From Halorussus pelagicus (lineage in GTDB: Archaea > Halobacteriota > Halobacteria > Halobacteriales > Haladaptataceae): a stretch of DNA of 58,328 bases. The DNA lies in assembly GCF_004087835.1 (NCBI RefSeq), contig NZ_CP035122.1, forward strand, positions 1 through 58,328, written 5' to 3'. The position numbers were made by a program, and so were the translations under genes. The notes beneath the pieces are model-generated. The model was not told the DNA's origin and did not search any database. It worked only from the letters and a program-made list of their open reading frames with translations. Below are positions 1 through 58,328 of this stretch, piece by piece; positions within the stretch are counted from its first letter, which is position 1; each line of letters begins with the position of its first letter.

Positions 1-2
1 CA

Positions 3-188
3 CGGCGGACGCTCGACGCCATGCGTGAACTGAGCAAGCATCGGCTCATCACCACACAGAAAGAACGCACCGCAGACGGGCTTACCTACAAGGAGAACGT
101 TGTGGTGTTGACCGAGGAGGCCCAGCTACCCGGCGAACCGTCGCTCGGTGACTCGGACGGTCCGGCAACAAATATAGTGGCCGGATAG
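3..188 (+). CDS. C-terminal part of coiled-coil plasmid protein (5' part at the other window end)
   Basis: The frame is open from base 3 to the TAG at 186-188. It encodes about 61 residues including MRELSKHRLITTQK and YKENVVVL. Nearly the same sequence ends the decayed copy at 41420-41904. The missing upstream part matches the gene at 57562-58328, so this is probably the C-terminus of that gene on a circular molecule. Joining base 58328 to base 1 puts the reading one base out of phase (an extra A by comparison with the copy near 41.7 kb), so there is either an assembly error at the junction or a real frameshift. Function unknown; the Arg/Lys-rich C-terminal segment could form a small winged-helix-like DNA-binding unit, but this is inference only. 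Confidence 0.7.
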   Translation, partial: RRTLDAMRELSKHRLITTQKERTADGLTYKENVVVLTEEAQLPGEPSLGDSDGPATNIVAG

Positions 189-503
189 CGGAGTGGTCGG
201 AACTGAGAACACCCCGAGAGGGATACACCTCTAACGGAAACTACTGGAATCGACGGTGATCTGGATCCGTTACGACGTGTAGGCCATCCCCGAAGATGGG
301 TCCTCGTGGCGGTGACGACGTATCACTACTTGTATGTCCATCAATTCTAGCGGCATCCAGCGGTAGTATCAGGGAAGGTCCAGCAGTGGATGTACCGCCA
401 ACACCGTCTGTGGCCGGACAACTCGTCCACAGGAGTGCGTTATAGACGAATCGAGATCATTTATATCGGGACTCGTAAAGATGAGTTATCGCAACGACGT
501 CAA
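189..503. other. Non-coding stretch, partly conserved in the duplicate at 41.9-42.15 kb
   Basis: No convincing gene is seen. Much of 181-420 matches 41881-42130 with scattered substitutions, including a CCCCGAGAGGGA hairpin-like segment, ACGACGTGTAG and GGGTCCTCGTGGCGGTGAC. The similarity therefore continues past the stop codon of the duplicated gene. The last part (about 420-503) is the leader-distal flank of CRISPR array 1. Confidence 0.55.
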
Positions 504-1341
504 GTTTTAATCCCGTTGTGGGTTTTCTAGGTCCTGCGACGCTGAGTCTGCCTGTCCGAATAGCACCGTCTGAACCGTTTCAATGCCGTAGTGGCTTTTC
601 TGGGTCCTTCGACGCAGGGAGCGTGGGGACAATGCTGTTTGAGCGGTTCGGTTTCAATGCCGTAGTGGCTTTTCTGGGTCCTTCGACACGTCCGGGCTGT
701 CGTTCACGGCGTGGTCGTGGGTGTTTCAATGCCGTAGTGGCTTTTCTGGGTCCTTCGACCATGCAATCGGCTACCGGCCACGTCTGTGAGGCCTGGTTTC
801 AATGCCGTAGTGGCTTTTCTGGGTCCTTCGACCGGATGCTGACGGCGGCGTCCCAAACTCGGGGTACCGGTTTCAATGCCGTAGTGGCTTTTCTGGGTCC
901 TTCGACTTTCCTTCGGGACGCCGATCTCGGTCACCATGGTATGTTTCAATGCCGTAGTGGCTTTTCTGGGTCCTTCGACCGCCGAGTCCGGCCAGCGTAG
1001 CCCCGCCGACAACCAGTTTCAATGCCGTAGTGGCTTTTCTGGGTCCTTCGACGGAAAGCGTGGTCGGGAGCTATCAAGTCGATAAAGGTTTCAATGCCGT
1101 AGTGGCTTTTCTGGGTCCTTCGACGAGCGACGCGGCACTCTCGCGCACCCAGACCGGCCGTTTCAATGCCGTAGTGGCTTTTCTGGGTCCTTCGACACTA
1201 CTACGAGCCGCGCGACCGCGAGCGCATCGAGTTTCAATGCCGTAGTGGCTTTTCTGGGTCCTTCGACGGACATCCGCGAGCGCGGCGAGCAACGCCGCGA
1301 GGACGTTTCAATGCCGTAGTGGCTTTTCTGGGTCCTTCGAC
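504..1341 (-). CRISPR. CRISPR array 1 (type I-D), 12 repeats, 11 spacers
   Basis: Repeats of 37 bp start at 504, 577, 651, 723, 796, 870, 943, 1016, 1088, 1160, 1231 and 1305. Spacers are 34-37 bp. Read on the minus strand the repeat begins GTCGAAGGACCC and ends GGCATTGAAAC, giving the usual ATTGAAAC 8-nt tag on crRNAs. The repeat at 504-540 has several mismatches and is the decayed leader-distal end. The leader and cas2 lie at the 1342-1750 side, so the array is transcribed on the minus strand towards base 504. The translated ORFs running across it are repeat artefacts. Confidence 0.97.
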
Positions 1342-1477
1342 AGGGGGTGAAAATCCGGCGACAGGCCAAATAAGTGTTTCTACTGTCGTCTCTGCGCCCC
1401 CATCGTTCGTGGACTGGGGCCGTACAGAGACTTTAAAAAGGTCCATGAAGACTGGGACCACCGTCCTCCGGCCAGCG
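1342..1477 (-). promoter_or_regulatory. CRISPR leader 1
   Basis: This 136-bp AT-richer stretch lies between array 1 and the end of cas2. On the minus strand it contains a GACCTTTTTAAA(G/C)TCTCTGTAC block, CCCCAGTCCACGAA, and CACTTATT close to the first repeat. The same three blocks in the same order lie directly before array 2 (11794-11914), so the leaders are homologous and probably serve the same Cas1-Cas2. The TTTTTAAA and CACTTATT blocks are candidate TATA elements. Confidence 0.8.
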
Positions 1478-1750
1478 TCAAATCACGTTCGGCGAGTCGT
1501 CAGTCTCGGTATTCCCGATGTCGGTCACGTCGTCCAGACACGACTCACAGAGTCGATACACGCGAACTCGATCGCCATCGGCAGGTTCGATGTGGGATTC
1601 GAGCGTGTCCTCAAGTTCGACGCGCTGGGAGTCGGTCACTTCGACTTCGAACACGCTGAACTGCTTCCACGCGCCGTATCGCTGGAGGGTTTTGTACACT
1701 CGGCGTCGATTCGCGTCCTCGCTTACGTCGTAGGCAACGAGCAGTCGCAT
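1478..1750 (-). CDS. cas2: CRISPR-associated protein Cas2
   Basis: This 90-residue protein starts MRLLVAYDVSEDANRRRVYK, the beta1 strand and conserved Asp (D8) of the ferredoxin-like Cas2 fold. It continues with FSVFEVEV and ends at usual Cas2 length. Cas2 dimers bridge two Cas1 dimers in the integration complex that inserts new spacers at the leader end. It is the last gene of the I-D operon, 28 bp after cas1, and its 3' end abuts the leader of array 1. The ATG at 1750 is the only sensible start. Confidence 0.95.
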   Translation of the reverse strand: MRLLVAYDVSEDANRRRVYKTLQRYGAWKQFSVFEVEVTDSQRVELEDTLESHIEPADGDRVRVYRLCESCLDDVTDIGNTETDDSPNVI

Positions 1751-1778
1751 GATTAGTGGTGTCTCTGCTGTCGCATGG

Positions 1779-2774
1779 TTAGCGCGTCATCTCCAGTGGG
1801 TGGTACTCGTCCAGTTCGCCCGTGATGGCTTTTCGGAGGAGAATCGCCTGCTGGCGAATCGCCTTCCGGCGCGTCACGCTGTACTCAAAGTACGGGTGCG
1901 TGAACTCCTCTTGCAGGTAGTCGTCGAACTTCCCGAGATACGTCTTGAAGGCGTCGTCGCTCAGCCGATTGTCGGCGTTGAAATCATCATGGGTAATCGT
2001 CCCGCGATTAATGAGTCGAGTGGCGAAGGCGTCACAGAAGATGGGCCGAAACTCCTCCTGAAGGTCAAGCGCCAGCGACGGGCGGCCGTGCCGGTCGGCG
2101 TGCAAGACGCCAAGGAATGGGTCAAGATTGTACTGTCGCAGCGCGCTCAACACTTCGTTTTTCACCATGACGTAGGTCAGCGACAGCAACGAATTAACGT
2201 GGTCCTCGGGTGGTCGTTTCGTCCGTTGCTCGAACGTCCACCCATCGGTCAGTGTCTCGTCCAGTCGGTCGAAGTACCGTTCTGCGGCCTCACCCTCTGT
2301 CCCACGCAGGGAGTCTTCGTCCGTCGCGTTCTCTGCGCGAACGCCGAGGTCCTTCAGCACCTCCGTCCCGTGGACACCCTTGCGACTGAGGAGAGTCCGA
2401 CTATTCCGAATTTTCGCACGAATCATCGCTTTCGCAATCGCTAGTTCGTCGGCTTCCGAGAGAGCATACTGTGCGCGCCGAACCTCTGCAATCGTGTTCT
2501 TCTCGGGGACGAAACTCCCGCGATACTGGCCGTTCTCGGTGAAGTAGTTCAACACGATTCCGTACTCGTTCGCTTCGGCGACGAAAGGAGTGCTGAAGTT
2601 GACGCCCCCGAAGACGTTGATGGTGTCGAGTTGCTCGGTTGGATAGGTCGCCAACTCTCCGCCGTCGCCGTCCACGTCCCAGACCACGATTCGGCCCTCG
2701 TCGGTTCGCACTTGCGTCCCCTGCTCGGTCACGTACACTACCGACTCGTCGAAGACACCTTCCGATGCCTTCAT
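1779..2774 (-). CDS. cas1: CRISPR-associated endonuclease/integrase Cas1
   Basis: A 331-residue full-length Cas1. The N-terminal beta domain includes the INVFGGVNFSTPF segment. The alpha-helical catalytic domain contains the EGEAAERYF motif (metal-ligand Glu near residue 160), LLSLTYVMVKNEV, GVLHADRHGRPSLALD (His 225) and LQEEFRP (Glu 240). Cas1 integrates protospacers with Cas2. Its ATG overlaps the cas4 stop in ATGA, indicating one transcript. It is intact, unlike the truncated cas1 at 32.4 kb. Confidence 0.96.
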   Translation of the reverse strand: MKASEGVFDESVVYVTEQGTQVRTDEGRIVVWDVDGDGGELATYPTEQLDTINVFGGVNFSTPFVAEANEYGIVLNYFTENGQYRGSFVPEKNTIAEVRRAQYALSEADELAIAKAMIRAKIRNSRTLLSRKGVHGTEVLKDLGVRAENATDEDSLRGTEGEAAERYFDRLDETLTDGWTFEQRTKRPPEDHVNSLLSLTYVMVKNEVLSALRQYNLDPFLGVLHADRHGRPSLALDLQEEFRPIFCDAFATRLINRGTITHDDFNADNRLSDDAFKTYLGKFDDYLQEEFTHPYFEYSVTRRKAIRQQAILLRKAITGELDEYHPLEMTR

Positions 2775-3379
2775 CCGTGACCCTCCCAGCCGGTCTCGTT
2801 GGCTTTCTCAGGTTCGAGTATCGCGGTCTCTGCTGGCATACAGTACGTCCGGGCGGAACACGCCTCGCATTTGTCTGGATTGTCTGTGAGTGGTGGCACG
2901 TTATCGACCTCCATGTCCGAAATCCGACGGACGATTTCCCGGACTGTCCGGCGGTGTTTGTCCGTGATGTGAATCGCGTGTCGCTGGTCCGACGAGTAGA
3001 GATAGATGTAGCCGACGTTCACCGACTCGCCGATTGCACATTCGAGTAACATGCAGTAGCCCGCGAGTTGCACTTCGTCGCTCGGGTAGTAGTCGCCGCT
3101 TTCCGCTCGCTTGCGCTCGACCGGAGTCAGCGTCCCGTCGCCGCTCTCGACCAAATCAATTTTACCGTGAAGCCCGAGGTCGTCGTCTCGGAAGTAGCGT
3201 TCGGTCGTCCACCCTCCTCGCTCGGCCTGCCCTCGATGTTTCGACCGGCCGTCCACGAGTTCGTACGGCGTCCCGATTTCGTCGTGGTATCGCTGGTAGT
3301 ACAACCGCCTCGGGCAGTAGACGTACTCGTTCAGCGCGCTGACGTGGACGAGTTCGTCTTTAAAGCTGGATGCGGTCAT
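2771..3379 (-). CDS. cas4: CRISPR-associated exonuclease Cas4
   Basis: A 202-residue RecB-family Cas4. It shows NEYVYCPRRLYY with the first iron-sulfur cysteine and its usual arginine, the nuclease core GKIDLV...VERKRA...DEVQLAGYCMLLE, and a C-terminal cysteine group in KCEACSARTYCMP. In CRISPR loci Cas4 trims prespacers and helps choose PAM and orientation before Cas1-Cas2 integration. It overlaps both cas3 (upstream) and cas1 (downstream) by 4 bases, as expected in an adaptation block. Confidence 0.95.
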   Translation of the reverse strand: MTASSFKDELVHVSALNEYVYCPRRLYYQRYHDEIGTPYELVDGRSKHRGQAERGGWTTERYFRDDDLGLHGKIDLVESGDGTLTPVERKRAESGDYYPSDEVQLAGYCMLLECAIGESVNVGYIYLYSSDQRHAIHITDKHRRTVREIVRRISDMEVDNVPPLTDNPDKCEACSARTYCMPAETAILEPEKANETGWEGHG

Positions 3380-5484
3380 AGGCCGATGTACTCCGAGTCG
3401 CCATCTGAGTCCTGACCGAAGCCGTCGTCTTCGAGGACGTGGCAGTGCAGATAGAGCGCATCCGTCCCGAGCGCGAGGCTATGGGCGTCTTTCCCTTGCA
3501 CTTTGACGGGATAGAGGAAGAAGAACGACCCGAGGTCATACCACTCCTTCACTTGTTTGGTCGTCCCGTACACGGGATAGCAGAGGACACCGCCGTTCTC
3601 GCCAGTTCGCTCCCGTCGATTCGTGAGCCTGTCGTTTACCTTGTCTATCGACTGAACTCGGCTTCCGGTTCCGTTCGGCCCTACGTCAACCTTGAGGCCC
3701 GAAACCACTCGTGGCTCGCGGCTCTTGTCGGTTGGCTCCTTTTTGAGCCATCCTCCGAGTTCCTTTCCGGTGAAGCACACTTCTCGCCCGTATCCCTCCT
3801 CGTTCGTCTCGATAGTTCCCTCGTAGACGCAAAAGCCATCGACGTAACGAGCGTACCGGTCGATTTCCGAAGCGTACTCGTCCGGAATTTCGTCGGGGAA
3901 CTCCGATTCGGTGTAGAACGTCACCTTACCGTTTCGGAGCAGGTAGAACAAGTCGTAGGTTTGTAGTGTGTTTTCGGTGGCGTTCCAGACGAGTGCCTGA
4001 ATCGAGTCACCGCGATACCACTGCATGTTCGTGAGGGCTCGCCAGTCGAGCGTCTGCTTGAACCGCTTCAGGTCAGCAATCGAAAACTCGGTGTCTGGAC
4101 CGACCGAGAAGTGGCGCTCGATTCGGTCGAGTGCTTCGATGCTGATGTCGTCCGCTTGGTCCGACGTTGCACTCTTGCATCGCTGGTCCAGATGTTCAAG
4201 CGCCTCGGCCGCCGAATATCGCGCATCGAACGTCTCGGGTTGGCGCGGTTCGTCGTACGCCTCATCGAGGACGGCAGTCAGTTCGCCCCGCGAGAGCGAA
4301 CGCCCGTGGTGGTCCGCCAGCGTTCGGGCGACACCAGTCGGAACGTAACAGCGTGCAGTCCGCCGCTGGTCGTCTGTTCGAAGTCGCCCGAGTCGCTGAA
4401 GGAAGCTCGCTTTCGAGTGTCCGGCGAACAGAATTTGCTCCACGTCGAAGTCGATACCGACCTCGACGGCCGAGTTACTGACCAGCACGTCGAACGATTC
4501 CAGTTTCTCCTCAACGTTCTCACGGTGGAAGCCGTCGATGCGCTCGACGCACTTGTCGAGTTCCTCGGAGAGGAGGTCAAAGACCCGCTCGACTTCGTGA
4601 ATCCCATCCAGCATGATGACAGTTCGCCCCTCCCGACAGAACGCTATCGTCTCCTCGAAGTCGTCTTCGAGGAGAACGTCGGCCGTTTGGAACGTCGGAG
4701 CAGCCCCCACGTCGAGACTGACAGGTGGCATGACCGCACTCCAGCCAGCTTCAAGCGCGTCGGTGAACGCACGGCGCTCGGTCTTGCCGGTTCTCGTTGC
4801 TCGGTGATACGGCGCACGCATCGCTCGCTCGAATTTTCGCTCCTGCTCGTCGTCGGGTGTCGCGCTCAGGAAGACGATTTTCGAGAGGGCAACCCGGAAG
4901 TTTTCCTCCTCGTAAAGTTCGTCGAGGAGGTATCGGAGCGTATTCTGCTCTTTCCGGCCTGCACGGTGGAACTCGTCTACGATAGCGACCTCGAAATCCT
5001 TGTAGCCACGGACGTTCTTGTGGTACAGATTCCGACGCATCATCACCAAAATGTCGGGGTTCGTCAAGAACAGAACCTGGTCGCTGTGGCGTGACTCGTC
5101 TTTGAGCCATTCGTTGAGCGCCCCACCGTTCGAGGACTCGTCGTACTCGGCACGTTTGTCGCGGAGGGACTCGGCCGTGGCGAACAGAACGGCAACGTCG
5201 TGGTCGGTCTGCTCCTCGGCAATGTCACGGATGCTGTCGTACTGGTCCCGAACGAGGGCGTTCGTCGGGTATACCGCGACCGTATCCAATCGTTCTTCGA
5301 GGACAGGCGCAAGCCACGACGAGGTTTTCCCGCCGCCGGTCGGACTGTCGTTGACTGCGACGAACTCGTCTCGCTCTCGAAAGAGTCGCCGAAGTTCGAC
5401 CTGATGAGCGTACGGCGACCAGTCGAACGAGTACGGGTCGTCGTGTTGCTTGAGCGCCACGCCGTGAAGCTCGAGCGTCGTCAT
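3376..5484 (-). CDS. cas3: Type I-D Cas3' helicase
   Basis: A 702-residue superfamily 2 helicase with Walker A SPTGGGKTS (residues 47-55), DEFH box (170-173), SATP motif III (207-210) and the motif VI region SFLQRLGRLR. No HD nuclease domain precedes the helicase. In type I-D systems the HD domain sits in Cas10d instead, and that is the arrangement here. It is the DNA-unwinding motor recruited to the Cascade-bound R-loop. The ATG overlaps the csc1 stop by 4 bases and the stop overlaps cas4. Length is normal for I-D Cas3', shorter than HD-fused Cas3. Confidence 0.93.
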   Translation of the reverse strand: MTTLELHGVALKQHDDPYSFDWSPYAHQVELRRLFRERDEFVAVNDSPTGGGKTSSWLAPVLEERLDTVAVYPTNALVRDQYDSIRDIAEEQTDHDVAVLFATAESLRDKRAEYDESSNGGALNEWLKDESRHSDQVLFLTNPDILVMMRRNLYHKNVRGYKDFEVAIVDEFHRAGRKEQNTLRYLLDELYEEENFRVALSKIVFLSATPDDEQERKFERAMRAPYHRATRTGKTERRAFTDALEAGWSAVMPPVSLDVGAAPTFQTADVLLEDDFEETIAFCREGRTVIMLDGIHEVERVFDLLSEELDKCVERIDGFHRENVEEKLESFDVLVSNSAVEVGIDFDVEQILFAGHSKASFLQRLGRLRTDDQRRTARCYVPTGVARTLADHHGRSLSRGELTAVLDEAYDEPRQPETFDARYSAAEALEHLDQRCKSATSDQADDISIEALDRIERHFSVGPDTEFSIADLKRFKQTLDWRALTNMQWYRGDSIQALVWNATENTLQTYDLFYLLRNGKVTFYTESEFPDEIPDEYASEIDRYARYVDGFCVYEGTIETNEEGYGREVCFTGKELGGWLKKEPTDKSREPRVVSGLKVDVGPNGTGSRVQSIDKVNDRLTNRRERTGENGGVLCYPVYGTTKQVKEWYDLGSFFFLYPVKVQGKDAHSLALGTDALYLHCHVLEDDGFGQDSDGDSEYIGL

Positions 5485-6224
5485 CGTTTCGTCTTGAGAA
5501 ACGTGAGGTCTGCCGGGAATCGAACACGCTTGGGTTCGGGTTGCTCCTCGTCGCTGTCAGACGAGTTCTCGCGGTCGATAGTTACGTACTCGCCCTCGTA
5601 GTCGGCCTGCATGATGAGTGGCGTCGGTTTCATCGACTTCGTGACGACGTTTCCGACTGGAGTACTCGCCGAGTCGTACGCACCAATCGGATGCGTGAGA
5701 CGGAACTGCCCGGACTGCTGGGAGGCGTCACGAACCTCAAAGTCGAGACGGGCCTTCCCTCGTTTCTTGCCGAGGCGAACGTACTGCGGAAGGTCGTCTG
5801 CGAGTTCGTCTGCACCTCGGTCGCCCGGAAGCACGAAGAACCGAAGCGTCGTCCCCTGTGCGAGCGACCGCCGTCGCCCATAGGAAGGGAGGTTCTGCTT
5901 CTCGTATGGGTCGTTCTCCGCAGAGTAGTTTCGCTCGGCGTACGCATCCCGAGTGGCGTTGTACGTCGTTGTGACGTAGTTCGGCGCATCACCGGGGACC
6001 GGCGTTGCTGGCGAGACGTACACGTCAGCCACGTCTTTTGTGTCGGCAACGTACGTCGGTTCGAACGTCGTATCGACGTATCGACCGCTCGCCAACCCGA
6101 GCGCGTAGTACAGCGCCGTGTTCAGTACGTACGGCTCTGTGTCGGCGAGTCGGCCGACCTCGCGTGACGTGAACGTCACTTCGCCTTGCGTCCGAAGCGT
6201 TCCTTCGAGGACTTGCATACTCAC
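5481..6224 (-). CDS. csc1: Type I-D Cascade subunit Csc1 (Cas5d)
   Basis: A 247-residue RAMP protein with Csc1-like features: PYVLNTALYYALG near residue 32, YGRRRSLAQGTTLRFFVL, and YVRLGKKRGKARLDFEV. Csc1 caps the 5' handle end of the crRNA in the I-D effector. The first possible start is GTG at 6224, overlapping the csc2 stop in GTGA; an ATG two codons in (6218) is the alternative. The stop overlaps the cas3 start in ATGA. This gene and csc2 are diagnostic of subtype I-D. Confidence 0.92.
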   Translation of the reverse strand: MSMQVLEGTLRTQGEVTFTSREVGRLADTEPYVLNTALYYALGLASGRYVDTTFEPTYVADTKDVADVYVSPATPVPGDAPNYVTTTYNATRDAYAERNYSAENDPYEKQNLPSYGRRRSLAQGTTLRFFVLPGDRGADELADDLPQYVRLGKKRGKARLDFEVRDASQQSGQFRLTHPIGAYDSASTPVGNVVTKSMKPTPLIMQADYEGEYVTIDRENSSDSDEEQPEPKRVRFPADLTFLKTKR

Positions 6225-7204
6225 TCAGCCTGTCCAAGGAACTCCCGCGAGTGTTCACGTTGCGTGTTCAGGACCTCTGCGAAGTCGTCGCCCGTTGCGA
6301 TGTCGATGATTTCTTCGACTGTCTCGTCGGAGACGCGAGTGAGATCGAGATTGTCCTGTTCGACAGTCTCCTCGAACGAGGCTCTGAGATTGTCGGCGAC
6401 TCGTTGGGGGTCGAGACTCTCCGCACCCACGATGTCCTGAATCGTTTCATCGTCATCTCGAAGCCGTGTTATAACGTCCCGTGTGAGTTCGAGGTTCGCC
6501 GGTCCCTCCTCGCTCCCGACGTACACGCCGAGAACGTGGTTTTTCGTTCGGCCGAGTCGTGACGTGGTTGCACCGTATCGCTTGTTCTTTTTCGTAATAC
6601 CGAGGACGAACGCGACTTCCGCAGGGGTCGCGTCTCGGAGCGTCACCACGCTCGGGAACAGCGTACCGGGTTCGAAGAAGTCGGGTTCGCGGATGGTCGC
6701 CTCCGCGCTTTTCGCATAGTCATCACCGGGTGCGTTCTGGAACTTCTCGTCGATAACGATGCTGGCGTCCCGCAGGGTGTACGCCGTGTCGTATCTTACC
6801 CGAGACGTGGTGGAAATGTCCTCGCCGTCGTTCGCACTCGCGGCGCTTCCGTACAGGATACAGTCAACGCAGTCCTGACACATCTCGTTGACCTGCATCG
6901 TACACTCGTCTTCGTCCTCGGCGAAGAGACCGAGGTCACGCTGGAGTGCTTTGCCGAACCGGCGGTCGCTTCCGGTCTGCTTTCGCATAAACATCAGGCC
7001 GGGCGAGTAGTCGTCTCGGTCCTCGCCCGTCCCGAGCGCGACGTTTGCGATGTCTGCGTCTTCGCCGTTCGTCGTAAAGACAGCGTGACTCTGGAGTTCG
7101 CGCAGGACGAGGATATTTACGAAGTTACTCCGCGGGCGGAGGGTCATCTCGTCTGCCGAAACGGTACCGGACTCGAACTCGGGGTAGGTGTCTTGGTCTA
7201 TCAT
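6221..7204 (-). CDS. csc2: Type I-D Cascade backbone subunit Csc2 (Cas7d)
   Basis: A 327-residue Cas7-family protein with the Csc2 signatures FVNILVLRELQSHAVFTT and the cysteine segment CQDCVDCILYG. It should polymerise along the crRNA to form the Cascade backbone. I chose the ATG at 7204 because GGAG lies 7-8 bases upstream. A GTG at 7231, overlapping the cas10d stop, would add 9 residues. The cysteine cluster probably binds zinc, as in other Csc2 proteins. Confidence in the family is high; only the start is open. Confidence 0.92.
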   Translation of the reverse strand: MIDQDTYPEFESGTVSADEMTLRPRSNFVNILVLRELQSHAVFTTNGEDADIANVALGTGEDRDDYSPGLMFMRKQTGSDRRFGKALQRDLGLFAEDEDECTMQVNEMCQDCVDCILYGSAASANDGEDISTTSRVRYDTAYTLRDASIVIDEKFQNAPGDDYAKSAEATIREPDFFEPGTLFPSVVTLRDATPAEVAFVLGITKKNKRYGATTSRLGRTKNHVLGVYVGSEEGPANLELTRDVITRLRDDDETIQDIVGAESLDPQRVADNLRASFEETVEQDNLDLTRVSDETVEEIIDIATGDDFAEVLNTQREHSREFLGQAE

Positions 7205-7220
7205 GGGTCTCCAATCGTTA

Positions 7221-10121
7221 TTATTCGTCACTCGACTCGTCTCGGTTCTCGCGCTGAAGTCGGAGCGTCGCCGCGTAAAAGCCGTCTGCGAGGTTGTTCG
7301 CCCGACGTTTCAGTCTCGACGGTTTTCCGTCGAACATTTCGTGGAGAACTTCGTCCACGAAGAATTCGGCGTAGTATTCGACGCGTTCGTCGTACGTCCC
7401 GCCGTGGTCGCTGTCTTCGTGTTTGACGCGATGGACTTGCTCGCTCCGTCCGGGAAGCTTCCCGACGCGGCCAGCCACGGCGTCGATAGCGTCCTGTCGA
7501 GACATTTCTACGGGGCCGAACTCCTTGACTGCCTTGACGCTCTCGCGGAACACACGCTCGATTGCGTACGGTTTGTCGTTCCACTGAACAGGCCGTATCA
7601 CGTCGAACGCGCGTTCTGCAAGCTCGCGTATCGTATCGCTTGTCATGGTGTCTGAATTGATAGTCATTCCAGTTCGTTCGTCCAGTATTCGCGCTTCCTC
7701 CAGCAGATACTGCGCGTTCCTGCCATCATCGGCTTGCGCGATTCGCTTCAACAGGTGCGACCCCGGAAGGAACTCGTTCCGAGTTACGCGGAGGAACTTC
7801 GCAAACAGGGCGTCGTTGCGCTCGCTCCCGTATCCGAGGCGAACGAGTGCCGCGGCCGCTCGAAGCCGAGAGTCGAGGTCTGAAAGTGAGATCGAACTTC
7901 CATAGAAGTCGTGGACTTGCGTAAACCCACCGCCAATGTGGGCGAACTCTCGGAAGTCGCGGCCACGTAGGTCCGGTACTGGTGACTCCGAGACGTGAAC
8001 ACGAAGGCTAGCGTACGCCCCGAGCGCGAGCGCGACGAAGACGCCGAAAAACTGGAACTCGGTCTCGTTGTCTTTCGGCTTGAAGTAGCTGAGTGTCTGT
8101 GCGCCGTACTGGCGTGCAGGCTCGAAATCCTGACTCAGCGACTCCACCATCGAACGGCCGGTCTCCTCGTCGGCGAGGGCACTCATGAACTCAGCGAGAG
8201 CATCCCCATCGTCGGAGATGTCGAGGACGGCCTCCGCGAGTCGCCCAAGTTCGGTCCGGCGCTCGCCATTCATTTCGTCAGCAAATCGACTGTATGACTG
8301 CCACGATAACGGCGTGTAGAAGTAATCTGGGACGAGGTGGATGAATAGCCGTCCGGCCTCACGTCTGCTCGACCCGGTTTCTCGAAGTGAGAACTCGACT
8401 TGGCACGGAATGCAGACGAGGAGGTTATCAGGTTTTCCGGCGTCTACGGGGACGTGGTTCGAGTAACCTGCTTGGAGCGTACTGAGCGATTTCGGGGCTT
8501 CAATGTCGCTCTTCCGCGTACTCGTCGTTCCGCGATTACACAGCACGCAGGTCTTGCCACGTCGCTTCCCGTGGTACTCCTCGAACGGGTCGGACACCTT
8601 GGTGTCAGCTTGTGGAAGCGGTCGCCCTTCGACCGACACGACATCAGCGAGATATGCACGAAGTTCAGTACGAATATTCCCCGCTTGTGCTGTTTCGACG
8701 ATGGGTTCCCAGTCGTCATCGAGTACGTCAAGCCCTGCGATAACTCGCTGTCCGAGGTCGCGATAGTCGGTTACGCCGTCATTCAGCAAGAACTGCCCGA
8801 TACCGTAGGCGTAGTCCCACTTGCCGCCCGCTTTGAGGTCCACATCATCGTTTTCTGCAACGTCCAGCAATCCGTCTCGAACGCCGTCCGGCACGTCGAA
8901 CACGTCGCACGTTACTTCGAGACTTGACCGCTCCTCGTCGCTCTCGTTCAACACTGGGTCGATGAATGCCCGTCGAACAGTGTAGACGAATCGCGCGAGT
9001 CCGACGGGTTCGCGCGTCCGCTCAATGTCGAAGGGTAGGTAGGCTTCGAGTTCGGCCATCGCGTCGGCCATGCTGTCGGTCGGGTCTGATTCGGGGTCGG
9101 CATCGCTGATTGCCTTCAGGGCGACTGCTTCCAGAATCTTCCGCGGGCCAGTGTAGAAGAAATCCTGTGCGTTGATTCCGTAGAAGCCCTGCGACCGTGT
9201 GGCGAGATTCCCCGTCAGTTGCTTCGGGTCCTGATATGCTGGATGTGAGGACTGAACGTCAGCTTTGAGATGGTCGAAGAGATCGTCCACGAACGCATCG
9301 TCTACGTCCGGGACGACCGCATCCCCCTGAGCAAGATAGACGCACCCATCCTGATAGATAGCGATTGTTCGGTACTCGTATTCGGTCAGCAAGTCCCCGA
9401 CAGCGGCGTTCACCAGATTCGTCAGTACGCCCTTCACGTCGTCGAGGACGTGTCGCCGAAACACGAAGTCGGAACCGGGATACGCGGCGTCGAGTGCGTT
9501 CTGCGTCCGGTCGCTGGTCGCGTCCTCTGGCGTCTCGCTCGATGCGAGGGAATCCGCGAGGCGAACGAATGGCCGAAGTTTGTCGAACCGTCGCGTCGTC
9601 TGGTCGTGGTTCGCCGTCCAGTGGTCGTGGTGGTCGATGGCACACGAATGGAAATCTTCGATGCGGAGGTTCTCCGCGAACGACCCCAATTGGAATTTCT
9701 CGACGTACTCCTCGACTTCCGACTTCGGGATGTCGAATCGAGAGTCAGGGTCCTCATCTCGCTCGGCATCGAGTTTGTGCAGGTCGTGAACGACGAAAAG
9801 CGCGATTGTATCACGCAGGTCAGTCTCGTCCAGTTCGTAGCCGCCAAACTCTTCGATGGCCTCGTTTATCTGTGCGAGCGCGAAGACGCCATTCCGAACG
9901 TGGCTTACGAGCGACTGGTCGGTCTTGTTGTATTCGACGCTCTTGGCTGACTCGTAGGCCCACTCGTTGACGAGCAGAGGGTCGATTTCGGTTCGGTAGG
10001 TTTCGAGGACCTGTTGGGTCGTACTCCGCGTTTCCTCTGCGTCCTCCTCTGTCTCTTTCCCCTCGTGGTCGAAATTTTCGAGGGCAGGGCTAATCTGCTG
10101 TAGTCTCTCGTCTTTTGTCAT
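7221..10121 (-). CDS. cas10d: Type I-D large subunit Cas10d (Csc3) with HD nuclease domain
   Basis: A 966-residue protein. The N-terminal HD domain shows SHVRNG (His 74), VHDLHKLD (His 112-Asp 113) and FHSCAIDHHDHW (His 158 to Asp 166). A zinc site follows at Cys 525/528 and Cys 570/573. The length and HD-then-zinc order identify Cas10d rather than Cas8b, which lacks an HD domain. It recognises the PAM, anchors the R-loop and supplies the nuclease that works with Cas3'. No GGDD cyclase motif is seen. In studied I-D systems the small subunit Cas11d is made from an internal start in the 3' part of this gene, and no separate small-subunit gene is present here. Confidence 0.92.
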   Translation of the reverse strand: MTKDERLQQISPALENFDHEGKETEEDAEETRSTTQQVLETYRTEIDPLLVNEWAYESAKSVEYNKTDQSLVSHVRNGVFALAQINEAIEEFGGYELDETDLRDTIALFVVHDLHKLDAERDEDPDSRFDIPKSEVEEYVEKFQLGSFAENLRIEDFHSCAIDHHDHWTANHDQTTRRFDKLRPFVRLADSLASSETPEDATSDRTQNALDAAYPGSDFVFRRHVLDDVKGVLTNLVNAAVGDLLTEYEYRTIAIYQDGCVYLAQGDAVVPDVDDAFVDDLFDHLKADVQSSHPAYQDPKQLTGNLATRSQGFYGINAQDFFYTGPRKILEAVALKAISDADPESDPTDSMADAMAELEAYLPFDIERTREPVGLARFVYTVRRAFIDPVLNESDEERSSLEVTCDVFDVPDGVRDGLLDVAENDDVDLKAGGKWDYAYGIGQFLLNDGVTDYRDLGQRVIAGLDVLDDDWEPIVETAQAGNIRTELRAYLADVVSVEGRPLPQADTKVSDPFEEYHGKRRGKTCVLCNRGTTSTRKSDIEAPKSLSTLQAGYSNHVPVDAGKPDNLLVCIPCQVEFSLRETGSSRREAGRLFIHLVPDYFYTPLSWQSYSRFADEMNGERRTELGRLAEAVLDISDDGDALAEFMSALADEETGRSMVESLSQDFEPARQYGAQTLSYFKPKDNETEFQFFGVFVALALGAYASLRVHVSESPVPDLRGRDFREFAHIGGGFTQVHDFYGSSISLSDLDSRLRAAAALVRLGYGSERNDALFAKFLRVTRNEFLPGSHLLKRIAQADDGRNAQYLLEEARILDERTGMTINSDTMTSDTIRELAERAFDVIRPVQWNDKPYAIERVFRESVKAVKEFGPVEMSRQDAIDAVAGRVGKLPGRSEQVHRVKHEDSDHGGTYDERVEYYAEFFVDEVLHEMFDGKPSRLKRRANNLADGFYAATLRLQRENRDESSDE

Positions 10122-10125
10122 TTAT

Positions 10126-10956
10126 TTAGTTCACCTCTACAGCCACGTTACCACAACCCCTAGCTACTGCACTGCCGACGCCACTGTACTCGGCGAACAG
10201 AGCCAGAGCGGTCACTGCGTTCTGCATGCTCTCGCTCGCGTCTTTGAAACTGTACGAACAGGTGCCGGTGAACCCCTGCCGGAAGATAGGCTTCGAGTTC
10301 CCATCACCGTCGGTGACGCGATTCACGAGGACGCTCTGGGTCTCTAACGACCGTGTATCCGGCCGTTCGATGATGTGCGCCAGCAGGTCTTCGTCAGGGA
10401 TGGCGAACTCCACATTCTCTGGTGCGGTTTGGCACCATTTTCCCTGTAGAGAGGTGAAAACGGCTCCTCTGTGAGGGAAGGCAGTAGTTACGTCGCCTGC
10501 CTCCTCGATGCACGTCGTCGTCCGGAACTCCATCTCGATGGTTGGGTCCGAAAAGCCGTTCGCACGCGCGACGAGCGTTTCGTAGTCGGTGTTCTCGCTC
10601 TCGAACTGTTCAACGTGAAGGGTTCCATTCGTCAACTCCAGTTGGTCGCCATCGAGGACGAGGGCGCTGACGAGTGCCTGAAACACGTCTTCGTCGCGGG
10701 GGTCCACGACGCCGAGTGAGAGTTCGTAGGTGCGGTCGGCCTGGATGGTCTTGTGGTAGTCGCGGTCGCTATTGGCGAAGACGCCGAGCAGGCCGCTACA
10801 GTGGAGACTGCCGAGCGGAGAGTCGTGAACCCGCTCGCTGACAGTCTCATCCACGTCGTCGAGCGCGGCCAGTAGTGCGCTGTAGACGCTGTAGCCGTCC
10901 GAAATGGGAACTGGAAACGACGATTTAGGACGGACAATGAGTGTGATTTGGCGCAT
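10126..10956 (-). CDS. cas6: CRISPR RNA endoribonuclease Cas6
   Basis: A 276-residue RAMP protein and first gene of the operon. The C-terminal glycine-rich loop YSGVGSAVARGCGNVAVEV is the Cas6 signature, and the first ferredoxin-like unit starts MRQITLIVRPKSSF. Cas6 cuts pre-crRNA within the repeat to leave the 8-nt ATTGAAAC tag visible in both arrays. It starts at the ATG at 10956, is 4 bp from cas10d and faces csa3 across a 180-bp divergent promoter region. Confidence 0.92.
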   Translation of the reverse strand: MRQITLIVRPKSSFPVPISDGYSVYSALLAALDDVDETVSERVHDSPLGSLHCSGLLGVFANSDRDYHKTIQADRTYELSLGVVDPRDEDVFQALVSALVLDGDQLELTNGTLHVEQFESENTDYETLVARANGFSDPTIEMEFRTTTCIEEAGDVTTAFPHRGAVFTSLQGKWCQTAPENVEFAIPDEDLLAHIIERPDTRSLETQSVLVNRVTDGDGNSKPIFRQGFTGTCSYSFKDASESMQNAVTALALFAEYSGVGSAVARGCGNVAVEVN

Positions 10957-11136
10957 ATTAGTGGCCCAAGTGAGTTCTCACCATACGTTTTCGTGTTCTC
11001 CGTCCAACTGTTCGCAGAGGAATTGGTTAAACCCACCGACTGATTGACAAGACAGCACAACAATCGGATTCGCGGGCGTCGATTGCAAGGTCGTGCAACG
11101 GAACTATTATTTTGGAACGCACGGTAGTCTGACAGG
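10957..11136. promoter_or_regulatory. Divergent promoter region between cas6 and csa3
   Basis: This 180-bp gap must hold the promoters of the minus-strand cas operon and of csa3. For csa3, CTATTATTTT at 11104-11113 is a TATA-like box about 25-30 bp before the start codon, implying an almost leaderless mRNA. For cas6, TTTAACC on the minus strand near 11022-11031 is the best TATA candidate. A Csa3 operator is expected here, but no unambiguous palindrome is visible. Confidence 0.55.
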
Positions 11137-11793
11137 ATGCGCACGTATCTCTCGACGCTTGGCTATCACGAAACACGGCTTACGCGGCCGATACTCAAGC
11201 ACGGTATCGACGAGGGCGACGAAGTAGTCGTGGTGCGCCCCGACCAAGATGGAACCGACGACCGCGCGGCCGAAGCCCTCGATAGCGTCGAGGCGTTCGT
11301 AAGCGAAATCGAACCCAACGTCTGTTTTACCGTCGAAGGTGTGCCCACCGACGATTTCGGTGGCGCGCTCATAGCGTGTAGCGACGTTCTGCGGGCCGCC
11401 GAGGGCACGGTCGTCGTGAACTTCGGTGGTGGAGCACGCGAGGTACTCCTGCCACTCGCCACCGCCACGCTCGCACACGTCGAGTGTGTGGAGTCGGTGC
11501 TAAACTTCGGTGACACCGACCATGCTGTCCACGAGTGGACACTCCCGGACCTGACTGCGAATCCACCGGCCAAGACTTTGGACACGTTGCAGTTACTCGC
11601 AACTGTCGAGGAGCCAGTTTCAATTTCCGAACTGGCAGAGCAGAGTGCCGTCGCAAAGAGTACGGTGGGGCGTCACATCTCCCAACTGGCCGAGGCTGGG
11701 GCCGTCAACACTGAGCAAACGGGGAAGACGAAGCAAGTCGAACTCACCCTGACTGGCGAGATGCTCCTCCGAACCCAGACCGAATCGCTCTAA
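11137..11793 (+). CDS. csa3: Csa3-type CRISPR regulator (CARF + winged helix)
   Basis: This 218-residue protein has an N-terminal Rossmann-like CARF domain (residues 1 to about 125, with TYLSTLGYHETRLTRPILKH and VVVNFGGGAREVL). A C-terminal winged helix (about 140-218) has PVSISELAEQSAVAKSTVGR as its helix-turn-helix. Csa3 proteins regulate cas genes and leaders in archaea and can sense cyclic oligoadenylates through CARF. The gene lies between the cas operon (divergent) and leader 2, as expected of a local regulator. No cyclic-oligoadenylate synthase is encoded in this window, so any ligand would come from elsewhere in the cell. Confidence 0.88.
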   Translation: MRTYLSTLGYHETRLTRPILKHGIDEGDEVVVVRPDQDGTDDRAAEALDSVEAFVSEIEPNVCFTVEGVPTDDFGGALIACSDVLRAAEGTVVVNFGGGAREVLLPLATATLAHVECVESVLNFGDTDHAVHEWTLPDLTANPPAKTLDTLQLLATVEEPVSISELAEQSAVAKSTVGRHISQLAEAGAVNTEQTGKTKQVELTLTGEMLLRTQTESL

Positions 11794-11914
11794 GACGCAG
11801 GAGTCTTCATCGACCTTTTTAAACTCTCTGTACAGCCCCAGTCCACGAATCGAGGTCGGTGAGAGAGTCGATGAGAAACACTTATTGAGCTTGTAAAAGG
11901 AATTTCACCCCCCC
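11794..11914 (+). promoter_or_regulatory. CRISPR leader 2
   Basis: 121 bp between the csa3 stop and the first repeat of array 2. It contains GACCTTTTTAAACTCTCTG, CCCCAGTCCACGAA and CACTTATT in the same order as the inverted leader 1, followed by a C-run directly before the repeat. This fixes array 2 transcription as plus strand. TTTTTAAA near 11813-11822 and CACTTATT near 11879 are TATA candidates. Confidence 0.8.
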
Positions 11915-13048
11915 GTCGCAGAACCCAGAAAAGCCACCACGGCATTGAAACATGTCGGCGTACCTCGCGGGCACCATCCCGACGGTGGTCGCAGAACCCA
12001 GAAAAGCCACCACGGCATTGAAACATGTCGGCGTACCTCGCGGGCACCATCCCGACGGTGGTCGCAGAACCCAGAAAAGCCACCACGGCATTGAAACACC
12101 AGAACGACGCGCGAGTGGAACAGGAACAGAATGTCGCAGAACCCAGAAAAGCCACCACGGCATTGAAACAAGACCGAGGTCAAATCGTGCTGGCGTCGGG
12201 TCGGCGAGTCGCAGAACCCAGAAAAGCCACCACGGCATTGAAACGAGTCGGAGTGCGGATTCTCGGCGTTCTGGTGGTCGCGTCGCAGAACCCAGAAAAG
12301 CCACCACGGCATTGAAACTCCTGAACGTAGTCGAAGCCGGTTCGAAGGTCGGCGTCGCAGAACCCAGAAAAGCCACCACGGCATTGAAACACTCCGTCTG
12401 CGTTCGGGCACGCTCTTGGTAATGTCGCAGAACCCAGAAAAGCCACCACGGCATTGAAACAACGCGATGATCTGTTCGTCGAGGTCACCCTTCTCGAGTC
12501 GCAGAACCCAGAAAAGCCACCACGGCATTGAAACAAGACGCCTTCCGCCTGTCCTGCAATTTTGAGGAACGTCGCAGAACCCAGAAAAGCCACCACGGCA
12601 TTGAAACGTCGGGGTCGTTGCCCTTCTCGACAAACGGAACGACTGTCGCAGAACCCAGAAAAGCCACCACGGCATTGAAACCCGTCCCCTTCGCCGTCGC
12701 CGTTTCCGGGGACCCAACCGGTCGCAGAACCCAGAAAAGCCACCACGGCATTGAAACCTATCCTTGCCTCTGACGACGAAGTTTGAGTTTACCTGTCGCA
12801 GAACCCAGAAAAGCCACCACGGCATTGAAACACGAGCAATGCAACCGGAGTGTCGAAGTCGGAACGTCGCAGAACCCAGAAAAGCCACCACGGCATTGAA
12901 ACATTCAGGCCATGAGCCTCGGGATAATGGTGGACGGTCGCAGAACCCAGAAAAGCCACCACGGCATTGAAACTGCCCGAGCACAGCTTTGAGGTTGAAG
13001 GGCGGGAAGTGGTCGCAGAACCCAGAAAAGCCACCACGGCATTGAAAC
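11915..13048 (+). CRISPR. CRISPR array 2 (type I-D), 16 repeats, 15 spacers
   Basis: Repeats of 37 bp start at 11915, 11988, 12061, 12133, 12208, 12282, 12354, 12424, 12498, 12571, 12645, 12721, 12795, 12866, 12937 and 13012. The repeat begins GTCGCAGAACCC and ends GGCATTGAAAC. It differs from the array 1 repeat at three positions (5, 8 and 24). The first two spacers (11952-11987 and 12025-12060) are identical. No degenerate terminal repeat is seen after 13048. The spacers have no evident match elsewhere in this window by eye. Confidence 0.97.
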
Positions 13049-13220
13049 CCGACACGACTCTCCTCAAGGAGTTTCCCGAGCGCAAACTCGTCGTCGGTGG
13101 AGACGGCCGGTTCTTCGAGTTTGCTACCCACTATAGCGATGAGAACAGTCTACATTCCCGCTGATTCGGCTTCGTCGGCAGTCGTCCCTGTGATGATGAT
13201 AAGGACTACTCGGTACGTGA

Positions 13221-13381
13221 CCACCCCGTGTGAGAAATGAATTCAGCGATAGATTCTATCGTCGATAAAAAGCAAGAGAATCGAGACACCCCGTGTGCAA
13301 AATGAAATTTCGCACGTCGATACGGGACGCCACCGACGTGTCTTTCACGCACAGGGGGACACCCCGTGTGCGAAATGAAAT
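13221..13381 (+). other. ORB-like origin repeats downstream of orc1
   Basis: Three copies of a 22-bp motif (CACCCCGTGTGCGAAATGAA core) lie at 13221-13242, 13287-13308 and 13360-13381, all on the plus strand. A poorer inverted copy abuts the third at about 13339-13360. The same motif recurs on the other side of orc1, so these are probably Orc1 binding sites (origin recognition boxes). The rest of the 355-bp gap 13049-13403 shows no gene. Confidence 0.75.
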
Positions 13382-13403
13382 CCCGAACGAGGTTCACTCG
13401 GCG

Positions 13404-14750
13404 TCAATCATGCCCTCCAAAGAAATCCTTGACCTGCGTGTTGACTATCGACCTGAGCAAGCCTTCGTCACGTTCGACATCTTCGAGTCTGATATCTGTC
13501 TCGAGAGTCTCAGCGACGACTTCGGGATCATCAATGAATGTGTATTCTTTGTGGACACCGCTACCGTATCCACGGCCGCGTTTCTCGGACGTGACGAAAT
13601 TATACGTCTCCGCTTCTCTCATATACCGAAGATACGAATCACGAGACTTTTTCACGACATCTAGCATCTCGGTGAGAGATTGATAGACGCGGTATGCAAT
13701 AGTGTTCGGGACTGCGTTGAGATTCCGCTCGGAATAGATAGGGACGACGGCAGTGGCATAGAGCGAGAGTTTCTTCTGGGTCGAGAGTCCCTGCATCTGT
13801 GTCAGCGTGCGGTCGCGCTCGGCCTCCTCCTGCGCATCACGGACGTGCTCTTCTCGTACGGTCTCCTCGCTCCGGCGATCCGCAATCTCGCCAGCTTTCC
13901 GGAACAAGTCGATTGCTTTGCGTGCGTCACCGTGGTCCTGCGCCGCAAACGCCGAACTGAGTGGAATGATACCGTCTTCGAGGACGCCCTCCTGATAGGC
14001 GTCACGTCGTCGTTCCAGAATCGACTGGAGCTGGTTGGCATCATAATCTGAGAACACGACGTCTTGTGGATTGAAGGAACTTTCCGCTCGTCCATCAAGC
14101 TCCTCCATGAAGCGAGGGTCATTAGTGAGCGCAGCGACCGAGATGTGTCCCTCGATGTGGCCGAGTTGAGACGCTCGCGAGAGCTGATACAGCAATTTCG
14201 AGTACGCGGGTTCGTCGTTGGGGTCACGTTGACGGCCAACGAGGAGGTCAACCTCGTCAAGGATGATAATGACGGAGTCAAAGTGGTCACTCAAAATCTC
14301 GTAGAATCGATTCAACTTCCGGTCAGTCGAGACACCGCTTTCTGGAACGCCAGCCTCAACACCGGCTTCGACGGCCGCGTTTTCGACGAGTCGATAGACG
14401 GCACGGTCGTGGGATTTGATTGTCTGACAGTTGGTCTTGATGACGCCGAACTGGTCGCCTTGTGCGTCCGCCAGTTCGAGGATTTGCTGGCAGACGGCAT
14501 TGATAATAAGCGATTTCCCGGTCCCTGACGGACCGTAAAGAAGCATATTGGGAGGACGGTTGCCCTGAAGCACCGGTCGGAGATACGTGATGATGTCGTC
14601 TAGCTGTTGGTCGCGGCCGACGATTCTGTCTTCGTCGATGACGGCGTCTGGATCAAGCAGTCCCTTGTCTTTGAAGACGGAGTTCTGAACGCCTTCCTGA
14701 AGACGGCTCTTGATGGATTGGGAGAGGGACTGTTGGTCGTCATCGGCCAT
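13404..14750 (-). CDS. orc1: Orc1/Cdc6 replication initiator
   Basis: A 448-residue AAA+ initiator. Walker A is GPSGTGKS, Walker B is VIIILDEVDLL, followed by a sensor-1-like VAALTNDP. The C-terminal third carries the winged-helix domain (around YRVYQSLTEMLDVVKKSRDSYLRYM). Haloarchaeal plasmids typically encode a cognate Orc1 beside their origin. Here ORB-like repeats lie both downstream (13.22-13.38 kb) and upstream (14.8-15.4 kb). Autoregulation is likely because ORB copies sit in its own promoter region. Confidence 0.93.
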   Translation of the reverse strand: MADDDQQSLSQSIKSRLQEGVQNSVFKDKGLLDPDAVIDEDRIVGRDQQLDDIITYLRPVLQGNRPPNMLLYGPSGTGKSLIINAVCQQILELADAQGDQFGVIKTNCQTIKSHDRAVYRLVENAAVEAGVEAGVPESGVSTDRKLNRFYEILSDHFDSVIIILDEVDLLVGRQRDPNDEPAYSKLLYQLSRASQLGHIEGHISVAALTNDPRFMEELDGRAESSFNPQDVVFSDYDANQLQSILERRRDAYQEGVLEDGIIPLSSAFAAQDHGDARKAIDLFRKAGEIADRRSEETVREEHVRDAQEEAERDRTLTQMQGLSTQKKLSLYATAVVPIYSERNLNAVPNTIAYRVYQSLTEMLDVVKKSRDSYLRYMREAETYNFVTSEKRGRGYGSGVHKEYTFIDDPEVVAETLETDIRLEDVERDEGLLRSIVNTQVKDFFGGHD

Positions 14751-15557
14751 AGTAGCGATGAGTATGCCTCTACATAAATAGTTGCGGGAACCGTGTGCGA
14801 TATCAAATTCGGTGAATTCTGGGTATAGCAGGCTGATACAGAGAGCACAGTGAAGAGACGTTAGACCGTGGGCAAAGTCACCCTCGGAAGAGACCCCGCG
14901 TGCAAAATGAAAACGCGTAGTTACTCATAGTGTTTCTAATACAGAGTGTAAGCCATGAAAGACACGATTTCAGCGGGGTGAAAAGACGGAGAGTAACACA
15001 GAGCAAGGAAGTAAACGCTGGTCGAAACAAGTATAACGGATTCTTCATCAACCCCCACACCCCGTGTGCGAAATGAAATCGGTAGAGTAGTACGGAACGT
15101 TGCTAACAGTAGAAACGAGAGAAGTCTTGTTAGAGCAGCTAAAACGGTACTTTGTTGGAAGAGCACTTCGCTGAGACATTAATCAAGTAGAAATGATTTG
15201 ACTATAATGACGAGAAATGTGGATATTCATACAATAGCGACAAACTGCAGTGCGGATGTTGTTTAAAGAGTACAGGTATAAAGGTTTCTAATTATATAGC
15301 ATTCTTTAAAATCTACTGTAGAACTATTCTACCTGCTGAAATCCTGCGTTACCCGTGTATTTTGATTGAGTTCGACAGCACCCCACCCACACCTCCTGTC
15401 CAATTTCATTTCGCACACGGGGTGTGGGGGTTCTCTTTCTACCCGACTCTGCTCGCCAATGACAGCCTATACTACAATTGCGAGTACCCCCAGTTTGACT
15501 CTCGTGAATCTGCCGACCGCTTTTTTCACCACTTTCAACCACGATTTCCCCTCTCAC
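14751..15557. other. Replication origin: AT-rich stretch flanked by inverted ORB repeats
   Basis: This is the intergenic region between divergent orc1 and parA. ORB copies: a poor one near 14789-14811, then 14893-14913 and 15058-15079 on the plus strand, and 15403-15424 on the minus strand. Between the last two lies an AT-rich segment (about 15160-15340, with TTCTAATTATATAGC) suited to be the unwinding element. Oppositely oriented ORBs around an AT-rich core, next to orc1, is the standard haloarchaeal origin plan. A short ORF of about 76 codons across here is a shadow. Confidence 0.82.
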
Positions 15558-15616
15558 CTATTCCTGCTATTCATGAATAGCCTGCTATTCAAACTATCCA
15601 CGCTATCTATGGATAG
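15558..15616. promoter_or_regulatory. 9-bp-phased CTATT/AATAG array upstream of parA (candidate parS/operator)
   Basis: Pentamers of the type CTATT, AATAG, CTATC or GATAG start at 15558, 15567, 15576, 15585, 15594, 15603 and 15612, exactly 9 bp apart, in mixed orientation. This resembles the short phased, orientation-variable sites bound by ribbon-helix-helix partition proteins. It overlaps the parA promoter, so it may serve both partition and autoregulation. Confidence 0.65.
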
Positions 15617-15635
15617 CTATAAGTTAATCGCGTAG

Positions 15636-15703
15636 GTATCGACAGATAGTATGAGTAGTGAAAATAGCACGAATAGCATAGATAGAACAAATAGTCTGAA
15701 TAG
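15636..15703 (+). promoter_or_regulatory. 9-bp-phased AATAG/GATAG run overlapping the parA start
   Basis: AATAG-type pentamers start at 15645 (GATAG), 15654 (AGTAG), 15663, 15672, 15681, 15690 and 15699, again exactly 9 bp apart and here all in one orientation. An imperfect GTATC at 15636 keeps the phase. The run continues into the parA coding region, where it encodes the repetitive N-S-x residues at the N-terminus. Confidence 0.65.
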
Positions 15704-16589
15704 TCCATACGAAGCGCTCGACACCGACGGAAATTCTCGTGCTGTCTCCGTCTGCATGCTCAAGGGTGGTGTCGGTAAGTCAACTATCGCCGTCAACCTC
15801 GCTCGTCAACTCGCCGCTCACGACCATGACGTTCTTCTCATCGATCTTGACCCGAACGGCCACGCCTCTGTCGGCCTCGGCTTCGACGACCACTACCACG
15901 ACACCGACGAAACTATCGGCGATGTCTTCTTCAACGACGCCGATCCAACCACGACCATCTACAATACCGACCACCAGTTCGATATTCTTCCATCGACCGA
16001 GAACCTCGAACAAGTCGAACGCGAAATCGTCGTCGGAGACGTCTTCCAGCCGTCTGCCCTCCTCAAACGAGAAGTCATCGACCCACTCCTCAACGACGAA
16101 TACGACTTTATCGTCACCGACTCGCCAGCCTACCGCTCCCGGCTCACAGACAACGCCCTCGTCGCAACGACCAATCTCATTCTCCCACTCGCTCCTGGCA
16201 ACGAAGCCATGTCTGGACTCGAACGCACCATCGAACGCCAAATCTCCCCGCTCCGAAAGCACATGGACGTCGACGTCCTCGCACTCGTTCCGAACATGCT
16301 CAGCGGCCGCATCGACCAGCAAACCCAAGACCGTCAACTTCTCGAACGGCTCAACTCTCACGACAGCCTGCAGGACCGCATCCCCAACTTCGCCCGTATT
16401 ACCGACTGGGATGCCGTCGACACAGGCGACATTAACCCAACACCTGGAATTCGAGACCGGACCAGCATCACGAAAGCCTACGGCGAACGGAAACCGCTAC
16501 TGGATTACGATCCTGACTGTGACCAGCTGAAGTGCTTCGACGAACTCGCCCACATCGTCGAAGCTGGCGAGGTGGTCCGCCATGACTGA
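15651..16589 (+). CDS. parA: ParA-type partition ATPase
   Basis: A 312-residue deviant-Walker ATPase with KGGVGKST (residues 38-45), LLIDLDPNGHASVGL (Walker A' region) and FIVTDSPAY (Walker B). It should drive plasmid segregation by ATP-dependent DNA binding with a centromere-bound partner. The N-terminal 20 residues are low-complexity (N-S-x) and coincide with phased AATAG motifs, so that segment may be shaped by DNA function. Its stop overlaps the start of the next gene (16582). Confidence 0.9.
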   Translation: MSSENSTNSIDRTNSLNSPYEALDTDGNSRAVSVCMLKGGVGKSTIAVNLARQLAAHDHDVLLIDLDPNGHASVGLGFDDHYHDTDETIGDVFFNDADPTTTIYNTDHQFDILPSTENLEQVEREIVVGDVFQPSALLKREVIDPLLNDEYDFIVTDSPAYRSRLTDNALVATTNLILPLAPGNEAMSGLERTIERQISPLRKHMDVDVLALVPNMLSGRIDQQTQDRQLLERLNSHDSLQDRIPNFARITDWDAVDTGDINPTPGIRDRTSITKAYGERKPLLDYDPDCDQLKCFDELAHIVEAGEVVRHD

Positions 16590-16983
16590 CGATGACCCGT
16601 TCGCGGATCTCAGCCAGACACTCGAAGACGACTCCGACGAACAGAACGACACCGAGCCGTCGCCACACTCACAGACATCAACCGATGAATCCTCAGCCAA
16701 AGAATCACTTGAGGAACACGACCCGATGAAAGAGAGCGCGTTCATGTACGAGGAGGCCCAGCAACGTCCCTTCTACGCCCGTCAAGACTCCATTGAGGAC
16801 TTCGACTCGTGGCTGAACTATGAACTCGAACGGGAACTGAGCGAACGAGGCTACCAGAACATCGTTGTCCGCGAGATGACCGACGCACTCCTCCGGACCG
16901 TTGTCGAAGAAGACCTCGTCAACGAGGTCGCCGAACGATTCGAAGAAGCAAGAGAGCAGATATCCTCGCAATCGGACAAATAG
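16582..16983 (+). CDS. Small ParA-partner protein, putative centromere-binding factor
   Basis: A 133-residue acidic protein overlapping the parA 3' end by 8 bases. Residues 1-50 look disordered and acidic. Residues 60-128 (SIEDFDSWLNYELERELSERGYQ onwards) look like a compact strand-helix-helix unit, as in small DNA-binding dimers. I recognise no named family. Its place after parA and between phased AATAG sites (upstream and at 16992-17032) makes it the best candidate for a ParB-like or ribbon-helix-helix centromere binder. That function is inference from context. Confidence 0.7.
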   Translation: MTDDDPFADLSQTLEDDSDEQNDTEPSPHSQTSTDESSAKESLEEHDPMKESAFMYEEAQQRPFYARQDSIEDFDSWLNYELERELSERGYQNIVVREMTDALLRTVVEEDLVNEVAERFEEAREQISSQSDK

Positions 16984-16991
16984 CACCTCGA

Positions 16992-17032
16992 AATAGCCTG
17001 AATAGATTAAATAGCCTGAATAGCATTCTATT
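16992..17032 (+). promoter_or_regulatory. 9-bp-phased AATAG run downstream of the par genes
   Basis: AATAG starts at 16992, 17001, 17010 and 17019, then CTATT at 17028, all 9 bp apart. It is the third run of the same phased motif and flanks the other end of the parA-partner pair. The rest of 16984-17258 holds only promoter-like sequence (TATAAA near 17240) for the next gene. Confidence 0.65.
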
Positions 17033-17258
17033 TCTGCTTCTCAAACTCCCACCTTCTCTAATACACAAGTTGCTTTGACTGAATCGCACGCTTGGATGAT
17101 TTCACCACACATTTACTGTGCACTATCCTGTGTTGCTCGGAATACGGTTCTGGAGTATCACCTTTACCGGAGATCTGCAGTAGAAATTCACTCTATAGCA
17201 TTCGGAAAGTTACAACACAGACGAAGGATAGGACTCTGATATAAACAGGGACCTATTC

Positions 17259-19703
17259 ATGGAGAAAACTATTGAGTGGTTGCGAGACCGGCCGTACTAC
17301 GAAGGACAGATTGTACACCACGATTGTATTCCGGAGACAGACGCCGAAACGACGAGCGTCAATCTTGAGCCGCTCGTTGCCCGTGCGCTTGAGCGACGCG
17401 ATATTGACGAACTTTATCAGCATCAAGCCGATGCCCTTGACGCTATTCGGTCCGGTGATCACGTTGTCCTTGCAACGCCGACCGCGAGCGGAAAAAGTCT
17501 AGCGTACACAGTGCCTACACTTGAACGTGCTTTTGACCACAACGGGAAGACGCTCTACGTTGCCCCGATGACTGCACTTATCAACGACCAAGCAGACACC
17601 CTCGCCGATATCGCCGCTGATCTCGGCTTCGACGCACGCGTCAATGTCGCAACGTATACTGGTGATACATCGAAGCAGGAACGCCGTGACATTCGTGCTC
17701 GACAACCGGATATCGTGTTGACGACGCCCGATATGCTCCACCAGAGTTTCCTCCCGTATGCAAACTCTCCATCCCATTGGCGCTGGCTCTTCCAGCAACT
17801 CAACACTATTGTTATCGACGAAGTCCACGAGTTTCGTGGCATCTTCGGCAGTCACGTCTCACTCATTTTCCGCCGCCTCTCTCGCCTCGCTGAATACCAC
17901 GACTCGACACCCCAGTACGTCTGCTGTTCCGCGACCATCGGCAACCCTATCGAGCATGCGGCCACCGTAACCGGCCAACCCGCAGAACAGTTTAGACTCG
18001 TTGATGACGACGCCAGCGCAACTGGCCCCCGTCACTGGGTTTTCTGGAACCCACCAATCAGAAAAGATGACACAGACGACTCAAAGGATGACGCCGCCGA
18101 CGCTCCTACTGTAGACGCGCCCGACCAGCTAACAGCACCGCCGGTCGAACTCCCTCACCAGAACGAACTCCGTGGCGGCGAACGCCGATCCAATCACCCC
18201 GAGACGGTCCGACTCTTCTGTGACCTCGTCCAGCGCGGATACCAAACTCTTGTCTTCACACGCGCCCGGCAAGGTGCCGAACAATACGCAAACTGGTGTG
18301 ACAACCGGCTTCGAAAACGAGGCGAACACGACCTCGCTGACCAGATCACAGCCTACCACTCGGCTCTCTCCGATGAGCGCCGCACAACCATCGAAAACGA
18401 CCTTCGGAACGGTGACGTTCGTGGTGTCTGGAGTACCAACGCTCTCGAACTCGGTATCGACGTGGGTAGTCTCGACGCTGTCCTTCTTGACGGCCATCCC
18501 GGCACAAGTATGAGCACGTTCCAGCGAGCAGGCCGCGCTGGCCGCGGCCAGAACCCAAGCCTCGTCGTTCTGGTTGCAAGTCCGAACCCACTCGACCAAT
18601 ACTGCATGGCGAACCCTGACGTCCTCTTTGACGGGGAGCCAGAACAAGCAGCAGTCAATCCAGCAAACACACAGATTCTGGACGATCACATCTGCTGTGC
18701 CGCCGACGAACTCTACCTGCGTACCGACGACGACACCTACTTCGGCGATCAGTACCCCGAAACCGTCGGCTCGCTTGACGAAGCAGGCACACTAGAGCGT
18801 TTCAACACGCAACATGGTTCACGTTGGGAATACGTCGAAGACGCCAGCCCGCAACACTCGATGGACATCAGGTCGATTGACGACCGACAGATTGAGTTAT
18901 ACGACCAGCTTCGAGAGACAACTCTGACTACGCTCCCCTTCGGTGATGCCCTCCGTGACGCCCACCCCGGCGCAATCTACCATCACCAGAAAGAAACCTA
19001 TCGCGTTCGAGAAGCCGACTTCGACGCCGACCGCGTCTTTCTTGAATCCGTTGAGACGATGGGATACACCCGCCCACTCACGGAGAAACGGATTACAGTC
19101 GAGGAGACTCTCGAAACCGGACACCTAACATCGAACAAGACAGTCTCCATTAGCTTTGCAGATCTTACTGTAGCCGAGGAGGTCACCGGCTACATGTTGT
19201 ACGACCATCCTGCCGACGAGGACGGCGTCGAACAAACCTTCGATGAGCCGTTACCCGAACGGACAATCCGAACTCGTGGACTCTACTTCACCGTTCCACC
19301 TCACCTAGAACAAGACATCAAGGCCGCAAGCGAGAGTGACGAGGGCTTCCTCGGAAGTATTCACGGTATCGAACACGCCCTTATTTCGCTTTTCCCGCTC
19401 GAAATCCTCTGTGCCCGCCACGATATTGGTGGACTCTCAACGACGTACCACGAGTACACGGACCAGAGTACGATTTTCGTCCACGACGCTCATCCTGGTG
19501 GAGTCGGACTGACACGCGAGGCATACGGCCAACTCGATACGCTTCTCGCCCGGACACTTGAGATGCTTCGCTCCTGTTCCTGTGTAGATGGGTGCCCATC
19601 GTGTATCCACTCCCCTCAGTGTGGAAACGCAAACCGAAGACTAAACAAACAACTCGCAATACAGCTCTTAGAATATCTCTCGGGCACTAGCGGGTACGAG
19701 TGA
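17259..19703 (+). CDS. DEVH-box helicase with DUF1998 cysteine module (MrfA/Hrq1-like)
   Basis: An 814-residue superfamily 2 helicase with Walker A TPTASGKS (73-80), DEVH box (187-190), SATIGNP motif III and GRAGRG motif VI. A C-terminal DUF1998-type zinc site is seen in CSCVDGCPSCIHSPQC (about residues 772-787). This architecture is shared with the MrfA/Hrq1 group, linked to repair of DNA crosslinks, and with helicases near defence islands. A TATAAA about 20 bp upstream of the ATG suggests a leaderless mRNA. It stands alone between the par block and an IS element, so its role on this plasmid is uncertain. Confidence 0.85.
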   Translation: MEKTIEWLRDRPYYEGQIVHHDCIPETDAETTSVNLEPLVARALERRDIDELYQHQADALDAIRSGDHVVLATPTASGKSLAYTVPTLERAFDHNGKTLYVAPMTALINDQADTLADIAADLGFDARVNVATYTGDTSKQERRDIRARQPDIVLTTPDMLHQSFLPYANSPSHWRWLFQQLNTIVIDEVHEFRGIFGSHVSLIFRRLSRLAEYHDSTPQYVCCSATIGNPIEHAATVTGQPAEQFRLVDDDASATGPRHWVFWNPPIRKDDTDDSKDDAADAPTVDAPDQLTAPPVELPHQNELRGGERRSNHPETVRLFCDLVQRGYQTLVFTRARQGAEQYANWCDNRLRKRGEHDLADQITAYHSALSDERRTTIENDLRNGDVRGVWSTNALELGIDVGSLDAVLLDGHPGTSMSTFQRAGRAGRGQNPSLVVLVASPNPLDQYCMANPDVLFDGEPEQAAVNPANTQILDDHICCAADELYLRTDDDTYFGDQYPETVGSLDEAGTLERFNTQHGSRWEYVEDASPQHSMDIRSIDDRQIELYDQLRETTLTTLPFGDALRDAHPGAIYHHQKETYRVREADFDADRVFLESVETMGYTRPLTEKRITVEETLETGHLTSNKTVSISFADLTVAEEVTGYMLYDHPADEDGVEQTFDEPLPERTIRTRGLYFTVPPHLEQDIKAASESDEGFLGSIHGIEHALISLFPLEILCARHDIGGLSTTYHEYTDQSTIFVHDAHPGGVGLTREAYGQLDTLLARTLEMLRSCSCVDGCPSCIHSPQCGNANRRLNKQLAIQLLEYLSGTSGYE

Positions 19704-19714
19704 ACTACCCTAAC

Positions 19715-20955
19715 CTACTCGCTCACGGCTGACGCCATTCGCTCGTTGAGGGTAGGGCTTCCTGTTTCCACGACACGCTTTGCAGATACCGAGGTATCCG
19801 CAGGGAGCGCAGTCTCCACAGGCGTTCCTTCGGAGTGTCCCACTCCTACGTCTTCGAGGCCGCGAGAAAGAATGTTCCACGCCGCGTTCGCGTCCCTGTC
19901 CGCCTCAAACCCGCAGGCGGGACAGGAGTGTTCACGGACCCACAGCGGCTTCTCCGTCTCGACACCGCACGCCGCGCACTCTTTCGTCGTCTCTCTCGGG
20001 TTGACCGCCACGAAGTGCGTCCCTTTACGGGCGCACTTGTATTCGAGCAACGAGAGGAACGTTCGCCACGCTGCCGACGCCGTGTTGCGGCTATTCGACG
20101 GCGATTCCATCATCCCCTTCACGTTCAGGTCTTCGACCGCCACAAGTTCGTACTCCCGAGCGTAGTAGTTCGAGAGCTTGTGGAGGAAGTCGCGCCGTTT
20201 CCGTCGGAGGTCGGCGTGACACTCCGCGACCCGCCGCCGTTGCCCCTCCCAGTTGTTTGACCCGTGCTGTTTCCGCGAGAGTGACCGTTGTTCGAGTTCC
20301 AGTCGCTTCCGTTCGGCCGAGAGGTCGAGCGACCCCACGGCGGTTCCATCGGTGTCGTGGGCGTACGTGAGAATCCCCACGTCGATACCGACGCACCGCT
20401 CGGGATTCGCAGGCGGTTCGGGTGGTTCGTGGTTAACTTTGACGCCGAACGTGGCGAACCACTCGCCCGTCGGCTCTTTCTTGAGCGTGACCTGCTTGAG
20501 TTTCGCGTCGTCGGGGATGGGCCGGTGGAGCCGAATCGGTATATCCGCGAGTTTCGAGAGTGATAGGACAGTCTGACCGCCCTTCTTGTCGAGCTTGAAG
20601 CCAGACTGACTGTAGGTGAAACTGCGGAACTCCCGTGGCGGCTTCCATTTGAGTTGACCGACGCCGTAGCCGTTCTTCTTGAGCGCCGAGAGTCCTTTGA
20701 GGTTGTCGAACAGCCGTTCCACGACGGTTTGGAGAACTTCGAGTACACGTCTGAGAGGCCATCCCACCACTGCTTGGGGTCGGGGAGTTCCGACCGTAGC
20801 GTGGTCATCGACGGCAGTTCGTCGTGTTCGTCTTGGTACTCGTTGGGGCGGTAGAGCGTGTGGTTGTAGAGTTGCCTGCAAATATCGCGGTGGCGGTCCA
20901 ACTCCTCTCGGTGGGCGTCGGACGGCTTGAGACGGTACTTGTAGGCGTAGTACAT
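19715..20955 (-). pseudogene. tnpB: TnpB (IS605 OrfB) with one frameshift
   Basis: TnpB is an RNA-guided nuclease related to Cas12. Translation begins at the ATG at 20955 (MYYAYKYRLKPSDAHREELD), overlapping the tnpA stop. Near 20738 the frame breaks: a single G missing from an AAGGTT context would restore LQTVVERLFDNLKG. Downstream the catalytic core is intact: GIDVGILTY (Asp), VAVEDLNVKGM (Glu), zinc ribbon CAACG...CPACG and DRDANAAWN (Asp). A translation starting further in would still contain the nuclease core but lacks the N-terminal DNA-binding part. Confidence 0.85.
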
Positions 20956-21361
20956 CAACTTTCCCGCTGGTTCTCGACGTACTGTTTCAGCACATCCAGA
21001 GACACCTGTCCCGTCGAGATGAGACAGTACGAGTCGTTCCAGAACGAGTCGCCCCACAGTTCGGTCTTCAGTTCGTCCTCGTACTCGTTTCGGATACGGC
21101 GGACGGTCGCGCCCTTGACCGTGTTGATGAACTTCACGAGGTCCGTGGTGGGTTTCGCTCGGAACAGAATGTGGACGTGGTCGTCCTCTCCGTCGAGATT
21201 CGTCAGTTTGACACCGTACTTGTCCGTGAACCCGTTGATGACCCCACAAATGAATTGGGTTCGTTCTTCGGTTAGCACTCCGCACCGATACTTTGTGGTG
21301 AGTATCAGGTGGTAGTGCAGGAGTACGTCGAATGCGCTCCCGAATCGAGGTCGTATTCCAT
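20955..21361 (-). pseudogene. tnpA: IS200-type transposase TnpA with one frameshift
   Basis: From the ATG at 21361 the frame reads MEYDLDSGAHSTYS, then breaks near 21320. Restoring one base in a CTCC(C)TG context gives the expected continuation (LHYHLILTTKYR) into the open frame from 21278. The remaining part contains the HUH pair (DHVHILF) and the Tyr-bearing WGDSFWNDSYCLIS region of Y1 transposases. Decayed or mis-sequenced. Confidence 0.82.
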
Positions 21362-21530
21362 TAGGTTCGTGCTACTATGCGGTACCCCAATGCAAAACGT
21401 TGCGACTACGTGGGCCTGTGGGCCTGTAACCGTATGGCTGAGAGAACAGGCGATGACGGCGCTGTATCGCTACCCTACTCCGCTTCCCTCGGTCGCTCCG
21501 TTGAGGGTGGGGAATTAGCGCCTATATCCA

Positions 21531-21574
21531 GCTAACCAATGTCGCTAGACGAGACGGGGTCTACATTGGTTAGT
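21531..21574. repeat. Dispersed 45-bp palindrome, copy 1
   Basis: Arms GCTAACCAATG and CATTGGTTAG flank a 22-nt variable centre. It lies directly beyond the right side of the IS605-like element. It is one of 12 copies in the window; see the finding on this family. Confidence 0.85.
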
Positions 21575-21616
21575 GTGAACTACAGAGGAGTCGTTCGACA
21601 GCAGCAAGCGCGACGA

Positions 21617-22288
21617 GGTTTAATCCAACAAGGATGGGGAGGTCTGGAACAGCTAGCGTTTTAACTCGAAACGTGGGGTGTCGGTGCTTCCACTCAATAA
21701 AGATAATCTGGAATAGATAGCATTTTAACTCGAAACGTGGGGTGTTGGTGCTTCCACTCAATAAAGATAGTCTGAAATAGATAGCATTTTAACTCGAAAC
21801 GTGGGGTGTTGGTGCTTCCACTCAATAAAGATAGTCTGGAATAGCTAGCGTTTTAACTCGAAACGTGGGGTGTTGGTGCTTCCACTCAATAAAGATAGTC
21901 TGGAATAGCTAGCGTTTTAACTCGAAACGTGGGGTGTCGGTGCTTCCACTCAATAAAGATAATCTGGAATAGCTAGCATTTTAACTCGAAACGTGGGGTG
22001 TCGGTGCTTCCACTCAATAAAGATAATCTGGAATAGCTAGCATTTTAACTCGAAACGTGGGGTGTCGGTGCTTCCACTCAATAAAGATAATCTGGAATAG
22101 CTAGCATTTTAACTCGAAACGTGGGGTGTCGGTGCTTCCACTCGGCAAAGGTGGTCGAACGGAGCAAATACTGACAAACCACAAGACAGCGGTGGCTTCA
22201 ATCCCGAAAGTGGTCGTCTGGAACTACCGTGTACGAGTTGTTAATAACATGAGGAAGCAATTTCAATCCCACAAAGCTCATTCGGAAT
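21617..22288. repeat. 64-bp satellite and degenerate repeats: relic CRISPR-like array
   Basis: An exact-period 64-bp unit repeats with AACTCGAAACG starting at 21663, 21727, 21791, 21855, 21919, 21983, 22047 and 22111 (8 copies, over 90% alike). Each unit contains a segment beginning GCTTCCACTC and ending ATCTGGAAT (29 nt), which resembles the reverse complement of the common haloarchaeal type I-B CRISPR repeat. Better matches flank the satellite at 22195-22224 (GCTTCAATCC...GTCTGGAAC), about 22257-22288 (TTTCAATCCCACAA) and 21617-21650 (TTTAATCCAACAAGG...GTCTGGAAC). Spacing of 61-69 bp fits repeat plus spacer. It is non-coding, as 64 is not a multiple of 3. Confidence 0.6.
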
Positions 22289-22574
22289 TCTCGGATGTCA
22301 ATAAAGTTTTACTTCCATCCAAATAGACATCTAACTGATAGTATTTTGATCGGAGTATAGATACAAAAATCGGAGTAGAAATAAATTATAACTTTATCAA
22401 AGACGAGTCTGGAATTACATCGGCGTAGGTGTACTACACTAGCGAAACCGTCCAGCTACTCCTCGTCTCCGCCCTCAAATGTTGTCTCTCCTCCCTGCTT
22501 GCTAACCAGTTTTGGTCCTGTCTTGTTAGTGTACGTTCAAACCAGTGCAAAAGATAGACCCTTTCGCACCGAAT

Positions 22575-22960
22575 TTAGCGCCTCTCGCGCCCATTTCTGG
22601 CCATTTCAGCCGAACTATCTTTGTGTCTGACCAATAGCTGGTCTCTGTGGAACGTGTTGTTCTGGCGTTTTAGCGTCGCTTCTACAGATTCGTGGCCATT
22701 TCGGCCAATTTTCGCACTGAGTTCCGATCCCCCGGATAGTCGCATTCGTACACAATTAAATACTACCTTTGTGTTCGGAATGTTGTTCTCGCATCTTAGC
22801 GTCCCTACTGCCAATTCGTAGCCATTTCGGCCAATTTTCGCACCGAGTTCCGATCCCCCGGATAGTCGCATTCGTACACAATTAAATACCAACTTTGTGT
22901 TCGGGATGTTGTTCTCGCATTTTAGCGTCTCTACTGCCAATTCGTAGCCAATTAGTGAAT
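22575..22960. repeat. Three tandem copies of a ~126-bp sequence
   Basis: Two copies (about 22690-22820 and 22821-22950) differ at few positions, each with TTCGGCCAATTTTCGCAC and CCCCCGGATAGTCGCATTCG. A third, more diverged copy precedes them from about 22575. The minus-strand ORF across this region is open because 126 is a multiple of three, but its composition (few acidic residues) is not haloarchaeal, so I do not call a gene. The remaining sequence at 22290-22574 and 22961-23190 shows nothing recognisable. Confidence 0.7.
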
Positions 22961-23197
22961 CTATGATTCCTGAACTCGGATTCGCACCCAATTTTACACG
23001 CTTAGAACCGCCGATTCTTCTTTTACACAGATTTAGTGCTGTATTCGGGGTGTGTATATGGATTTTTTCGTCCAAAAGAAAGGGGCCATATGTAGGGGAT
23101 GAGAGGAGTGGTTCAGGTTGCGGGTGAACGACGAGGGTCTTCTGCGGCCAGACAGGCAGGGGTCCTGTGACCCTGACTGAGCAGGCTACTTGAGGAG

Positions 23198-23992
23198 GTG
23201 CAGGAGTCGGTTGTTGATGAGCCCTCTGGTAATTCACGGAGAGAAGACTCGGAAAGCCAGTCAAGTACCGACGAATGGATAGAAGCGTTCCAGCATCTCC
23301 ATACGAGTCTGGAGTTGGCCTGGGACGAAAGTCCAGAGGGGACGCATCGTCTGTATCAACAGGCGCTTGAATGCGTAACCGATGAGAAGAATACGATCGC
23401 AGGCTTACTATTTCGGGATCTCTGGAATCGCCAGAAGACGGTTAATACGAAGTCGGACCTGTTCAATGTCGTCCTGTCGGCAGGCGTCGGATTCGCGGCT
23501 TGCATCGAAATTTCAGAGAACGCACGGGACTCATTCACCAACCAGTTTCAGTCGCTCACTGAGTCGTTTTCGGACCGCGACTCCTACCACGAGATGGTGC
23601 CAAAGCCAACAGTCGAAGCCGTTGCACGGACAGCCGATGCTCTCGCTCGCCTTCGACTCTCCGAGACTGTGATACCCGACGATGTGGCCCGTGCGACTGA
23701 TCTCCATGAGTCGGTCCTCGACCGAATCTGCCACCCGGAACCGGACGACGAGTACGATGCTGACACGGTAGAAACCGGTCGATCAAAAACCCAACGCGAC
23801 CGGATTAAGAACCTGAAACATCTTATCACTGAAATTGAGGAGGACTACTGTGGGGGCGCACCCATTCATGAAGTGATGGTTCGCGCCGACGAAATCGGCA
23901 TGGAGCAGTCGAAGGTTGAACACGAGATTGACAAACTGAAACACAATGGTGAGCTGTATGAACCTTCGACCGACCACCTCCGAACGACGTAG
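23198..23992 (+). CDS. Protein with an MCM C-terminal (lid + winged-helix) domain on an unrelated N-terminus
   Basis: 264 residues. The last ~135 residues align with the C-terminus of the MCM encoded at 24312-26393: both share a lid-like helical segment, a VVETGxSKxxRDRxKNLKxxIxEIE pattern, and the identical end YEPSTDHLRTT. There is no Walker A, so it cannot be a helicase. The N-terminal ~125 residues (WIEAFQHLHTSLELAW onwards) match nothing I know. The only start is GTG at 23198 with GAGGAG directly upstream; the frame is open a little further without a better start, so a lost 5' end is possible. It may modulate MCM or be a recombination remnant. Confidence 0.65.
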   Translation: MQESVVDEPSGNSRREDSESQSSTDEWIEAFQHLHTSLELAWDESPEGTHRLYQQALECVTDEKNTIAGLLFRDLWNRQKTVNTKSDLFNVVLSAGVGFAACIEISENARDSFTNQFQSLTESFSDRDSYHEMVPKPTVEAVARTADALARLRLSETVIPDDVARATDLHESVLDRICHPEPDDEYDADTVETGRSKTQRDRIKNLKHLITEIEEDYCGGAPIHEVMVRADEIGMEQSKVEHEIDKLKHNGELYEPSTDHLRTT

Positions 23993-24194
23993 CTACCGTG
24001 CGTACGTCGGCGTGTACTCGCTGGCGCGCTCGCGGTCCGAGGGTTGGACGTAGTCGTTTGTCTGCGAGGAAATCTTCGACCGTAGCGTCGTCGCCCTGTG
24101 CGCGGGCCTCGCGCGCCATGTGCTTAACGCGCTCTCGGAGGTCGGGAATGTCCTCCCGGGAGTCGAGAAGGTCTGAAAACGGTGTGCCGTCCAT
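23993..24194 (-). pseudogene. Small acidic protein gene with a frameshift
   Basis: From the ATG at 24194 the frame reads MDGTPFSDLLDSREDIPDL and DDATVEDFLADK. Near 24058 the coding character moves to another frame, DYVQPSDRERASEYTPTY, which ends at 23993 directly against the stop of the convergent MCM-C-like gene. A one-base change would give a protein of about 67 residues. Function unknown. Confidence 0.5.
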
Positions 24195-24311
24195 ATCACA
24201 GACTAAAACATCAAAAATAAATTATTTAAGTTATTTAGACTAATCTCCGTTTAACACCACAACACTACTGTTTACGAAGAAATTTAGAGTAGGACACACG
24301 TTTCCGGTACA

Positions 24312-26393
24312 ATGGCACGAGCGGAGAACACGGAACTCATCGACAACTTCGAGCAGTTCTACCGGCGGTACTACAGCGACGAAATCGGCCGCCTCGCACA
24401 GAACTACCCTATCGACCAGCGGTCGCTCCATATCGACTGGACCGACCTCTACCGCTACGACTCGGACCTCGCCGACGACTTCCTCTCGCAACCCGAACAG
24501 TTACGCGAGTACGCAGAAGAGGCGCTACGACTCTACGACCTCCCCGTAGACATAAACCTCGGACAAGCGCACGTCCGCGTCGAAAACCTCGACAAAACGA
24601 CCGATATCCACGAGATACGGTCCCGGCATCTCCATACGCTCGTCGCGGTCGAGGGCACCGTCGAGCGTGCCTCTGGGGTCCAGAGCCAACTCCAAGAGAC
24701 AGCCTTCGAGTGTCAGCGATGCGGGACACTCACCTACATGGTTCAGGGCGGCGAACAGGAACCCCACGAGTGTCAGGGCTGTGAGCGACAGGGACGGTTC
24801 CAGATTAACTATGACCGGTCGGAGTTCGTAGACGCCCAGACGCTCGTCGTGAAACAGCGCCCAGCGGACGCGACGACCGACGATGGCGTAAGCATCGAAG
24901 TCCGAATCGAGGACGACCTTGCAGGCGAGGTCACAGCGGGCGACACCGTGACCGCGACGGGCGTCCTCCACATGCTCGATAGCGACGGCCGAATGGACGC
25001 AACGGTCCCCGACAAGTACCTCAGTGGCGTTTCGATCCGGCCACGGCCCGACGACTCTTACAGCCTCGAAATTTCTGACGACGACAAGAAAGACATAGTC
25101 GAACTCTCCCAAACGGACGACATCTACGAGCGGATGGTCGGCTCCTACGCACCACGCGTCTACGGCTACGACCAAGCAAAGCTGGCGATTATCCTGCAAC
25201 TGTTCTCCGGCGTGACGAAGCATCTACCCGACGACTCGCGGATTCGGGGTAGCATCCACGTCGGGCTTATCGGCGACCCCGGCACCGCCAAGAGCCGCCT
25301 GCTCGACTACGCTGGCCGACTCGCACCCCGAACCGTCTCGGCATCGGGAACGGGGAGTTCGTCGGTTGGGCTAACGGCGTCTATGGAACGCATCAGCGGC
25401 GGCCAAGAGACGTGGGCGGTCAAAGCGGGTACACTCCCGCTCGCCGACCACGGTCTCGCTCGGTTGGACGACCTCGGCAAATTCAGCAGCGACGAACGCA
25501 AAGCACTCGAATCAGTGCTTGAAGAGCAGACCGTCGAAATCAGCAAGGCATCGGTTCAAAAGGAGTTGCAGGCGCGAGCGGCAGTCCTCGCAGCGGCGAA
25601 CCCCAAATACGGCCGCTTCGACCAGTACGAACCAATTGGGGAGCAGGTGGACCTCGAACCGGGTCTGATTTCGCAGTTCGACCTGCTGTTCACCGTGACC
25701 GACCAACCGGATGAACAGCACGACGAACGTCTCGCAGACCACGTCTTGCAGGCGAACTACGCGGGTGAACTCCACACCCAACGCTCGGAGATGTCCGCAC
25801 CGACCATTACCGAGACGGAGGTCGAGGAAGCCGCCGAACAGGTCGCACCCGAAATCGACCCCGACCTGCTCCGGAAGCATATCGCCTACGCACGTCGCAA
25901 CTGCTTCCCGACCATGACCAACGAGGCGAAAGACACCATCGAGGACTTCTACGTGGACCTCCGGACAAAGGGGGCCGACGAGGACGCGCCGGTCCCCGTG
26001 ACTGCCCGGAAACTGGAAGCCTTGGTCCGACTCTCCGAAGCGAGTGCGCGCGTGCGGCTTTCAGACGAGGTAGAAAAGGAGGACGCCGAACGTGCCGTCA
26101 AGATTACGCGCTCGTGTCTACAGGACATTGGAGTTGATCCCGAAACAGGCCAGTTCGACGCAGACGTAGTGGAAACTGGAACCTCAAAAAGTGAGCGCGA
26201 CCGGATGAAGAACTTGAAACAGATTATCGCCGAGATTGAAGACAACCATCAGGAGGGCGCACCAATCGAGAAGGTCAAAGAGCGAAGTCATGAAATCAAA
26301 ATAGAGAGGGAGAGTTTTGAAGATGAAATTGACCACCTGAAACACAAGGGTGAGGTCTACGAACCCTCCACAGACCACCTCCGAACGACATAG
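24312..26393 (+). CDS. mcm: Plasmid-encoded MCM replicative helicase, divergent active site
   Basis: 693 residues with full MCM layout: N-terminal domain with zinc finger (Cys 134/137/154/157), OB-fold, AAA+ core and C-terminal winged helix. Walker A is GDPGTAKSR (321-329) and sensor 1 is AAANPKYGRFD (Asn 430). Walker B reads RLDDLGKF instead of the usual DEhDKM, and the arginine finger motif reads SQFDLLF, with Gln 455 where SRFD is nearly invariant. It probably unwinds plasmid DNA or acts in mixed hexamers with the host MCM. The Gln could impair trans-acting ATP hydrolysis. Confidence 0.92.
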   Translation: MARAENTELIDNFEQFYRRYYSDEIGRLAQNYPIDQRSLHIDWTDLYRYDSDLADDFLSQPEQLREYAEEALRLYDLPVDINLGQAHVRVENLDKTTDIHEIRSRHLHTLVAVEGTVERASGVQSQLQETAFECQRCGTLTYMVQGGEQEPHECQGCERQGRFQINYDRSEFVDAQTLVVKQRPADATTDDGVSIEVRIEDDLAGEVTAGDTVTATGVLHMLDSDGRMDATVPDKYLSGVSIRPRPDDSYSLEISDDDKKDIVELSQTDDIYERMVGSYAPRVYGYDQAKLAIILQLFSGVTKHLPDDSRIRGSIHVGLIGDPGTAKSRLLDYAGRLAPRTVSASGTGSSSVGLTASMERISGGQETWAVKAGTLPLADHGLARLDDLGKFSSDERKALESVLEEQTVEISKASVQKELQARAAVLAAANPKYGRFDQYEPIGEQVDLEPGLISQFDLLFTVTDQPDEQHDERLADHVLQANYAGELHTQRSEMSAPTITETEVEEAAEQVAPEIDPDLLRKHIAYARRNCFPTMTNEAKDTIEDFYVDLRTKGADEDAPVPVTARKLEALVRLSEASARVRLSDEVEKEDAERAVKITRSCLQDIGVDPETGQFDADVVETGTSKSERDRMKNLKQIIAEIEDNHQEGAPIEKVKERSHEIKIERESFEDEIDHLKHKGEVYEPSTDHLRTT

Positions 26394-26421
26394 CTCTGTT
26401 TCGCAGTCGCCCTAGTCCAAT

Positions 26422-27132
26422 TCAATATTTGCCGTTCGAGTCGAAGATTCGAGTGAGTTCATTTTCGATATCGTCGGCTTCCATCCGGATATAGTCTAAG
26501 GCCGCCTCGACGCTTCCCCACCCCATGTGTCGGCGAAGCGTGTGCGCTCGCATTCCCTTTTTGACGAATCGCCGCGCGGCGTAGCCGCGTAGGGCATGAG
26601 GATAGATTTCATCCTTGTCGTCTATCAGGTCGCTCTCCTCGGCGAGGTCGTTCACCCAGCAGTTGAACGCCGACCTGCACCACGGGAATCGTTCGTGGCG
26701 ATGGAAGAACACATCGAACAGGTCGAAGAGCGAATCATCGAAATTGTATATAACGCTTCGGTTCGACGCGTCTAATTTCGGTTTCCAGCGGCGCTGAAGT
26801 TCCCCTTCGAGCGTTAGTTCATCCGGTCGGTAGCTCACTGCCTGCTTCGCTTGTGACCGACAGTAGCCACAGACCCCTCCGTCGCGGCCGTGGTCGCACG
26901 GGTCGTGTGCTGGAATCTCGATTCGCCCACGCTCAAGGTCTATCCAGTCCCGTCGCATGTGGCTGACCTCGCCTGCGCGGAGTCCTAGTTCCCCCATTGT
27001 GCGAGTGATGAATGTGTATCTGAGTTCATCCTCGCCATCTAACCGCTTGGCGGCGCGGAGAAGGTCTCGGTATTCGCGTTGTGTTGGTGCATCGTCTTTC
27101 GCGGACCGCTCGAAGTCTCTCTCCCTCGACAT
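26422..27132 (-). CDS. Tyrosine recombinase/integrase with zinc-knuckle insertion
   Basis: 236 residues, essentially a catalytic domain. Arg I lies in GELGLRAGEVSHMRRDWI. A CDHGRDGGVCGYC insertion is typical of a haloarchaeal integrase group. The HALRGYAARRF box holds His-x-x-Arg, and HMGWGSVEAALDYI holds the second His and the Tyr nucleophile. It is convergent with mcm (28 bp apart). It probably resolves or integrates the element; no matching att site is evident beside it. Confidence 0.83.
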   Translation of the reverse strand: MSRERDFERSAKDDAPTQREYRDLLRAAKRLDGEDELRYTFITRTMGELGLRAGEVSHMRRDWIDLERGRIEIPAHDPCDHGRDGGVCGYCRSQAKQAVSYRPDELTLEGELQRRWKPKLDASNRSVIYNFDDSLFDLFDVFFHRHERFPWCRSAFNCWVNDLAEESDLIDDKDEIYPHALRGYAARRFVKKGMRAHTLRRHMGWGSVEAALDYIRMEADDIENELTRIFDSNGKY

Positions 27133-27215
27133 GGAAAAACATCATAATAGATGGTCCATAATAAATTGAGCGGCTGCAACTGGATATTCGCTCCTACAAA
27201 ATCTTGAATACCGGT

Positions 27216-27941
27216 TTAATACAATCCGAGCGACCGCTGGCCGTTCAACTCATCCGTTCGCCGTCGTTCGTACGCCTCGCCCGCGTCCTCCGCAACGTCG
27301 ATACAGACCACCTCGTACTTGTTACAAATCAGTTCGGCGGCGACCGCCATCGGCGCGGTCCCGGCGCACGGGACTACAACCTCGTTGCTCGGCAGGTCGA
27401 ACGTCTCCAAGACGGCCCGATACGGCGCGAGTGACTTCGCCGACGACCAGCCCCAGTTGTCGCGCTGGCGTTGACAGGGCACGTTCAGTGGACTCTGCCT
27501 GACCGGACAGGCCGCTTTCCACGCGAGGACCATCGTGTATCCGCCGGTCGAGAGGTACATTCCCGGCGTCGAGCAGTCTGGCGTGCTGTCCGAGGAGAGT
27601 GCCGTCACCTGCCCGAGCGCGTACTGGCGTTCACCCCACTCGCTTGAGATGTAGTCTAACAGCCGCCCCAACAGCCAGTCGTCGGTGTCCGCGACGAGCA
27701 GGCTACCGGGCCGAAGGACACGGTGAATCTCGCCGACGAGCGCCGCGGTCGTCAGGCCAGTATCGTGGTCCTCGAAGTGGTCGTCGTCTTCCGAGAAGGC
27801 GTGCGTATCGTACTTGACGCCGAACGCACCGTTCCGCATCGGCCGCGCCCACGCATCATCGAGGTGGACGACCGACGCGCTCTCGGCGTCCATCGACCGG
27901 AGTTCATCGAGCGCGTCGCCGACGATGTACTCCACCAGCAT
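27216..27941 (-). CDS. Site-specific DNA methyltransferase (N4/N6 class), haloarchaeal virus type
   Basis: 241 residues. Motif IV appears as VVHLDDAW (in place of DPPY/DPPW) near residue 24. The SAM-binding motif I appears near the C-terminus as VPCAGTAPMAVAAEL, so the order is the beta-type circular arrangement. HRVLRPGSLLVADTDDW resembles the following motif. There is no restriction gene next to it, so it is an orphan methylase, perhaps protecting the element from host restriction. The downstream integrase is 84 bp away. Confidence 0.75.
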   Translation of the reverse strand: MLVEYIVGDALDELRSMDAESASVVHLDDAWARPMRNGAFGVKYDTHAFSEDDDHFEDHDTGLTTAALVGEIHRVLRPGSLLVADTDDWLLGRLLDYISSEWGERQYALGQVTALSSDSTPDCSTPGMYLSTGGYTMVLAWKAACPVRQSPLNVPCQRQRDNWGWSSAKSLAPYRAVLETFDLPSNEVVVPCAGTAPMAVAAELICNKYEVVCIDVAEDAGEAYERRRTDELNGQRSLGLY

Positions 27942-27943
27942 GG

Positions 27944-28070
27944 CTACGCCCCTCCGGCCGCGAAGCCGTAATCGACGCCCGGAAGCGGTACGTCCCGATT
28001 CACATACTGCTCGGGGTCGAGACGGTCCACGTACCGCTCCGTGGACGTGGACGACGACGAAGTCGAAGTC
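27944..28070 (-). pseudogene. C-terminal fragment of an unknown gene upstream of the methylase
   Basis: A frame ending at the TAG at 27944-27946 reads ERYVDRLDPEQYVNRDVPLP followed by a short glycine/alanine tail. It has the codon character of a real gene end, but a stop lies just upstream and no start codon fits. It overlaps the methylase start by a few codon positions in another frame, as adjacent operon genes do. Probably the tail of a truncated gene. Confidence 0.4.
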
Positions 28071-28124
28071 TAAGCGCGACGCTGAATTTTTCGGAGCGCG
28101 AAATAAAAGTAGAAGAGACGAGAC

Positions 28125-28454
28125 CTATCGGTCTGCGTTCTCGAACGCTTCGGCCAACTTCTCACGCATCGCATCTCGACGGGCCTGTCGGACCTCTTCG
28201 TCCGAGAGGTAGTTCTGTGCGACGACCTCGGCCGATGCGCTCCCTTGGTCTTCAGCGATGTCTTCGAGTCGGTCGAGCAGGCCCGCGGTGGCTTGCTGGT
28301 AGGCCGTGTACCAGAATCGGCGGGCCATGTGGGGCTTTGGGCGCTCGCCGAGAACCTGTACGTCTGCCTCGTCGGCGAGTGACCGGAAACGTGACCGTAC
28401 CGTGTCGGCGACGATGTGCCCGGTCTCGGACTGCGAGGGGAAAGAGGTCGGCAT
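28125..28454 (-). pseudogene. C-terminal fragment of a haloarchaeal integrase
   Basis: About 110 residues, from SQSETGHIVADTVRSRF through HMARRFWYTAY to QNYLSDEEVRQARRDAMRE, matching the C-terminal tail of a large haloarchaeal tyrosine-recombinase family. The N-terminal and core catalytic parts are missing, so it is a remnant. The 28071-28124 gap holds nothing visible. Confidence 0.6.
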
Positions 28455-28569
28455 TCTTGACTGCCTCGCTCGTTTTTGGACATGGCATAATAGTTGCATC
28501 AGTAATAAGTTTTTATTCTACTGTTTTTTATATAGATTTATTATATGTATGTTCAAACAACCATTTGCG

Positions 28570-29487
28570 ATGTCCGAAGAAAATCGAACCCCTACTCGTC
28601 GTACAGTCCTAAAGAATAGCGCCCTCTCGATGGCCACCTTTGGAAGTCTCACTGGCGTCAGCGCGGCACAAACGCAGAGCAAAGAGGTAGTAGATAAGGT
28701 CTCGATCAAAATTCCTGATAATTCCGGAGACAAATCGCTTAGTTCAAGTAACATTGAAAGTCTTTCAAAAAGCCACTCCGGGGTTAAGAAGTTCGACACC
28801 GGTATCTCCGGGCTTCACAAGCTTGATTCCATTGTCGTGGAAAAGTATAATACTGGCGAAATGTCCTATTCGGTCTCAGGCACGAACCAAGTCTCGAAGA
28901 CTGGTGTCACACGATTCCAAGTTCGGTCCGGAATCGGACCAAATGGTGACGGGCCTCTAGCGATTGAGGTTGTTCCAAGTCAGAAGCAAAAAGTGTCGAA
29001 GGACGGTAATGAAGGATGTTCGAGTGGTACAGACGGTACTCTCTCCTCAATGGACTCAGACAGTGGTTCTGACCTGACAGAGGATTACGAAGGAGGTGTC
29101 CACACTCGCACAGGAACCAACGAAGATCTCTACTTAAGTGATCAAGCTCATCATCGCCAAGTGTATGATTGGTCCGCCTCTGGCGGTAACGTAGGGAACT
29201 GGGACGGCGATTACTGTACCAATTGGAAGGCCTACGATGTCTCCGGGTGGACTCTAGAGGGGAATGGCTGGAAGAATCGAGACAGTTCTGGAGACAATTA
29301 CTACAGTGAATCGTACGCACAGCTCACAACATACAATGACAGCACTACTAATCGGACTCAGCACGAAATTAGCATGACGATGAAGCCGGATGGGACCTTC
29401 GATTGGACGGCTGAAATCACGAATACAGCTTCTGAGTGGGCAACCGAGTTCGAAATGTACTCAACCCGCCAATCACTCCCCTGTTGA
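28570..29487 (+). CDS. Tat-exported protein of unknown function
   Basis: 305 residues. The N-terminus has a twin-arginine signal (PTRRTVLKNSALSMATFGSL, then GVSAAQ as a likely cleavage site). The mature part is rich in Ser, Gly, Asp and Asn, with four cysteines, including CSSG, CTNW and a C-terminal Cys. Trp/Tyr-rich beta-like segments lie around residues 190-260. An ATG at 28549 would add seven residues; TATATAG at about 28530 fits a short leader to 28570. The gene is less GC-rich than its neighbours. A convergent small membrane-protein gene follows. A halocin-like or surface role is possible but unproven. Confidence 0.75.
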   Translation: MSEENRTPTRRTVLKNSALSMATFGSLTGVSAAQTQSKEVVDKVSIKIPDNSGDKSLSSSNIESLSKSHSGVKKFDTGISGLHKLDSIVVEKYNTGEMSYSVSGTNQVSKTGVTRFQVRSGIGPNGDGPLAIEVVPSQKQKVSKDGNEGCSSGTDGTLSSMDSDSGSDLTEDYEGGVHTRTGTNEDLYLSDQAHHRQVYDWSASGGNVGNWDGDYCTNWKAYDVSGWTLEGNGWKNRDSSGDNYYSESYAQLTTYNDSTTNRTQHEISMTMKPDGTFDWTAEITNTASEWATEFEMYSTRQSLPC

Positions 29488-29542
29488 CATCACTACAAGC
29501 ACTTTAGTTCGCAGGTAGCCCCATATAGAAATTTGTTATTTC

Positions 29543-29887
29543 CTACATCTCGGTCAGCTTCGCCGTTTTTGAGTTTTGATAGTAGATTATAGCTCCGACT
29601 AATATTGCTAGGATGAGAATAGGAGCAGAGTAATTAGAGTGGTCAAAGTAGGATGCAATTATATGGAATACTACGGCACCGCCAATTACTATGAGTAGTG
29701 GCTTTCGACTAAGTTGGAGATTCTTCTTGATATCATCTTTGTAGTCGTATAAAGTTGATATTATGGTGGCAAGTATCACACCAACTACTATTAAATGGTT
29801 AGCTGCTGCAAAAGATAGGGCTATCACAGTCCCAAGAATAGCGAGTGCTGTCCTGAGTATCCACGGAGCCATAATTTTAGAAAGCAC
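29543..29887 (-). CDS. Small multi-pass membrane protein
   Basis: 114 residues with about four hydrophobic segments (ILGTVIALSFAAANHLIVVG, VILATIIS, PLLIVIGGAVVFHIIASYF, APILILAILVGAIIYY). Start is GTG 29887 or ATG 29872. It is AT-rich and convergent with the Tat-exported protein gene, 55 bp between stops. The family is unknown. Its pairing with an exported protein is like that of immunity proteins for secreted toxins, but this is only an analogy. Confidence 0.6.
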   Translation of the reverse strand: MLSKIMAPWILRTALAILGTVIALSFAAANHLIVVGVILATIISTLYDYKDDIKKNLQLSRKPLLIVIGGAVVFHIIASYFDHSNYSAPILILAILVGAIIYYQNSKTAKLTEM

Positions 29888-29957
29888 ATACTGGGTATTA
29901 AAAGCTATGTATAATTTCGAGGGTATAGCTGGCGGCTAGGGCAGTGATGATGAATAG

Positions 29958-31115
29958 TCATTGATCGGCTTCATCAAATGCCTCCCCAGCCTCCTCGGCG
30001 GTCTCCTCGGCCGAGATGTGCGAATACGCTTCCATCGTCGTCTTCGGGTCGGCGTGCAAGAGGTGCTTCTGGGCCTGCTCCCAGCCCTTCTCGCGGACGA
30101 GCGTGTCGCCAGCGCCGCGCCGACCACCGTGGAGTTCCAAATACTCCCCGTCGTCGGTGTCGAGGTCGGGCACGTCGGCGGCCTTCGAGAGGCGCTTCAT
30201 GAGGCTTCGGCCGCCCGCCGTCGTGAGCGCGGGCGGAGCGATGTCTTCGGCGTAGCAGAGTTCGAGCGCGGTCGCGTCGCCTCGCATCGCCTCGATTTCG
30301 GACTCGTCGTTACCCGCGGCGTCGAGAGCGTCTTCAACGGCCGACGCGAGCGAAGGCGCGTGGAGCGTCGGGAAGACCGGCCACTCCTCGCTCGGCGGGT
30401 CGAAAACCGTCTGCCAGCGGTCAAGCGCCGAGACAGCTTGCTTCGGCACGCCCGTCTTCCGGTACTCTTGGGACCCTTTTTCGAGGACGTGCATCGTCCC
30501 GGCGTCAAGGTCTACGTCCTTCCAGCGAACGCCGTCGCGGCGGTCGTCGTTCCGGTCTCGGAGGATTTCGCCGCCACGGACGCCCGAGTAGGCGATGGTT
30601 GCGACGAACGCGCGGTCGCGCGCCTCGGCGAGCGCGTCCCCGCCCTGCTCGTCTATCGCCTCGTAGGCACGTTCGTTCACGAACTCCATGATGGCATTCC
30701 GTTGAGCAGGCGACCAGAGTTGCTGGCTATGTTCGCTCCGCTGGTCGTCATCCGGGAGCGCGTCGGTCGGCCGGGCCTTCGCGGCCGGGTTATCGGTTAG
30801 GTACTCGCGTCGCTGGCACCACGAGAGGTAGGCTCGTACATAGTCGAAATACTTCCGTGCCGAGGACGCTGCGAGGCCGTCAGATTCGTTTGTGCGCCGC
30901 TTCAAGTGGCGGGCGTAGGCTTCGAGGTCGTCCACGTCGAGCGCCGTGAACGTGTACGTCGAGCGTTCGTCGCTGGTCCAGTCTTTCCATCTTTCGAGGA
31001 CGCGCTTGGCGTTCCGCCGGTAGTTCCCCGAATCGTTGCCCTTGGACTTGTCGATCAGGTAGTCGTCGAGCGGCTCATCGAGTGCGTCATGGTTGCGGTT
31101 AGACACAGCGACCAC
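29958..31115 (-). CDS. Tyrosine recombinase (XerC-like plasmid integrase)
   Basis: 385 residues. A SAM-like core-binding domain (about 20-125, VLERWKDWTS and YFDYVRAYLSWCQRREYL) precedes the catalytic domain. Arg I lies in YSGVRGGEIL, Lys in EKGSQEYRKTGVPK, the HxxR box in LELHGGRRGAGDTL, and His/Tyr in HLLHADPKTTMEAYSHI. Start is GTG 31115 or GTG 31106. It is full length and probably active. A 28-bp perfect inverted repeat lies 197 bp upstream (31312-31339) and could be its core site. Confidence 0.87.
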   Translation of the reverse strand: MVAVSNRNHDALDEPLDDYLIDKSKGNDSGNYRRNAKRVLERWKDWTSDERSTYTFTALDVDDLEAYARHLKRRTNESDGLAASSARKYFDYVRAYLSWCQRREYLTDNPAAKARPTDALPDDDQRSEHSQQLWSPAQRNAIMEFVNERAYEAIDEQGGDALAEARDRAFVATIAYSGVRGGEILRDRNDDRRDGVRWKDVDLDAGTMHVLEKGSQEYRKTGVPKQAVSALDRWQTVFDPPSEEWPVFPTLHAPSLASAVEDALDAAGNDESEIEAMRGDATALELCYAEDIAPPALTTAGGRSLMKRLSKAADVPDLDTDDGEYLELHGGRRGAGDTLVREKGWEQAQKHLLHADPKTTMEAYSHISAEETAEEAGEAFDEADQ

Positions 31116-31587
31116 CGCCGACGTGGGGAGCGTGACAGTCTCGATGGCGGTACACGACGGCCGTGGGAGAGTGACGCTCGGAGCGCGTGTCGAGTAGCGT
31201 GGGCATAGTTGGTTTTGACCGCTGAATCCGGGGGCTTCGCAGCTGAGAAGGCGAGTGCTGAGTGATTCGGCGGTTTCATGCTTCGCCGAGGGCGTGGACC
31301 CACTAAAATCTACTTGTGATTCCTGCGCTAATCACAAGTGTACTGTCTAGAGAGTATATCTGGCGATTGAATGCCTGAAAGTGCCGGAAACAGATGAATT
31401 AGGATTCAGACTCATCTGATAAATCGTATCTAGCTATATGGAATCTTGCGGCAGTAGACGCGACTTTGGATGAGCAGAACCGGGTTTCTGGAGCGTCTCG
31501 CGGGAGAAATCGGCGGGTTAGCAGTAGAAGTTGGTAGTCAAGGTGGTGAAGGCGGACGAGAACAGCGGAAACGGAGCGACCGTGGGG
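31116..31587. other. Non-coding stretch upstream of the integrase
   Basis: I see no gene here; the ORFs present lack coding character. It contains the 28-bp inverted repeat at 31312-31339 and an ACTGTCTAGAGAG just after it that recalls the IS end sequence at 36.2 kb. Confidence 0.5.
31312..31339. repeat. 28-bp inverted repeat near integrase (candidate recombination core or operator)
   Basis: ACTTGTGATT and AATCACAAGT are perfect 10-bp inverted arms around an 8-bp centre (CCTGCGCT). Arm and spacer sizes resemble tyrosine-recombinase core sites of the dif/att type. It is upstream of, and divergently placed to, the integrase gene that starts at 31115. Confidence 0.5.
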
Positions 31588-31758
31588 TTACTCTTCTTTT
31601 GAAAGGTCGAGTACGTAGTATTCAGCATTGTCCACCGCCTGCCCTTTGCCCTCGTGGCAGAACCCGAGTTCCTTGACTGCCGTGGGGTCGTAGACGTAGA
31701 TGTCGAGGCGGTCCGCGTTTGACTCACGCGCGGCGTCGATAGGTGCGCCGTGGTCGCC
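31588..31758 (-). pseudogene. C-terminal gene fragment adjoining the mini CRISPR array
   Basis: The frame ends at 31588 and reads ADRLDIYVYDPTAVKELGF, then CHEGKGQAVDNAEYYVLDLS. It has clear coding character but is cut by the first repeat at 31760. A gene tail of unknown family, left by recombination next to the array. Confidence 0.5.
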
Positions 31759-31759
31759 C

Positions 31760-31918
31760 CTTTCAATCCAGCTTCGGTCCGATTACGACGGTTGAGGCAG
31801 GCGTCACCCGGATGGTCTCGAACTTTCAATCCGGCCTCGGTCCGATTACGACGTTCCCAATCCCGGTAGAGTTCTGCCGCGCCGCAGACTTTCAATCCGG
31901 CTTCGGTCCGATTACGAC
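31760..31918 (-). CRISPR. Mini CRISPR array 3 (second repeat type), 3 repeats, 2 spacers
   Basis: 30-bp repeats at 31760-31789, 31823-31852 and 31889-31918 (CTTTCAATCCGG and TCGGTCCGATTACGAC parts) with one mismatch each in the first two. Spacers are 33 and 36 bp. On the minus strand the repeat begins GTCGTAATCGG and ends GGATTGAAAG. The repeat is unrelated to arrays 1 and 2. An intact cas2 and truncated cas1 lie 0.2 kb away, so this is the remnant of a separate, probably type I-B, locus. The likely leader is 31919-32114 on the cas2 side. Confidence 0.88.
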
Positions 31919-32114
31919 CTACCATGTTTGCAGTCGTAGGTGGGGCACAAAAGCATTCGCCTATTCGGTCGTGTGTACCTTCCAGAGAGTCTCTCGTATC
32001 AACAACCAGTATCAGTCTCTCACCGCCGGTTTCACGAAAATTTGCTCGAACTAACGTACACCCCCGACATTCTGCATACTGACTTAAATCCCCTTACAGT
32101 CACACTCGTCAACT

Positions 32115-32372
32115 CTACAGAAACCGCGTTTCGTCGCGTGTTTCTCCAATCTCTTCGATCTCCAGCGAGTCTTCTCTCGTCGTCGTATACACGAGGACCC
32201 GTTCGCCGTTCTTGACGAAAGCCCGAAGCCACGTCAGGACGCGCTCGTACTCACTCTGTGTGAGACGGCCATCGAAGACGCTATTCTGCCGCCAGTCGAG
32301 CCACCGCCGGAGATAATTACAGATTTTTTGGGTTCTCTCGGCCTGCACGTCGTAGACGATTACGACGAACAT
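32115..32372 (-). CDS. cas2: Second Cas2 (type I-B-like)
   Basis: 85 residues starting MFVVIVYDVQAERTQKICN with the conserved beta1 Asp, then WLDWRQNSVFDGRLT and the ending DETRFL, typical of Cas2 of haloarchaeal I-B loci and unlike the I-D Cas2 at 1478. The ATG at 32372 is 1 bp after the cas1-remnant stop. It appears intact, but its Cas1 partner is truncated. Confidence 0.9.
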   Translation of the reverse strand: MFVVIVYDVQAERTQKICNYLRRWLDWRQNSVFDGRLTQSEYERVLTWLRAFVKNGERVLVYTTTREDSLEIEEIGETRDETRFL

Positions 32373-32373
32373 T

Positions 32374-32784
32374 CTACCGCACCGTCGTCGGACTATACTC
32401 TTTGAGTCCGAGAACGTGCTTCGACACCTGATAGCACTCGGTGCGAATCCAACGACGCCACGAAATCGACCGCCCGATACCCGGATGCTTCCGCGTCTCT
32501 GATAACCGCTCGTCAAACGAATGCCGGAGCAGACGCTTCCCGTCGTCGGTCAACAAGACCGCTCGGCCTTCCTCCTCGAAATCTGCTGGCTGTAGCTGGC
32601 TCTGTCGCGTGAGCGAGAGCAAGAGTCGGTCAGTGAGGAGTGGCTTGAAGATCTCTGCGATGTCGAGACTTAGACTGTATCGGCGCTCGTGAGGCTCGTG
32701 GAGAAAGCTAATCGTCTGGTTCAGTCGAGTGTGGTAGAGTTCCGTGACTGTGGAAGCGTAGACGAGTGCGTTCAAGTAGCTCAT
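32374..32784 (-). pseudogene. cas1: C-terminal half of a second Cas1 (headless)
   Basis: 136 residues matching the C-terminal catalytic half of Cas1: SYLNALVYASTVTELYH, FLHEPHERRYSLSLD (metal-ligand His), IAEIFKPLLTDRLL (Glu), and the usual tail. The N-terminal beta domain and the first catalytic Glu motif are missing. Immediately upstream the sequence switches to an unrelated frame, so recombination has cut the gene. It should be inactive as an integrase. Confidence 0.85.
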
Positions 32785-33100
32785 CGCGCTGGACGAGGAG
32801 TTTCAGGTCCGTCTCGGACACCTCATCAGGGTCGGCGTCCGCGTCCGCAACCATCGCGTCGATGATGCCAGCCGACCCGCGGGGCACGGCGACGTCGTGG
32901 CCACCGTCGGTCTTGTGGTCGGCGTCGCCGCCGTCGGTCGTCTGATCTACGTCGTCAACGGTCCTCGAGAGCGTTTGTGCCTACTCGCCGTTCACGGAGT
33001 CGTACTCGACTTTGAGGAGGTCGCCTTTGGCGAGTTTGTCGGGGTTCTTCTCATCGCGGGCGCTCCGACTGTCGTCAGCTCGTGCCCGGAGTCGGCTAAT
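32785..33100 (-). pseudogene. Fragments of unrelated genes fused to the cut end of cas1
   Basis: On the minus strand one frame reads DEKNPDKLAKGDLLKVEYDS and stops near 32984. Another reads VAVPRGSAGIIDAMVADADA, then a LKLLVQRDELLER stretch running into the cas1 remnant in a different frame. Both have haloarchaeal coding composition but no start-stop structure. They look like gene pieces joined by recombination. Confidence 0.45.
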
Positions 33101-33245
33101 ATCTCAGGTTGTAAATATTATCATACTAGTAGTATAAGGATCACGCAATAGAAACACGCCGTCAAATAAATGTATTATAACAAATATAAAATAGGATTAA
33201 TACTAAATCATCAAGTATTTATAACACCAGTTCTAACACATAAAT

Positions 33246-33479
33246 ATGCCAGCCATCGGTATTGGAACTCCTATATTTTTGATTGTACAAGGATTAATAT
33301 CTATTTTTATTTATATTGAATCAAAGAAATATGGCTCACACTCTCCGTTAATTGTAGCTTCTTCTATATTTATAATATCTATTGTAGTTGCATTTTACTT
33401 TAGAATTATAATTAAACTAGTAGCTTTTGAGATTATTATCATATTTATATATGTATTCAAGAATAGTATTGTTCGATAA
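33246..33479 (+). CDS. Small AT-rich membrane protein
   Basis: 77 residues, very hydrophobic, with about two to three membrane helices (IFLIVQGLISIFIYIES, PLIVASSIFIISIVVAFYF, IIKLVAFEIIIIFIYVF). Base composition is far AT-richer than the plasmid average and isoleucine use is extreme, which suggests foreign origin. It lies upstream of the Tat-protein/toroid pair in the same direction. Function unknown. Confidence 0.5.
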   Translation: MPAIGIGTPIFLIVQGLISIFIYIESKKYGSHSPLIVASSIFIISIVVAFYFRIIIKLVAFEIIIIFIYVFKNSIVR

Positions 33480-33655
33480 TATTGTGGTTATGAGGGGTGG
33501 ATAAAATGGACCGGCCTTCAAATTACAGGAGCTTCAACGATATTACCTGCATTTATTATATTTTTAATAGATCAAGTATACTCTATATTCGTTAATTCTA
33601 GTATAAATAATACGGATTAGAAAAGATTAAGTAGTTAGTATAACAAGGACTTGTC

Positions 33656-34426
33656 ATGGAGAATAAATCCTCCAAAGTGGTTACCGATGATGAATCAAGC
33701 TCAAACAACCAGCAATCTAAACGCCGAAAGTTCCTTAGTGGAGTGGGTGCGACGGGATTGACTCTGCTTCTTCCCGGTGCTGCTAGTGCATCTCGTAACA
33801 ATTCTCAAGGAAAATCTAGTGGCAAGAGAAATGAATCCTCAAAAGATAATGATGGAACGGTGGAAGTTTCCCATAATGGCGAAACTATTGAAATAGATAC
33901 TGACAAGGAGGCTGCTGCTGTCGGTCGCAAAGCCCCGGAGCAGGTGGAAATGCGTGACAAAGGTCAGATTCGAACACTAGCGGAAAAATCTGACAGTACG
34001 CGTGGGGAGATCGAACAAGACGGAGGAACGTATAACATGGCATTGTCAAGTGACATGAGCGGTTCTTACTCCAGTGGAGTAACTGCAAAATACCGTGGCT
34101 CAGGTTCGACGCTATGTGTAGGAAGTTACACTGAAGGAAGAGAAGCAAAGAACCCTCCGACCACCCCAAAAGTAACTATTAAATCTTCGTTTTCAATCGG
34201 TGGTGTGTCTCCAAGTATTGACGTGAGCGGCGGAAGATTCGGGTTCGTCTCGGACACAAAACTGCAATACACTAATACGTTCGACGGATTCAAAGCTGAA
34301 CACTCTTACAAGGGTGTCGAAGCAAGTGACGCGTTCGCTCTGTATAACGCAACGCAATCAGACTCAATGACGTTAGTTGTTGATACTACTGCACACACTA
34401 TCACTGAACAGCTCACGATTTCGTAG
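33656..34426 (+). CDS. Tat-exported protein paired with an alpha/alpha-toroid protein
   Basis: 256 residues. A Tat signal (SKRRKFLSGVGATGLTLLLP then GAASAS) is followed by a Ser/Lys/Asn-rich linker and a beta-rich C-terminal domain (about 120-256). One cysteine lies in STLCVGSY. I know no family. It is AT-rich, preceded by AT-rich promoter-like sequence, and sits 35 bp before the toroid gene, so the two are probably cotranscribed. The exported partner could be a substrate, toxin or surface protein. Confidence 0.75.
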   Translation: MENKSSKVVTDDESSSNNQQSKRRKFLSGVGATGLTLLLPGAASASRNNSQGKSSGKRNESSKDNDGTVEVSHNGETIEIDTDKEAAAVGRKAPEQVEMRDKGQIRTLAEKSDSTRGEIEQDGGTYNMALSSDMSGSYSSGVTAKYRGSGSTLCVGSYTEGREAKNPPTTPKVTIKSSFSIGGVSPSIDVSGGRFGFVSDTKLQYTNTFDGFKAEHSYKGVEASDAFALYNATQSDSMTLVVDTTAHTITEQLTIS

Positions 34427-34461
34427 AAACAAGACGAATACGGCCTGCATTTCCTAAATCA

Positions 34462-36135
34462 ATGTACTCTTTTGATACATCGAAATTCCAGAAAGAGGTA
34501 GAAGCAATTCACTCAACAAGAAAAGAACACGGCTGGCATAGTGACTTCCAAACTCACAGACCAGATTTGTACTCTACGTATCATTTCTTGTTAGTGTCTC
34601 AGAACCTGGGTACTATTATACCATCTGAAAAGTTGACTGAAGAAGTAGCTTCTGCCCTAAAAAAAGATTTCCAAAAATGTAGATACCAAACACTATCTTC
34701 ACAAAAAGAAGTAGCTCTCCGTGATTACTATAATGCAATAAATATTCTAGACATGAAAAAAGATGGAGTATCAGGAATTAACAACATACAAAACAAAATT
34801 AATAAGTTTTCTACTTCAAATGGCTTATACCAATTTAAAGTATCTCGTGAAGGGTCATCTAGAGACGGTGAAGGAAGTTTAATTGCAACATATTACGCGG
34901 CAAGCATATCATCGAAATTAAATGATGTCTCCGTTGCAGATTGTACGAGAAGGCGGCTTGAAGAAATATGGCAAAATCAATCTCTTGAAGTTGAAAGTCT
35001 GGGTCGAGCGGCTCTTGTTGTAGCCATACTTCATGAAGTCGGATATAGCGTTTCTGATCTGAATCAATATACAAATTGGAAAGAGATGGTGAATAAACGG
35101 ATAAATGCCGTACTGAAGGTTAAGCCTCACCTTCCGGCACCGATTCTTGAACATCTAAATTTAATATTAGAGCACACAACTTTACAACCAAGCGATTTGG
35201 CGATTGATCTCCAAGAGAAATTGGAAAATGCGCAACTGTCTGATGGAGGAATGAATTTTATGGAAAATGCAGACTACTCGGATCCTCATGGGACTTCCGT
35301 TTTTTCATCTCTGTCATCGAAGATAGATGCGGATATTGATACTGACTCTCTCCGATCATTTGTTCAGGAGCACAGAATGACTTCTGGTGGTTATTTACCG
35401 ACTATCATTTCATACCCGCATTTTGAGTCAACTTACTACGCTATTGATCTACTGGCTTTACTAGAAAAATCTTATCATCCTGCGAAAATACCCGATAGAA
35501 TTATGGCAAATATTGAAGAAATAGTCGGGGGATTCGAATCTCTTTACAAACTACTCACAATTCTTTCTGAAGAAGTCAATATTTTATCTACTTCAGACCT
35601 AAGAGAAAACATCAGAGAATATATAATTTCAGGAAATATTGAGTTACCAGAGTTATATTATTCTTTGAAGCTAGCCAATAAATATGACTATGCCATTAAT
35701 AGTGATGAAAAAGAGGCTATTTTAGACTTTATCTGCAAAATGCATAACGAAAGTGGCGGTTACGGAAACAAACCCACCCAAAGGTCTACATTCTTTGCTG
35801 TTGCTAGCTTAGATATTATAAATAAAAATAATAAAATTGAATCAAGCGTAGTACCTTGGATAAGACAGTCACGAATCAATTCGTCGGGTTATGCATATCT
35901 TGAAAGCAACTCTCTCGTATCGGAGCCAAATCTATTAAGCACATATTACTCTATAGCAATTCTTAACATAATTGAATATAATTGGAAAATGAAAGAAGAT
36001 CTGAAGAAGTTTATTTTAGATTGCCGTCTTGATGACGGAGGTTTTCAGACGGAACCTATTGAATCAGTCCCCGAAAACAGGACGTTAAAAGCTACATACT
36101 TCGGCATTAAATCTTTACAAAAAATACTTAAATAG
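34462..36135 (+). CDS. Alpha/alpha-toroid repeat protein (prenyltransferase/terpene-cyclase-like fold)
   Basis: 557 residues made of repeated helical hairpins with STYY/STFF motifs (DLYSTYHFLL, FESTYYAIDLLALL, RSTFFAVASLDII, LLSTYYSIAILNII, LKATYFGIKSL) and glycine turns (DGGMNF, SGGYLP, SGGYGN, DGGFQT). That is the pattern of the prenyltransferase/squalene-cyclase repeat fold. There is no signal peptide. No clear zinc-binding or DxDD catalytic signature is evident, so enzymatic activity is uncertain. It is strongly AT-rich compared with neighbours, indicating transfer. The partner is the exported protein just upstream. Confidence 0.7.
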   Translation: MYSFDTSKFQKEVEAIHSTRKEHGWHSDFQTHRPDLYSTYHFLLVSQNLGTIIPSEKLTEEVASALKKDFQKCRYQTLSSQKEVALRDYYNAINILDMKKDGVSGINNIQNKINKFSTSNGLYQFKVSREGSSRDGEGSLIATYYAASISSKLNDVSVADCTRRRLEEIWQNQSLEVESLGRAALVVAILHEVGYSVSDLNQYTNWKEMVNKRINAVLKVKPHLPAPILEHLNLILEHTTLQPSDLAIDLQEKLENAQLSDGGMNFMENADYSDPHGTSVFSSLSSKIDADIDTDSLRSFVQEHRMTSGGYLPTIISYPHFESTYYAIDLLALLEKSYHPAKIPDRIMANIEEIVGGFESLYKLLTILSEEVNILSTSDLRENIREYIISGNIELPELYYSLKLANKYDYAINSDEKEAILDFICKMHNESGGYGNKPTQRSTFFAVASLDIINKNNKIESSVVPWIRQSRINSSGYAYLESNSLVSEPNLLSTYYSIAILNIIEYNWKMKEDLKKFILDCRLDDGGFQTEPIESVPENRTLKATYFGIKSLQKILK

Positions 36136-36217
36136 AATTAAAACCTTAGATAGTTGCGTGTTCTCCTGAGATGAGTGAGAAATCCTCTGAACGACTCTCA
36201 AAGGGTTCCAGCTGGAA

Positions 36218-36732
36218 GGCACTGTCTAGTTGAGGCAGTTTGAGGAACGAGCAGGTCGTGGAGTTTCTTGGCTAAAGATGCTCGCAGACCTGCTCAAACA
36301 GAACTTAGAGACGGATTTAGAAGAAGCTTGGGAGGATGAGCGGACGGCGACGCCCGTCAGGGCGTTCGCTGTCCGCCTCCACGAAACAGGCTGTTCGCTT
36401 CGAGAAACAACAGCAATTTTGTCGGTTTCTGCATCGACTCGCCGAGAAACATGATTTCTCGGACGCAACGTTTCTCGTCGATGGCTACGGCTATCTGACT
36501 GCCCTCTTTCGAATCGGATTGAGCGGTCACCTCGACTACACTGATCAAAACCTTATCGAAAAATGGTTTCACACACTCAAAACCGGATCGACCGCTTCCA
36601 CAACTCATGGGTGGGCAGTCGGGCGAGCGTCCACGAGTGAGTTGAACAATTCTTGCATTACTACAACCGTTAGCGGCCGCATCAAGCACTCGATGGAAAA
36701 ACGCCGGTCAAGGAGGTAAACTAGACAGTGCC
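36218..36732 (+). mobile_element. IS6-family-like element with internal deletion
   Basis: Terminal inverted repeats GGCACTGTCTAGTT (36218-36231) and AACTAGACAGTGCC (36719-36732) enclose a broken transposase. The element is 515 bp, shorter than intact haloarchaeal IS6-type elements. Confidence 0.75.
36278..36719 (+). pseudogene. IS6-type transposase remnant
   Basis: The first frame gives MLADLLKQNLETDLEEAW and FAVRLHETGCSLRETTAIL, the DNA-binding N-terminus. It then jumps to FLHRLAEKHDFSDATFLVDG, YTDQNLIEKWFHTLK and further frameshifted tail pieces. The segment between (first catalytic Asp region) is deleted, and several frameshifts follow. Inactive. Confidence 0.75.
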
Positions 36733-36740
36733 CGGCGGTC

Positions 36741-36968
36741 GGCACTGTCTAGTTGCGCAGTTCTCGAATAGACTGGCGATACAGCGCCTCTTTGGCCGGT
36801 ATCAAACGGTGCGATTCCTGCAGCTTTGTCGAGGTGTTGAGTAAGACCGGCGAATTCACGCCGCTCATCGCATCTCGACCCTATTACAGTTATCAGACAC
36901 TAATTCCACGCGCCTTCCGCGAGTTCATCGTACCACTGTCTGCCGGTTTCGCGTAACTAGACAGTACC
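36741..36968. mobile_element. 228-bp MITE-like relic with the same ends
   Basis: It begins GGCACTGTCTAGTT at 36741 and ends AACTAGACAGTACC at 36968, nearly the same inverted repeats as the preceding element, 8 bp away. The interior holds a short open frame (36753-36956) without recognisable domain. It looks like a deletion derivative mobilised in trans by a related transposase. Confidence 0.55.
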
Positions 36969-37083
36969 TAGAGTTCGATGGTCTCGACGACGAGGGAAAC
37001 GTCCGCAGGGACCTTCACGTCAAACTCAAACACGTCGGCCGCGGCGTGTTCAGAGTCATTGTCCTTGACGGTGAGCTTACTCC
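36968..37083 (-). pseudogene. C-terminal fragment of an unknown gene
   Basis: The minus-strand frame reads VKDNDSEHAAADVFEFDVKV then PADVSLVVETIEL and a TAG formed at the IS relic end. It has haloarchaeal acidic coding character with no start. The gene was probably cut by the insertion. The gap 37084-37201 holds another short coding-like piece (plus strand, ending at 37150) but nothing I can name. Confidence 0.4.
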
Positions 37084-37201
37084 TTTCGACTCTCGTCTCA
37101 AACAATCTCGTCACGCCGATTTCGGACCCGATCTAGAGGCCGCCGACTGATGGCCGGGTCTCACACACCCTGACGGCAAAGAACAGTTGGCTGCTCTCTT
37201 C

Positions 37202-37645
37202 TCATCCGGTCCGACAGTCGACGTCTATACTCCCGTGTGCGATTGACTCGCCGTCACGGATGAAGTGGACAGTGTAGTTTCCCGTCTCGCCTTGCGACAG
37301 TTCGGCCAGTTCGAGGTACACCTCTGTTTCATTCGCCGTTTTCTCGACAACGACCTCGCCATCTGCAGTTCGGCCCTCCACTCGATCGATTTGGTCGGGA
37401 TTCAGTTGAATCGACGATTGTACACAGACCGTAGACGTCGATCGGCGACAGCTTCCGTTTTCTCGTTGATTGCTAGTTGTGACACCGCCGGAGAACTGCT
37501 CGACGGCTTTTACTGAATCATCTGGGTCGGTCACACCGAATGGGCAATTTGGCCCATCATCGAAATATCCTGTACATCCAGCTCCGAGTACACCAACTAC
37601 GGCTCCGAGGAGGACTCGACGGTTCGGGGACGATAATTCGGTCAT
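37202..37645 (-). CDS. Tat-type lipoprotein of unknown function
   Basis: 147 residues. The N-terminus PNRRVLLGAVVGVLGAGCTG combines a twin arginine and a lipobox (GAGC), so a lipid-anchored exported protein is likely. The mature part has four more cysteines and a C-terminal beta-sandwich-like segment (VYLELAELSQGETGNYTVHF). I chose ATG 37645 (MTELSSPN); an upstream in-frame Met would spoil the signal. It stands alone between IS relics and an integrase remnant. Confidence 0.75.
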   Translation of the reverse strand: MTELSSPNRRVLLGAVVGVLGAGCTGYFDDGPNCPFGVTDPDDSVKAVEQFSGGVTTSNQRENGSCRRSTSTVCVQSSIQLNPDQIDRVEGRTADGEVVVEKTANETEVYLELAELSQGETGNYTVHFIRDGESIAHGSIDVDCRTG

Positions 37646-37733
37646 GAATAGTGTTTGTCTGTATCGGAACAACCTGTTTTCGGCTTACACCAATTAGAAG
37701 TCTAACTGTTATCATTAAATATTTCTACTTCGT

Positions 37734-38225
37734 TTATGCTCGAATCAGGTTCGCGTAGAACTTCTCGGTCGTCGAGAGTCGCCGATGCCGGAGCCGGAGA
37801 GAGACCCCTTTGAGTCGGCGCTCGTTCTCGACGAACTCGCGGTAGAACAGCGAGTGGCGAAGCAAGTGCGGCGAGACGTGTTCCGGGCCGACCTGTACGT
37901 TGTTCTCGGTGCGGTACGGTTCGACCTCGGCCTCGACGGCGAACTTCTGGACGACGTTCCGGAGCACGTCGGTCGTGAGCCTCGAGGAGGACCGGGAGGG
38001 GAACAGCGCGGTCGTGTCCTTCCAGCAGTCGCGCAGGTAATAGCGCAGGACTCGTGCAGTGCCGAGCGACGACTGGAGTTCGATTGGCGTGTCGCGGGCG
38101 TAGGTCTCGCCGCCCTTCTGAATCCCGGCGGGGACGAACACGTAGGGGTCGGCGTCATCGAGGTGGAGGTGGTCCACGTCGAGACCGACGACCTCGCTGA
38201 AAACGGCTGAGAGGATGCGTCTCAC
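37734..38225 (-). pseudogene. Truncated tyrosine recombinase (C-terminal catalytic part)
   Basis: 163 residues keeping the second half of an integrase: YARDTPIELQSSLGTARVLR, SPHLLRHSLFYREF (His-x-x-Arg) and RLRHRRLSTTEKFYANLIRA (His/Tyr). The core-binding domain and Arg I are missing, and the palindrome copy at 38226 begins exactly at its 5' edge. It is unlikely to be active as it stands. Confidence 0.65.
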
Positions 38226-38270
38226 GCTAACTAATCATTAGGTTTCCGGGCAGTGGTTCCATTGGGTAGC
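38226..38270. repeat. Dispersed palindrome, copy 2 (degenerate)
   Basis: GCTAACTAATC and CCATTGGGTAGC arms with several mismatches, immediately upstream of the truncated integrase. No gene is seen in 38226-38856; this stretch holds copies 2-4 and sequence homologous to 45.27-45.53 kb. Confidence 0.6.
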
Positions 38271-38350
38271 GGTATTGCTGGTGCAACCGGATTTTTCGCA
38301 CCTAGACGACCACGCGAATGCTCGAGCGGAAAGTCAAGATGCGGTCTGCG

Positions 38351-38394
38351 GCTAACCAATGACTACTCCCCAGTAGCGGGCGACATTAGTTAGT
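38351..38394. repeat. Dispersed palindrome, copy 3
   Basis: GCTAACCAATG arm, 22-nt centre (ACTACTCCCCAGTAGCGGGC part), CATTAGTTAG arm with one mismatch. Confidence 0.75.
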
Positions 38395-38583
38395 CGCCAT
38401 GTGGCGAGGCGCAACAGTTCCCCGTATCGCGGACCTCGCGGCGCGAAATTGCGCTTCGCCGGGACACGGAGCGCGCCAAGATCAAGGACCGCGGTATGCT
38501 TAGTCCGGGCGTCGTCGGGGACGTTGCCGACGACGTCAAGACCGAAGTCCACGAGCAGACCATCCAGCAGGCTCCGAGACCAC

Positions 38584-38627
38584 GCTAACCAATGCAAGAC
38601 AGATTCCGTCTAGCCATATTGGTTAGC
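38584..38627. repeat. Dispersed palindrome, copy 4
   Basis: GCTAACCAATG and CATATTGGTTAGC arms. The centre CAAGACAGATTCCGTCTAGC is nearly identical to copy 7 (45432-45475), and the sequence after it is also homologous to that after copy 7. Confidence 0.8.
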
Positions 38628-38856
38628 GCGGCATAACTGAGAACGGGAGCTACTCCGGCCCGAATGGGTGAGCACGAGCACAGGTGTTCCTCGCGCTTTG
38701 CCTTCGACTCGTCGTCTCCGTCACCAACTACAAACGCGGAGACAATCCGGGAAGCACAGTCATTACGGTATGAGATGGATTCTATGAGGCCCTCTTTCTA
38801 CGTAACTTAGAAGTATGAGGGCATTTCGAGTCGCTGATAAAAGCTAATCTCGCTGA

Positions 38857-39462
38857 TTACACTTTGACGGTCGATTTTCCATCTAACGAAGTCGGTAGCT
38901 CCACTGTATAAGCGACGATAGACCGGTCCGGTAGTGTAAACTCAAGCGTCACTATTTGGCCACTCTTGATCGGTGTCCCCTCTATTGCGTCCACATGGAA
39001 TACCAGTTCAAACCGATCACTCTCCTCGTTTAGGACCGGGAAGGAACTATCTTGGTCGTGGACTGACGCAACTTCGAATCGTTCGCTTTGCTTTATCGAG
39101 GACTTGGCAGAGCCGATATCCTCAACGGGCGCACTTACTAACGAGGTGGACACATTTACCCCATGCCACGTTACAGATACTCCCGAGAAGTCCACGGACT
39201 CACTACCTTTTGTAACGATTAGACGCACACGGTCTATGGAATTATTCGCTGATACATTCGCATACCCCCCCTGTATTGCCAATTCATCTTCAGGAAGGTT
39301 GTCCTTCCCGTGCAGCGTATCGGGTCTCAAGACACCGGTTGAAGTAAGTGCAAATCCAGCAATAATTCCAAGCATGGCTGTAGATACTACGAGACCGAAT
39401 GTAGCGCGTTTTCTTGCCTGCTCATCTTCTTTGATTTTCTCCGAAATATAGTTCCAGACCAT
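38857..39462 (-). CDS. Archaellin/pilin-like exported protein
   Basis: 201 residues. A short charged N-terminus (MVWNYISEKIKEDEQARKR) precedes one hydrophobic helix (FGLVVSTAMLGIIAGFALTS). A beta-rich ectodomain follows, with the archaellin-like stretch SIDRVRLIVTKGSESVDFSG and EFTLPDRSIVAYTVELP. It resembles archaellins in its strand pattern and in the membrane-adjacent TGVL, but the N-terminus is longer than a class III signal peptide. It may be a filament-like or membrane-anchored surface protein. Confidence 0.6.
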   Translation of the reverse strand: MVWNYISEKIKEDEQARKRATFGLVVSTAMLGIIAGFALTSTGVLRPDTLHGKDNLPEDELAIQGGYANVSANNSIDRVRLIVTKGSESVDFSGVSVTWHGVNVSTSLVSAPVEDIGSAKSSIKQSERFEVASVHDQDSSFPVLNEESDRFELVFHVDAIEGTPIKSGQIVTLEFTLPDRSIVAYTVELPTSLDGKSTVKV

Positions 39463-39633
39463 CTATTTCCACCGGAGTCGGGTCCTCCGTCTCATCTCCA
39501 AGCAAAAGCGTTGCATTGACTATATTTTAATCTAATGCATACGAAATATTTCACAATCGCCAGAACCCAGTAATGTATTATTATAAAAATAAAAGTAAGA
39601 TAGATTTATAATGTGGTGTGGTAATTTTCTTAT

Positions 39634-40896
39634 ATGGCAGATGATTGCCACGAGGCTAGTCGTCGAACAGTAATCAAACACCTCAGTGTCGCAGGTACAA
39701 CCCTTGCTGGATTGGGGAGCGTCAGTACGGCGAGTGCCAAATCCACCCAGTCTCAGAGTGTTCCCAAAGGGCTTGCAAAAAAAGCCGTTGAGCGGAAACG
39801 ACAACAACTATCGAAGAGAGATGAATTCAGCGACTGGGCTACCGCATCACTCTCCCAACCGGAAACGTTCTACACGCACACCCGAACTAACCCAGTTCCA
39901 AAATACGAGAAATCAGCATACGTCTTCCCGATTACCAAGAACGGAACCAACCTCGGGTATATAACGGCCTCTGCAAAGCGGTCTAACAACCCCATTCTCG
40001 AATACAGTCGCGCGACGCCACCCCAACAGCGAGTTAGCAATGCAAAACAGATCGCTCAAAAGAAAGGTCGAAAGCCAACCGGCCGACTGCTCTATCGGGG
40101 CGGCGTCTCCTACAACTACGAACTTGAAGGTCGAGAAGCCGTCCAGCTTGGCGGCCGCTACGTTAAGCCGCTTCCTGACTCAGCCCCCATATCGAACCTA
40201 AACTTTGACACCCCGTCAGCAAACTCTCGATGGGACCGGCTCACATCGGAGTCCAAGAGTAGCGGTACCGTTGAAACGCAAGATTCCGTCTCAACGTCCT
40301 CGCTCCCCGGTACGGTCGCTATCGATGGAATGCCTCGCTACGCCCAAGATTATGAGGCAGGAAAGAGTGACGTAAAGGGTAATAACTACTACCCCGACTA
40401 CCTCGGGAATGCTGACGACTACTGGGGCGACTACGATGGCTGTGCGCCATACGCAGGTGCAAATGTTATTGGTTACTACGAGGGCCTTGGTCAATACGAC
40501 TGGGACGCCAGAAACGAACTCATTGACCGGATGCACTACCGCATGGATACCGGCGACGACATTTACACAACCCTCAGTGAGATCGCTCCGGGAATCGAAG
40601 AATACTCCAACGGACAGCACAGCTACTCGGCGAACACGCAGTACGATTACTCTCCGCACGACTTGAAGCAATCCCTTTACGACTTCAAACCGGCACTGCT
40701 CACGATGGCAGATGGCGGCTCTCCCGAAGAAAGTGGCTATCCCGAATACGGACCACATACGGTCGCCGTTTCTGCTTACGAAGAGCGGTCCGATGGCCTC
40801 TACTGGGGCATCTATGACTCCTACGACTACAAACGTCACTGGATAGCGAACGGAAACTGGTCCGACGCAGACACGACCTTCGTTAGCAAAAACTAA
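39634..40896 (+). CDS. Tat-exported C39-like cysteine peptidase
   Basis: 420 residues. Tat signal SRRTVIKHLSVAGTTLAGLG with GVSTASA-type cleavage near residue 30. Residues 60-150 resemble a propeptide-like domain (YVFPITKNGTNLGYITASAK then PILEYS). The C-terminal papain-fold domain has GCAPYAGANVIGYYE (Cys 270), GPHTVAVSAYEE (His 375) and IYDSYDY (Asp 395) in C39-like order. No ABC transporter is attached, so it is a secreted peptidase rather than a bacteriocin exporter. It faces the archaellin-like gene divergently. Confidence 0.8.
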   Translation: MADDCHEASRRTVIKHLSVAGTTLAGLGSVSTASAKSTQSQSVPKGLAKKAVERKRQQLSKRDEFSDWATASLSQPETFYTHTRTNPVPKYEKSAYVFPITKNGTNLGYITASAKRSNNPILEYSRATPPQQRVSNAKQIAQKKGRKPTGRLLYRGGVSYNYELEGREAVQLGGRYVKPLPDSAPISNLNFDTPSANSRWDRLTSESKSSGTVETQDSVSTSSLPGTVAIDGMPRYAQDYEAGKSDVKGNNYYPDYLGNADDYWGDYDGCAPYAGANVIGYYEGLGQYDWDARNELIDRMHYRMDTGDDIYTTLSEIAPGIEEYSNGQHSYSANTQYDYSPHDLKQSLYDFKPALLTMADGGSPEESGYPEYGPHTVAVSAYEERSDGLYWGIYDSYDYKRHWIANGNWSDADTTFVSKN

Positions 40897-40929
40897 TCCG
40901 CTACCGTCTTCCACTATTTGTAAGCGTAG

Positions 40930-41256
40930 CTACCACGACAACCCCTCCGGTTCCACAGGAAGCCACTCGTCTTCCGCAGGACACCCGTCGTCGTGGCTGA
41001 ACCTGTCGTTCGTCGGCTTCCACCCACACGTACAGACCGTCTCTTCGGCGTGCCCGCGAAGCCCGCGAGCGAGCGTGTTCGTCTTCGACTGCACCGCCTC
41101 GGCGAGCGTATCGACGCCGACGCCGGGATTCTGCAAGTCGTCGGCCCCACGCCTCGCGTTCGGCTCTTCGACAGTCACGACCGGGAGCGGCCGCGAGACG
41201 ACCGCCGACCGACCGTCTGTTTTGACCACTCGCGTCGGAGAATCTGGTTCGCTCAC
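40930..41256 (-). CDS. Small zinc-binding protein
   Basis: 108 residues. The C-terminal part has CTCGWKPTNDRFSHDDGCP, a Cys-x-Cys...His-x4-Cys pattern likely to bind zinc. The N-terminal part is basic and Val/Ala-rich (TLAEAVQSKTNTLARGLRGH). Convergent with the C39-like peptidase gene (stops 33 bp apart). Codon use is typical of the plasmid. Function unknown. Confidence 0.55.
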   Translation of the reverse strand: MSEPDSPTRVVKTDGRSAVVSRPLPVVTVEEPNARRGADDLQNPGVGVDTLAEAVQSKTNTLARGLRGHAEETVCTCGWKPTNDRFSHDDGCPAEDEWLPVEPEGLSW

Positions 41257-41419
41257 TCCGTCTCTACCTCCGTTGAATCGCTATCCGGCACTACGTCGTG
41301 GACTACGAGGTCGTCGCGGCTCACGGTTCCTCCTTGATATGGAACTCGTGGGGAAACTCGCCACCCCCGGCCGCGCCGATGGACCAATACCCAAGGTCTC
41401 GAAGCGCCGAACTGACGCC

Positions 41420-41904
41420 CGACTGCCCGGCGAAGAGGACGCGCTCGAACGCGGCGGCGCGGTCGCGCACTCCACGACCGACCTTCTCCCGCTCCAACGC
41501 CTTGCGCGCTATGACGACGAAATGCTTGCGAGCGTCACCAACCGCAAACCGACGAGCTTGCCGCGAAAGCGTGGCGAGAACGCGACAATCCCGACCGGTA
41601 TCAACTCTGGACGACCGGCAGCAGCGGGTGGCGCGTCTACATGAAGTCCTTGGACCTCGCCGATTGGATTCGCGCCAACGAAGAAGGTGTCTCGAAAAAC
41701 TACGCCCAAGAACTCGCCCGGCGCACCCTCGACGCCATGCGTGAACTGAGCAAACACCGGCTGATTACCACCCAGAAGAAACGTACCGCGGACGGTCTCA
41801 GCTACAAGGAGAACGTCGTCGTGTTAACCGACGACGCCGACCTCCCTGGCGAACCGTCGCTCGGTGAGAGTGACGCTCCGGCCACAGACGAGGTGGCCGG
41901 ATAA
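41420..41904 (+). pseudogene. Decayed copy of the coiled-coil plasmid protein
   Basis: From 41420 the frame matches the gene at 57562 from ARLPGEEDAL onwards (LLPLQRLARYDDEMLAS then VTNRKP). Near 41550 one C is missing and the reading shifts to the frame ending at 41904 (SSGWRVYMKSLDLADWI, KNYAQELARRTLDAMREL). The N-terminal coiled coil is absent. An ATG at 41641 could express the last 87 residues. The downstream non-coding homology with 189-420 shows that the duplicated segment extends past the gene. Confidence 0.75.
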
Positions 41905-42214
41905 CGGAGTGGCCGGACCAACGTAGCCCCCGAGAGGGACGGATCTCTCGCCCAAACTAACCCGGTTGACCCCGAACTGGATCCGCGACGACGTGTAGAC
42001 CACCCCCAACGGTGGGTCCTCGTGGCGGTGACACCCCCACGGCTACCTGTCGGTCTACCACTTCCAGCGACATCCAGCGACAAACATAGAGAGGGGAGGC
42101 TAGGAGAAAGACCGCCAACAGCGTCTGTGGCCGGAGCGAATATCAATTGGAGTTTGGTGATCACAGTACACTCAACGAACCACCGGAACGGTACTGAGTG
42201 GACGTAACTGGCAG

Positions 42215-42362
42215 CTATGGTGTGTGTTCGCGCTCGTCAGCTTCGAACGACCGCCACTCTGGTCTGTGGTCGATGCGTTGCTCGGCAATGAACGTCCTCG
42301 AAGGCTTCGCCAACTCGACGCCCTCAGTCCCTATGAGGTAAATAAACCCGTCTGCGGTCGCT
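42215..42362 (-). pseudogene. C-terminal fragment of unknown gene
   Basis: The minus-strand frame reads ADGFIYLIGTEGVELAKPS, then RTFIAEQRIDHRPEWRSFEA, ending at 42215. Strong coding character, no start codon, stop just upstream. The family is not recognised. The rest of 41905-42472 is non-coding and includes the tfb promoter. Confidence 0.45.
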
Positions 42363-42472
42363 AACGGCGACTACCGACGAAGTGAGAACGGAACCCACGC
42401 GTATTTTTATTCTGTCTGCCAAGCAAAACCTTACTTATTAGACGGGCAGACGGTTATGTATGGGTCAAGCTA

Positions 42473-43444
42473 ATGGCCCGGCCAAATCGCCAGCGTGAGC
42501 GGACGCGTGAATCTACGTCGGATGCAGAAACGACCGAGAAGGAGGGAGAGGGTCAGCAGTGTCCTGAATGCCATTCCGGGAGTCTTGTTACGAGCGGTGA
42601 TAGTAACGAGGTCGTTTGTGAGAACTGTGGACTCGTGATCGAAGACCAGGTGATTGACCGTGGGCCGGAGTGGCGTGCGTTTAATCATAGTGAGCGCGAG
42701 AGTAAGAGTCGAGTCGGTGCGCCGACGACCCAGACAATGCACGACAAGGGACTGACGACCCAAATCGACTGGAAGAACAAGGACGCCTATGGTCGGTCGC
42801 TTTCCTCGGAGAAGCGGAGTCAGATGAGTCGCCTTCGGAAGTGGCAAGAGCGCATTCGAACGAAGGACGCGGGCGAGCGTAACCTGCAGTTCGCCCTCTC
42901 AGAAATCGACCGGATGGCCTCCGCGCTCGGCGTCCCCCGGTCGGTTCGGGAGGTGTCGTCGGTCATCTATCGGCGGGCGCTCAAGGAAGACCTGATTCGT
43001 GGCCGGTCCATCGAGGGTATTGCGACCAGTTGTCTCTACGCTGGCTGTCGCCAAGAGGGTATCCCGCGGAGTCTCGACGAAGTCGCCGAGGTTTCTCGCG
43101 TCGAAAAGAAAGAGATCGGCCGCACGTATCGATACATCGCGCAAGAACTCGGCCTTGAGATGAAGCCCGTTGACCCCAAAGAGTACGTGCCACGATTCAG
43201 TTCCGACCTTGGAGTGGGCGAGGAAGTGAAAATGAAGGCAAACGAGATCATCGACGAGTCCGCCGAGCAAGGCCTGCTCTCGGGGAAGTCACCGACGGGG
43301 TTCGCGGCCGCGGCCATCTATGCGGCGTCGCTCCTCTGTAACGAGAAAAAGACCCAGCGCGAGGTCGCCGACGTCGCCCAAGTGACGGAGGTCACGATCC
43401 GGAATCGCTACCAAGAACAAATCGAAGCGATGGGACTCCACTAA
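42473..43444 (+). CDS. tfb: Transcription initiation factor IIB (TFB)
   Basis: 323 residues. The zinc ribbon CPECHSGSL...CENCG (about residues 34-57) is followed by the B-finger-like GPEWRAF and two cyclin-like repeats ([20 protein letters not shown] and [20 protein letters not shown] onward, with AAAIYAAS). TFB recruits RNA polymerase to TBP-bound promoters. Haloarchaea carry several TFBs, and a plasmid copy can redirect transcription of particular promoters. ATTTTTATTC and TTACTTATTAG lie 35-80 bp upstream as TATA candidates. Confidence 0.95.
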
Positions 43445-43562
43445 GCGACGACTATCAGCGGTTTGTATCGGAAGCCAGAGAAGATTCTCGAGATTGACCC
43501 CTGTTGAGTCGAACGGCACCGACTGACGACGGGTTTTTTTGCACCACCAATAATTCACAGAC

Positions 43563-44843
43563 ATGGCTTCTAATATTTTCCGACGTGCTACCGCGCTGTC
43601 CGTCGATTTTGTCGCGCTCGCGGCGGTCTTGCTCCATCCGTTTTCGCTGTACGTCGTACTACTTCTGTACTGGATGGACCTGCTTGGTGGGACGACTCGG
43701 CGGTTCTGTCAGACAGTGGTCGCGGCTCCACGCGAGGAGAACTCGCCGACCGAACCTCCGGCGATGCGCCGGAACGGCGACCCGAATCCGTTCAGATTTT
43801 TCACCCCGAAGCTGGGGACCGTCCAGCCGGTCGGATGGTTGCCACCGATTGCGGTACACAACCTCAAACCGGCCGTGGTCGGACTGTTCACAGCGGTACC
43901 GCTGACTGTCGTCGCTGTCGGCCTGGCGGCGACAAGCCTCGCGCCACCGTTCGCTGTTCGGGTGTGGCCGACGGTCGGGATTCTGACGGCCGGTGGTCTC
44001 GCGGTCCTCGTGAAGCACGGCTGGGCCTTTCGGCAGTTCGTCCGTTCGGAGCGTCCGCCAGCTAAACAGATTCTCCCCGGCCTGCGATGGCTTGGACCGA
44101 TTCTGATGACGCTTCCAGTGGTCGGCATCGACACCGTCCATGCGGGGGCTGACTTCGACCCCTCGGCCGGGTTCACCGCGGTGGCAGTCCTGCTCGTGGT
44201 CGGGCGAATCGCCTACGAGACGCGCCGGGACGAGCCACCGACCGGTGCAGACCCGTTCGAGCTTTCGATGCCGTCAGGACGACCGGTCGAGCGGTTCCAG
44301 GCCGACCAGCGCGCGGTTCGAATCGCGGGGATGCTCGACGGCGTCGTTCCCCGAATCGAGTGGGAGCTACTCAACGTCATCTCCCGAGTCGCGGCTCTCT
44401 TCTCGGTGGTCGTCGTGGGGTTCGTCGCGGGGTCCGCTCTCGGACCGACGGCAGGGGTCGTCGGTACCGGGGTCGCGCTCGTCGCGGCCGTGGCGGGCTT
44501 CGTGTCGATGGGTATCGCTCACTTCGAGTTGGCGTTCGGGGCGATGGAGTATCGGCTGTACGACGACGAGTTGGTCGCGTACGACGCGCGACTCGACGCC
44601 GTCCAGTGGCGCGTCCCGCTGGAGGCGATCCGAACCGTCTCGGTCGAACAAGGTCTTTGGACCGGACCGCCCGGAACGGACGCAGCGACGGTCACGCTCA
44701 ACCGGACCGATCTGGCCGTCGACCAGTCGCCGTACGGCTTCTACCGGCAATCACTTCCGTACGTCAAAGACCCCGAGCGCATCGCCGACCGACTCCAACG
44801 AGCAACGACGGCTGCCGAGAAACAACACAGTAATAAGACGTAA
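43563..44843 (+). CDS. Multi-pass membrane protein (DUF6498-like) with PH-like C-terminal domain
   Basis: 426 residues. The N-terminal hydrophobic part has the pattern of a haloarchaeal DUF6498 membrane protein (FVALAAVLLHPFSLYVVLLL, then YWMDLLGG, with further helices near 105-165 and 205-225). Two helices at about 275-325 lead into a cytoplasmic beta-rich domain (YRLYDDELVAYDARLDAVQW, PLEAIRTVSVEQGLW) resembling bacterial PH-like domains. Function unknown. It is 118 bp after tfb in the same direction but probably separately transcribed. Confidence 0.75.
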   Translation: MASNIFRRATALSVDFVALAAVLLHPFSLYVVLLLYWMDLLGGTTRRFCQTVVAAPREENSPTEPPAMRRNGDPNPFRFFTPKLGTVQPVGWLPPIAVHNLKPAVVGLFTAVPLTVVAVGLAATSLAPPFAVRVWPTVGILTAGGLAVLVKHGWAFRQFVRSERPPAKQILPGLRWLGPILMTLPVVGIDTVHAGADFDPSAGFTAVAVLLVVGRIAYETRRDEPPTGADPFELSMPSGRPVERFQADQRAVRIAGMLDGVVPRIEWELLNVISRVAALFSVVVVGFVAGSALGPTAGVVGTGVALVAAVAGFVSMGIAHFELAFGAMEYRLYDDELVAYDARLDAVQWRVPLEAIRTVSVEQGLWTGPPGTDAATVTLNRTDLAVDQSPYGFYRQSLPYVKDPERIADRLQRATTAAEKQHSNKT

Positions 44844-44956
44844 AGCCGATTCTGGGCAATATTCATGCAATCTCAATTTCTGTCGGCTGAGTGTTGATTC
44901 CAGTCTGGTCTCGCATATGGCGGAAATTCTTCTTGCAGTTCCGCTAGACATCCCCA

Positions 44957-45095
44957 CTTGGGACGGCCAAGGTCGTCGCCACTGCCTTCCCCGGCGTGCG
45001 ACAGGTGACGGCCTCACAGACGACGTAGTTGGTCCTAACGGGCGTCAAGCTAGAACAGTACAATGGGCCGGACGAGGGTCGGCTAGTCAGCATCG
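44957..45095 (+). pseudogene. Remnant of a duplicate of the 45817-46191 gene
   Basis: The DNA at 44957-45095 aligns with about 46050-46190 (ACGGCCAAGGTCGTCGCCAC versus the copy's ACCGCCGAGGTCGTCGCCAC, then the GGCGTGC and GTCCTAACGGGCGTC blocks) with indels. The following ~450 bp also match the region after 46191. The 5' part of the gene is missing. Confidence 0.5.
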
Positions 45096-45155
45096 CGCTC
45101 AATCGCTATTCTTTCTCTCTCGGTATCCGACCTCGCTGAAAATGGTGCGCGTCTC

Positions 45156-45266
45156 GCTAACCAATGAAGCGGCTATCGGGCAACGGTTTCATTGGTTAGC
45201 GGGAGTCAAAACCCGGCCTACTGCTAACCAATGAGTGCTAGCCAGTAGACGGCGTCATTGGTTAGT
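45156..45266. repeat. Dispersed palindromes, copies 5 and 6
   Basis: Copy 5: 45156-45200; copy 6: 45223-45266, separated by 22 bp. Arms are GCTAACCAATG and CATTGGTTAG. The pair and its spacer are duplicated at 46274-46385 with few differences. Confidence 0.85.
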
Positions 45267-45431
45267 GGCGATGTGGCCCGGCGTTCGAACCGGATACGCA
45301 AGCGCGGTTGCGGTCGGGTCACCCCGTGAGCGGCGAGTCACGCGCTCAGTCCGAGGGTCGTCGAGGTCGTTGCTTACGACGTCGAAACCGCGAAGGAAAC
45401 GAGCGGAACGTCCAGCAGTCTTCGAGACCCC

Positions 45432-45475
45432 GCTAACCAATGCAAGACAAATTCCGTCTAGCCGCATTGGTTAGC
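45432..45475. repeat. Dispersed palindrome, copy 7
   Basis: Arms GCTAACCAATG and CATTGGTTAGC. The centre is almost the same as that of copy 4 at 38584. No gene is visible in 44844-45726 apart from the remnant at 44957. Confidence 0.85.
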
Positions 45476-45726
45476 GCGGTCTAATTCGAGAATGAGGGTT
45501 ACCCCGGTACGAGTGAGCGGTGTCGAGCGTAGTTTAAGTACGGTTCGGGGAGTGTGAAACAGTCGTTTTTTCACGGTATAGGCGTTCTATCTTGCGTTAT
45601 GCTTTCAGTGGTTTTAAGTTAGACAAGTGTATAGTTCTAGTTAGGAAAGCCGGGGCTACACGGGCGTTCTCTTCTACTCGGAGAACGGCCGAGGGTGCTT
45701 GGAACACCCGCGACCACGGCTTTCCA

Positions 45727-45816
45727 ATGGAGCGAAAAGCCATGTACGAGTCAAACCTACGCGAAGAAAAGCGTATCGCCAGCGAACTGTCTGTAGCCTG
45801 TTGGAGGTGTCGCTAG
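45727..45816 (+). CDS. Possible 29-residue microprotein upstream of the zinc-protein gene
   Basis: A short frame (MERKAMYESNLREEKRIASE, ending with CWRCR) ends at the TAG at 45814-45816, directly before the ATG at 45817. The GGAGG serving the next gene lies inside it, so coupled translation is plausible. The CWRC ending and the charged helix are suggestive, but no homologue is known to me. An upstream in-frame ATG at 45592 would give 74 residues. Confidence 0.35.
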   Translation: MERKAMYESNLREEKRIASELSVACWRCR

Positions 45817-46191
45817 ATGGCGTACGCCGACCGCGACGCCGAGGCTGTACGCGTCGAGACCGACGTCGAGCAGGTGCTTAGTGGTCTGCAGGTCGGGCTT
45901 GCCGGAGCGACGGGGACGTGCTGTTGGTGCGGTCGGGACTTGCACGACGGCCATTGCGTCACGGTCTATGCGTATCGGACTGCCGGGCATGACGAATGGA
46001 ACCTCCCACGAGTGTACTGCCGGGACTGTAACGGCGGGACACTCGAAACCCCCACGCTCGGGACCGCCGAGGTCGTCGCCACCGCATTTCTCGGCGTGCT
46101 GCAGGTCGCCGCCTCGCAAAGTACGCGGCTCGTGCTAACCGGCGTCGAGTTGGAGGAATACAGCGCGCCCGACGACGGAACCGACGCATAG
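45817..46191 (+). CDS. Small zinc-finger protein of haloarchaeal plasmids
   Basis: 124 residues with CCWCGRDLHDGHC and CRDCNGGT, a likely treble or zinc-ribbon site of four cysteines. The C-terminal half is a helical segment (EVVATAFLGVLQVAASQS). The start is supported by GGAGGTG about 7 bp upstream. Part of this gene and its downstream palindromes recurs in decayed form at 44957-45530. Function unknown; a DNA- or RNA-binding role is possible. Confidence 0.65.
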   Translation: MAYADRDAEAVRVETDVEQVLSGLQVGLAGATGTCCWCGRDLHDGHCVTVYAYRTAGHDEWNLPRVYCRDCNGGTLETPTLGTAEVVATAFLGVLQVAASQSTRLVLTGVELEEYSAPDDGTDA

Positions 46192-46273
46192 CGGACGAAC
46201 GCCCGGAACTGCTACTCTTTCGCTGTTCTTTGTCTCTCGGTCTCCGACCTCGGTGGAAAACGGTGCGTGTCAC

Positions 46274-46385
46274 GCTAACCAATGAAGCGGCTATCGGGCA
46301 ACGGTTTCATTGGTTAGCGGGAGTCGAAACTCGGTCTACTGCTAACCAATGAGTGCTATCGGTTAGAAGGGTTTCATTGGTTAGT
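46274..46385. repeat. Dispersed palindromes, copies 8 and 9
   Basis: Copy 8: 46274-46318; copy 9: 46341-46385. The spacing of 22 bp and the centre of copy 8 (AAGCGGCTATCGGGCAACGG) match copies 5 and 6. Confidence 0.85.
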
Positions 46386-46493
46386 AGCGACACGGCCCGG
46401 CGCTCGACGTCGCCGACTATCCCGAGTGCAGCGGTGAGACGAGTAGGAAGGGCGTCGTCTGTTCGCGGTGTCACTAGCTGGCGTCGAATGCGC

Positions 46494-46538
46494 GCTAACC
46501 AATGGAGCGGGTTTCCGGCAAGGGTTTCATTGGTTAGT
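46494..46538. repeat. Dispersed palindrome, copy 10
   Basis: Arms GCTAACCAATG and CATTGGTTAG; the centre contains GAGCGGGTTTCCGGCAAGGG. Confidence 0.85.
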
Positions 46539-46623
46539 AGTGTCGGTGGTGCAATCCGCTTTCTCGCTCCCAGACTGCCACGCGGGTATCTTTCGAGTAG
46601 GGAAGAGTCCAATTCAGTTTGCG

Positions 46624-46667
46624 GCTAACCAATGAACGCTATCTGGTAGACGGCATCATTGGGTAGT
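46624..46667. repeat. Dispersed palindrome, copy 11
   Basis: Arms GCTAACCAATG and CATTGGGTAG (one mismatch). The sequence after it (GCGCTCGAACCGGATACGCG) matches that after copy 6. Nothing else is seen in 46192-46850. Confidence 0.8.
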
Positions 46668-46852
46668 AGCGATGCAGCCCGGCGCTCGAACCGGATACGC
46701 GAGCGCGGCCAGTTCTGCGTACGTGGACGGCGCGCGACGTGTGCAATTCTCGATCTCGATTTCTGAGCGCGCGTGACCACGGGGCAAATGGACAGAACAT
46801 TTCCTCGACCACGGCGAGGAGCCGACGCTGGTGACTGACGACGTCGAGAAGT

Positions 46853-47170
46853 ACCCGCACCACTTGAGGGCGAGAAGTTCTCGACGCTGGCGGCGCTTAG
46901 TGAAGAGTACGTTGCGTTGGAGAAGGACTTCGTGGAGGTCTCGGCGCTCATATGTGATCTGCCGAAGTACGACAACGAGTTACAGCAGTACGCTATCGGC
47001 GGCTAGGGTTCCGGAAGCTTTCGTCTTACGACGGGTTGCTCACGTTCACGTTCGCGTTTGAGGTCGTGGACGTGATCGTGCGGGCGTATCGGGACTACGA
47101 ACACGAACTGGACGATCGGGTCGGGATTCCGATCGATCCGTCGGTGGAGGAACTTGTAGAATTGGCCTGA
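46853..47170 (+). pseudogene. Decayed gene of unknown function before hsdM
   Basis: One frame reads EKFSTLAALSEEYVALEKDF, VEVSALICDLPKYDNELQQ and stops near 47007. The continuing frame reads SSYDGLLTFTFAFEVVDVIV, then RAYRDYEHELDDRVG, and ends at 47170. Both parts have real coding character, so this is one frameshifted gene. No domain is recognised. Confidence 0.45.
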
Positions 47171-47278
47171 TAAGTAACTAACGTGGAGAGCCATCAATCT
47201 GGATTTCACCTCTGGTGCCTCGTACTCCGGCTGAAACTTCGTACCATTTATGACTCCTAATTACAATCTCTATCCTAG

Positions 47279-49270
47279 ATGGTCGAGAATTTTAACGAGA
47301 AGGCTGATTTCATTTGGTCTATTGCAGACCTTCTCCGTGGGGATTACAAGCAATCTGAGTATCAAAAGGTCATCCTACCTTTGACCGTACTTCGCCGCCT
47401 GGACTGCGTTACCAAGCGGAACAAAGAAGCTGTCTTAGAACGCCACGAGCAACTTCAGAAGCAAGGTATCGAGAACGTTGCGCCGTCGCTGAAGAAAGCT
47501 GCCGACGCTCAAGTATACAACACCAGCGAGTACACGTTTGAATCGCTGTGTGACGATCCCGACGACATTGCGGAGAACCTCCAGTACTACATCAACCAGT
47601 ACGACGAGGAAACTACGGAGATTTTCGAGAAGTTCGAGTTTGACCACCAGATCGAGCGCCTCGACGACGCCGACCTGCTCTACAAGGTAGTTCGGCAGTT
47701 CGCCGAGCTCCCCCTTCACCCCGAGGAGGTTCCGAACGAGGAGATGGGTTACATCTACGAGGAACTCATCCGGAAATTCAACGAACTCAGCAACGAGACC
47801 GCTGGTGAGCACTTCACACCACGGGAGGTTATCGAGTTGATGGTGAACCTGGTATTCCAGGAGGACGATGATGCGCTGACACAGCAGGACGCCATCCGTA
47901 CGGTCTACGACCCAGCGTGTGGGACAGGCGGGATGCTCAGTGTGGCCGAGGAGTATGTCCGTGAACTCAATACCGACGCGAAGCTCCACGTCTTCGGCCA
48001 GGAGCTTAATCCGGAGTCCTACGCGGTCTGTAACTCGGACATGCTCATCAAGGGTCAGGAACCCGAGAACATCGTCTACGGTAACTCTTTCACCGAAGAC
48101 GGCTTCCCGAGCCAGCGTTTCGACTACATGCTGTCCAATCCACCGTTCGGGGTTTCTTGGAATAAGGTCAAAGAGGAAATTGAGCGGGAGCACGACAAGC
48201 AAGGTTATGCAGGCCGCTTCGGTGCCGGGACACCGCGCAAGAGCGACGGCGCATTCCTCTTCCTGCAGCACATGATTAGCAAGATGAAGTCGCCCGAGGA
48301 GGGCGGCTCGCGTATCGCCATCGTGTTCAACGGCTCTCCGTTGTTCAACGGCGGCCCCAACAGCGGAGAATCAGCGATCCGGCGTTGGATTCTCGAAAAC
48401 GACTGGCTGGAGGCCATCGTCGGCCTTCCGGAGAATCTCTTCTACAATACCGGCATCCGCACGTATATTTGGGTACTCTCAAACGATAAGCCCGAGAAGC
48501 GCGAAGACAAGGTCCAGCTCATCGACGCCCAAGACCTCTACGCCGAGATGGACGAGAGCCTCGGCGAGAAGCGCCACAAACTCACGCAAGAGCACATCGA
48601 TGAGATTTCCCGCATCTTCGGCGACCTGGAGGCGAATGGTCGCTCCAAGGTAGTTCCTACGGAAGAATTCGGCTACCGCCGTATCGTCATCGACCGGCCG
48701 CTACGGATGAGCTTCCGAGCGACCGAGGAGCGTATTGAGAGCCTTGACGACGAGCGGGCATTCACGAACCGTGATGAGGAGGTACAGGAAGCAGTGAAGG
48801 AGGCGCTGAGGACGCTTGACTCAGAGCAACAGTGGATGGACCGTGAGGAGTTCATCGACGAAGTGGAATTGGCATTCAACATGCACGGCGTTGACGTGCG
48901 TAACAGCGTCTACAACGCGATAGAGCGCGCGCTTGGCGAGCAGAACGACGGCGCCGAGATCTGCCGGGACGGGAACGGCAACCCCGAGCACGACGGCGAC
49001 TTGCGCGAACGCGAACGCGTGCCTCTTGGGACGGACCAACGGGAGTACTTCGAAGAGGAGGTAGCACCGTATCTAGAGAACGCGTGGATCAACGAGAGCA
49101 GGAAGTATCACGACGATCAAGATGAGAAGCTCGGAGTTGTGGGATACGAGATTAACTTTGACCGGTACTTCTACGAGTACGAAGACCCAAGGGATTTAGA
49201 CAACATAAATGAGGAAATTCGAGAGCACAGGAATCGAATAACCGATATTCTGGAGGAACTGGAGATATGA
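47279..49270 (+). CDS. hsdM: Type I restriction-modification methyltransferase subunit HsdM
   Basis: 663 residues. The N-terminal HsdM helical domain (FIWSIADLLRGDYKQSEYQK) is followed by a gamma-type N6-adenine methylase core. GEHFTPREVIELMV, SAM motif I DPACGTGGMLS (from residue 211) and catalytic NPPFG (from residue 287) are all intact. A long C-terminal extension (about 480-663) carries helical, charged sequence. With HsdS it methylates adenines in a split target. Its stop overlaps hsdS in ATGA. A TTTATG box about 30 bp upstream suits a short-leader promoter. Confidence 0.93.
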   Translation: MVENFNEKADFIWSIADLLRGDYKQSEYQKVILPLTVLRRLDCVTKRNKEAVLERHEQLQKQGIENVAPSLKKAADAQVYNTSEYTFESLCDDPDDIAENLQYYINQYDEETTEIFEKFEFDHQIERLDDADLLYKVVRQFAELPLHPEEVPNEEMGYIYEELIRKFNELSNETAGEHFTPREVIELMVNLVFQEDDDALTQQDAIRTVYDPACGTGGMLSVAEEYVRELNTDAKLHVFGQELNPESYAVCNSDMLIKGQEPENIVYGNSFTEDGFPSQRFDYMLSNPPFGVSWNKVKEEIEREHDKQGYAGRFGAGTPRKSDGAFLFLQHMISKMKSPEEGGSRIAIVFNGSPLFNGGPNSGESAIRRWILENDWLEAIVGLPENLFYNTGIRTYIWVLSNDKPEKREDKVQLIDAQDLYAEMDESLGEKRHKLTQEHIDEISRIFGDLEANGRSKVVPTEEFGYRRIVIDRPLRMSFRATEERIESLDDERAFTNRDEEVQEAVKEALRTLDSEQQWMDREEFIDEVELAFNMHGVDVRNSVYNAIERALGEQNDGAEICRDGNGNPEHDGDLRERERVPLGTDQREYFEEEVAPYLENAWINESRKYHDDQDEKLGVVGYEINFDRYFYEYEDPRDLDNINEEIREHRNRITDILEELEI

Positions 49271-50616
49271 CTGGTGCAAAAACGCTTCAAAACGCTATCA
49301 CAGAAGCGGTGAGAGAATGGGATACAGTTCCGTTAAAAGCAGTTTCAGAAGTCTACCCCAGCAATGTCGATAAGAAATCCTCGGACAATGAGGATTCCGT
49401 TAGACTCTGCAACTACACAGATGTCTATTATAATGAAGAGATAGCGGATGATATAGAATTCATGGAAGCGACAACAACGGAAGCGAAAGCTAACCGCTTT
49501 CGTCTCCGAGAGGGAGATATTCTAATTACAAAAGATTCAGAGTCGAAGGACGATATCGGGATTCCAGCCTATGTTCCCACAGATTTTGATGATGTAGTCT
49601 GTGGGTATCATTTGTTTTTGATTCGGCCAGATAAGTCTTCGATATCTCCCCGTTTCCTATTCAACTGCCTAAGATCACGTCTCCTACAAACGCAATTTGA
49701 AAACCTCGCAAACGGGGTCACGCGGTATGGAATTACTACAGGGGATACGAAGAACGTAACAATACCCCTCCCTAACGAGGGCTTCCAAGACCAGATTATT
49801 GATTTCCTCTCTGACGGGGAAACCTCTCTTAATCGGGCAAAGAGCGGATTTGAGGATATATCAAAACTGCTTTACAGCAAACGACAAGCAACTATTCGAC
49901 AATCAGTTACTACTGGAGTTCGCGACGATCATACGCTGACAGATGTCGAAGCAAGTTGGATAGGCGAAGTCCCGGAACACTGGGATGTAGTCCGAACTCG
50001 ATTCGTCGCCGAACTCCACTCCGGCCATACTCCTGACCGCTCTAACGACGAGTATTGGGAAGACACCGACATCCCGTGGGTCACCACATCCGACATCAAG
50101 CCGTTCCGCGAAGGGCGCAAGCGCTACTTACACGAGACGGAGAATCAGATCAGCGAACTCGGGATGGAGAACTCGGGTGCCCATCTTCTACCGGAAGGGA
50201 CTGTATTCCTTTCCCGGACTGCATCGGTCGGCTTCTCTGGCATTATGGGTAAACCGATGGCGACCTCACAGGACTTCGCCAATTGGGTCTGCGGTGACGA
50301 GATTCTCCCGGAGTATCTCCTCTACGTCTTCCGGTCGATGGATCAAGAGTTCGACCGACTAATGCAGGGCTCGACGCACAAGACCATCTATATGCCCGAT
50401 ATCAAGTCGTTCAAGACGCCTCTCCCGCCGCTCGATGAGCAACGCGAAATTGTCGAGCACATCGAAACTGAAACAGCGCGTCTCTGGGAACTTATCGACC
50501 GAGTAGAGGAAACCATCAATCTTCTAGAAGAGAAGCGCCAAGCCCTCATCACCGCTGCAGTCACGGGCCAGATTGATATGTCTGAAGCTAAAGGTGTGAG
50601 TAAGAGCACTATATGA
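49267..50616 (+). CDS. hsdS: Type I R-M specificity subunit HsdS
   Basis: 449 residues with two target-recognition domains, each followed by a conserved helix. TRD1 spans about residues 15-190. TRD2 starts at the canonical SWIGEVPEHWDVVRTRF (about 230). The central and C-terminal conserved helices include SKLLYSKRQATIRQSVTTGV and INLLEEKRQALITAAVTGQI. The 49.3-49.9 kb segment encoding TRD1 is noticeably more AT-rich than the TRD2 half, suggesting exchange of that domain. It overlaps hsdM and hsdR by 4 bases. Confidence 0.92.
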   Translation: MTGAKTLQNAITEAVREWDTVPLKAVSEVYPSNVDKKSSDNEDSVRLCNYTDVYYNEEIADDIEFMEATTTEAKANRFRLREGDILITKDSESKDDIGIPAYVPTDFDDVVCGYHLFLIRPDKSSISPRFLFNCLRSRLLQTQFENLANGVTRYGITTGDTKNVTIPLPNEGFQDQIIDFLSDGETSLNRAKSGFEDISKLLYSKRQATIRQSVTTGVRDDHTLTDVEASWIGEVPEHWDVVRTRFVAELHSGHTPDRSNDEYWEDTDIPWVTTSDIKPFREGRKRYLHETENQISELGMENSGAHLLPEGTVFLSRTASVGFSGIMGKPMATSQDFANWVCGDEILPEYLLYVFRSMDQEFDRLMQGSTHKTIYMPDIKSFKTPLPPLDEQREIVEHIETETARLWELIDRVEETINLLEEKRQALITAAVTGQIDMSEAKGVSKSTI

Positions 50617-53576
50617 ACAAGCCCTACGACGAGGAGAAGTTCGAGGACGAGATAGCTGCCGCCCTACTCGAACGCGGCTACACCCGTGTTCCGAGCACAG
50701 ACTTCGACGCCGACCGGGGCATCTTCCCGGACAAGGTCGTTTCCTTCGTCAGGGATACCCAGCCGGAGGCGTGGGAGAAGCTCGAAAACGCCTACAAGGG
50801 GAACGCCCGAGAACGATTCCTTCAGGAACTTACGAGCGCTCTGGAACGGCAGGGGACGCTTGAACTTCTACGTCACGGCCTCCGCACCACAGGAACCAAA
50901 ATCGACTTGGCGACGTTCCAGCCGAACACGGGCATCAACCCCGAGTTGCAGGAGAAGTACGAGGCGAACATTCTCGGTGTTACTCAGCAGCTCCACCACT
51001 CTGCGACGAATCCCAATCTGAGTGTTGATCTCGCATTGAGTGTGAACGGTATCCCCGTAGCGACGGCTGAACTGAAGAACACTCTCACCAACCAGTCTAC
51101 CCGAGATGGCCGCGAACAGTACAGGCAGGACCGCGATTCGAGTGAACCCATACTGCGGTTCAAGCGCGGCGCGCTGGTACACTTCGCTATCGACCAGAAC
51201 GAAGTCCACTACACGACCGAGCTTGACGGCGAGGATACCCAATTCCTCCCGTTCAATAAGGGCCACGAGAAAGGCGGCGGGAATCCTCCGCGAGAGGGCG
51301 ACCATCGAACGGCGTACCTTTGGAAAGAGGTCTGGTCGAAGGATAGTTGGATGGACATCCTTCAGCGCTTCATCCACATCGACACGGAGGAGATCAAGAA
51401 GGACGGCATCACGGTCGAGGAAGAGGAGACGATAATTTTCCCGCGCTATCACCAACTGGAGTGCGTTCGGCAGTTGGTCGATAGCGCCCGTGAGCAAGGC
51501 CCTGGCGAGGACTACCTGATTCAGCACTCTACCGGGAGTGGCAAAAGCAAGTCCATAGCGTGGCTTGTTCACCGACTCGTTTCTCTCCACGATGAAAACG
51601 ACGATGCGGTCTTTGACGGCGTCGTCGTCGTGACTGATCGGACGGTGCTTGACGAGCAACTTCGCAACACGATCTACGAGCTCGACCACAAGACCGGCGT
51701 CGTTCACCCTATCAAAGGTGAGGGTGGTTCAAAGTCCGAGGAACTCGCTGAAGCGCTGGAGGCCGGTAAGCCGGTCATCATTACCACGCTACAGACGTTC
51801 CCATACGTTATCGAACACGCCAAGTCTCTGCCCGAGCGCGATTACGCGGTCGTCGTTGACGAGGCCCACAGTAGCCAAAGCGGCGAGATGTCCGCAGAGA
51901 TGAAAGGTATCCTCTCCGGTATCGATGAAGACGAGATTGAGGATTCGGAGGACGCTATCGCCGAGAATGCGAAGGCTCGAAGCAAGCAGGAGAATCTCAG
52001 CTTCTTCGCGTTCACTGCGACGCCGAAGGCAAAGACCCTGCAGGCGTTCGGCGAGCCGGACGGTGACGGCGGTCACGAGCCGTTCCACCTATATTCGATG
52101 CAGCAGGCGATTGACGAGGGATTCATTCTCAATGTTCTCCAGAACTACACGACCTACGAGACGTTCTGCAACGTTGCGAAGGTAGTTGACGAGGACCCGG
52201 AAGTGCCTGAGCAGAAAGCCGTGAAGGCTATCTCCCGATTCCTCAAACTTCACCCGCACAACGTAGCGCAGAAAGTCGAAATCATCGTGGAACACTTCCG
52301 GACGCACACGCAGCACAAAATCGGCGGCAAAGCGAAGGCGATGATCGTCACGTCGTCCCGTGCTCATGCAGTTCGCTACAAGAAGGCTATTGACGAGTAC
52401 ATCGAGGAGAACGGATACGACCTGAAATCGTTGGTCGCCTTCTCCGGTACGGTAGAGGACGATGGGGAAAGCTATACCGAAGAGGGAATGAACAACGGTA
52501 TCAAAGAGTCTGAGCTCCCGAATGTCTTTGACACTCCGGAGTATCAGGTTCTCGTTGTCGCCGACAAGTACCAAACTGGATTTGACCAGCCGCTCCTGCA
52601 CACGATGTACGTTGACAAGAAGCTCTCCGGGATTCAGGCTGTCCAGACTTTGTCTCGTCTTAACCGGACTCATCCGGGGAAAGAGGACACCTTTGTCTTG
52701 GACTTCGAGAACGAACAGGAGGAGATTCAGGAAGCTTTCAACCCATTCTATGGAAAGACGACTACCTCCGAGAGGGCGGATCCGCAACATCTTCAGCAGT
52801 TGGCTTCTGATTTAGACAGTTTCCGTATTTATGACCAGAACGAGGTTGACCGCTTTGCAGAGGTGTTTTTCGACCCGACGAACACGGGGACGGAAGGAGC
52901 TCATGCGAAACTAAGCAGCCTCGTACAGCCCCCTCGGGACGAATTTGTGGCGAAAGACGAAGAGACCCAAGAAGAGTTCCGGTCTACCCTTCGCTCGTTT
53001 CTTCGCCTGTACAAGTTCCAGTCTCAAATCGTCAGCTATGCCGACACACATCTAGAGAAGCTCTACACTTTCGGGCGCTTCCTCTATAAGGAGTTGCCTA
53101 AAAGTTCCGCTGACCCGTCCGTAGAGTTCGACGATGAGCTCGCTCTCCAGTACTATCGGTTAGAGAAGTCGGAAGAGGGATCCATCGGACTAACCGCCAA
53201 CGACGGAGAGGTCGAGGGACCAACTGAAACCGGAACAGGAGGTTCGAACGAAGACGAGGAAGTCGAACTCTCCACTATCGTCGAGAAGATTAACGAGAAG
53301 TTGGGTACGGACTTTACTGAAGCCGATCAACTGTTCCTGGAACAATTGAAAGAAGATGCGCTGGAAGATGATCATCTTCGACGGTCTGCGCAGGCAAATA
53401 GTCGGGAAAACTTCGCCCTAGAGTTCGACGACGCGCTCACTAGCATGTTCATCGATCGTATGGACCAGAACCAAGAGTTATTCGCTGAGTTCATGGACAA
53501 CGAAGAGGTCCAAGAAGCCATCACCAAGCACCTTCGACAGCAGGTGTATCAGGAAAGCCAGACCGCCAACAGCTGA
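50613..53576 (+). CDS. hsdR: Type I restriction endonuclease subunit HsdR
   Basis: 987 residues. The N-terminal nuclease has LSVDLALSVNGIPVATAELK (Asp 139, Glu 153-x-Lys 155). The translocase has Walker A HSTGSGKSKS (about 305-314), DEAH (416-419), FTATPKAKT and a QTLSRLNRTH motif VI. It cuts unmodified DNA after ATP-driven translocation with HsdM2S. All key motifs are present, so the system is probably active. Last gene of the hsd operon. Confidence 0.94.
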   Translation: MNKPYDEEKFEDEIAAALLERGYTRVPSTDFDADRGIFPDKVVSFVRDTQPEAWEKLENAYKGNARERFLQELTSALERQGTLELLRHGLRTTGTKIDLATFQPNTGINPELQEKYEANILGVTQQLHHSATNPNLSVDLALSVNGIPVATAELKNTLTNQSTRDGREQYRQDRDSSEPILRFKRGALVHFAIDQNEVHYTTELDGEDTQFLPFNKGHEKGGGNPPREGDHRTAYLWKEVWSKDSWMDILQRFIHIDTEEIKKDGITVEEEETIIFPRYHQLECVRQLVDSAREQGPGEDYLIQHSTGSGKSKSIAWLVHRLVSLHDENDDAVFDGVVVVTDRTVLDEQLRNTIYELDHKTGVVHPIKGEGGSKSEELAEALEAGKPVIITTLQTFPYVIEHAKSLPERDYAVVVDEAHSSQSGEMSAEMKGILSGIDEDEIEDSEDAIAENAKARSKQENLSFFAFTATPKAKTLQAFGEPDGDGGHEPFHLYSMQQAIDEGFILNVLQNYTTYETFCNVAKVVDEDPEVPEQKAVKAISRFLKLHPHNVAQKVEIIVEHFRTHTQHKIGGKAKAMIVTSSRAHAVRYKKAIDEYIEENGYDLKSLVAFSGTVEDDGESYTEEGMNNGIKESELPNVFDTPEYQVLVVADKYQTGFDQPLLHTMYVDKKLSGIQAVQTLSRLNRTHPGKEDTFVLDFENEQEEIQEAFNPFYGKTTTSERADPQHLQQLASDLDSFRIYDQNEVDRFAEVFFDPTNTGTEGAHAKLSSLVQPPRDEFVAKDEETQEEFRSTLRSFLRLYKFQSQIVSYADTHLEKLYTFGRFLYKELPKSSADPSVEFDDELALQYYRLEKSEEGSIGLTANDGEVEGPTETGTGGSNEDEEVELSTIVEKINEKLGTDFTEADQLFLEQLKEDALEDDHLRRSAQANSRENFALEFDDALTSMFIDRMDQNQELFAEFMDNEEVQEAITKHLRQQVYQESQTANS

Positions 53577-53641
53577 TCCCAAAGTAGTATATCCAGAGTC
53601 TTAGAAAAGGGGGCTATCGGACGCACTCAGGTATTCAGCAC

Positions 53642-53863
53642 TCAAGCTGGAGGGCGCGCGACGGTCTCCTCAGTCTCCTCCTCAAACCGGTCGTTAACAC
53701 GCTTGGGGAAGAGCATCCTGAAAATGTAGTTCTTGTAGTCCAAGACGTCGATACTACCGCGTAGAAGTTCGGCGACTTCCCACAAATAGTTTCTGAGAGT
53801 TGGAAGCTTGAGTACATCGTCAGAATCCTCCGCCCCAGGGAGCGTCTGTTGACCGTCAGTCAT
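53642..53863 (-). pseudogene. N-terminal fragment of another HsdM
   Basis: 73 residues from ATG 53863. LRNYLWEVAELLRGSIDVLD, then YKNYIFRMLFPKRVNDRFEE, is the start of a different HsdM lineage. The reading stops soon after at 53642, so only the N-terminal domain remains. It is convergent with hsdR. It could be a remnant of a displaced R-M system or, less likely, a small regulator. Confidence 0.6.
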
Positions 53864-54025
53864 CTGGTACGCACGTATCACTTCGGTGGTTTAGTCCCTT
53901 TTGAATCGCCGTCTATTGTTCTCGCTGTATCATTGTGTAGGACTTGTTCATATCTTCCTAAGAGGGACGGAGGGCTTCTAACGAGATTAGGCACGTTTAT
54001 ACGCATATGCAAAAACAAGGAAAAT

Positions 54026-54721
54026 ATGTCGTCGCATATTAGTTCTTATGGCGCTATTGCAGGTATAATAGGGACTGCTATTATTCTTTATAAATTCATA
54101 GTTAGACGGCCAGGATTACGGATTCATGCTGAGGCCGAAGGGTTTGGCAACAATGGGGGTAAGGTTACTGGAACAATACCTCTCACACTAGAGAACAAGG
54201 GGTGGGGTAATGCAGAGGATGTCCGGATTACACTAGAAACGCCTACTTGGAATTTCGTAAATACTGGAAGTGATGAATTAGAATTCAGTAACCGGGTATT
54301 AGATATAGAATATAATGAAATTGGATATATTGGTGCTGAGGGGAAACTGTATGAAATCGTCTTGAACAGTCCTGTACATGCAGCTTCAAGTTATAAACTA
54401 GCATCCGCACAAATTAATATCGAGGAGTTTAGAGATTATAAAATAGACTACGAAATAACTTCGAATTCTCATGGGCCTCGAAATGGAACTATTATTCTTG
54501 AATCAGGTTATGATTCAATCGAAGCAGCTCACCATCACCCTCGGTGGCGTGACGTGTTTATTTCTCGACTAAGAGAACAGTTTCGAAAACTCCTACATCA
54601 TCTCCCATTAGATTTAGAAATTTCCAAAATGTGGGTGAAGTCTTCCACTCGATACGATTTTCGACATTCATTCTTTTCTTTCATCTCTTTCCCATTTGCT
54701 CTCGTAGTAAGTAAAAGATGA
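54026..54721 (+). CDS. Membrane-anchored protein with beta-rich domain, unknown
   Basis: 231 residues. I chose ATG 54026 (MSSHISSYGAIAGIIGTAII), which places one membrane helix at the N-terminus; an upstream start at 53849 would give an unconvincing extension. A beta-sandwich-like region follows (GKVTGTIPLTLENKGWGNAE onward, of the kind seen in CARDB-type domains). The C-terminus is basic. AT-rich, with different codon use from the hsd genes. Its stop overlaps the next gene in ATGA. Confidence 0.65.
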   Translation: MSSHISSYGAIAGIIGTAIILYKFIVRRPGLRIHAEAEGFGNNGGKVTGTIPLTLENKGWGNAEDVRITLETPTWNFVNTGSDELEFSNRVLDIEYNEIGYIGAEGKLYEIVLNSPVHAASSYKLASAQINIEEFRDYKIDYEITSNSHGPRNGTIILESGYDSIEAAHHHPRWRDVFISRLREQFRKLLHHLPLDLEISKMWVKSSTRYDFRHSFFSFISFPFALVVSKR

Positions 54722-55314
54722 AGGAACAAAGATACTCCGCTGAGGCTAAAGGTGTAATTAAGACTGTAAATTCACATAATTCTGTAAATGAAGTTCTTGG
54801 AACTATTAATTTCAAAGCGTATGGAATGGAGCCGGGAGACTGGTGGATTGCCAGTATGACGCAACCTCGGAACTTCGCCTATCAAACTCTTGCCACTGAT
54901 GGACGGTATTCTTGTTTAAAACAAATCCCTCTTGTTTTTGATCCCCGAGAGATTCCACTCCCCCGACTATTACCAAATGATGTCGAGATAGATTGGACAG
55001 TTGAATATACGACTCCGGAACTAGGTGACCAACGTGGATTAGAAGTAATCAATAGCGATATATCATTTACAGCATCTGAATATATAAATAGGGTTAAAGT
55101 TACGGCAGATATTGAGAACAAAAACTCGTCAAGTAAGTCATTCTTTGTGATTGCTCGTATATATAATAAATCAGGTGTCCTTATTGCAACTCCAACTACA
55201 AGAGAGAAATTCGAGCCTAACTCCACCAATAGGGTCCAACTCAATTGTTCAGTTTCGGTCTTTATCGGAGAACCAGATATTCATGATGTTGTTCTTCAAA
55301 GAACACAGTCCTAA
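54718..55314 (+). CDS. Unknown protein with FxLYD-like C-terminal domain
   Basis: 198 residues with no signal peptide. The N-terminal half has GDWWIASMTQPRNFAYQTLA and may form a second beta domain. The C-terminal half (YINRVKVTADIENKNSSSKS onward, with FFVIARIYNKSGVLIATP) has the strand pattern of FxLYD-type domains. It is translationally coupled to the membrane-anchored gene before it, so the two probably act together. An accessory role near the R-M operon is only positional inference. Confidence 0.6.
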   Translation: MKEQRYSAEAKGVIKTVNSHNSVNEVLGTINFKAYGMEPGDWWIASMTQPRNFAYQTLATDGRYSCLKQIPLVFDPREIPLPRLLPNDVEIDWTVEYTTPELGDQRGLEVINSDISFTASEYINRVKVTADIENKNSSSKSFFVIARIYNKSGVLIATPTTREKFEPNSTNRVQLNCSVSVFIGEPDIHDVVLQRTQS

Positions 55315-55417
55315 TGAAGTTCTCAGATACGGGCAGAACAGTCACATCACATTGACTCCATAACGAGAGTTAGTTGGTCTCTCGGTGGTAGGTCGTAACA
55401 ACTTCGACAGAACAGAC

Positions 55418-55460
55418 GCTAACCAATGACGCTAAATGGAGAACAGCCCCATTGGTTAGT
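55418..55460. repeat. Dispersed palindrome, copy 12
   Basis: GCTAACCAATG and CATTGGTTAG arms with a 22-nt centre. It lies between the end of the FxLYD-like gene and the end of the winged-helix gene. No other feature is seen in 55315-55523. Confidence 0.85.
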
Positions 55461-55523
55461 GTAGTGCAATTTCAGCGGCGGATCTACAACAGTTTCTGAC
55501 TCGGCCTTAGCGGACTAATACCT

Positions 55524-55793
55524 TCAGCAATCATCAGACTTGTTTTCCAGTTTACTCACGTCAAGGTCGCCTGCGAGAAACTGCCGACCTTTGTTTGAGA
55601 GTTTGTAGAGACCTTTGTCGATTTGTTGGAGTAACCCGGCTTCGGCGAGTGCCCGGCAACGTTTACTTGTGTATTGGCGGTCGTAGTCGATATTGACGGC
55701 GATTACTTTTGGAGTTAGTAGAATGTCGTGGTGGTCGTAGAACTCTAGAATCTCATAATCGATAGGCGACATCCACGGAACGCGTTCGACCAT
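55524..55793 (-). CDS. PhiH1-repressor-like winged-helix regulator
   Basis: 89 residues from ATG 55793: VPWMSPIDYEILEFYDHHDI, LLTPKVIAVNIDYDRQYTSK, then RCRALAEAGLLQQIDKGLYK and LSNKGRQFLAG. This is the compact winged helix of the large haloarchaeal family related to the PhiH1 phage repressor. An ATG at 55844 would add 17 residues, but the family begins close to the chosen start. It probably represses a neighbouring promoter, perhaps in the 55.8-56.1 kb gap. Confidence 0.78.
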   Translation of the reverse strand: MVERVPWMSPIDYEILEFYDHHDILLTPKVIAVNIDYDRQYTSKRCRALAEAGLLQQIDKGLYKLSNKGRQFLAGDLDVSKLENKSDDC

Positions 55794-56099
55794 CTGGCTA
55801 TACGGCCGTTTTCGGGTGTAAAAAGAAAGCTGATAGACACACACTTTAACTACGTTCGTATAACCTTCTACACTACGTACATCGTTAAGATTTATTATGG
55901 CGCGTTAAGAAGACGGAAGTAACGACTGCTCGGCGGGTATTTGGTCCAAGAAAAACGGACCCGTGTGACGGCACGGACCCGTCGTGCGGTCGTTAGGAGA
56001 AACGAACCGCATGCACGCATTCACCCAGACGGGACTTGAATGTCCCGCACGAAGAGCGGATAGTCTATCAACCACATGTACGACGGAGGGTGTCGGGGC
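55794..56099. promoter_or_regulatory. Regulatory gap with several palindromes
   Basis: No gene is seen. It contains TATA-like AAGATTTATTATGG near 55888, direct CGGACCCGT repeats (about 55955-55985), a perfect hairpin CGGGAC...GTCCCG (56030-56047) and the palindrome GATAGTCTATC (56059-56069). GGAGG lies 11 bp before the next gene. These are candidate operators and an attenuator-like hairpin for the downstream operon. Confidence 0.4.
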
Positions 56100-56437
56100 A
56101 TGAGCGCGGACACCCACGCGTCGCTCACGGATCTCCGAGCGTTCAAGCGCGACGCCTTGTTTGCGGTGCGGGCGCTGGAACGCGACAACCCGCCGAAGGG
56201 CCTCAGGATTAAACAGCGTCTCGACGTCGAGCACGGCGAAGAGATCAACCACTCGCGGCTCTACCAGAATCTCGACGCACTCGCTACAGACGGCTTCATC
56301 GAGAAGCGCGAGCGCGACGGCCGCACCAACGAGTACGCGACAACCGAGCAAGCACGCACCGTGCTGGAAGCGTTCGCGCGACGTCGCGCAGAGCAAACCG
56401 GCGTCGAACCCGACACCGATCGGGAGGCGAGTCATGA
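56100..56437 (+). CDS. PadR-like winged-helix protein (3' end uncertain)
   Basis: About 112 residues from ATG 56100: DLRAFKRDALFAVRALERDN, GLRIKQRLDVEHGEEINHSR, then LYQNLDALATDGFIEKRERD and GRTNEYATT. This is the PadR-type winged helix (LYxxLxxLxxxGFIEK). The same frame stays open to 57002, but beyond about 56430 the translation becomes Arg/Pro-rich shadow of the next gene. The true stop was probably the TGA at the next gene's ATGA, lost by a one-base change. I end the call there. Confidence 0.6.
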
Positions 56438-56835
56438 CGCAAGCGACCGAAGGGTTCGGTCCGGACCTCTCGGAAGCGATTCTGGAGACGTTCGAGGTGT
56501 GCGAGGAGTGTGGGACGCCGACGAGTCAACTCTCTATCCATCGGTGTCCAGACGCGGACTCCGTAGACGAGCCGACGCGCGACGACCTCGACGCCCGTAT
56601 CGACAACAACTCATACCCCGCGCAGGAGACAGTCCTCGTCAGTCGGACGGCGGGGCAGCAGTCGTACGCCTACCACGAGACCGACCACGACGACACCGCG
56701 CTCTGCCCGGTGAGCCACGACGGCCTCAAGCAACTCTCCCGCACCGAGGCACAAGCACAGCGGTACGCGCCCTGCCAGTTCTGCCACTGGATCCGCTCTG
56801 CGAACACGTCCGCACAGGAGGTGGCCGAGCAATGA
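56434..56835 (+). CDS. Small zinc-binding protein
   Basis: 133 residues with CEECGTPTSQLSIHRCP near the N-terminus and CQFCHW near the C-terminus, likely zinc ligands. The middle contains TAGQQSYAYHETDHDDTALC. It starts in the ATGA region after the PadR-like gene and overlaps the next start in ATGA, so it belongs to a tight operon. Family not known to me. Confidence 0.6.
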   Translation: MTQATEGFGPDLSEAILETFEVCEECGTPTSQLSIHRCPDADSVDEPTRDDLDARIDNNSYPAQETVLVSRTAGQQSYAYHETDHDDTALCPVSHDGLKQLSRTEAQAQRYAPCQFCHWIRSANTSAQEVAEQ

Positions 56836-57002
56836 GTACGAGTCGAAGGCTGGAAGATGGCGAGTGCCCGGAATCCAACACGGAGATTACCGCGAGCACC
56901 GCCGATAGCCCGACGGAGCATACAGTCAGGCCATGCGGCTGTACCTTCCCCACAAGCGCCGCTGTTAGCACGACGAACAGACAGGGAGGTGATGGCCGAT
57001 GA
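56832..57002 (+). CDS. Small protein with CGC motif
   Basis: 56 residues: RRLEDGECPESNTEITASTA, then TVRPCGCTF. It overlaps both neighbours by 4 bases (ATGA at 56832 and 56999), which is the main support. Three cysteines could bind metal. Function unknown. Confidence 0.5.
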   Translation: MSTSRRLEDGECPESNTEITASTADSPTEHTVRPCGCTFPTSAAVSTTNRQGGDGR

Positions 57003-57382
57003 CCTACCGCGAAGTCCCGGCATGGCTTGCGACCGACACCGACCCAACCATCCTGCTCAACGGCACGGCGATGACTCCCGAGTCCGTCGCCGCCTTCAGC
57101 GGGATATGGACCGCCGCGACGGTCGAAGTCCGACTAGCGTGGACCGACCGCCTCTTCGTCCACGCCAGCGCCGCAATCGCTGACGCCAACAACCGCCTCG
57201 CGCTCGAACTTGACCAGTCGGCAGTCCCGGTCACGAACGACGCCGACGCCTCTGAGGCTAACACCCCCGTCACCGAGCCAGTGTTCACTCCTGAGAGCGA
57301 CCGCCGCGAGTTTGAGGTCCGGCTGGTCGCCGACGATTCAGCGGACGACGACCACCGCGACTCCGACAGACCCGAACGCTGA
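56999..57382 (+). CDS. Hypothetical acidic protein
   Basis: 127 residues. The N-terminal half (VPAWLATDTDPTILLNGTAM, FVHASAAIADANNRL) appears helical. The C-terminal third is acidic and probably disordered (FEVRLVADDSADDDHRDSDR). Coupled by ATGA to the preceding gene. No known domain. The 57383-57561 gap after it shows nothing recognisable. Confidence 0.5.
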   Translation: MTYREVPAWLATDTDPTILLNGTAMTPESVAAFSGIWTAATVEVRLAWTDRLFVHASAAIADANNRLALELDQSAVPVTNDADASEANTPVTEPVFTPESDRREFEVRLVADDSADDDHRDSDRPER

Positions 57383-57561
57383 CCGCCACGCACAGTTCGC
57401 CGAAGACTGACCGTCACCCTCGAAGCACCGTAACCCAGTGCGTCCCAGTCCGGAACACCACTCCTCCGGTCCCGGACGCCGCCGCGACGGTCAGCCGCTC
57501 CGCAATACTCACCACCGTCCCACGCCCCACTGACCAACTACTCCAGAGCAATCACGATAGC

Positions 57562-58328
57562 ATGACATCGGATACCAACGTTCCCGAGACCGAGACCACC
57601 GACGAATCGACTCCGGACAATTCGGCCTGCAACTGTCCCGCCCGCGAGGAACTAGCCGCCTTCCGGCAGGAACTCACTGCACTCCACGAGGAGAACCAGC
57701 AACTCCGCGAACGAATCGCCGACCTCGAAGCCGAGTCCGACGACCTCCGAGACCAACTCGAAGTCGAGCGCGAAGCCCGCCGCAAGTCCGAGCAGCGCCT
57801 CGACGACCTCACCGAGACTATCACGACTGAACACGACGCCCGATTCAACGCCCTCGAAGCCAAAGCGCAGAGTACCCGCGGAATGATCGCCGAACTCCAG
57901 TCGCGCGAATTAGAGAAGGGCGCACACCTCGCCTACGAGAACGTCAAGCCGAACGTCATGGACGAACGCCTCGACGTGGACGGCGACCACCTCGAACGCA
58001 TCACCAAGGACGATGGCGGCCAATACGCCCGTCTGCCCGGCGAGGAGGACGCTCTCAATCGCGGCGGCACCATAGCTCACTCGACGGCCGACCTCCTCCC
58101 GCTTCAGCGGCTTGCTCGCTATGACGATGAGATGCTGGCGAGTGTCACGAATCGGAAGCCCGACGAGCTTGCGGCGAAAGCGTGGCGCGAACGCGACAAC
58201 CCCGGCCGCTACCAACTCTGGACCTCAGGTAGTAGCGGGTGGCGCGTCTACCTGAAGTCCTCAGACCTCACGGACTGGATTATGCGTCATGAGTCGGGCG
58301 TCTCGAAAAACTACGCCCAAGAACTCGC
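57562..58328 (+). CDS. Coiled-coil plasmid protein, 5' part (continues at base 1)
   Basis: 255 codons are seen before the window ends. Residues about 25-110 form a long coiled coil (HEENQQLRERIADLEAESDD and following heptads) after a CNCP motif. A globular part follows (LARYDDEMLASVTNRKPDEL, WTSGSSGWRVYLKSSDLTDW, KNYAQEL). The C-terminus is very probably at bases 3-188. A decayed second copy is at 41420-41904. The long coiled coil plus compact C-terminal domain suggests a dimeric DNA-binding plasmid factor, but no named family is recognised. Confidence 0.7.
   Translation, partial: MTSDTNVPETETTDESTPDNSACNCPAREELAAFRQELTALHEENQQLRERIADLEAESDDLRDQLEVEREARRKSEQRLDDLTETITTEHDARFNALEAKAQSTRGMIAELQSRELEKGAHLAYENVKPNVMDERLDVDGDHLERITKDDGGQYARLPGEEDALNRGGTIAHSTADLLPLQRLARYDDEMLASVTNRKPDELAAKAWRERDNPGRYQLWTSGSSGWRVYLKSSDLTDWIMRHESGVSKNYAQEL

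Follow-up and report, generated by a model that had tools for sequence, protein, structure and literature searches.

Three arrays of pentamers on a 9-bp step surround parA on a haloarchaeal plasmid, and they are best read as a putative centromere and operator for the small partner protein encoded next to ParA. We assign a probability of about 0.8 to a type Ib-like partition locus, composed of a Walker ATPase without an N-terminal DNA-binding domain, the small partner, and a three-block centromere of 9-bp-phased pentamers. Three features of that type were found together, namely a Walker ParA without a matched N-terminal helix-turn-helix (HTH) domain, a small gene directly downstream, and repeats at and upstream of the promoter. 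The stretch analysed, referred to as the window, is the whole 58,328-base contig 4 of a four-contig genome of 3.49 Mb. It reads as a haloarchaeal plasmid because it contains orc1/cdc6, an MCM gene, Cas1, CRISPR-like repeat arrays, and a type I restriction-modification set. The CRISPR-looking arrays have a period of about 73 bp, lie in opposite orientation at 575-1380 and 11915-12973, and flank a region that includes Cas1 (1779-2774).

Three arrays on a 9-bp step and their conservation

The parA gene (15651-16589, forward strand) encodes a Walker-type ATPase of 312 residues, whose residues 30-201 match AAA_31 (PF13614, E 6.9e-30). A family-profile search matched no HTH domain before residue 30. 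The partner gene (16582-16983, forward strand) overlaps the parA stop and encodes a candidate centromere-binding protein of 133 residues, which has relatives but matched no family. Array 1 (15558-15616) lies upstream of the parA promoter and contains seven [AG]ATAG/CTAT[CT] units starting at 15558, 15567, 15576, 15585, 15594, 15603, and 15612. Their orientations are mixed (<<><<<>), and the degenerate unit is present at 7/7 positions, with strict AATAG/CTATT at four. Array 2 (15645-15703, forward strand) covers the parA start codon and first codons. Its seven positions (15645, 15654, 15663, 15672, 15681, 15690, and 15699) all point forward, and six carry [AG]ATAG (four strict); the exception is AGTAG at 15654, which is AGTGG in many relatives. 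Array 3 (16992-17032), 3' of the partner gene, has five units, all strict AATAG/CTATT, in the orientations >>>><. One more AATAG (16979-16983, forward strand) holds the partner stop codon, and its distance to the next unit is 13 bp instead of 9. A TATA-like element, TATAAG (15618-15623, forward strand), stands between arrays 1 and 2, 28-33 bp ahead of the parA ATG. By its sequence and position, it is probably the promoter of a near-leaderless transcript.

The earlier note had described three pentamer runs on an exact 9-bp step, and the description held, with 7/7, 6/7, and 5/5 units fitting and only step 9 yielding runs. Across the window, step 9 gave exactly three [AG]ATAG/CTAT[CT] runs, with uninterrupted lengths of 7, 5, and 5, and no run of at least three units was found anywhere in the window at steps 6, 7, 8, or 10 to 15. 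No run exceeded 2 units in resampled sequence, whether in 200 first-order resamples of the complete window or in 2000 resamples of the region 15301-15760. A same-strand search of the whole 3.49 Mb genome returned six NATAG triples at 9 bp, all at the par locus, and the reversed control pattern occurred 0 times genome-wide.

Two other tandem repeats were observed in the window. At 21643-22143, a 64-bp unit is present in 7.8 near-identical copies (97%) with a GAAACGTGGGGTGT stretch; it contains seven AATAG, 0 of them on the 9-bp step, and no open reading frame of at least 200 codons lies there. It is possibly an origin or another maintenance element. Adjoining it, at 22655-22950, a 126-bp unit is present in 2.3 tandem copies (91%).

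The earlier note had asked whether other haloarchaeal parA genes carry like phasing, and the answer was positive. Relatives of ParA and the partner were found in a plasmid collection, in Halobacterium, Haloarcula, Haloplanus, Natrinema, and others. Relatives of the partner lie directly behind parA. They occur (E≤1e-4) in 142 of 391 genomes of the class, and 35 of those 142, the genome of the window included, carry a close partner (E≤1e-34). We assembled 35 close loci, window included, 28 from close-partner genomes and 7 from named plasmids, with some duplicates. Units were counted on a 9-bp phase, with one missing unit permitted between neighbours, and array 3 was counted to about 110 bp beyond the partner stop. 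Copies of the window's genome or its paralogues (L001-L004) were left uncounted, and two loci, L014 and L029, were excluded from unit counts and recoding because no intact parA was found upstream of their partner gene; L014 keeps its downstream array. At least three units were present in array 1 at 34/34 loci (upstream sequence being too short in L036), in array 2 at 35/35, and in array 3 at 34/35, window included; these locus counts are not independent events, since L030/L040, L025/L026, and L005/L038 are the same or nearly the same plasmid. The partner stop codon falls within an NATAG unit in 33 of the 35. As a control, 111 windows of 218 bp inside parA each held at most 1 unit. Multiples of nine prevailed among unit spacings upstream of and at the parA start (272 at 9 bp and 241 at 18 bp), and TTATAAG or GTTAAG was seen by eye between arrays 1 and 2 in most loci, roughly 30 bp ahead of the ATG.

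An unsupervised period measure gave period 9 in 27 of 37 close loci and no period above threshold in the other 10. Of the 35 close-partner genomes, 25 contain the same-strand triple-unit pattern (in G121, away from the partner). The pattern was also found in 59 of the 356 other genomes, and its reversed control in about 33 of all 391. Some triples in the 59 other genomes lie at other par loci (G338 contig 56 and G065 contig 1).

The par locus adjoins orc1/cdc6 (13404-14750, reverse strand; TIGR02928, E 1.2e-114), which ends about 0.8 kb before array 1, and a 33-nt inverted repeat stands about 0.1 kb before the array. The arms of the latter (15050-15082, forward; 15400-15432, reverse) are 97% complementary and separated by 317 nt, and we take them to be a possible Orc1 binding element of a replication origin. 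The region beside orc1 (14791-15432), which has three 18-nt direct repeats (CCGTGTGCGATATCAAAT type) in addition to the inverted repeat, is probably that origin. This proximity would suit iterons or Orc1-related elements of the adjoining origin as an account of the arrays, as would two plasmid records (H1 and H2) in which one match covers both orc1 and ParA. However, the arrays stay by parA and the partner gene in seven named relatives with differing neighbours (TnpB, helicase, AbiE, and others), the displayed stretches of these relatives have no annotated orc1/cdc6, and the array word tends to track the partner's subfamily. An origin function of the arrays is therefore very unlikely.

Selection on the DNA of arrays inside two kinds of genes

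In the window, the parA frame has its earliest start codon at 15651 (ATG), and array 2 is therefore most likely translated, reading as N-S-x and D-R-x. In pNRC100 (L034, 2501-2567), the public annotation begins parA 66 bases after the conserved ATG, and the annotated ParA thus comes without the array-coded N-terminus.

Codon usage was compared between parA codons 1-24 and 25-300 in 34 loci. L014, L029, and L015 (frame-disrupted parA) were excluded, and codons of L032 and L039 were numbered from the site aligned to the ATG of the window, which precedes their own ATG by a few codons. Asn was encoded by AAT in 120 of 122 cases at the start versus 145 of 414 in the rest of the gene, Ser by AGT/AGC in 165 of 212 versus 149 of 553, and Arg by AGA/AGG in 24 of 28 versus 13 of 581. 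We then recoded the genes synonymously, with the protein unchanged and codons sampled from those of the gene itself. The parA runs of 35 loci contained 116 phased pairs, compared with a mean of 1.2 and a maximum of 5 in 500 recodings. For the window parA alone, the observed 4 phased pairs were matched by 0 of 5000 recodings. The run at the parA start is under selection as DNA. The earlier note had explained the N-S-x repeats of ParA by the DNA pattern, and the codon bias together with the recoding result (116 pairs against at most 5) supports this: the repeats are a consequence of the pattern. Because 9 bp equal three codons, the array passes through the gene with the frame intact, and arrays in open reading frames appear as tripeptide repeats.

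A second gene type showed the same behaviour. Contig 3 of the same genome, which is plasmid-sized (111,878 bases), encodes a ParA of 28-33% identity together with a partner that gave no credible match to any family; relatives of this partner occur in 139 of 292 genomes at E≤0.001. Period 9 was the best period in 30/30 of the best second-family loci, with AACGA and overlapping words leading. Upstream of parA, 29 of the best 30 loci have an array of three or more [AG]ACGA/TCGT[CT] units, and all 30 have one inside the partner gene, where it reads as S-E-T and N-E-T repeats. The second-family partner genes contained 94 phased pairs versus a mean of 10.8 and a maximum of 24 in 500 recodings, so that here too the DNA itself is under selection. 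Very divergent members reached p≤0.01 in only 4 of 19 loci (L126, with no parA found, being left out), indicating that over such a divergence the pitch rule weakens or shifts in place. Low-complexity tripeptide tracts (such as DET, SET, and KPS) were seen in the linkers of several of these very divergent partners (L117-L136).

These data bear on two other explanations. One holds that the coding part is a protein feature, with N-S-x and S-E-T selected as peptides and the DNA pattern a by-product. The second-family repeats do fall in a low-confidence linker of the predicted structure, which is probably disordered, and low-complexity peptides are common in such regions. Yet the phased units are lost on synonymous recoding, the codon preferences for Asn, Ser, and Arg at the parA start are the reverse of those in the rest of the gene, and the same word stands in the DNA upstream and downstream of the operon. 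We regard selection on the peptides as hardly credible.

The other explanation treats the arrays as an operator only, through which the partner or ParA represses the operon, with the centromere elsewhere or absent. In its favour, blocks 1 and 2 extend across the region of the TATA element and the start codon, and the type Ib plasmid TP228 uses a single protein both to coat its centromere and to repress the operon (PMC7308502, excerpts). Against this stand block 3, which lies behind the operon in 34/35 loci, and the second family's block inside the second gene in 30/30 best loci, both being positions that no operator needs. An operator without a centromere is thus unlikely, though less remote than the origin and peptide explanations.

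One pitch with different words

More distant loci were analysed as a divergent set of 40, with ParA 28-52% identical. ParA was found in 40/40 and a partner gene was called directly behind it in 38; one locus (L046) was dropped as a near copy of L044, leaving 39. Direct 5-mer repeats at 9, 18, 27, and 36 bp numbered 253, 209, 138, and 113 in these 39 loci, against a background with a mean of 14.0, a standard deviation of 10.4, and a maximum of 49. Windows inside the divergent parA genes showed no such series, and inverted 5-mer repeats at multiples of 9 bp stayed at background level. The latter result suggests that divergent arrays mostly have one orientation and that mixed orientation marks the window's subfamily. 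Period 9 was the best among periods 5-20 in 30 of the 39 loci and reached p≤0.01 in 29; of 78 coding control windows, 6 had 9 as their best period and a single one reached p≤0.01 for it.

Within 300 bp upstream, the 9-bp signal fell short of p≤0.01 in ten of the 39 loci, with two at 0.012. When the ten were rescanned along their length, a strong array appeared in L068, about 600 bp upstream, and a weaker one in L073, at about 380 bp, and L047 and L050 peaked within the 3' part of parA; the remaining six gave no convincing array.

The array words differ among the divergent loci and tend to track the partner's subfamily. An AATAG-type word occurs with KQSPIYAR partners (two loci) and AGCTA with VQAQIYPR partners (3/3), ATAAT is among the leading words, often weakly, in 6 of 7 VHKALYVL loci, and TAGGT or AGGTG is found in several other divergent loci. 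A third family (L076), whose partner has N-E-S and H-E-S repeats, was tried as a further case of an array through coding DNA and rejected, as the tested word gave 0 phased pairs.

The pitch is thus one and the words are several: AATAG in the window, AACGA on the second plasmid, and, in other loci, words resembling TAGGT/AGGTG, AGCTA, or ATAAT. We consider it likely that haloarchaeal plasmids share a centromere grammar, in which a 9-bp pitch combined with a family-specific pentamer is read by the partner and written through coding DNA (the parA start or the partner linker) as tripeptide repeats. The pentamer would then be an address, kept in pitch and changed in word among related plasmids, and the word would set compatibility.

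The partner protein, its proposed action, and known partition sites

The partner has an acidic N-terminal half modelled with low confidence, followed by a C-terminal part predicted as an extended stretch and three helices. In the AlphaFold2 model (33 sequences), secondary structure begins only at residue 68 and confidence is lowest at residues 28-42; the helices span 68-88, 96-109, and 113-132, mostly with high confidence. F-x-D-L is near-invariant at residues 7, 9, and 10. In the YAR motif, Y65 is invariant and R67 nearly so. In place of YAR, the VHKALYVL subfamily has YVL, and its leading word contains no G, which is a hint only. The model of the second-family partner resembles that of the window partner. 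In a profile comparison of the two families, the C-terminal halves aligned with an E of 0.07 and a probability under 1%, and homology is unsupported.

Searches of Pfam, NCBIfam, and PDB sequences with the partner returned chance-like matches only. PDB profile searches gave, as best matches, a proteasome subunit (E 0.011) for the window family, aligned to the acidic part and the beginning of the C-terminal domain, and an E of 0.087 for the second family, and an HMM search of PDB chains with the window partner found no ParB. In PHROGs, 9 of 34 members of the partner family matched a family of unknown function (best E 0.0049). Foldseek gave one match at E 7.1 for the window model and no E below 3.1 for the models of both families, and no partner relative was confirmed in viral contigs. 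Neither HMM nor Foldseek matched the partner to a ribbon-helix-helix protein, and the second-family model was likewise unmatched.

The earlier note had compared the locus with those of ribbon-helix-helix partition proteins. That the partner is such a protein is unsupported so far, the Pfam, NCBIfam, and PDB matches being chance-like and the only Foldseek match standing at E 7.1. In a ribbon-helix-helix dimer, the strands pair only between chains, and an extended stretch followed by two helices would therefore fit such a dimer. The first helix is, as we judge it, long for this fold. We give the ribbon-helix-helix fold about even odds.

In the proposed partition mechanism, the C-terminal domain of the partner would bind one unit per 9 bp, each unit presumably taking one dimer, and partner molecules would align side by side along a block regardless of unit orientation. 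Their acidic N-terminal tails, with F-x-D-L, would be presented to nucleoid-bound ParA, which would move the plasmid. By analogy with δ-ω and ParF-ParG, it is most likely that the partner coats the blocks and offers its N-terminal tails to ParA. Binding to blocks 1 and 2 would also repress the operon, as would be expected from their position on either side of the TATA element and from the overlap of block 2 with the likely start of transcription.

The parH site of TP228 has a pitch of about 8 bp. pCXC100 of Leifsonia, which has a type Ib ParAB, reportedly carries nine uninterrupted 9-nt direct repeats bound by a ribbon-helix-helix ParB, and the pitch of the window agrees with that spacing. Compared by description, not sequence, the window differs from pCXC100 in its mixed orientations, three blocks, and coding overlap. 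The pCXC100 site consists of direct repeats only, according to excerpts of a review (PMC5016525). As in TP228 ParF-ParG-parH, where excerpts of PMC7308502 describe tetramer boxes with AT-rich spacers coated by a small operon-repressing protein, short units are arrayed in the window; TP228, however, is an enterobacterial plasmid with another pitch, and ParG is a ribbon-helix-helix protein. In R388, StbA-bound 9-bp direct repeats (stbDRs) lie around a promoter and are needed for plasmid stability, but they are 2 nt apart, giving an 11-bp pitch (excerpts of PMC3098194).

The parS of pSM19035 consists of 7-10 heptads, WATCACW, and excerpts of PMC9499535 state that at least four contiguous repeats are required for ParA activation in the ω system; the uninterrupted runs of the window number 7, 5, and 5. 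The window shares with δ-ω contiguous short non-palindromic repeats of variable orientation, a Walker ATPase, a small binding protein, and promoter-overlapping sites, as far as the same excerpts describe that system (PMC9499535). It differs from pSM19035, a Gram-positive plasmid whose ω has a 7-bp pitch, is a ribbon-helix-helix protein, and has sites described at promoters in the part of the literature consulted, by its 9-bp pitch, by runs through coding sequence, and by a different word in each family. The [AG]ATAG/CTAT[CT] unit formed no run at the ω step of 7 in the window, only at step 9.

Among archaeal partition systems, AspA-ParB-ParA of pNOB8 and SegAB likewise have ParA-type ATPases, but AspA uses a winged HTH to bind a 23-bp palindrome and also spreads, and SegB binds imperfect palindromes (PMC5120986, excerpts). 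Short-unit arrays are not mentioned in these excerpts (PMC5120986), whereas the site in the window is such an array and its partner has no family match.

The earlier note had called a 9-bp archaeal version overlapping a coding region undescribed, a claim that is now weakened. The pitch alone is not new, given the site reported for pCXC100; the changing pentamers and the coding overlap are without precedent in the literature searched. Titles and the beginnings of abstracts in the open literature, including few subscription journals, revealed no recognised haloarchaeal plasmid centromere of this kind.

Under this grammar, a centromere candidate could be predicted from sequence in many haloarchaeal plasmids, pNRC100 of Halobacterium salinarum NRC-1 among them. 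Mutual exclusion between plasmids would likewise become simple to predict. At both kinds of genes, a function at the level of DNA is imposed on the protein sequence as repeats.

Follow-up and report, generated by a model that had tools for sequence, protein, structure and literature searches.

A probable relic of a haloarchaeal type I-B CRISPR array in which one repeat-spacer unit has expanded into an eightfold satellite

The window, a stretch of 58,328 nucleotides, is the entire contig C4 of a four-contig haloarchaeal genome of 3.49 Mb. The contig carries the replicon genes cdc6, parA and mcm, and is probably a plasmid. The interval between cdc6 and parA contains an inverted repeat of 33 nt with 97% complementarity (15050-15082 and 15400-15432), a likely replication origin. 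A type I-D cas set (Cas6, Cas10d/Csc3, Csc2, Csc1, Cas3', Cas4, Cas1 and Cas2) is also present on the contig, flanked by two arrays with spacers of 39-45 nt. The chromosome carries a complete type I-B system: Cas6, Cas8b/Csh1, Cas3 and Cas1 were identified by family search, and Cas7, Cas5 and Cas4 were assigned by reading the open reading frames between the genes found in this way. Intact arrays with the repeat GTTTCAGC[AC]GAACCCTTGTGGGTTTGAAGC are found beside the chromosomal system, elsewhere on the chromosome and on contig C2. The initial annotation had spoken only of a resident I-D system. This picture does not hold, given the complete I-B system of the chromosome and a ruined I-B-type cas1, accompanied by cas2, on the plasmid.

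The locus under study lies on the minus strand between an IS200/IS605 element and mcm genes, and no intact cas gene adjoins it. Its parts, and two neighbouring features, are as follows.

21618..22289, minus strand: the whole putative degenerate type I-B CRISPR array, with 11 repeat positions and 10 spacers (one spacer eight times)
21643..22143, minus strand: 64-bp satellite (TRF, 7.8 copies, 97%)
21618..21650, minus strand: Rleft, decayed repeat at the left end, with a 3-nt insertion; scores above all background for an I-B variant and enters the hybrid test
21651..21685, minus strand: leftmost copy of spacer S (35 nt); copies recur every 64 bp, the last at 22099-22133
21686..21714, minus strand: first satellite repeat Rs (29 nt); further repeats start at 21750, 21814, 21878, 21942, 22006 and 22070
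22134..22165, minus strand: R3, decayed repeat that borders the satellite on the right; contains GGTGGTC at the putative crossover
22166..22194, minus strand: spacer S9, unique; no exact 20-mer match in viral contigs
22195..22224, minus strand: R2, the best-preserved I-B repeat (25/30)
22225..22259, minus strand: spacer S10, unique; no exact 20-mer match in viral contigs
22260..22289, minus strand: R1, I-B repeat at the expected leader end (20/30)
19693..21536, minus strand: IS200/IS605 element (tnpA, tnpB), a neighbour about 80 bp to the left of the array and outside it
32374..32784, minus strand: N-truncated type I-B-like cas1, with cas2 overlapping just downstream, 10 kb from the array

The start-to-start distances between repeats are 68, 64 (seven times), 61 and 65 bp, in agreement with the spacing of 61-69 bp that had been claimed for the flanking I-B-like elements. 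Tandem Repeats Finder placed the 64-bp satellite at 21643-22143, with 7.8 copies, 97% matches and no indels, which bears out the eight near-identical units described at the outset. The proposed partition of the unit into 29 repeat-like and 35 spacer-like nucleotides was also correct, and the satellite consists of seven near-identical repeats and eight near-identical copies of the 35-nt "spacer". The seven full units differ from one another at only five of the 64 sites, of which two belong to the repeat-like part and three to the spacer-like part; adjacent units have states in common at these sites, as in ordinary tandem expansion. The unit length is not a multiple of 3, and RNA of the unit folded no better than shuffled sequences.

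As the reference for type I-B we used the 30-nt haloarchaeal repeat GTTTCAGACGAACCCTTGTGGGATTGAAGC and its variants, whose reverse complement is matched by the array. R2 agrees with this reverse complement at 25 of 30 positions and is the best site on either strand of the contig; R1, in the same orientation and 65 bp away, is the second best (20/30). Unrelated sites in the contig reached 18 at most. With a profile built from 39 I-B repeats, R2 gave an E-value of 0.00014, as against 0.25 or higher for the reversed contig and three rearranged copies. Moreover, the score of Rleft against the closest natural I-B variant exceeds that of every background position in the contig, and the top scores for this variant within 21500-22700 all fall on the repeats of the array, with the exception of an alignment of R2 that is shifted. 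A candidate for one more decayed repeat, at 22385-22414 (p of about 0.005-0.02), is not claimed.

Taken alone, R3 and Rs are only modestly similar to I-B repeats, with p of about 0.01 by shuffling and of 0.0005-0.004 per position in the contig scan. When the 64-bp unit was treated as a circle, the I-B consensus, the I-B variant, R1, R2 and R3 all aligned to the same strand in nearly the same register out of 128 possible, in tests that are not independent of one another, as R1, R2, R3 and the I-B consensus are mutually homologous. Because Rs alone is modest, its link to CRISPR is drawn from the register, the shared ends and the chain that leads from Rs through R3 to R2. In shuffle tests most pairs of repeats were related and no pair of spacers was; S, S9 and S10 are thus mutually unrelated, though S occurs eight times. 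Taken together, the register, scan and shuffle tests make CRISPR ancestry much the best reading of the 64-bp unit at the level of sequence. The initial annotation had staked its reading on repeats that score better than random and on degenerate I-B-like elements on both flanks. The former proved true of R2, R1 and Rleft by a wide margin and of R3 and Rs modestly and in register; the latter is borne out by R2 and R1 on one side and Rleft, above background, on the other. R2, R1 and Rleft can be assigned to the I-B repeat family, R3 and Rs weakly so. Regular spacing (61-68 bp) and unrelated spacers are as in a CRISPR array. The near-identity of repeats seen in an intact array is missing, however: R1, R2, R3, Rs and Rleft all differ from one another, which argues for a relic rather than an intact array.

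When 21600-22560 was searched by blastn against 382 genomes of the order, nearly all matches were I-B CRISPR repeats that aligned to R2, the best of them with 89% identity over 35 nt. R2 begins with GTTCCAGACGA, and intact arrays of that variant occur in other haloarchaea; one such repeat, GTTCCAGACGAACCCTTGAGGGATTGAAGC of genome G276, is matched by R2 at 26 of 30 positions. We also considered an I-D ancestry for R2 and rejected it, since the match to the plasmid I-D repeat (19/31) is lower than that to the I-B repeat, the two kinds of repeat being themselves somewhat similar. Rfam gave no match at gathering scores anywhere in the window.

The sequence of Rs itself points to how the satellite may have arisen. 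On the plus strand, and with the preceding base included, R3 begins TGCTTCCACTCGGCAAAGGTGGTC, and Rleft continues into the spacer as GGTCTGGAACAG; when the two are joined at their shared GGTC, the hybrid TGCTTCCACTCGGCAAAGGTGGTCTGGAACAG results. The satellite reads TGCTTCCACTCAATAAAGATAATCTGGAATAG at this position and is identical to the hybrid at 25 of 32 sites without gaps. Taken singly, R3 matches Rs at 20 sites and Rleft at 16, and a score of 25 was not attained by any of 20,000 shuffled parent pairs. At all seven differences the hybrid has G or C and the satellite A or T, a direction from G:C to A:T that assumes that the flanking repeats retain the older state. Judged by these matches, Rs is best read as a recombinant with the head of R3 and the tail of Rleft, joined at GGTC. 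Unequal recombination or slippage between the two repeats on either side of one spacer would be expected to yield a hybrid of this kind. The exact crossover point is one that we infer, and any tandem duplication with its edges within repeats would also leave a hybrid-looking repeat.

The following course of events would account for the locus. Upkeep of the array may have ceased, after which unequal crossing-over or replication slippage would have joined R3 to Rleft at the GGTC common to both, so producing a second copy of the repeat-spacer unit. The repeat thus formed would then have acquired its G:C to A:T changes, and the 64-bp homology would have allowed the array to grow to seven repeats and eight copies of the spacer while homogenising to some extent. 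The units agree with one another at about 97%, whereas Rs has diverged much further from its I-B relatives; the expansion therefore appears to be later than the decay of the repeat, unless gene conversion reset the clock. The earlier suggestion that the last unit of the array had expanded by unequal recombination stands as regards the mechanism, which the hybrid Rs fits; the unit that expanded is an inner one, so that "last" is not demonstrable.

Spacer duplication through misaligned neighbouring repeats, which duplicates a repeat-spacer unit, has been inferred with SpacerPlacer (PMC11472070), and in a CRISPRCasdb dataset about 3% of the spacers are candidates for duplication (PMC11472070). 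Single spacer duplications were found in the host's own I-B array and in genomes G276 and G313. These amount to one extra copy; the present satellite, with about eight copies of one spacer, is far above the duplications in the arrays that we checked. The duplication in G313 (contig C4, L044 1-531) is an exact tandem duplication of one repeat-spacer unit in an I-B array, and the repeat at the end of that array finishes CTTTCGGGATTGAAGC, its 3' half being identical to that of R2.

The intact I-B arrays of the host have a repeat variant different from that of the relic, and among the family genomes searched the GTTCCAGACGA pattern was found only in the window itself. Because of this absence, the array probably stems from another lineage or from a plasmid-borne I-B locus that has been lost. 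The match of the truncated plasmid cas1 to the I-B Cas1 model is confined to positions 188-321, and the product of the gene is 46% identical to the I-B Cas1 of the host and 29% identical to the I-D Cas1 of the plasmid. The cas1-cas2 remnant speaks in favour of a lost plasmid-borne I-B locus as the source, and it is possibly what is left of the cas genes that once served the array. Beside it, at 31760-31918, there is an array of three repeats of a different sequence (minus strand GTCGTAATCGGACCGAAGCCGGATTGAAAG), at distances of 63 and 66 bp; together they form a second CRISPR ruin on the plasmid (31760-32784).

The satellite was not found by blastn in 28 genomes of the family or in about 390 of the order; plasmids gave only chance matches of 34-35 nt, and exact patterns of the satellite were absent from viral contigs and GTDB contigs. 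Its occurrence in many replicons that lack CRISPR-like flanks would have spoken against a CRISPR origin, as the initial annotation had recognised, and it was seen in none of the genomes searched.

Several features bear on whether the array could still act. Inspection of the unaligned sequence to the right of R1 did not reveal the leader motif AATGTTGATGTG...GGCATG that is common to four I-B leaders of the host, and no I-B cas genes lie beside the array. The satellite repeat has GTGGAAGC in place of the crRNA 5' handle ATTGAAGC, which R2 retains. Exact 20-mers of S, S9 and S10 were absent from viral contigs, searches for protospacers in phages gave chance matches only, and the 22-nt core of S has no other copy in its own genome at up to three mismatches. 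S has its best near-match (27/30 in the core) in an ardC-like gene found on haloarchaeal plasmids, but without a TTC PAM, with several mismatches in the seed and at an E-value near chance for the number of genomes searched. There, S weakly resembles the codons for SAFYLETW (L062 1034-1075, on contig C45 of G103). Among eight plasmid homologues of the ardC-like gene, none matched S better than the G103 gene and none had an adjoining TTC PAM. Two further matches, in G005 (L063 and L064), are near an nrdR-like gene and look like chance. Because the leader motif was not seen, the 5' handle is altered and no acceptable target was found, the array most likely does nothing now and would be an inert relic. 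Overall, we consider it quite likely, from the arrangement and similarity of its parts, that the locus is the relic of a haloarchaeal type I-B array, with one repeat-spacer unit expanded to an eightfold satellite and most likely inert. Four different decayed repeats (R1, R2, R3 and Rleft) and three different spacers can still be recognised in it. The original proposal of a fossil CRISPR array amplified as a repeat-spacer unit is largely upheld by the flanks, the register and the hybrid Rs.

A complete I-B system on the chromosome and the near-match of S in an ardC-like plasmid gene leave some room for an array that still works, in which many copies of one crRNA or CreA-like RNA would be used by the I-B Cas6 and Cascade of the host against a gene of competing plasmids or for regulation; degenerate haloarchaeal I-B repeats are indeed functional in CreTA modules (PMC9458426). 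However, the altered handle and the leader motif not seen, the ardC-like match near chance and without a TTC PAM, and the absence of any exact match in viral contigs weigh against it, and the Cas6 of a close relative is reported to leave heterologous degenerated repeats unprocessed (PMC9458426); we regard continued function as unlikely. A particular form of this idea is that the unit is kept by selection, eight copies giving a high dose of crRNA, or of a CreA-like RNA, against the ardC-like gene of competing plasmids by way of a Cas6 that tolerates drift. We think this very unlikely; if it were true, the plasmid would hold a one-target "dosage" array and not a memory.

It is likewise very doubtful that the satellite, whether born of CRISPR or not, serves plasmid maintenance as iterons or a centromere-like site. 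The replicon does carry cdc6, parA and mcm, and the satellite lies in an AT-richer non-coding stretch before mcm, but the inverted repeat between cdc6 and parA is the better origin candidate. Iterons would be direct repeats at an origin near the initiator gene; here cdc6 and the inverted repeat lie at 13.4-15.4 kb, at least 6 kb away. In addition, the satellite has no long internal inverted repeat, none of its 11-mers recurs elsewhere on the contig, and it is not common to related plasmids. The idea of the initial annotation that the units had been reused as iterons therefore finds no support. Finally, the satellite could be an ordinary tandem repeat that arose beside two I-B repeats which are genuine but stray, with a similarity to I-B that is due to chance, as Rs alone reaches only p of about 0.01 against the I-B consensus. 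The repeats on both sides, the common register of five queries and the 25/32 match of the R3/Rleft hybrid make this highly improbable, and leave the expanded array relic as the reading that we prefer.

The relic resembles other haloarchaeal I-B arrays in the sequence of R2, R1 and Rleft, in its period of 61-68 bp, in its single polarity and in its distinct spacers S, S9 and S10. It differs from them in that all repeats are decayed, the leader motif was not seen, no intact cas genes are adjacent and one unit is present eight times. The vestigial locus of Haloquadratum walsbyi HBSQ001 is likewise a haloarchaeal array remnant that followed the loss of cas genes (PMC3119063, PMC3404096); that locus, however, still has the leader with the first repeat and lost part of its length by deletion (PMC3119063, PMC3404096), whereas in the present array one unit has been amplified and the repeats have drifted. 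The ectopic repeats of CreTA are also degenerate haloarchaeal I-B repeats outside a regular array (PMC9458426), but they number one or two and are linked with a toxin RNA as well as a cas locus (PMC9458426), in contrast to the 11 repeat positions, with no adjacent cas gene, found here. On contig C5 of G362 a drifted I-B array has, as here, mutations of its own in each repeat; unlike the present case, most of its repeats are still at 24-28/30, no unit is amplified and cas genes are adjacent. This locus (L043) combines I-B cas genes with a long array mutated in almost every repeat. No Cas1 was among the open reading frames listed for this stretch, so that the repeats may be drifting at a locus deficient in adaptation.

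Neither vestigial CRISPR arrays nor single duplications of a spacer are new in themselves; the present case is new in degree and not in kind. A limited keyword search of the literature found vestigial arrays and no CRISPR-derived satellite. A CRISPR unit turned satellite, with its apparent parental repeats preserved on both sides, would be an intermediate, still readable, on the way from immune memory to plain tandem DNA. It illustrates one fate of abandoned plasmid arrays and is consistent with spacers being duplicated through slippage between repeats. Automatic searches may miss or misname such loci.

Two further features lie on the mcm side of the array. Direct repeats of 126 bp (2.3 copies, about 90% identical) occupy 22655-22950, between the array and the mcm genes. 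The open reading frame at 23198-23992 encodes the C-terminal part of MCM only and directly precedes the full-length plasmid mcm at 24312-26393; its DNA is about 80% identical to C1:1110414-1110656, presumably the chromosomal mcm.
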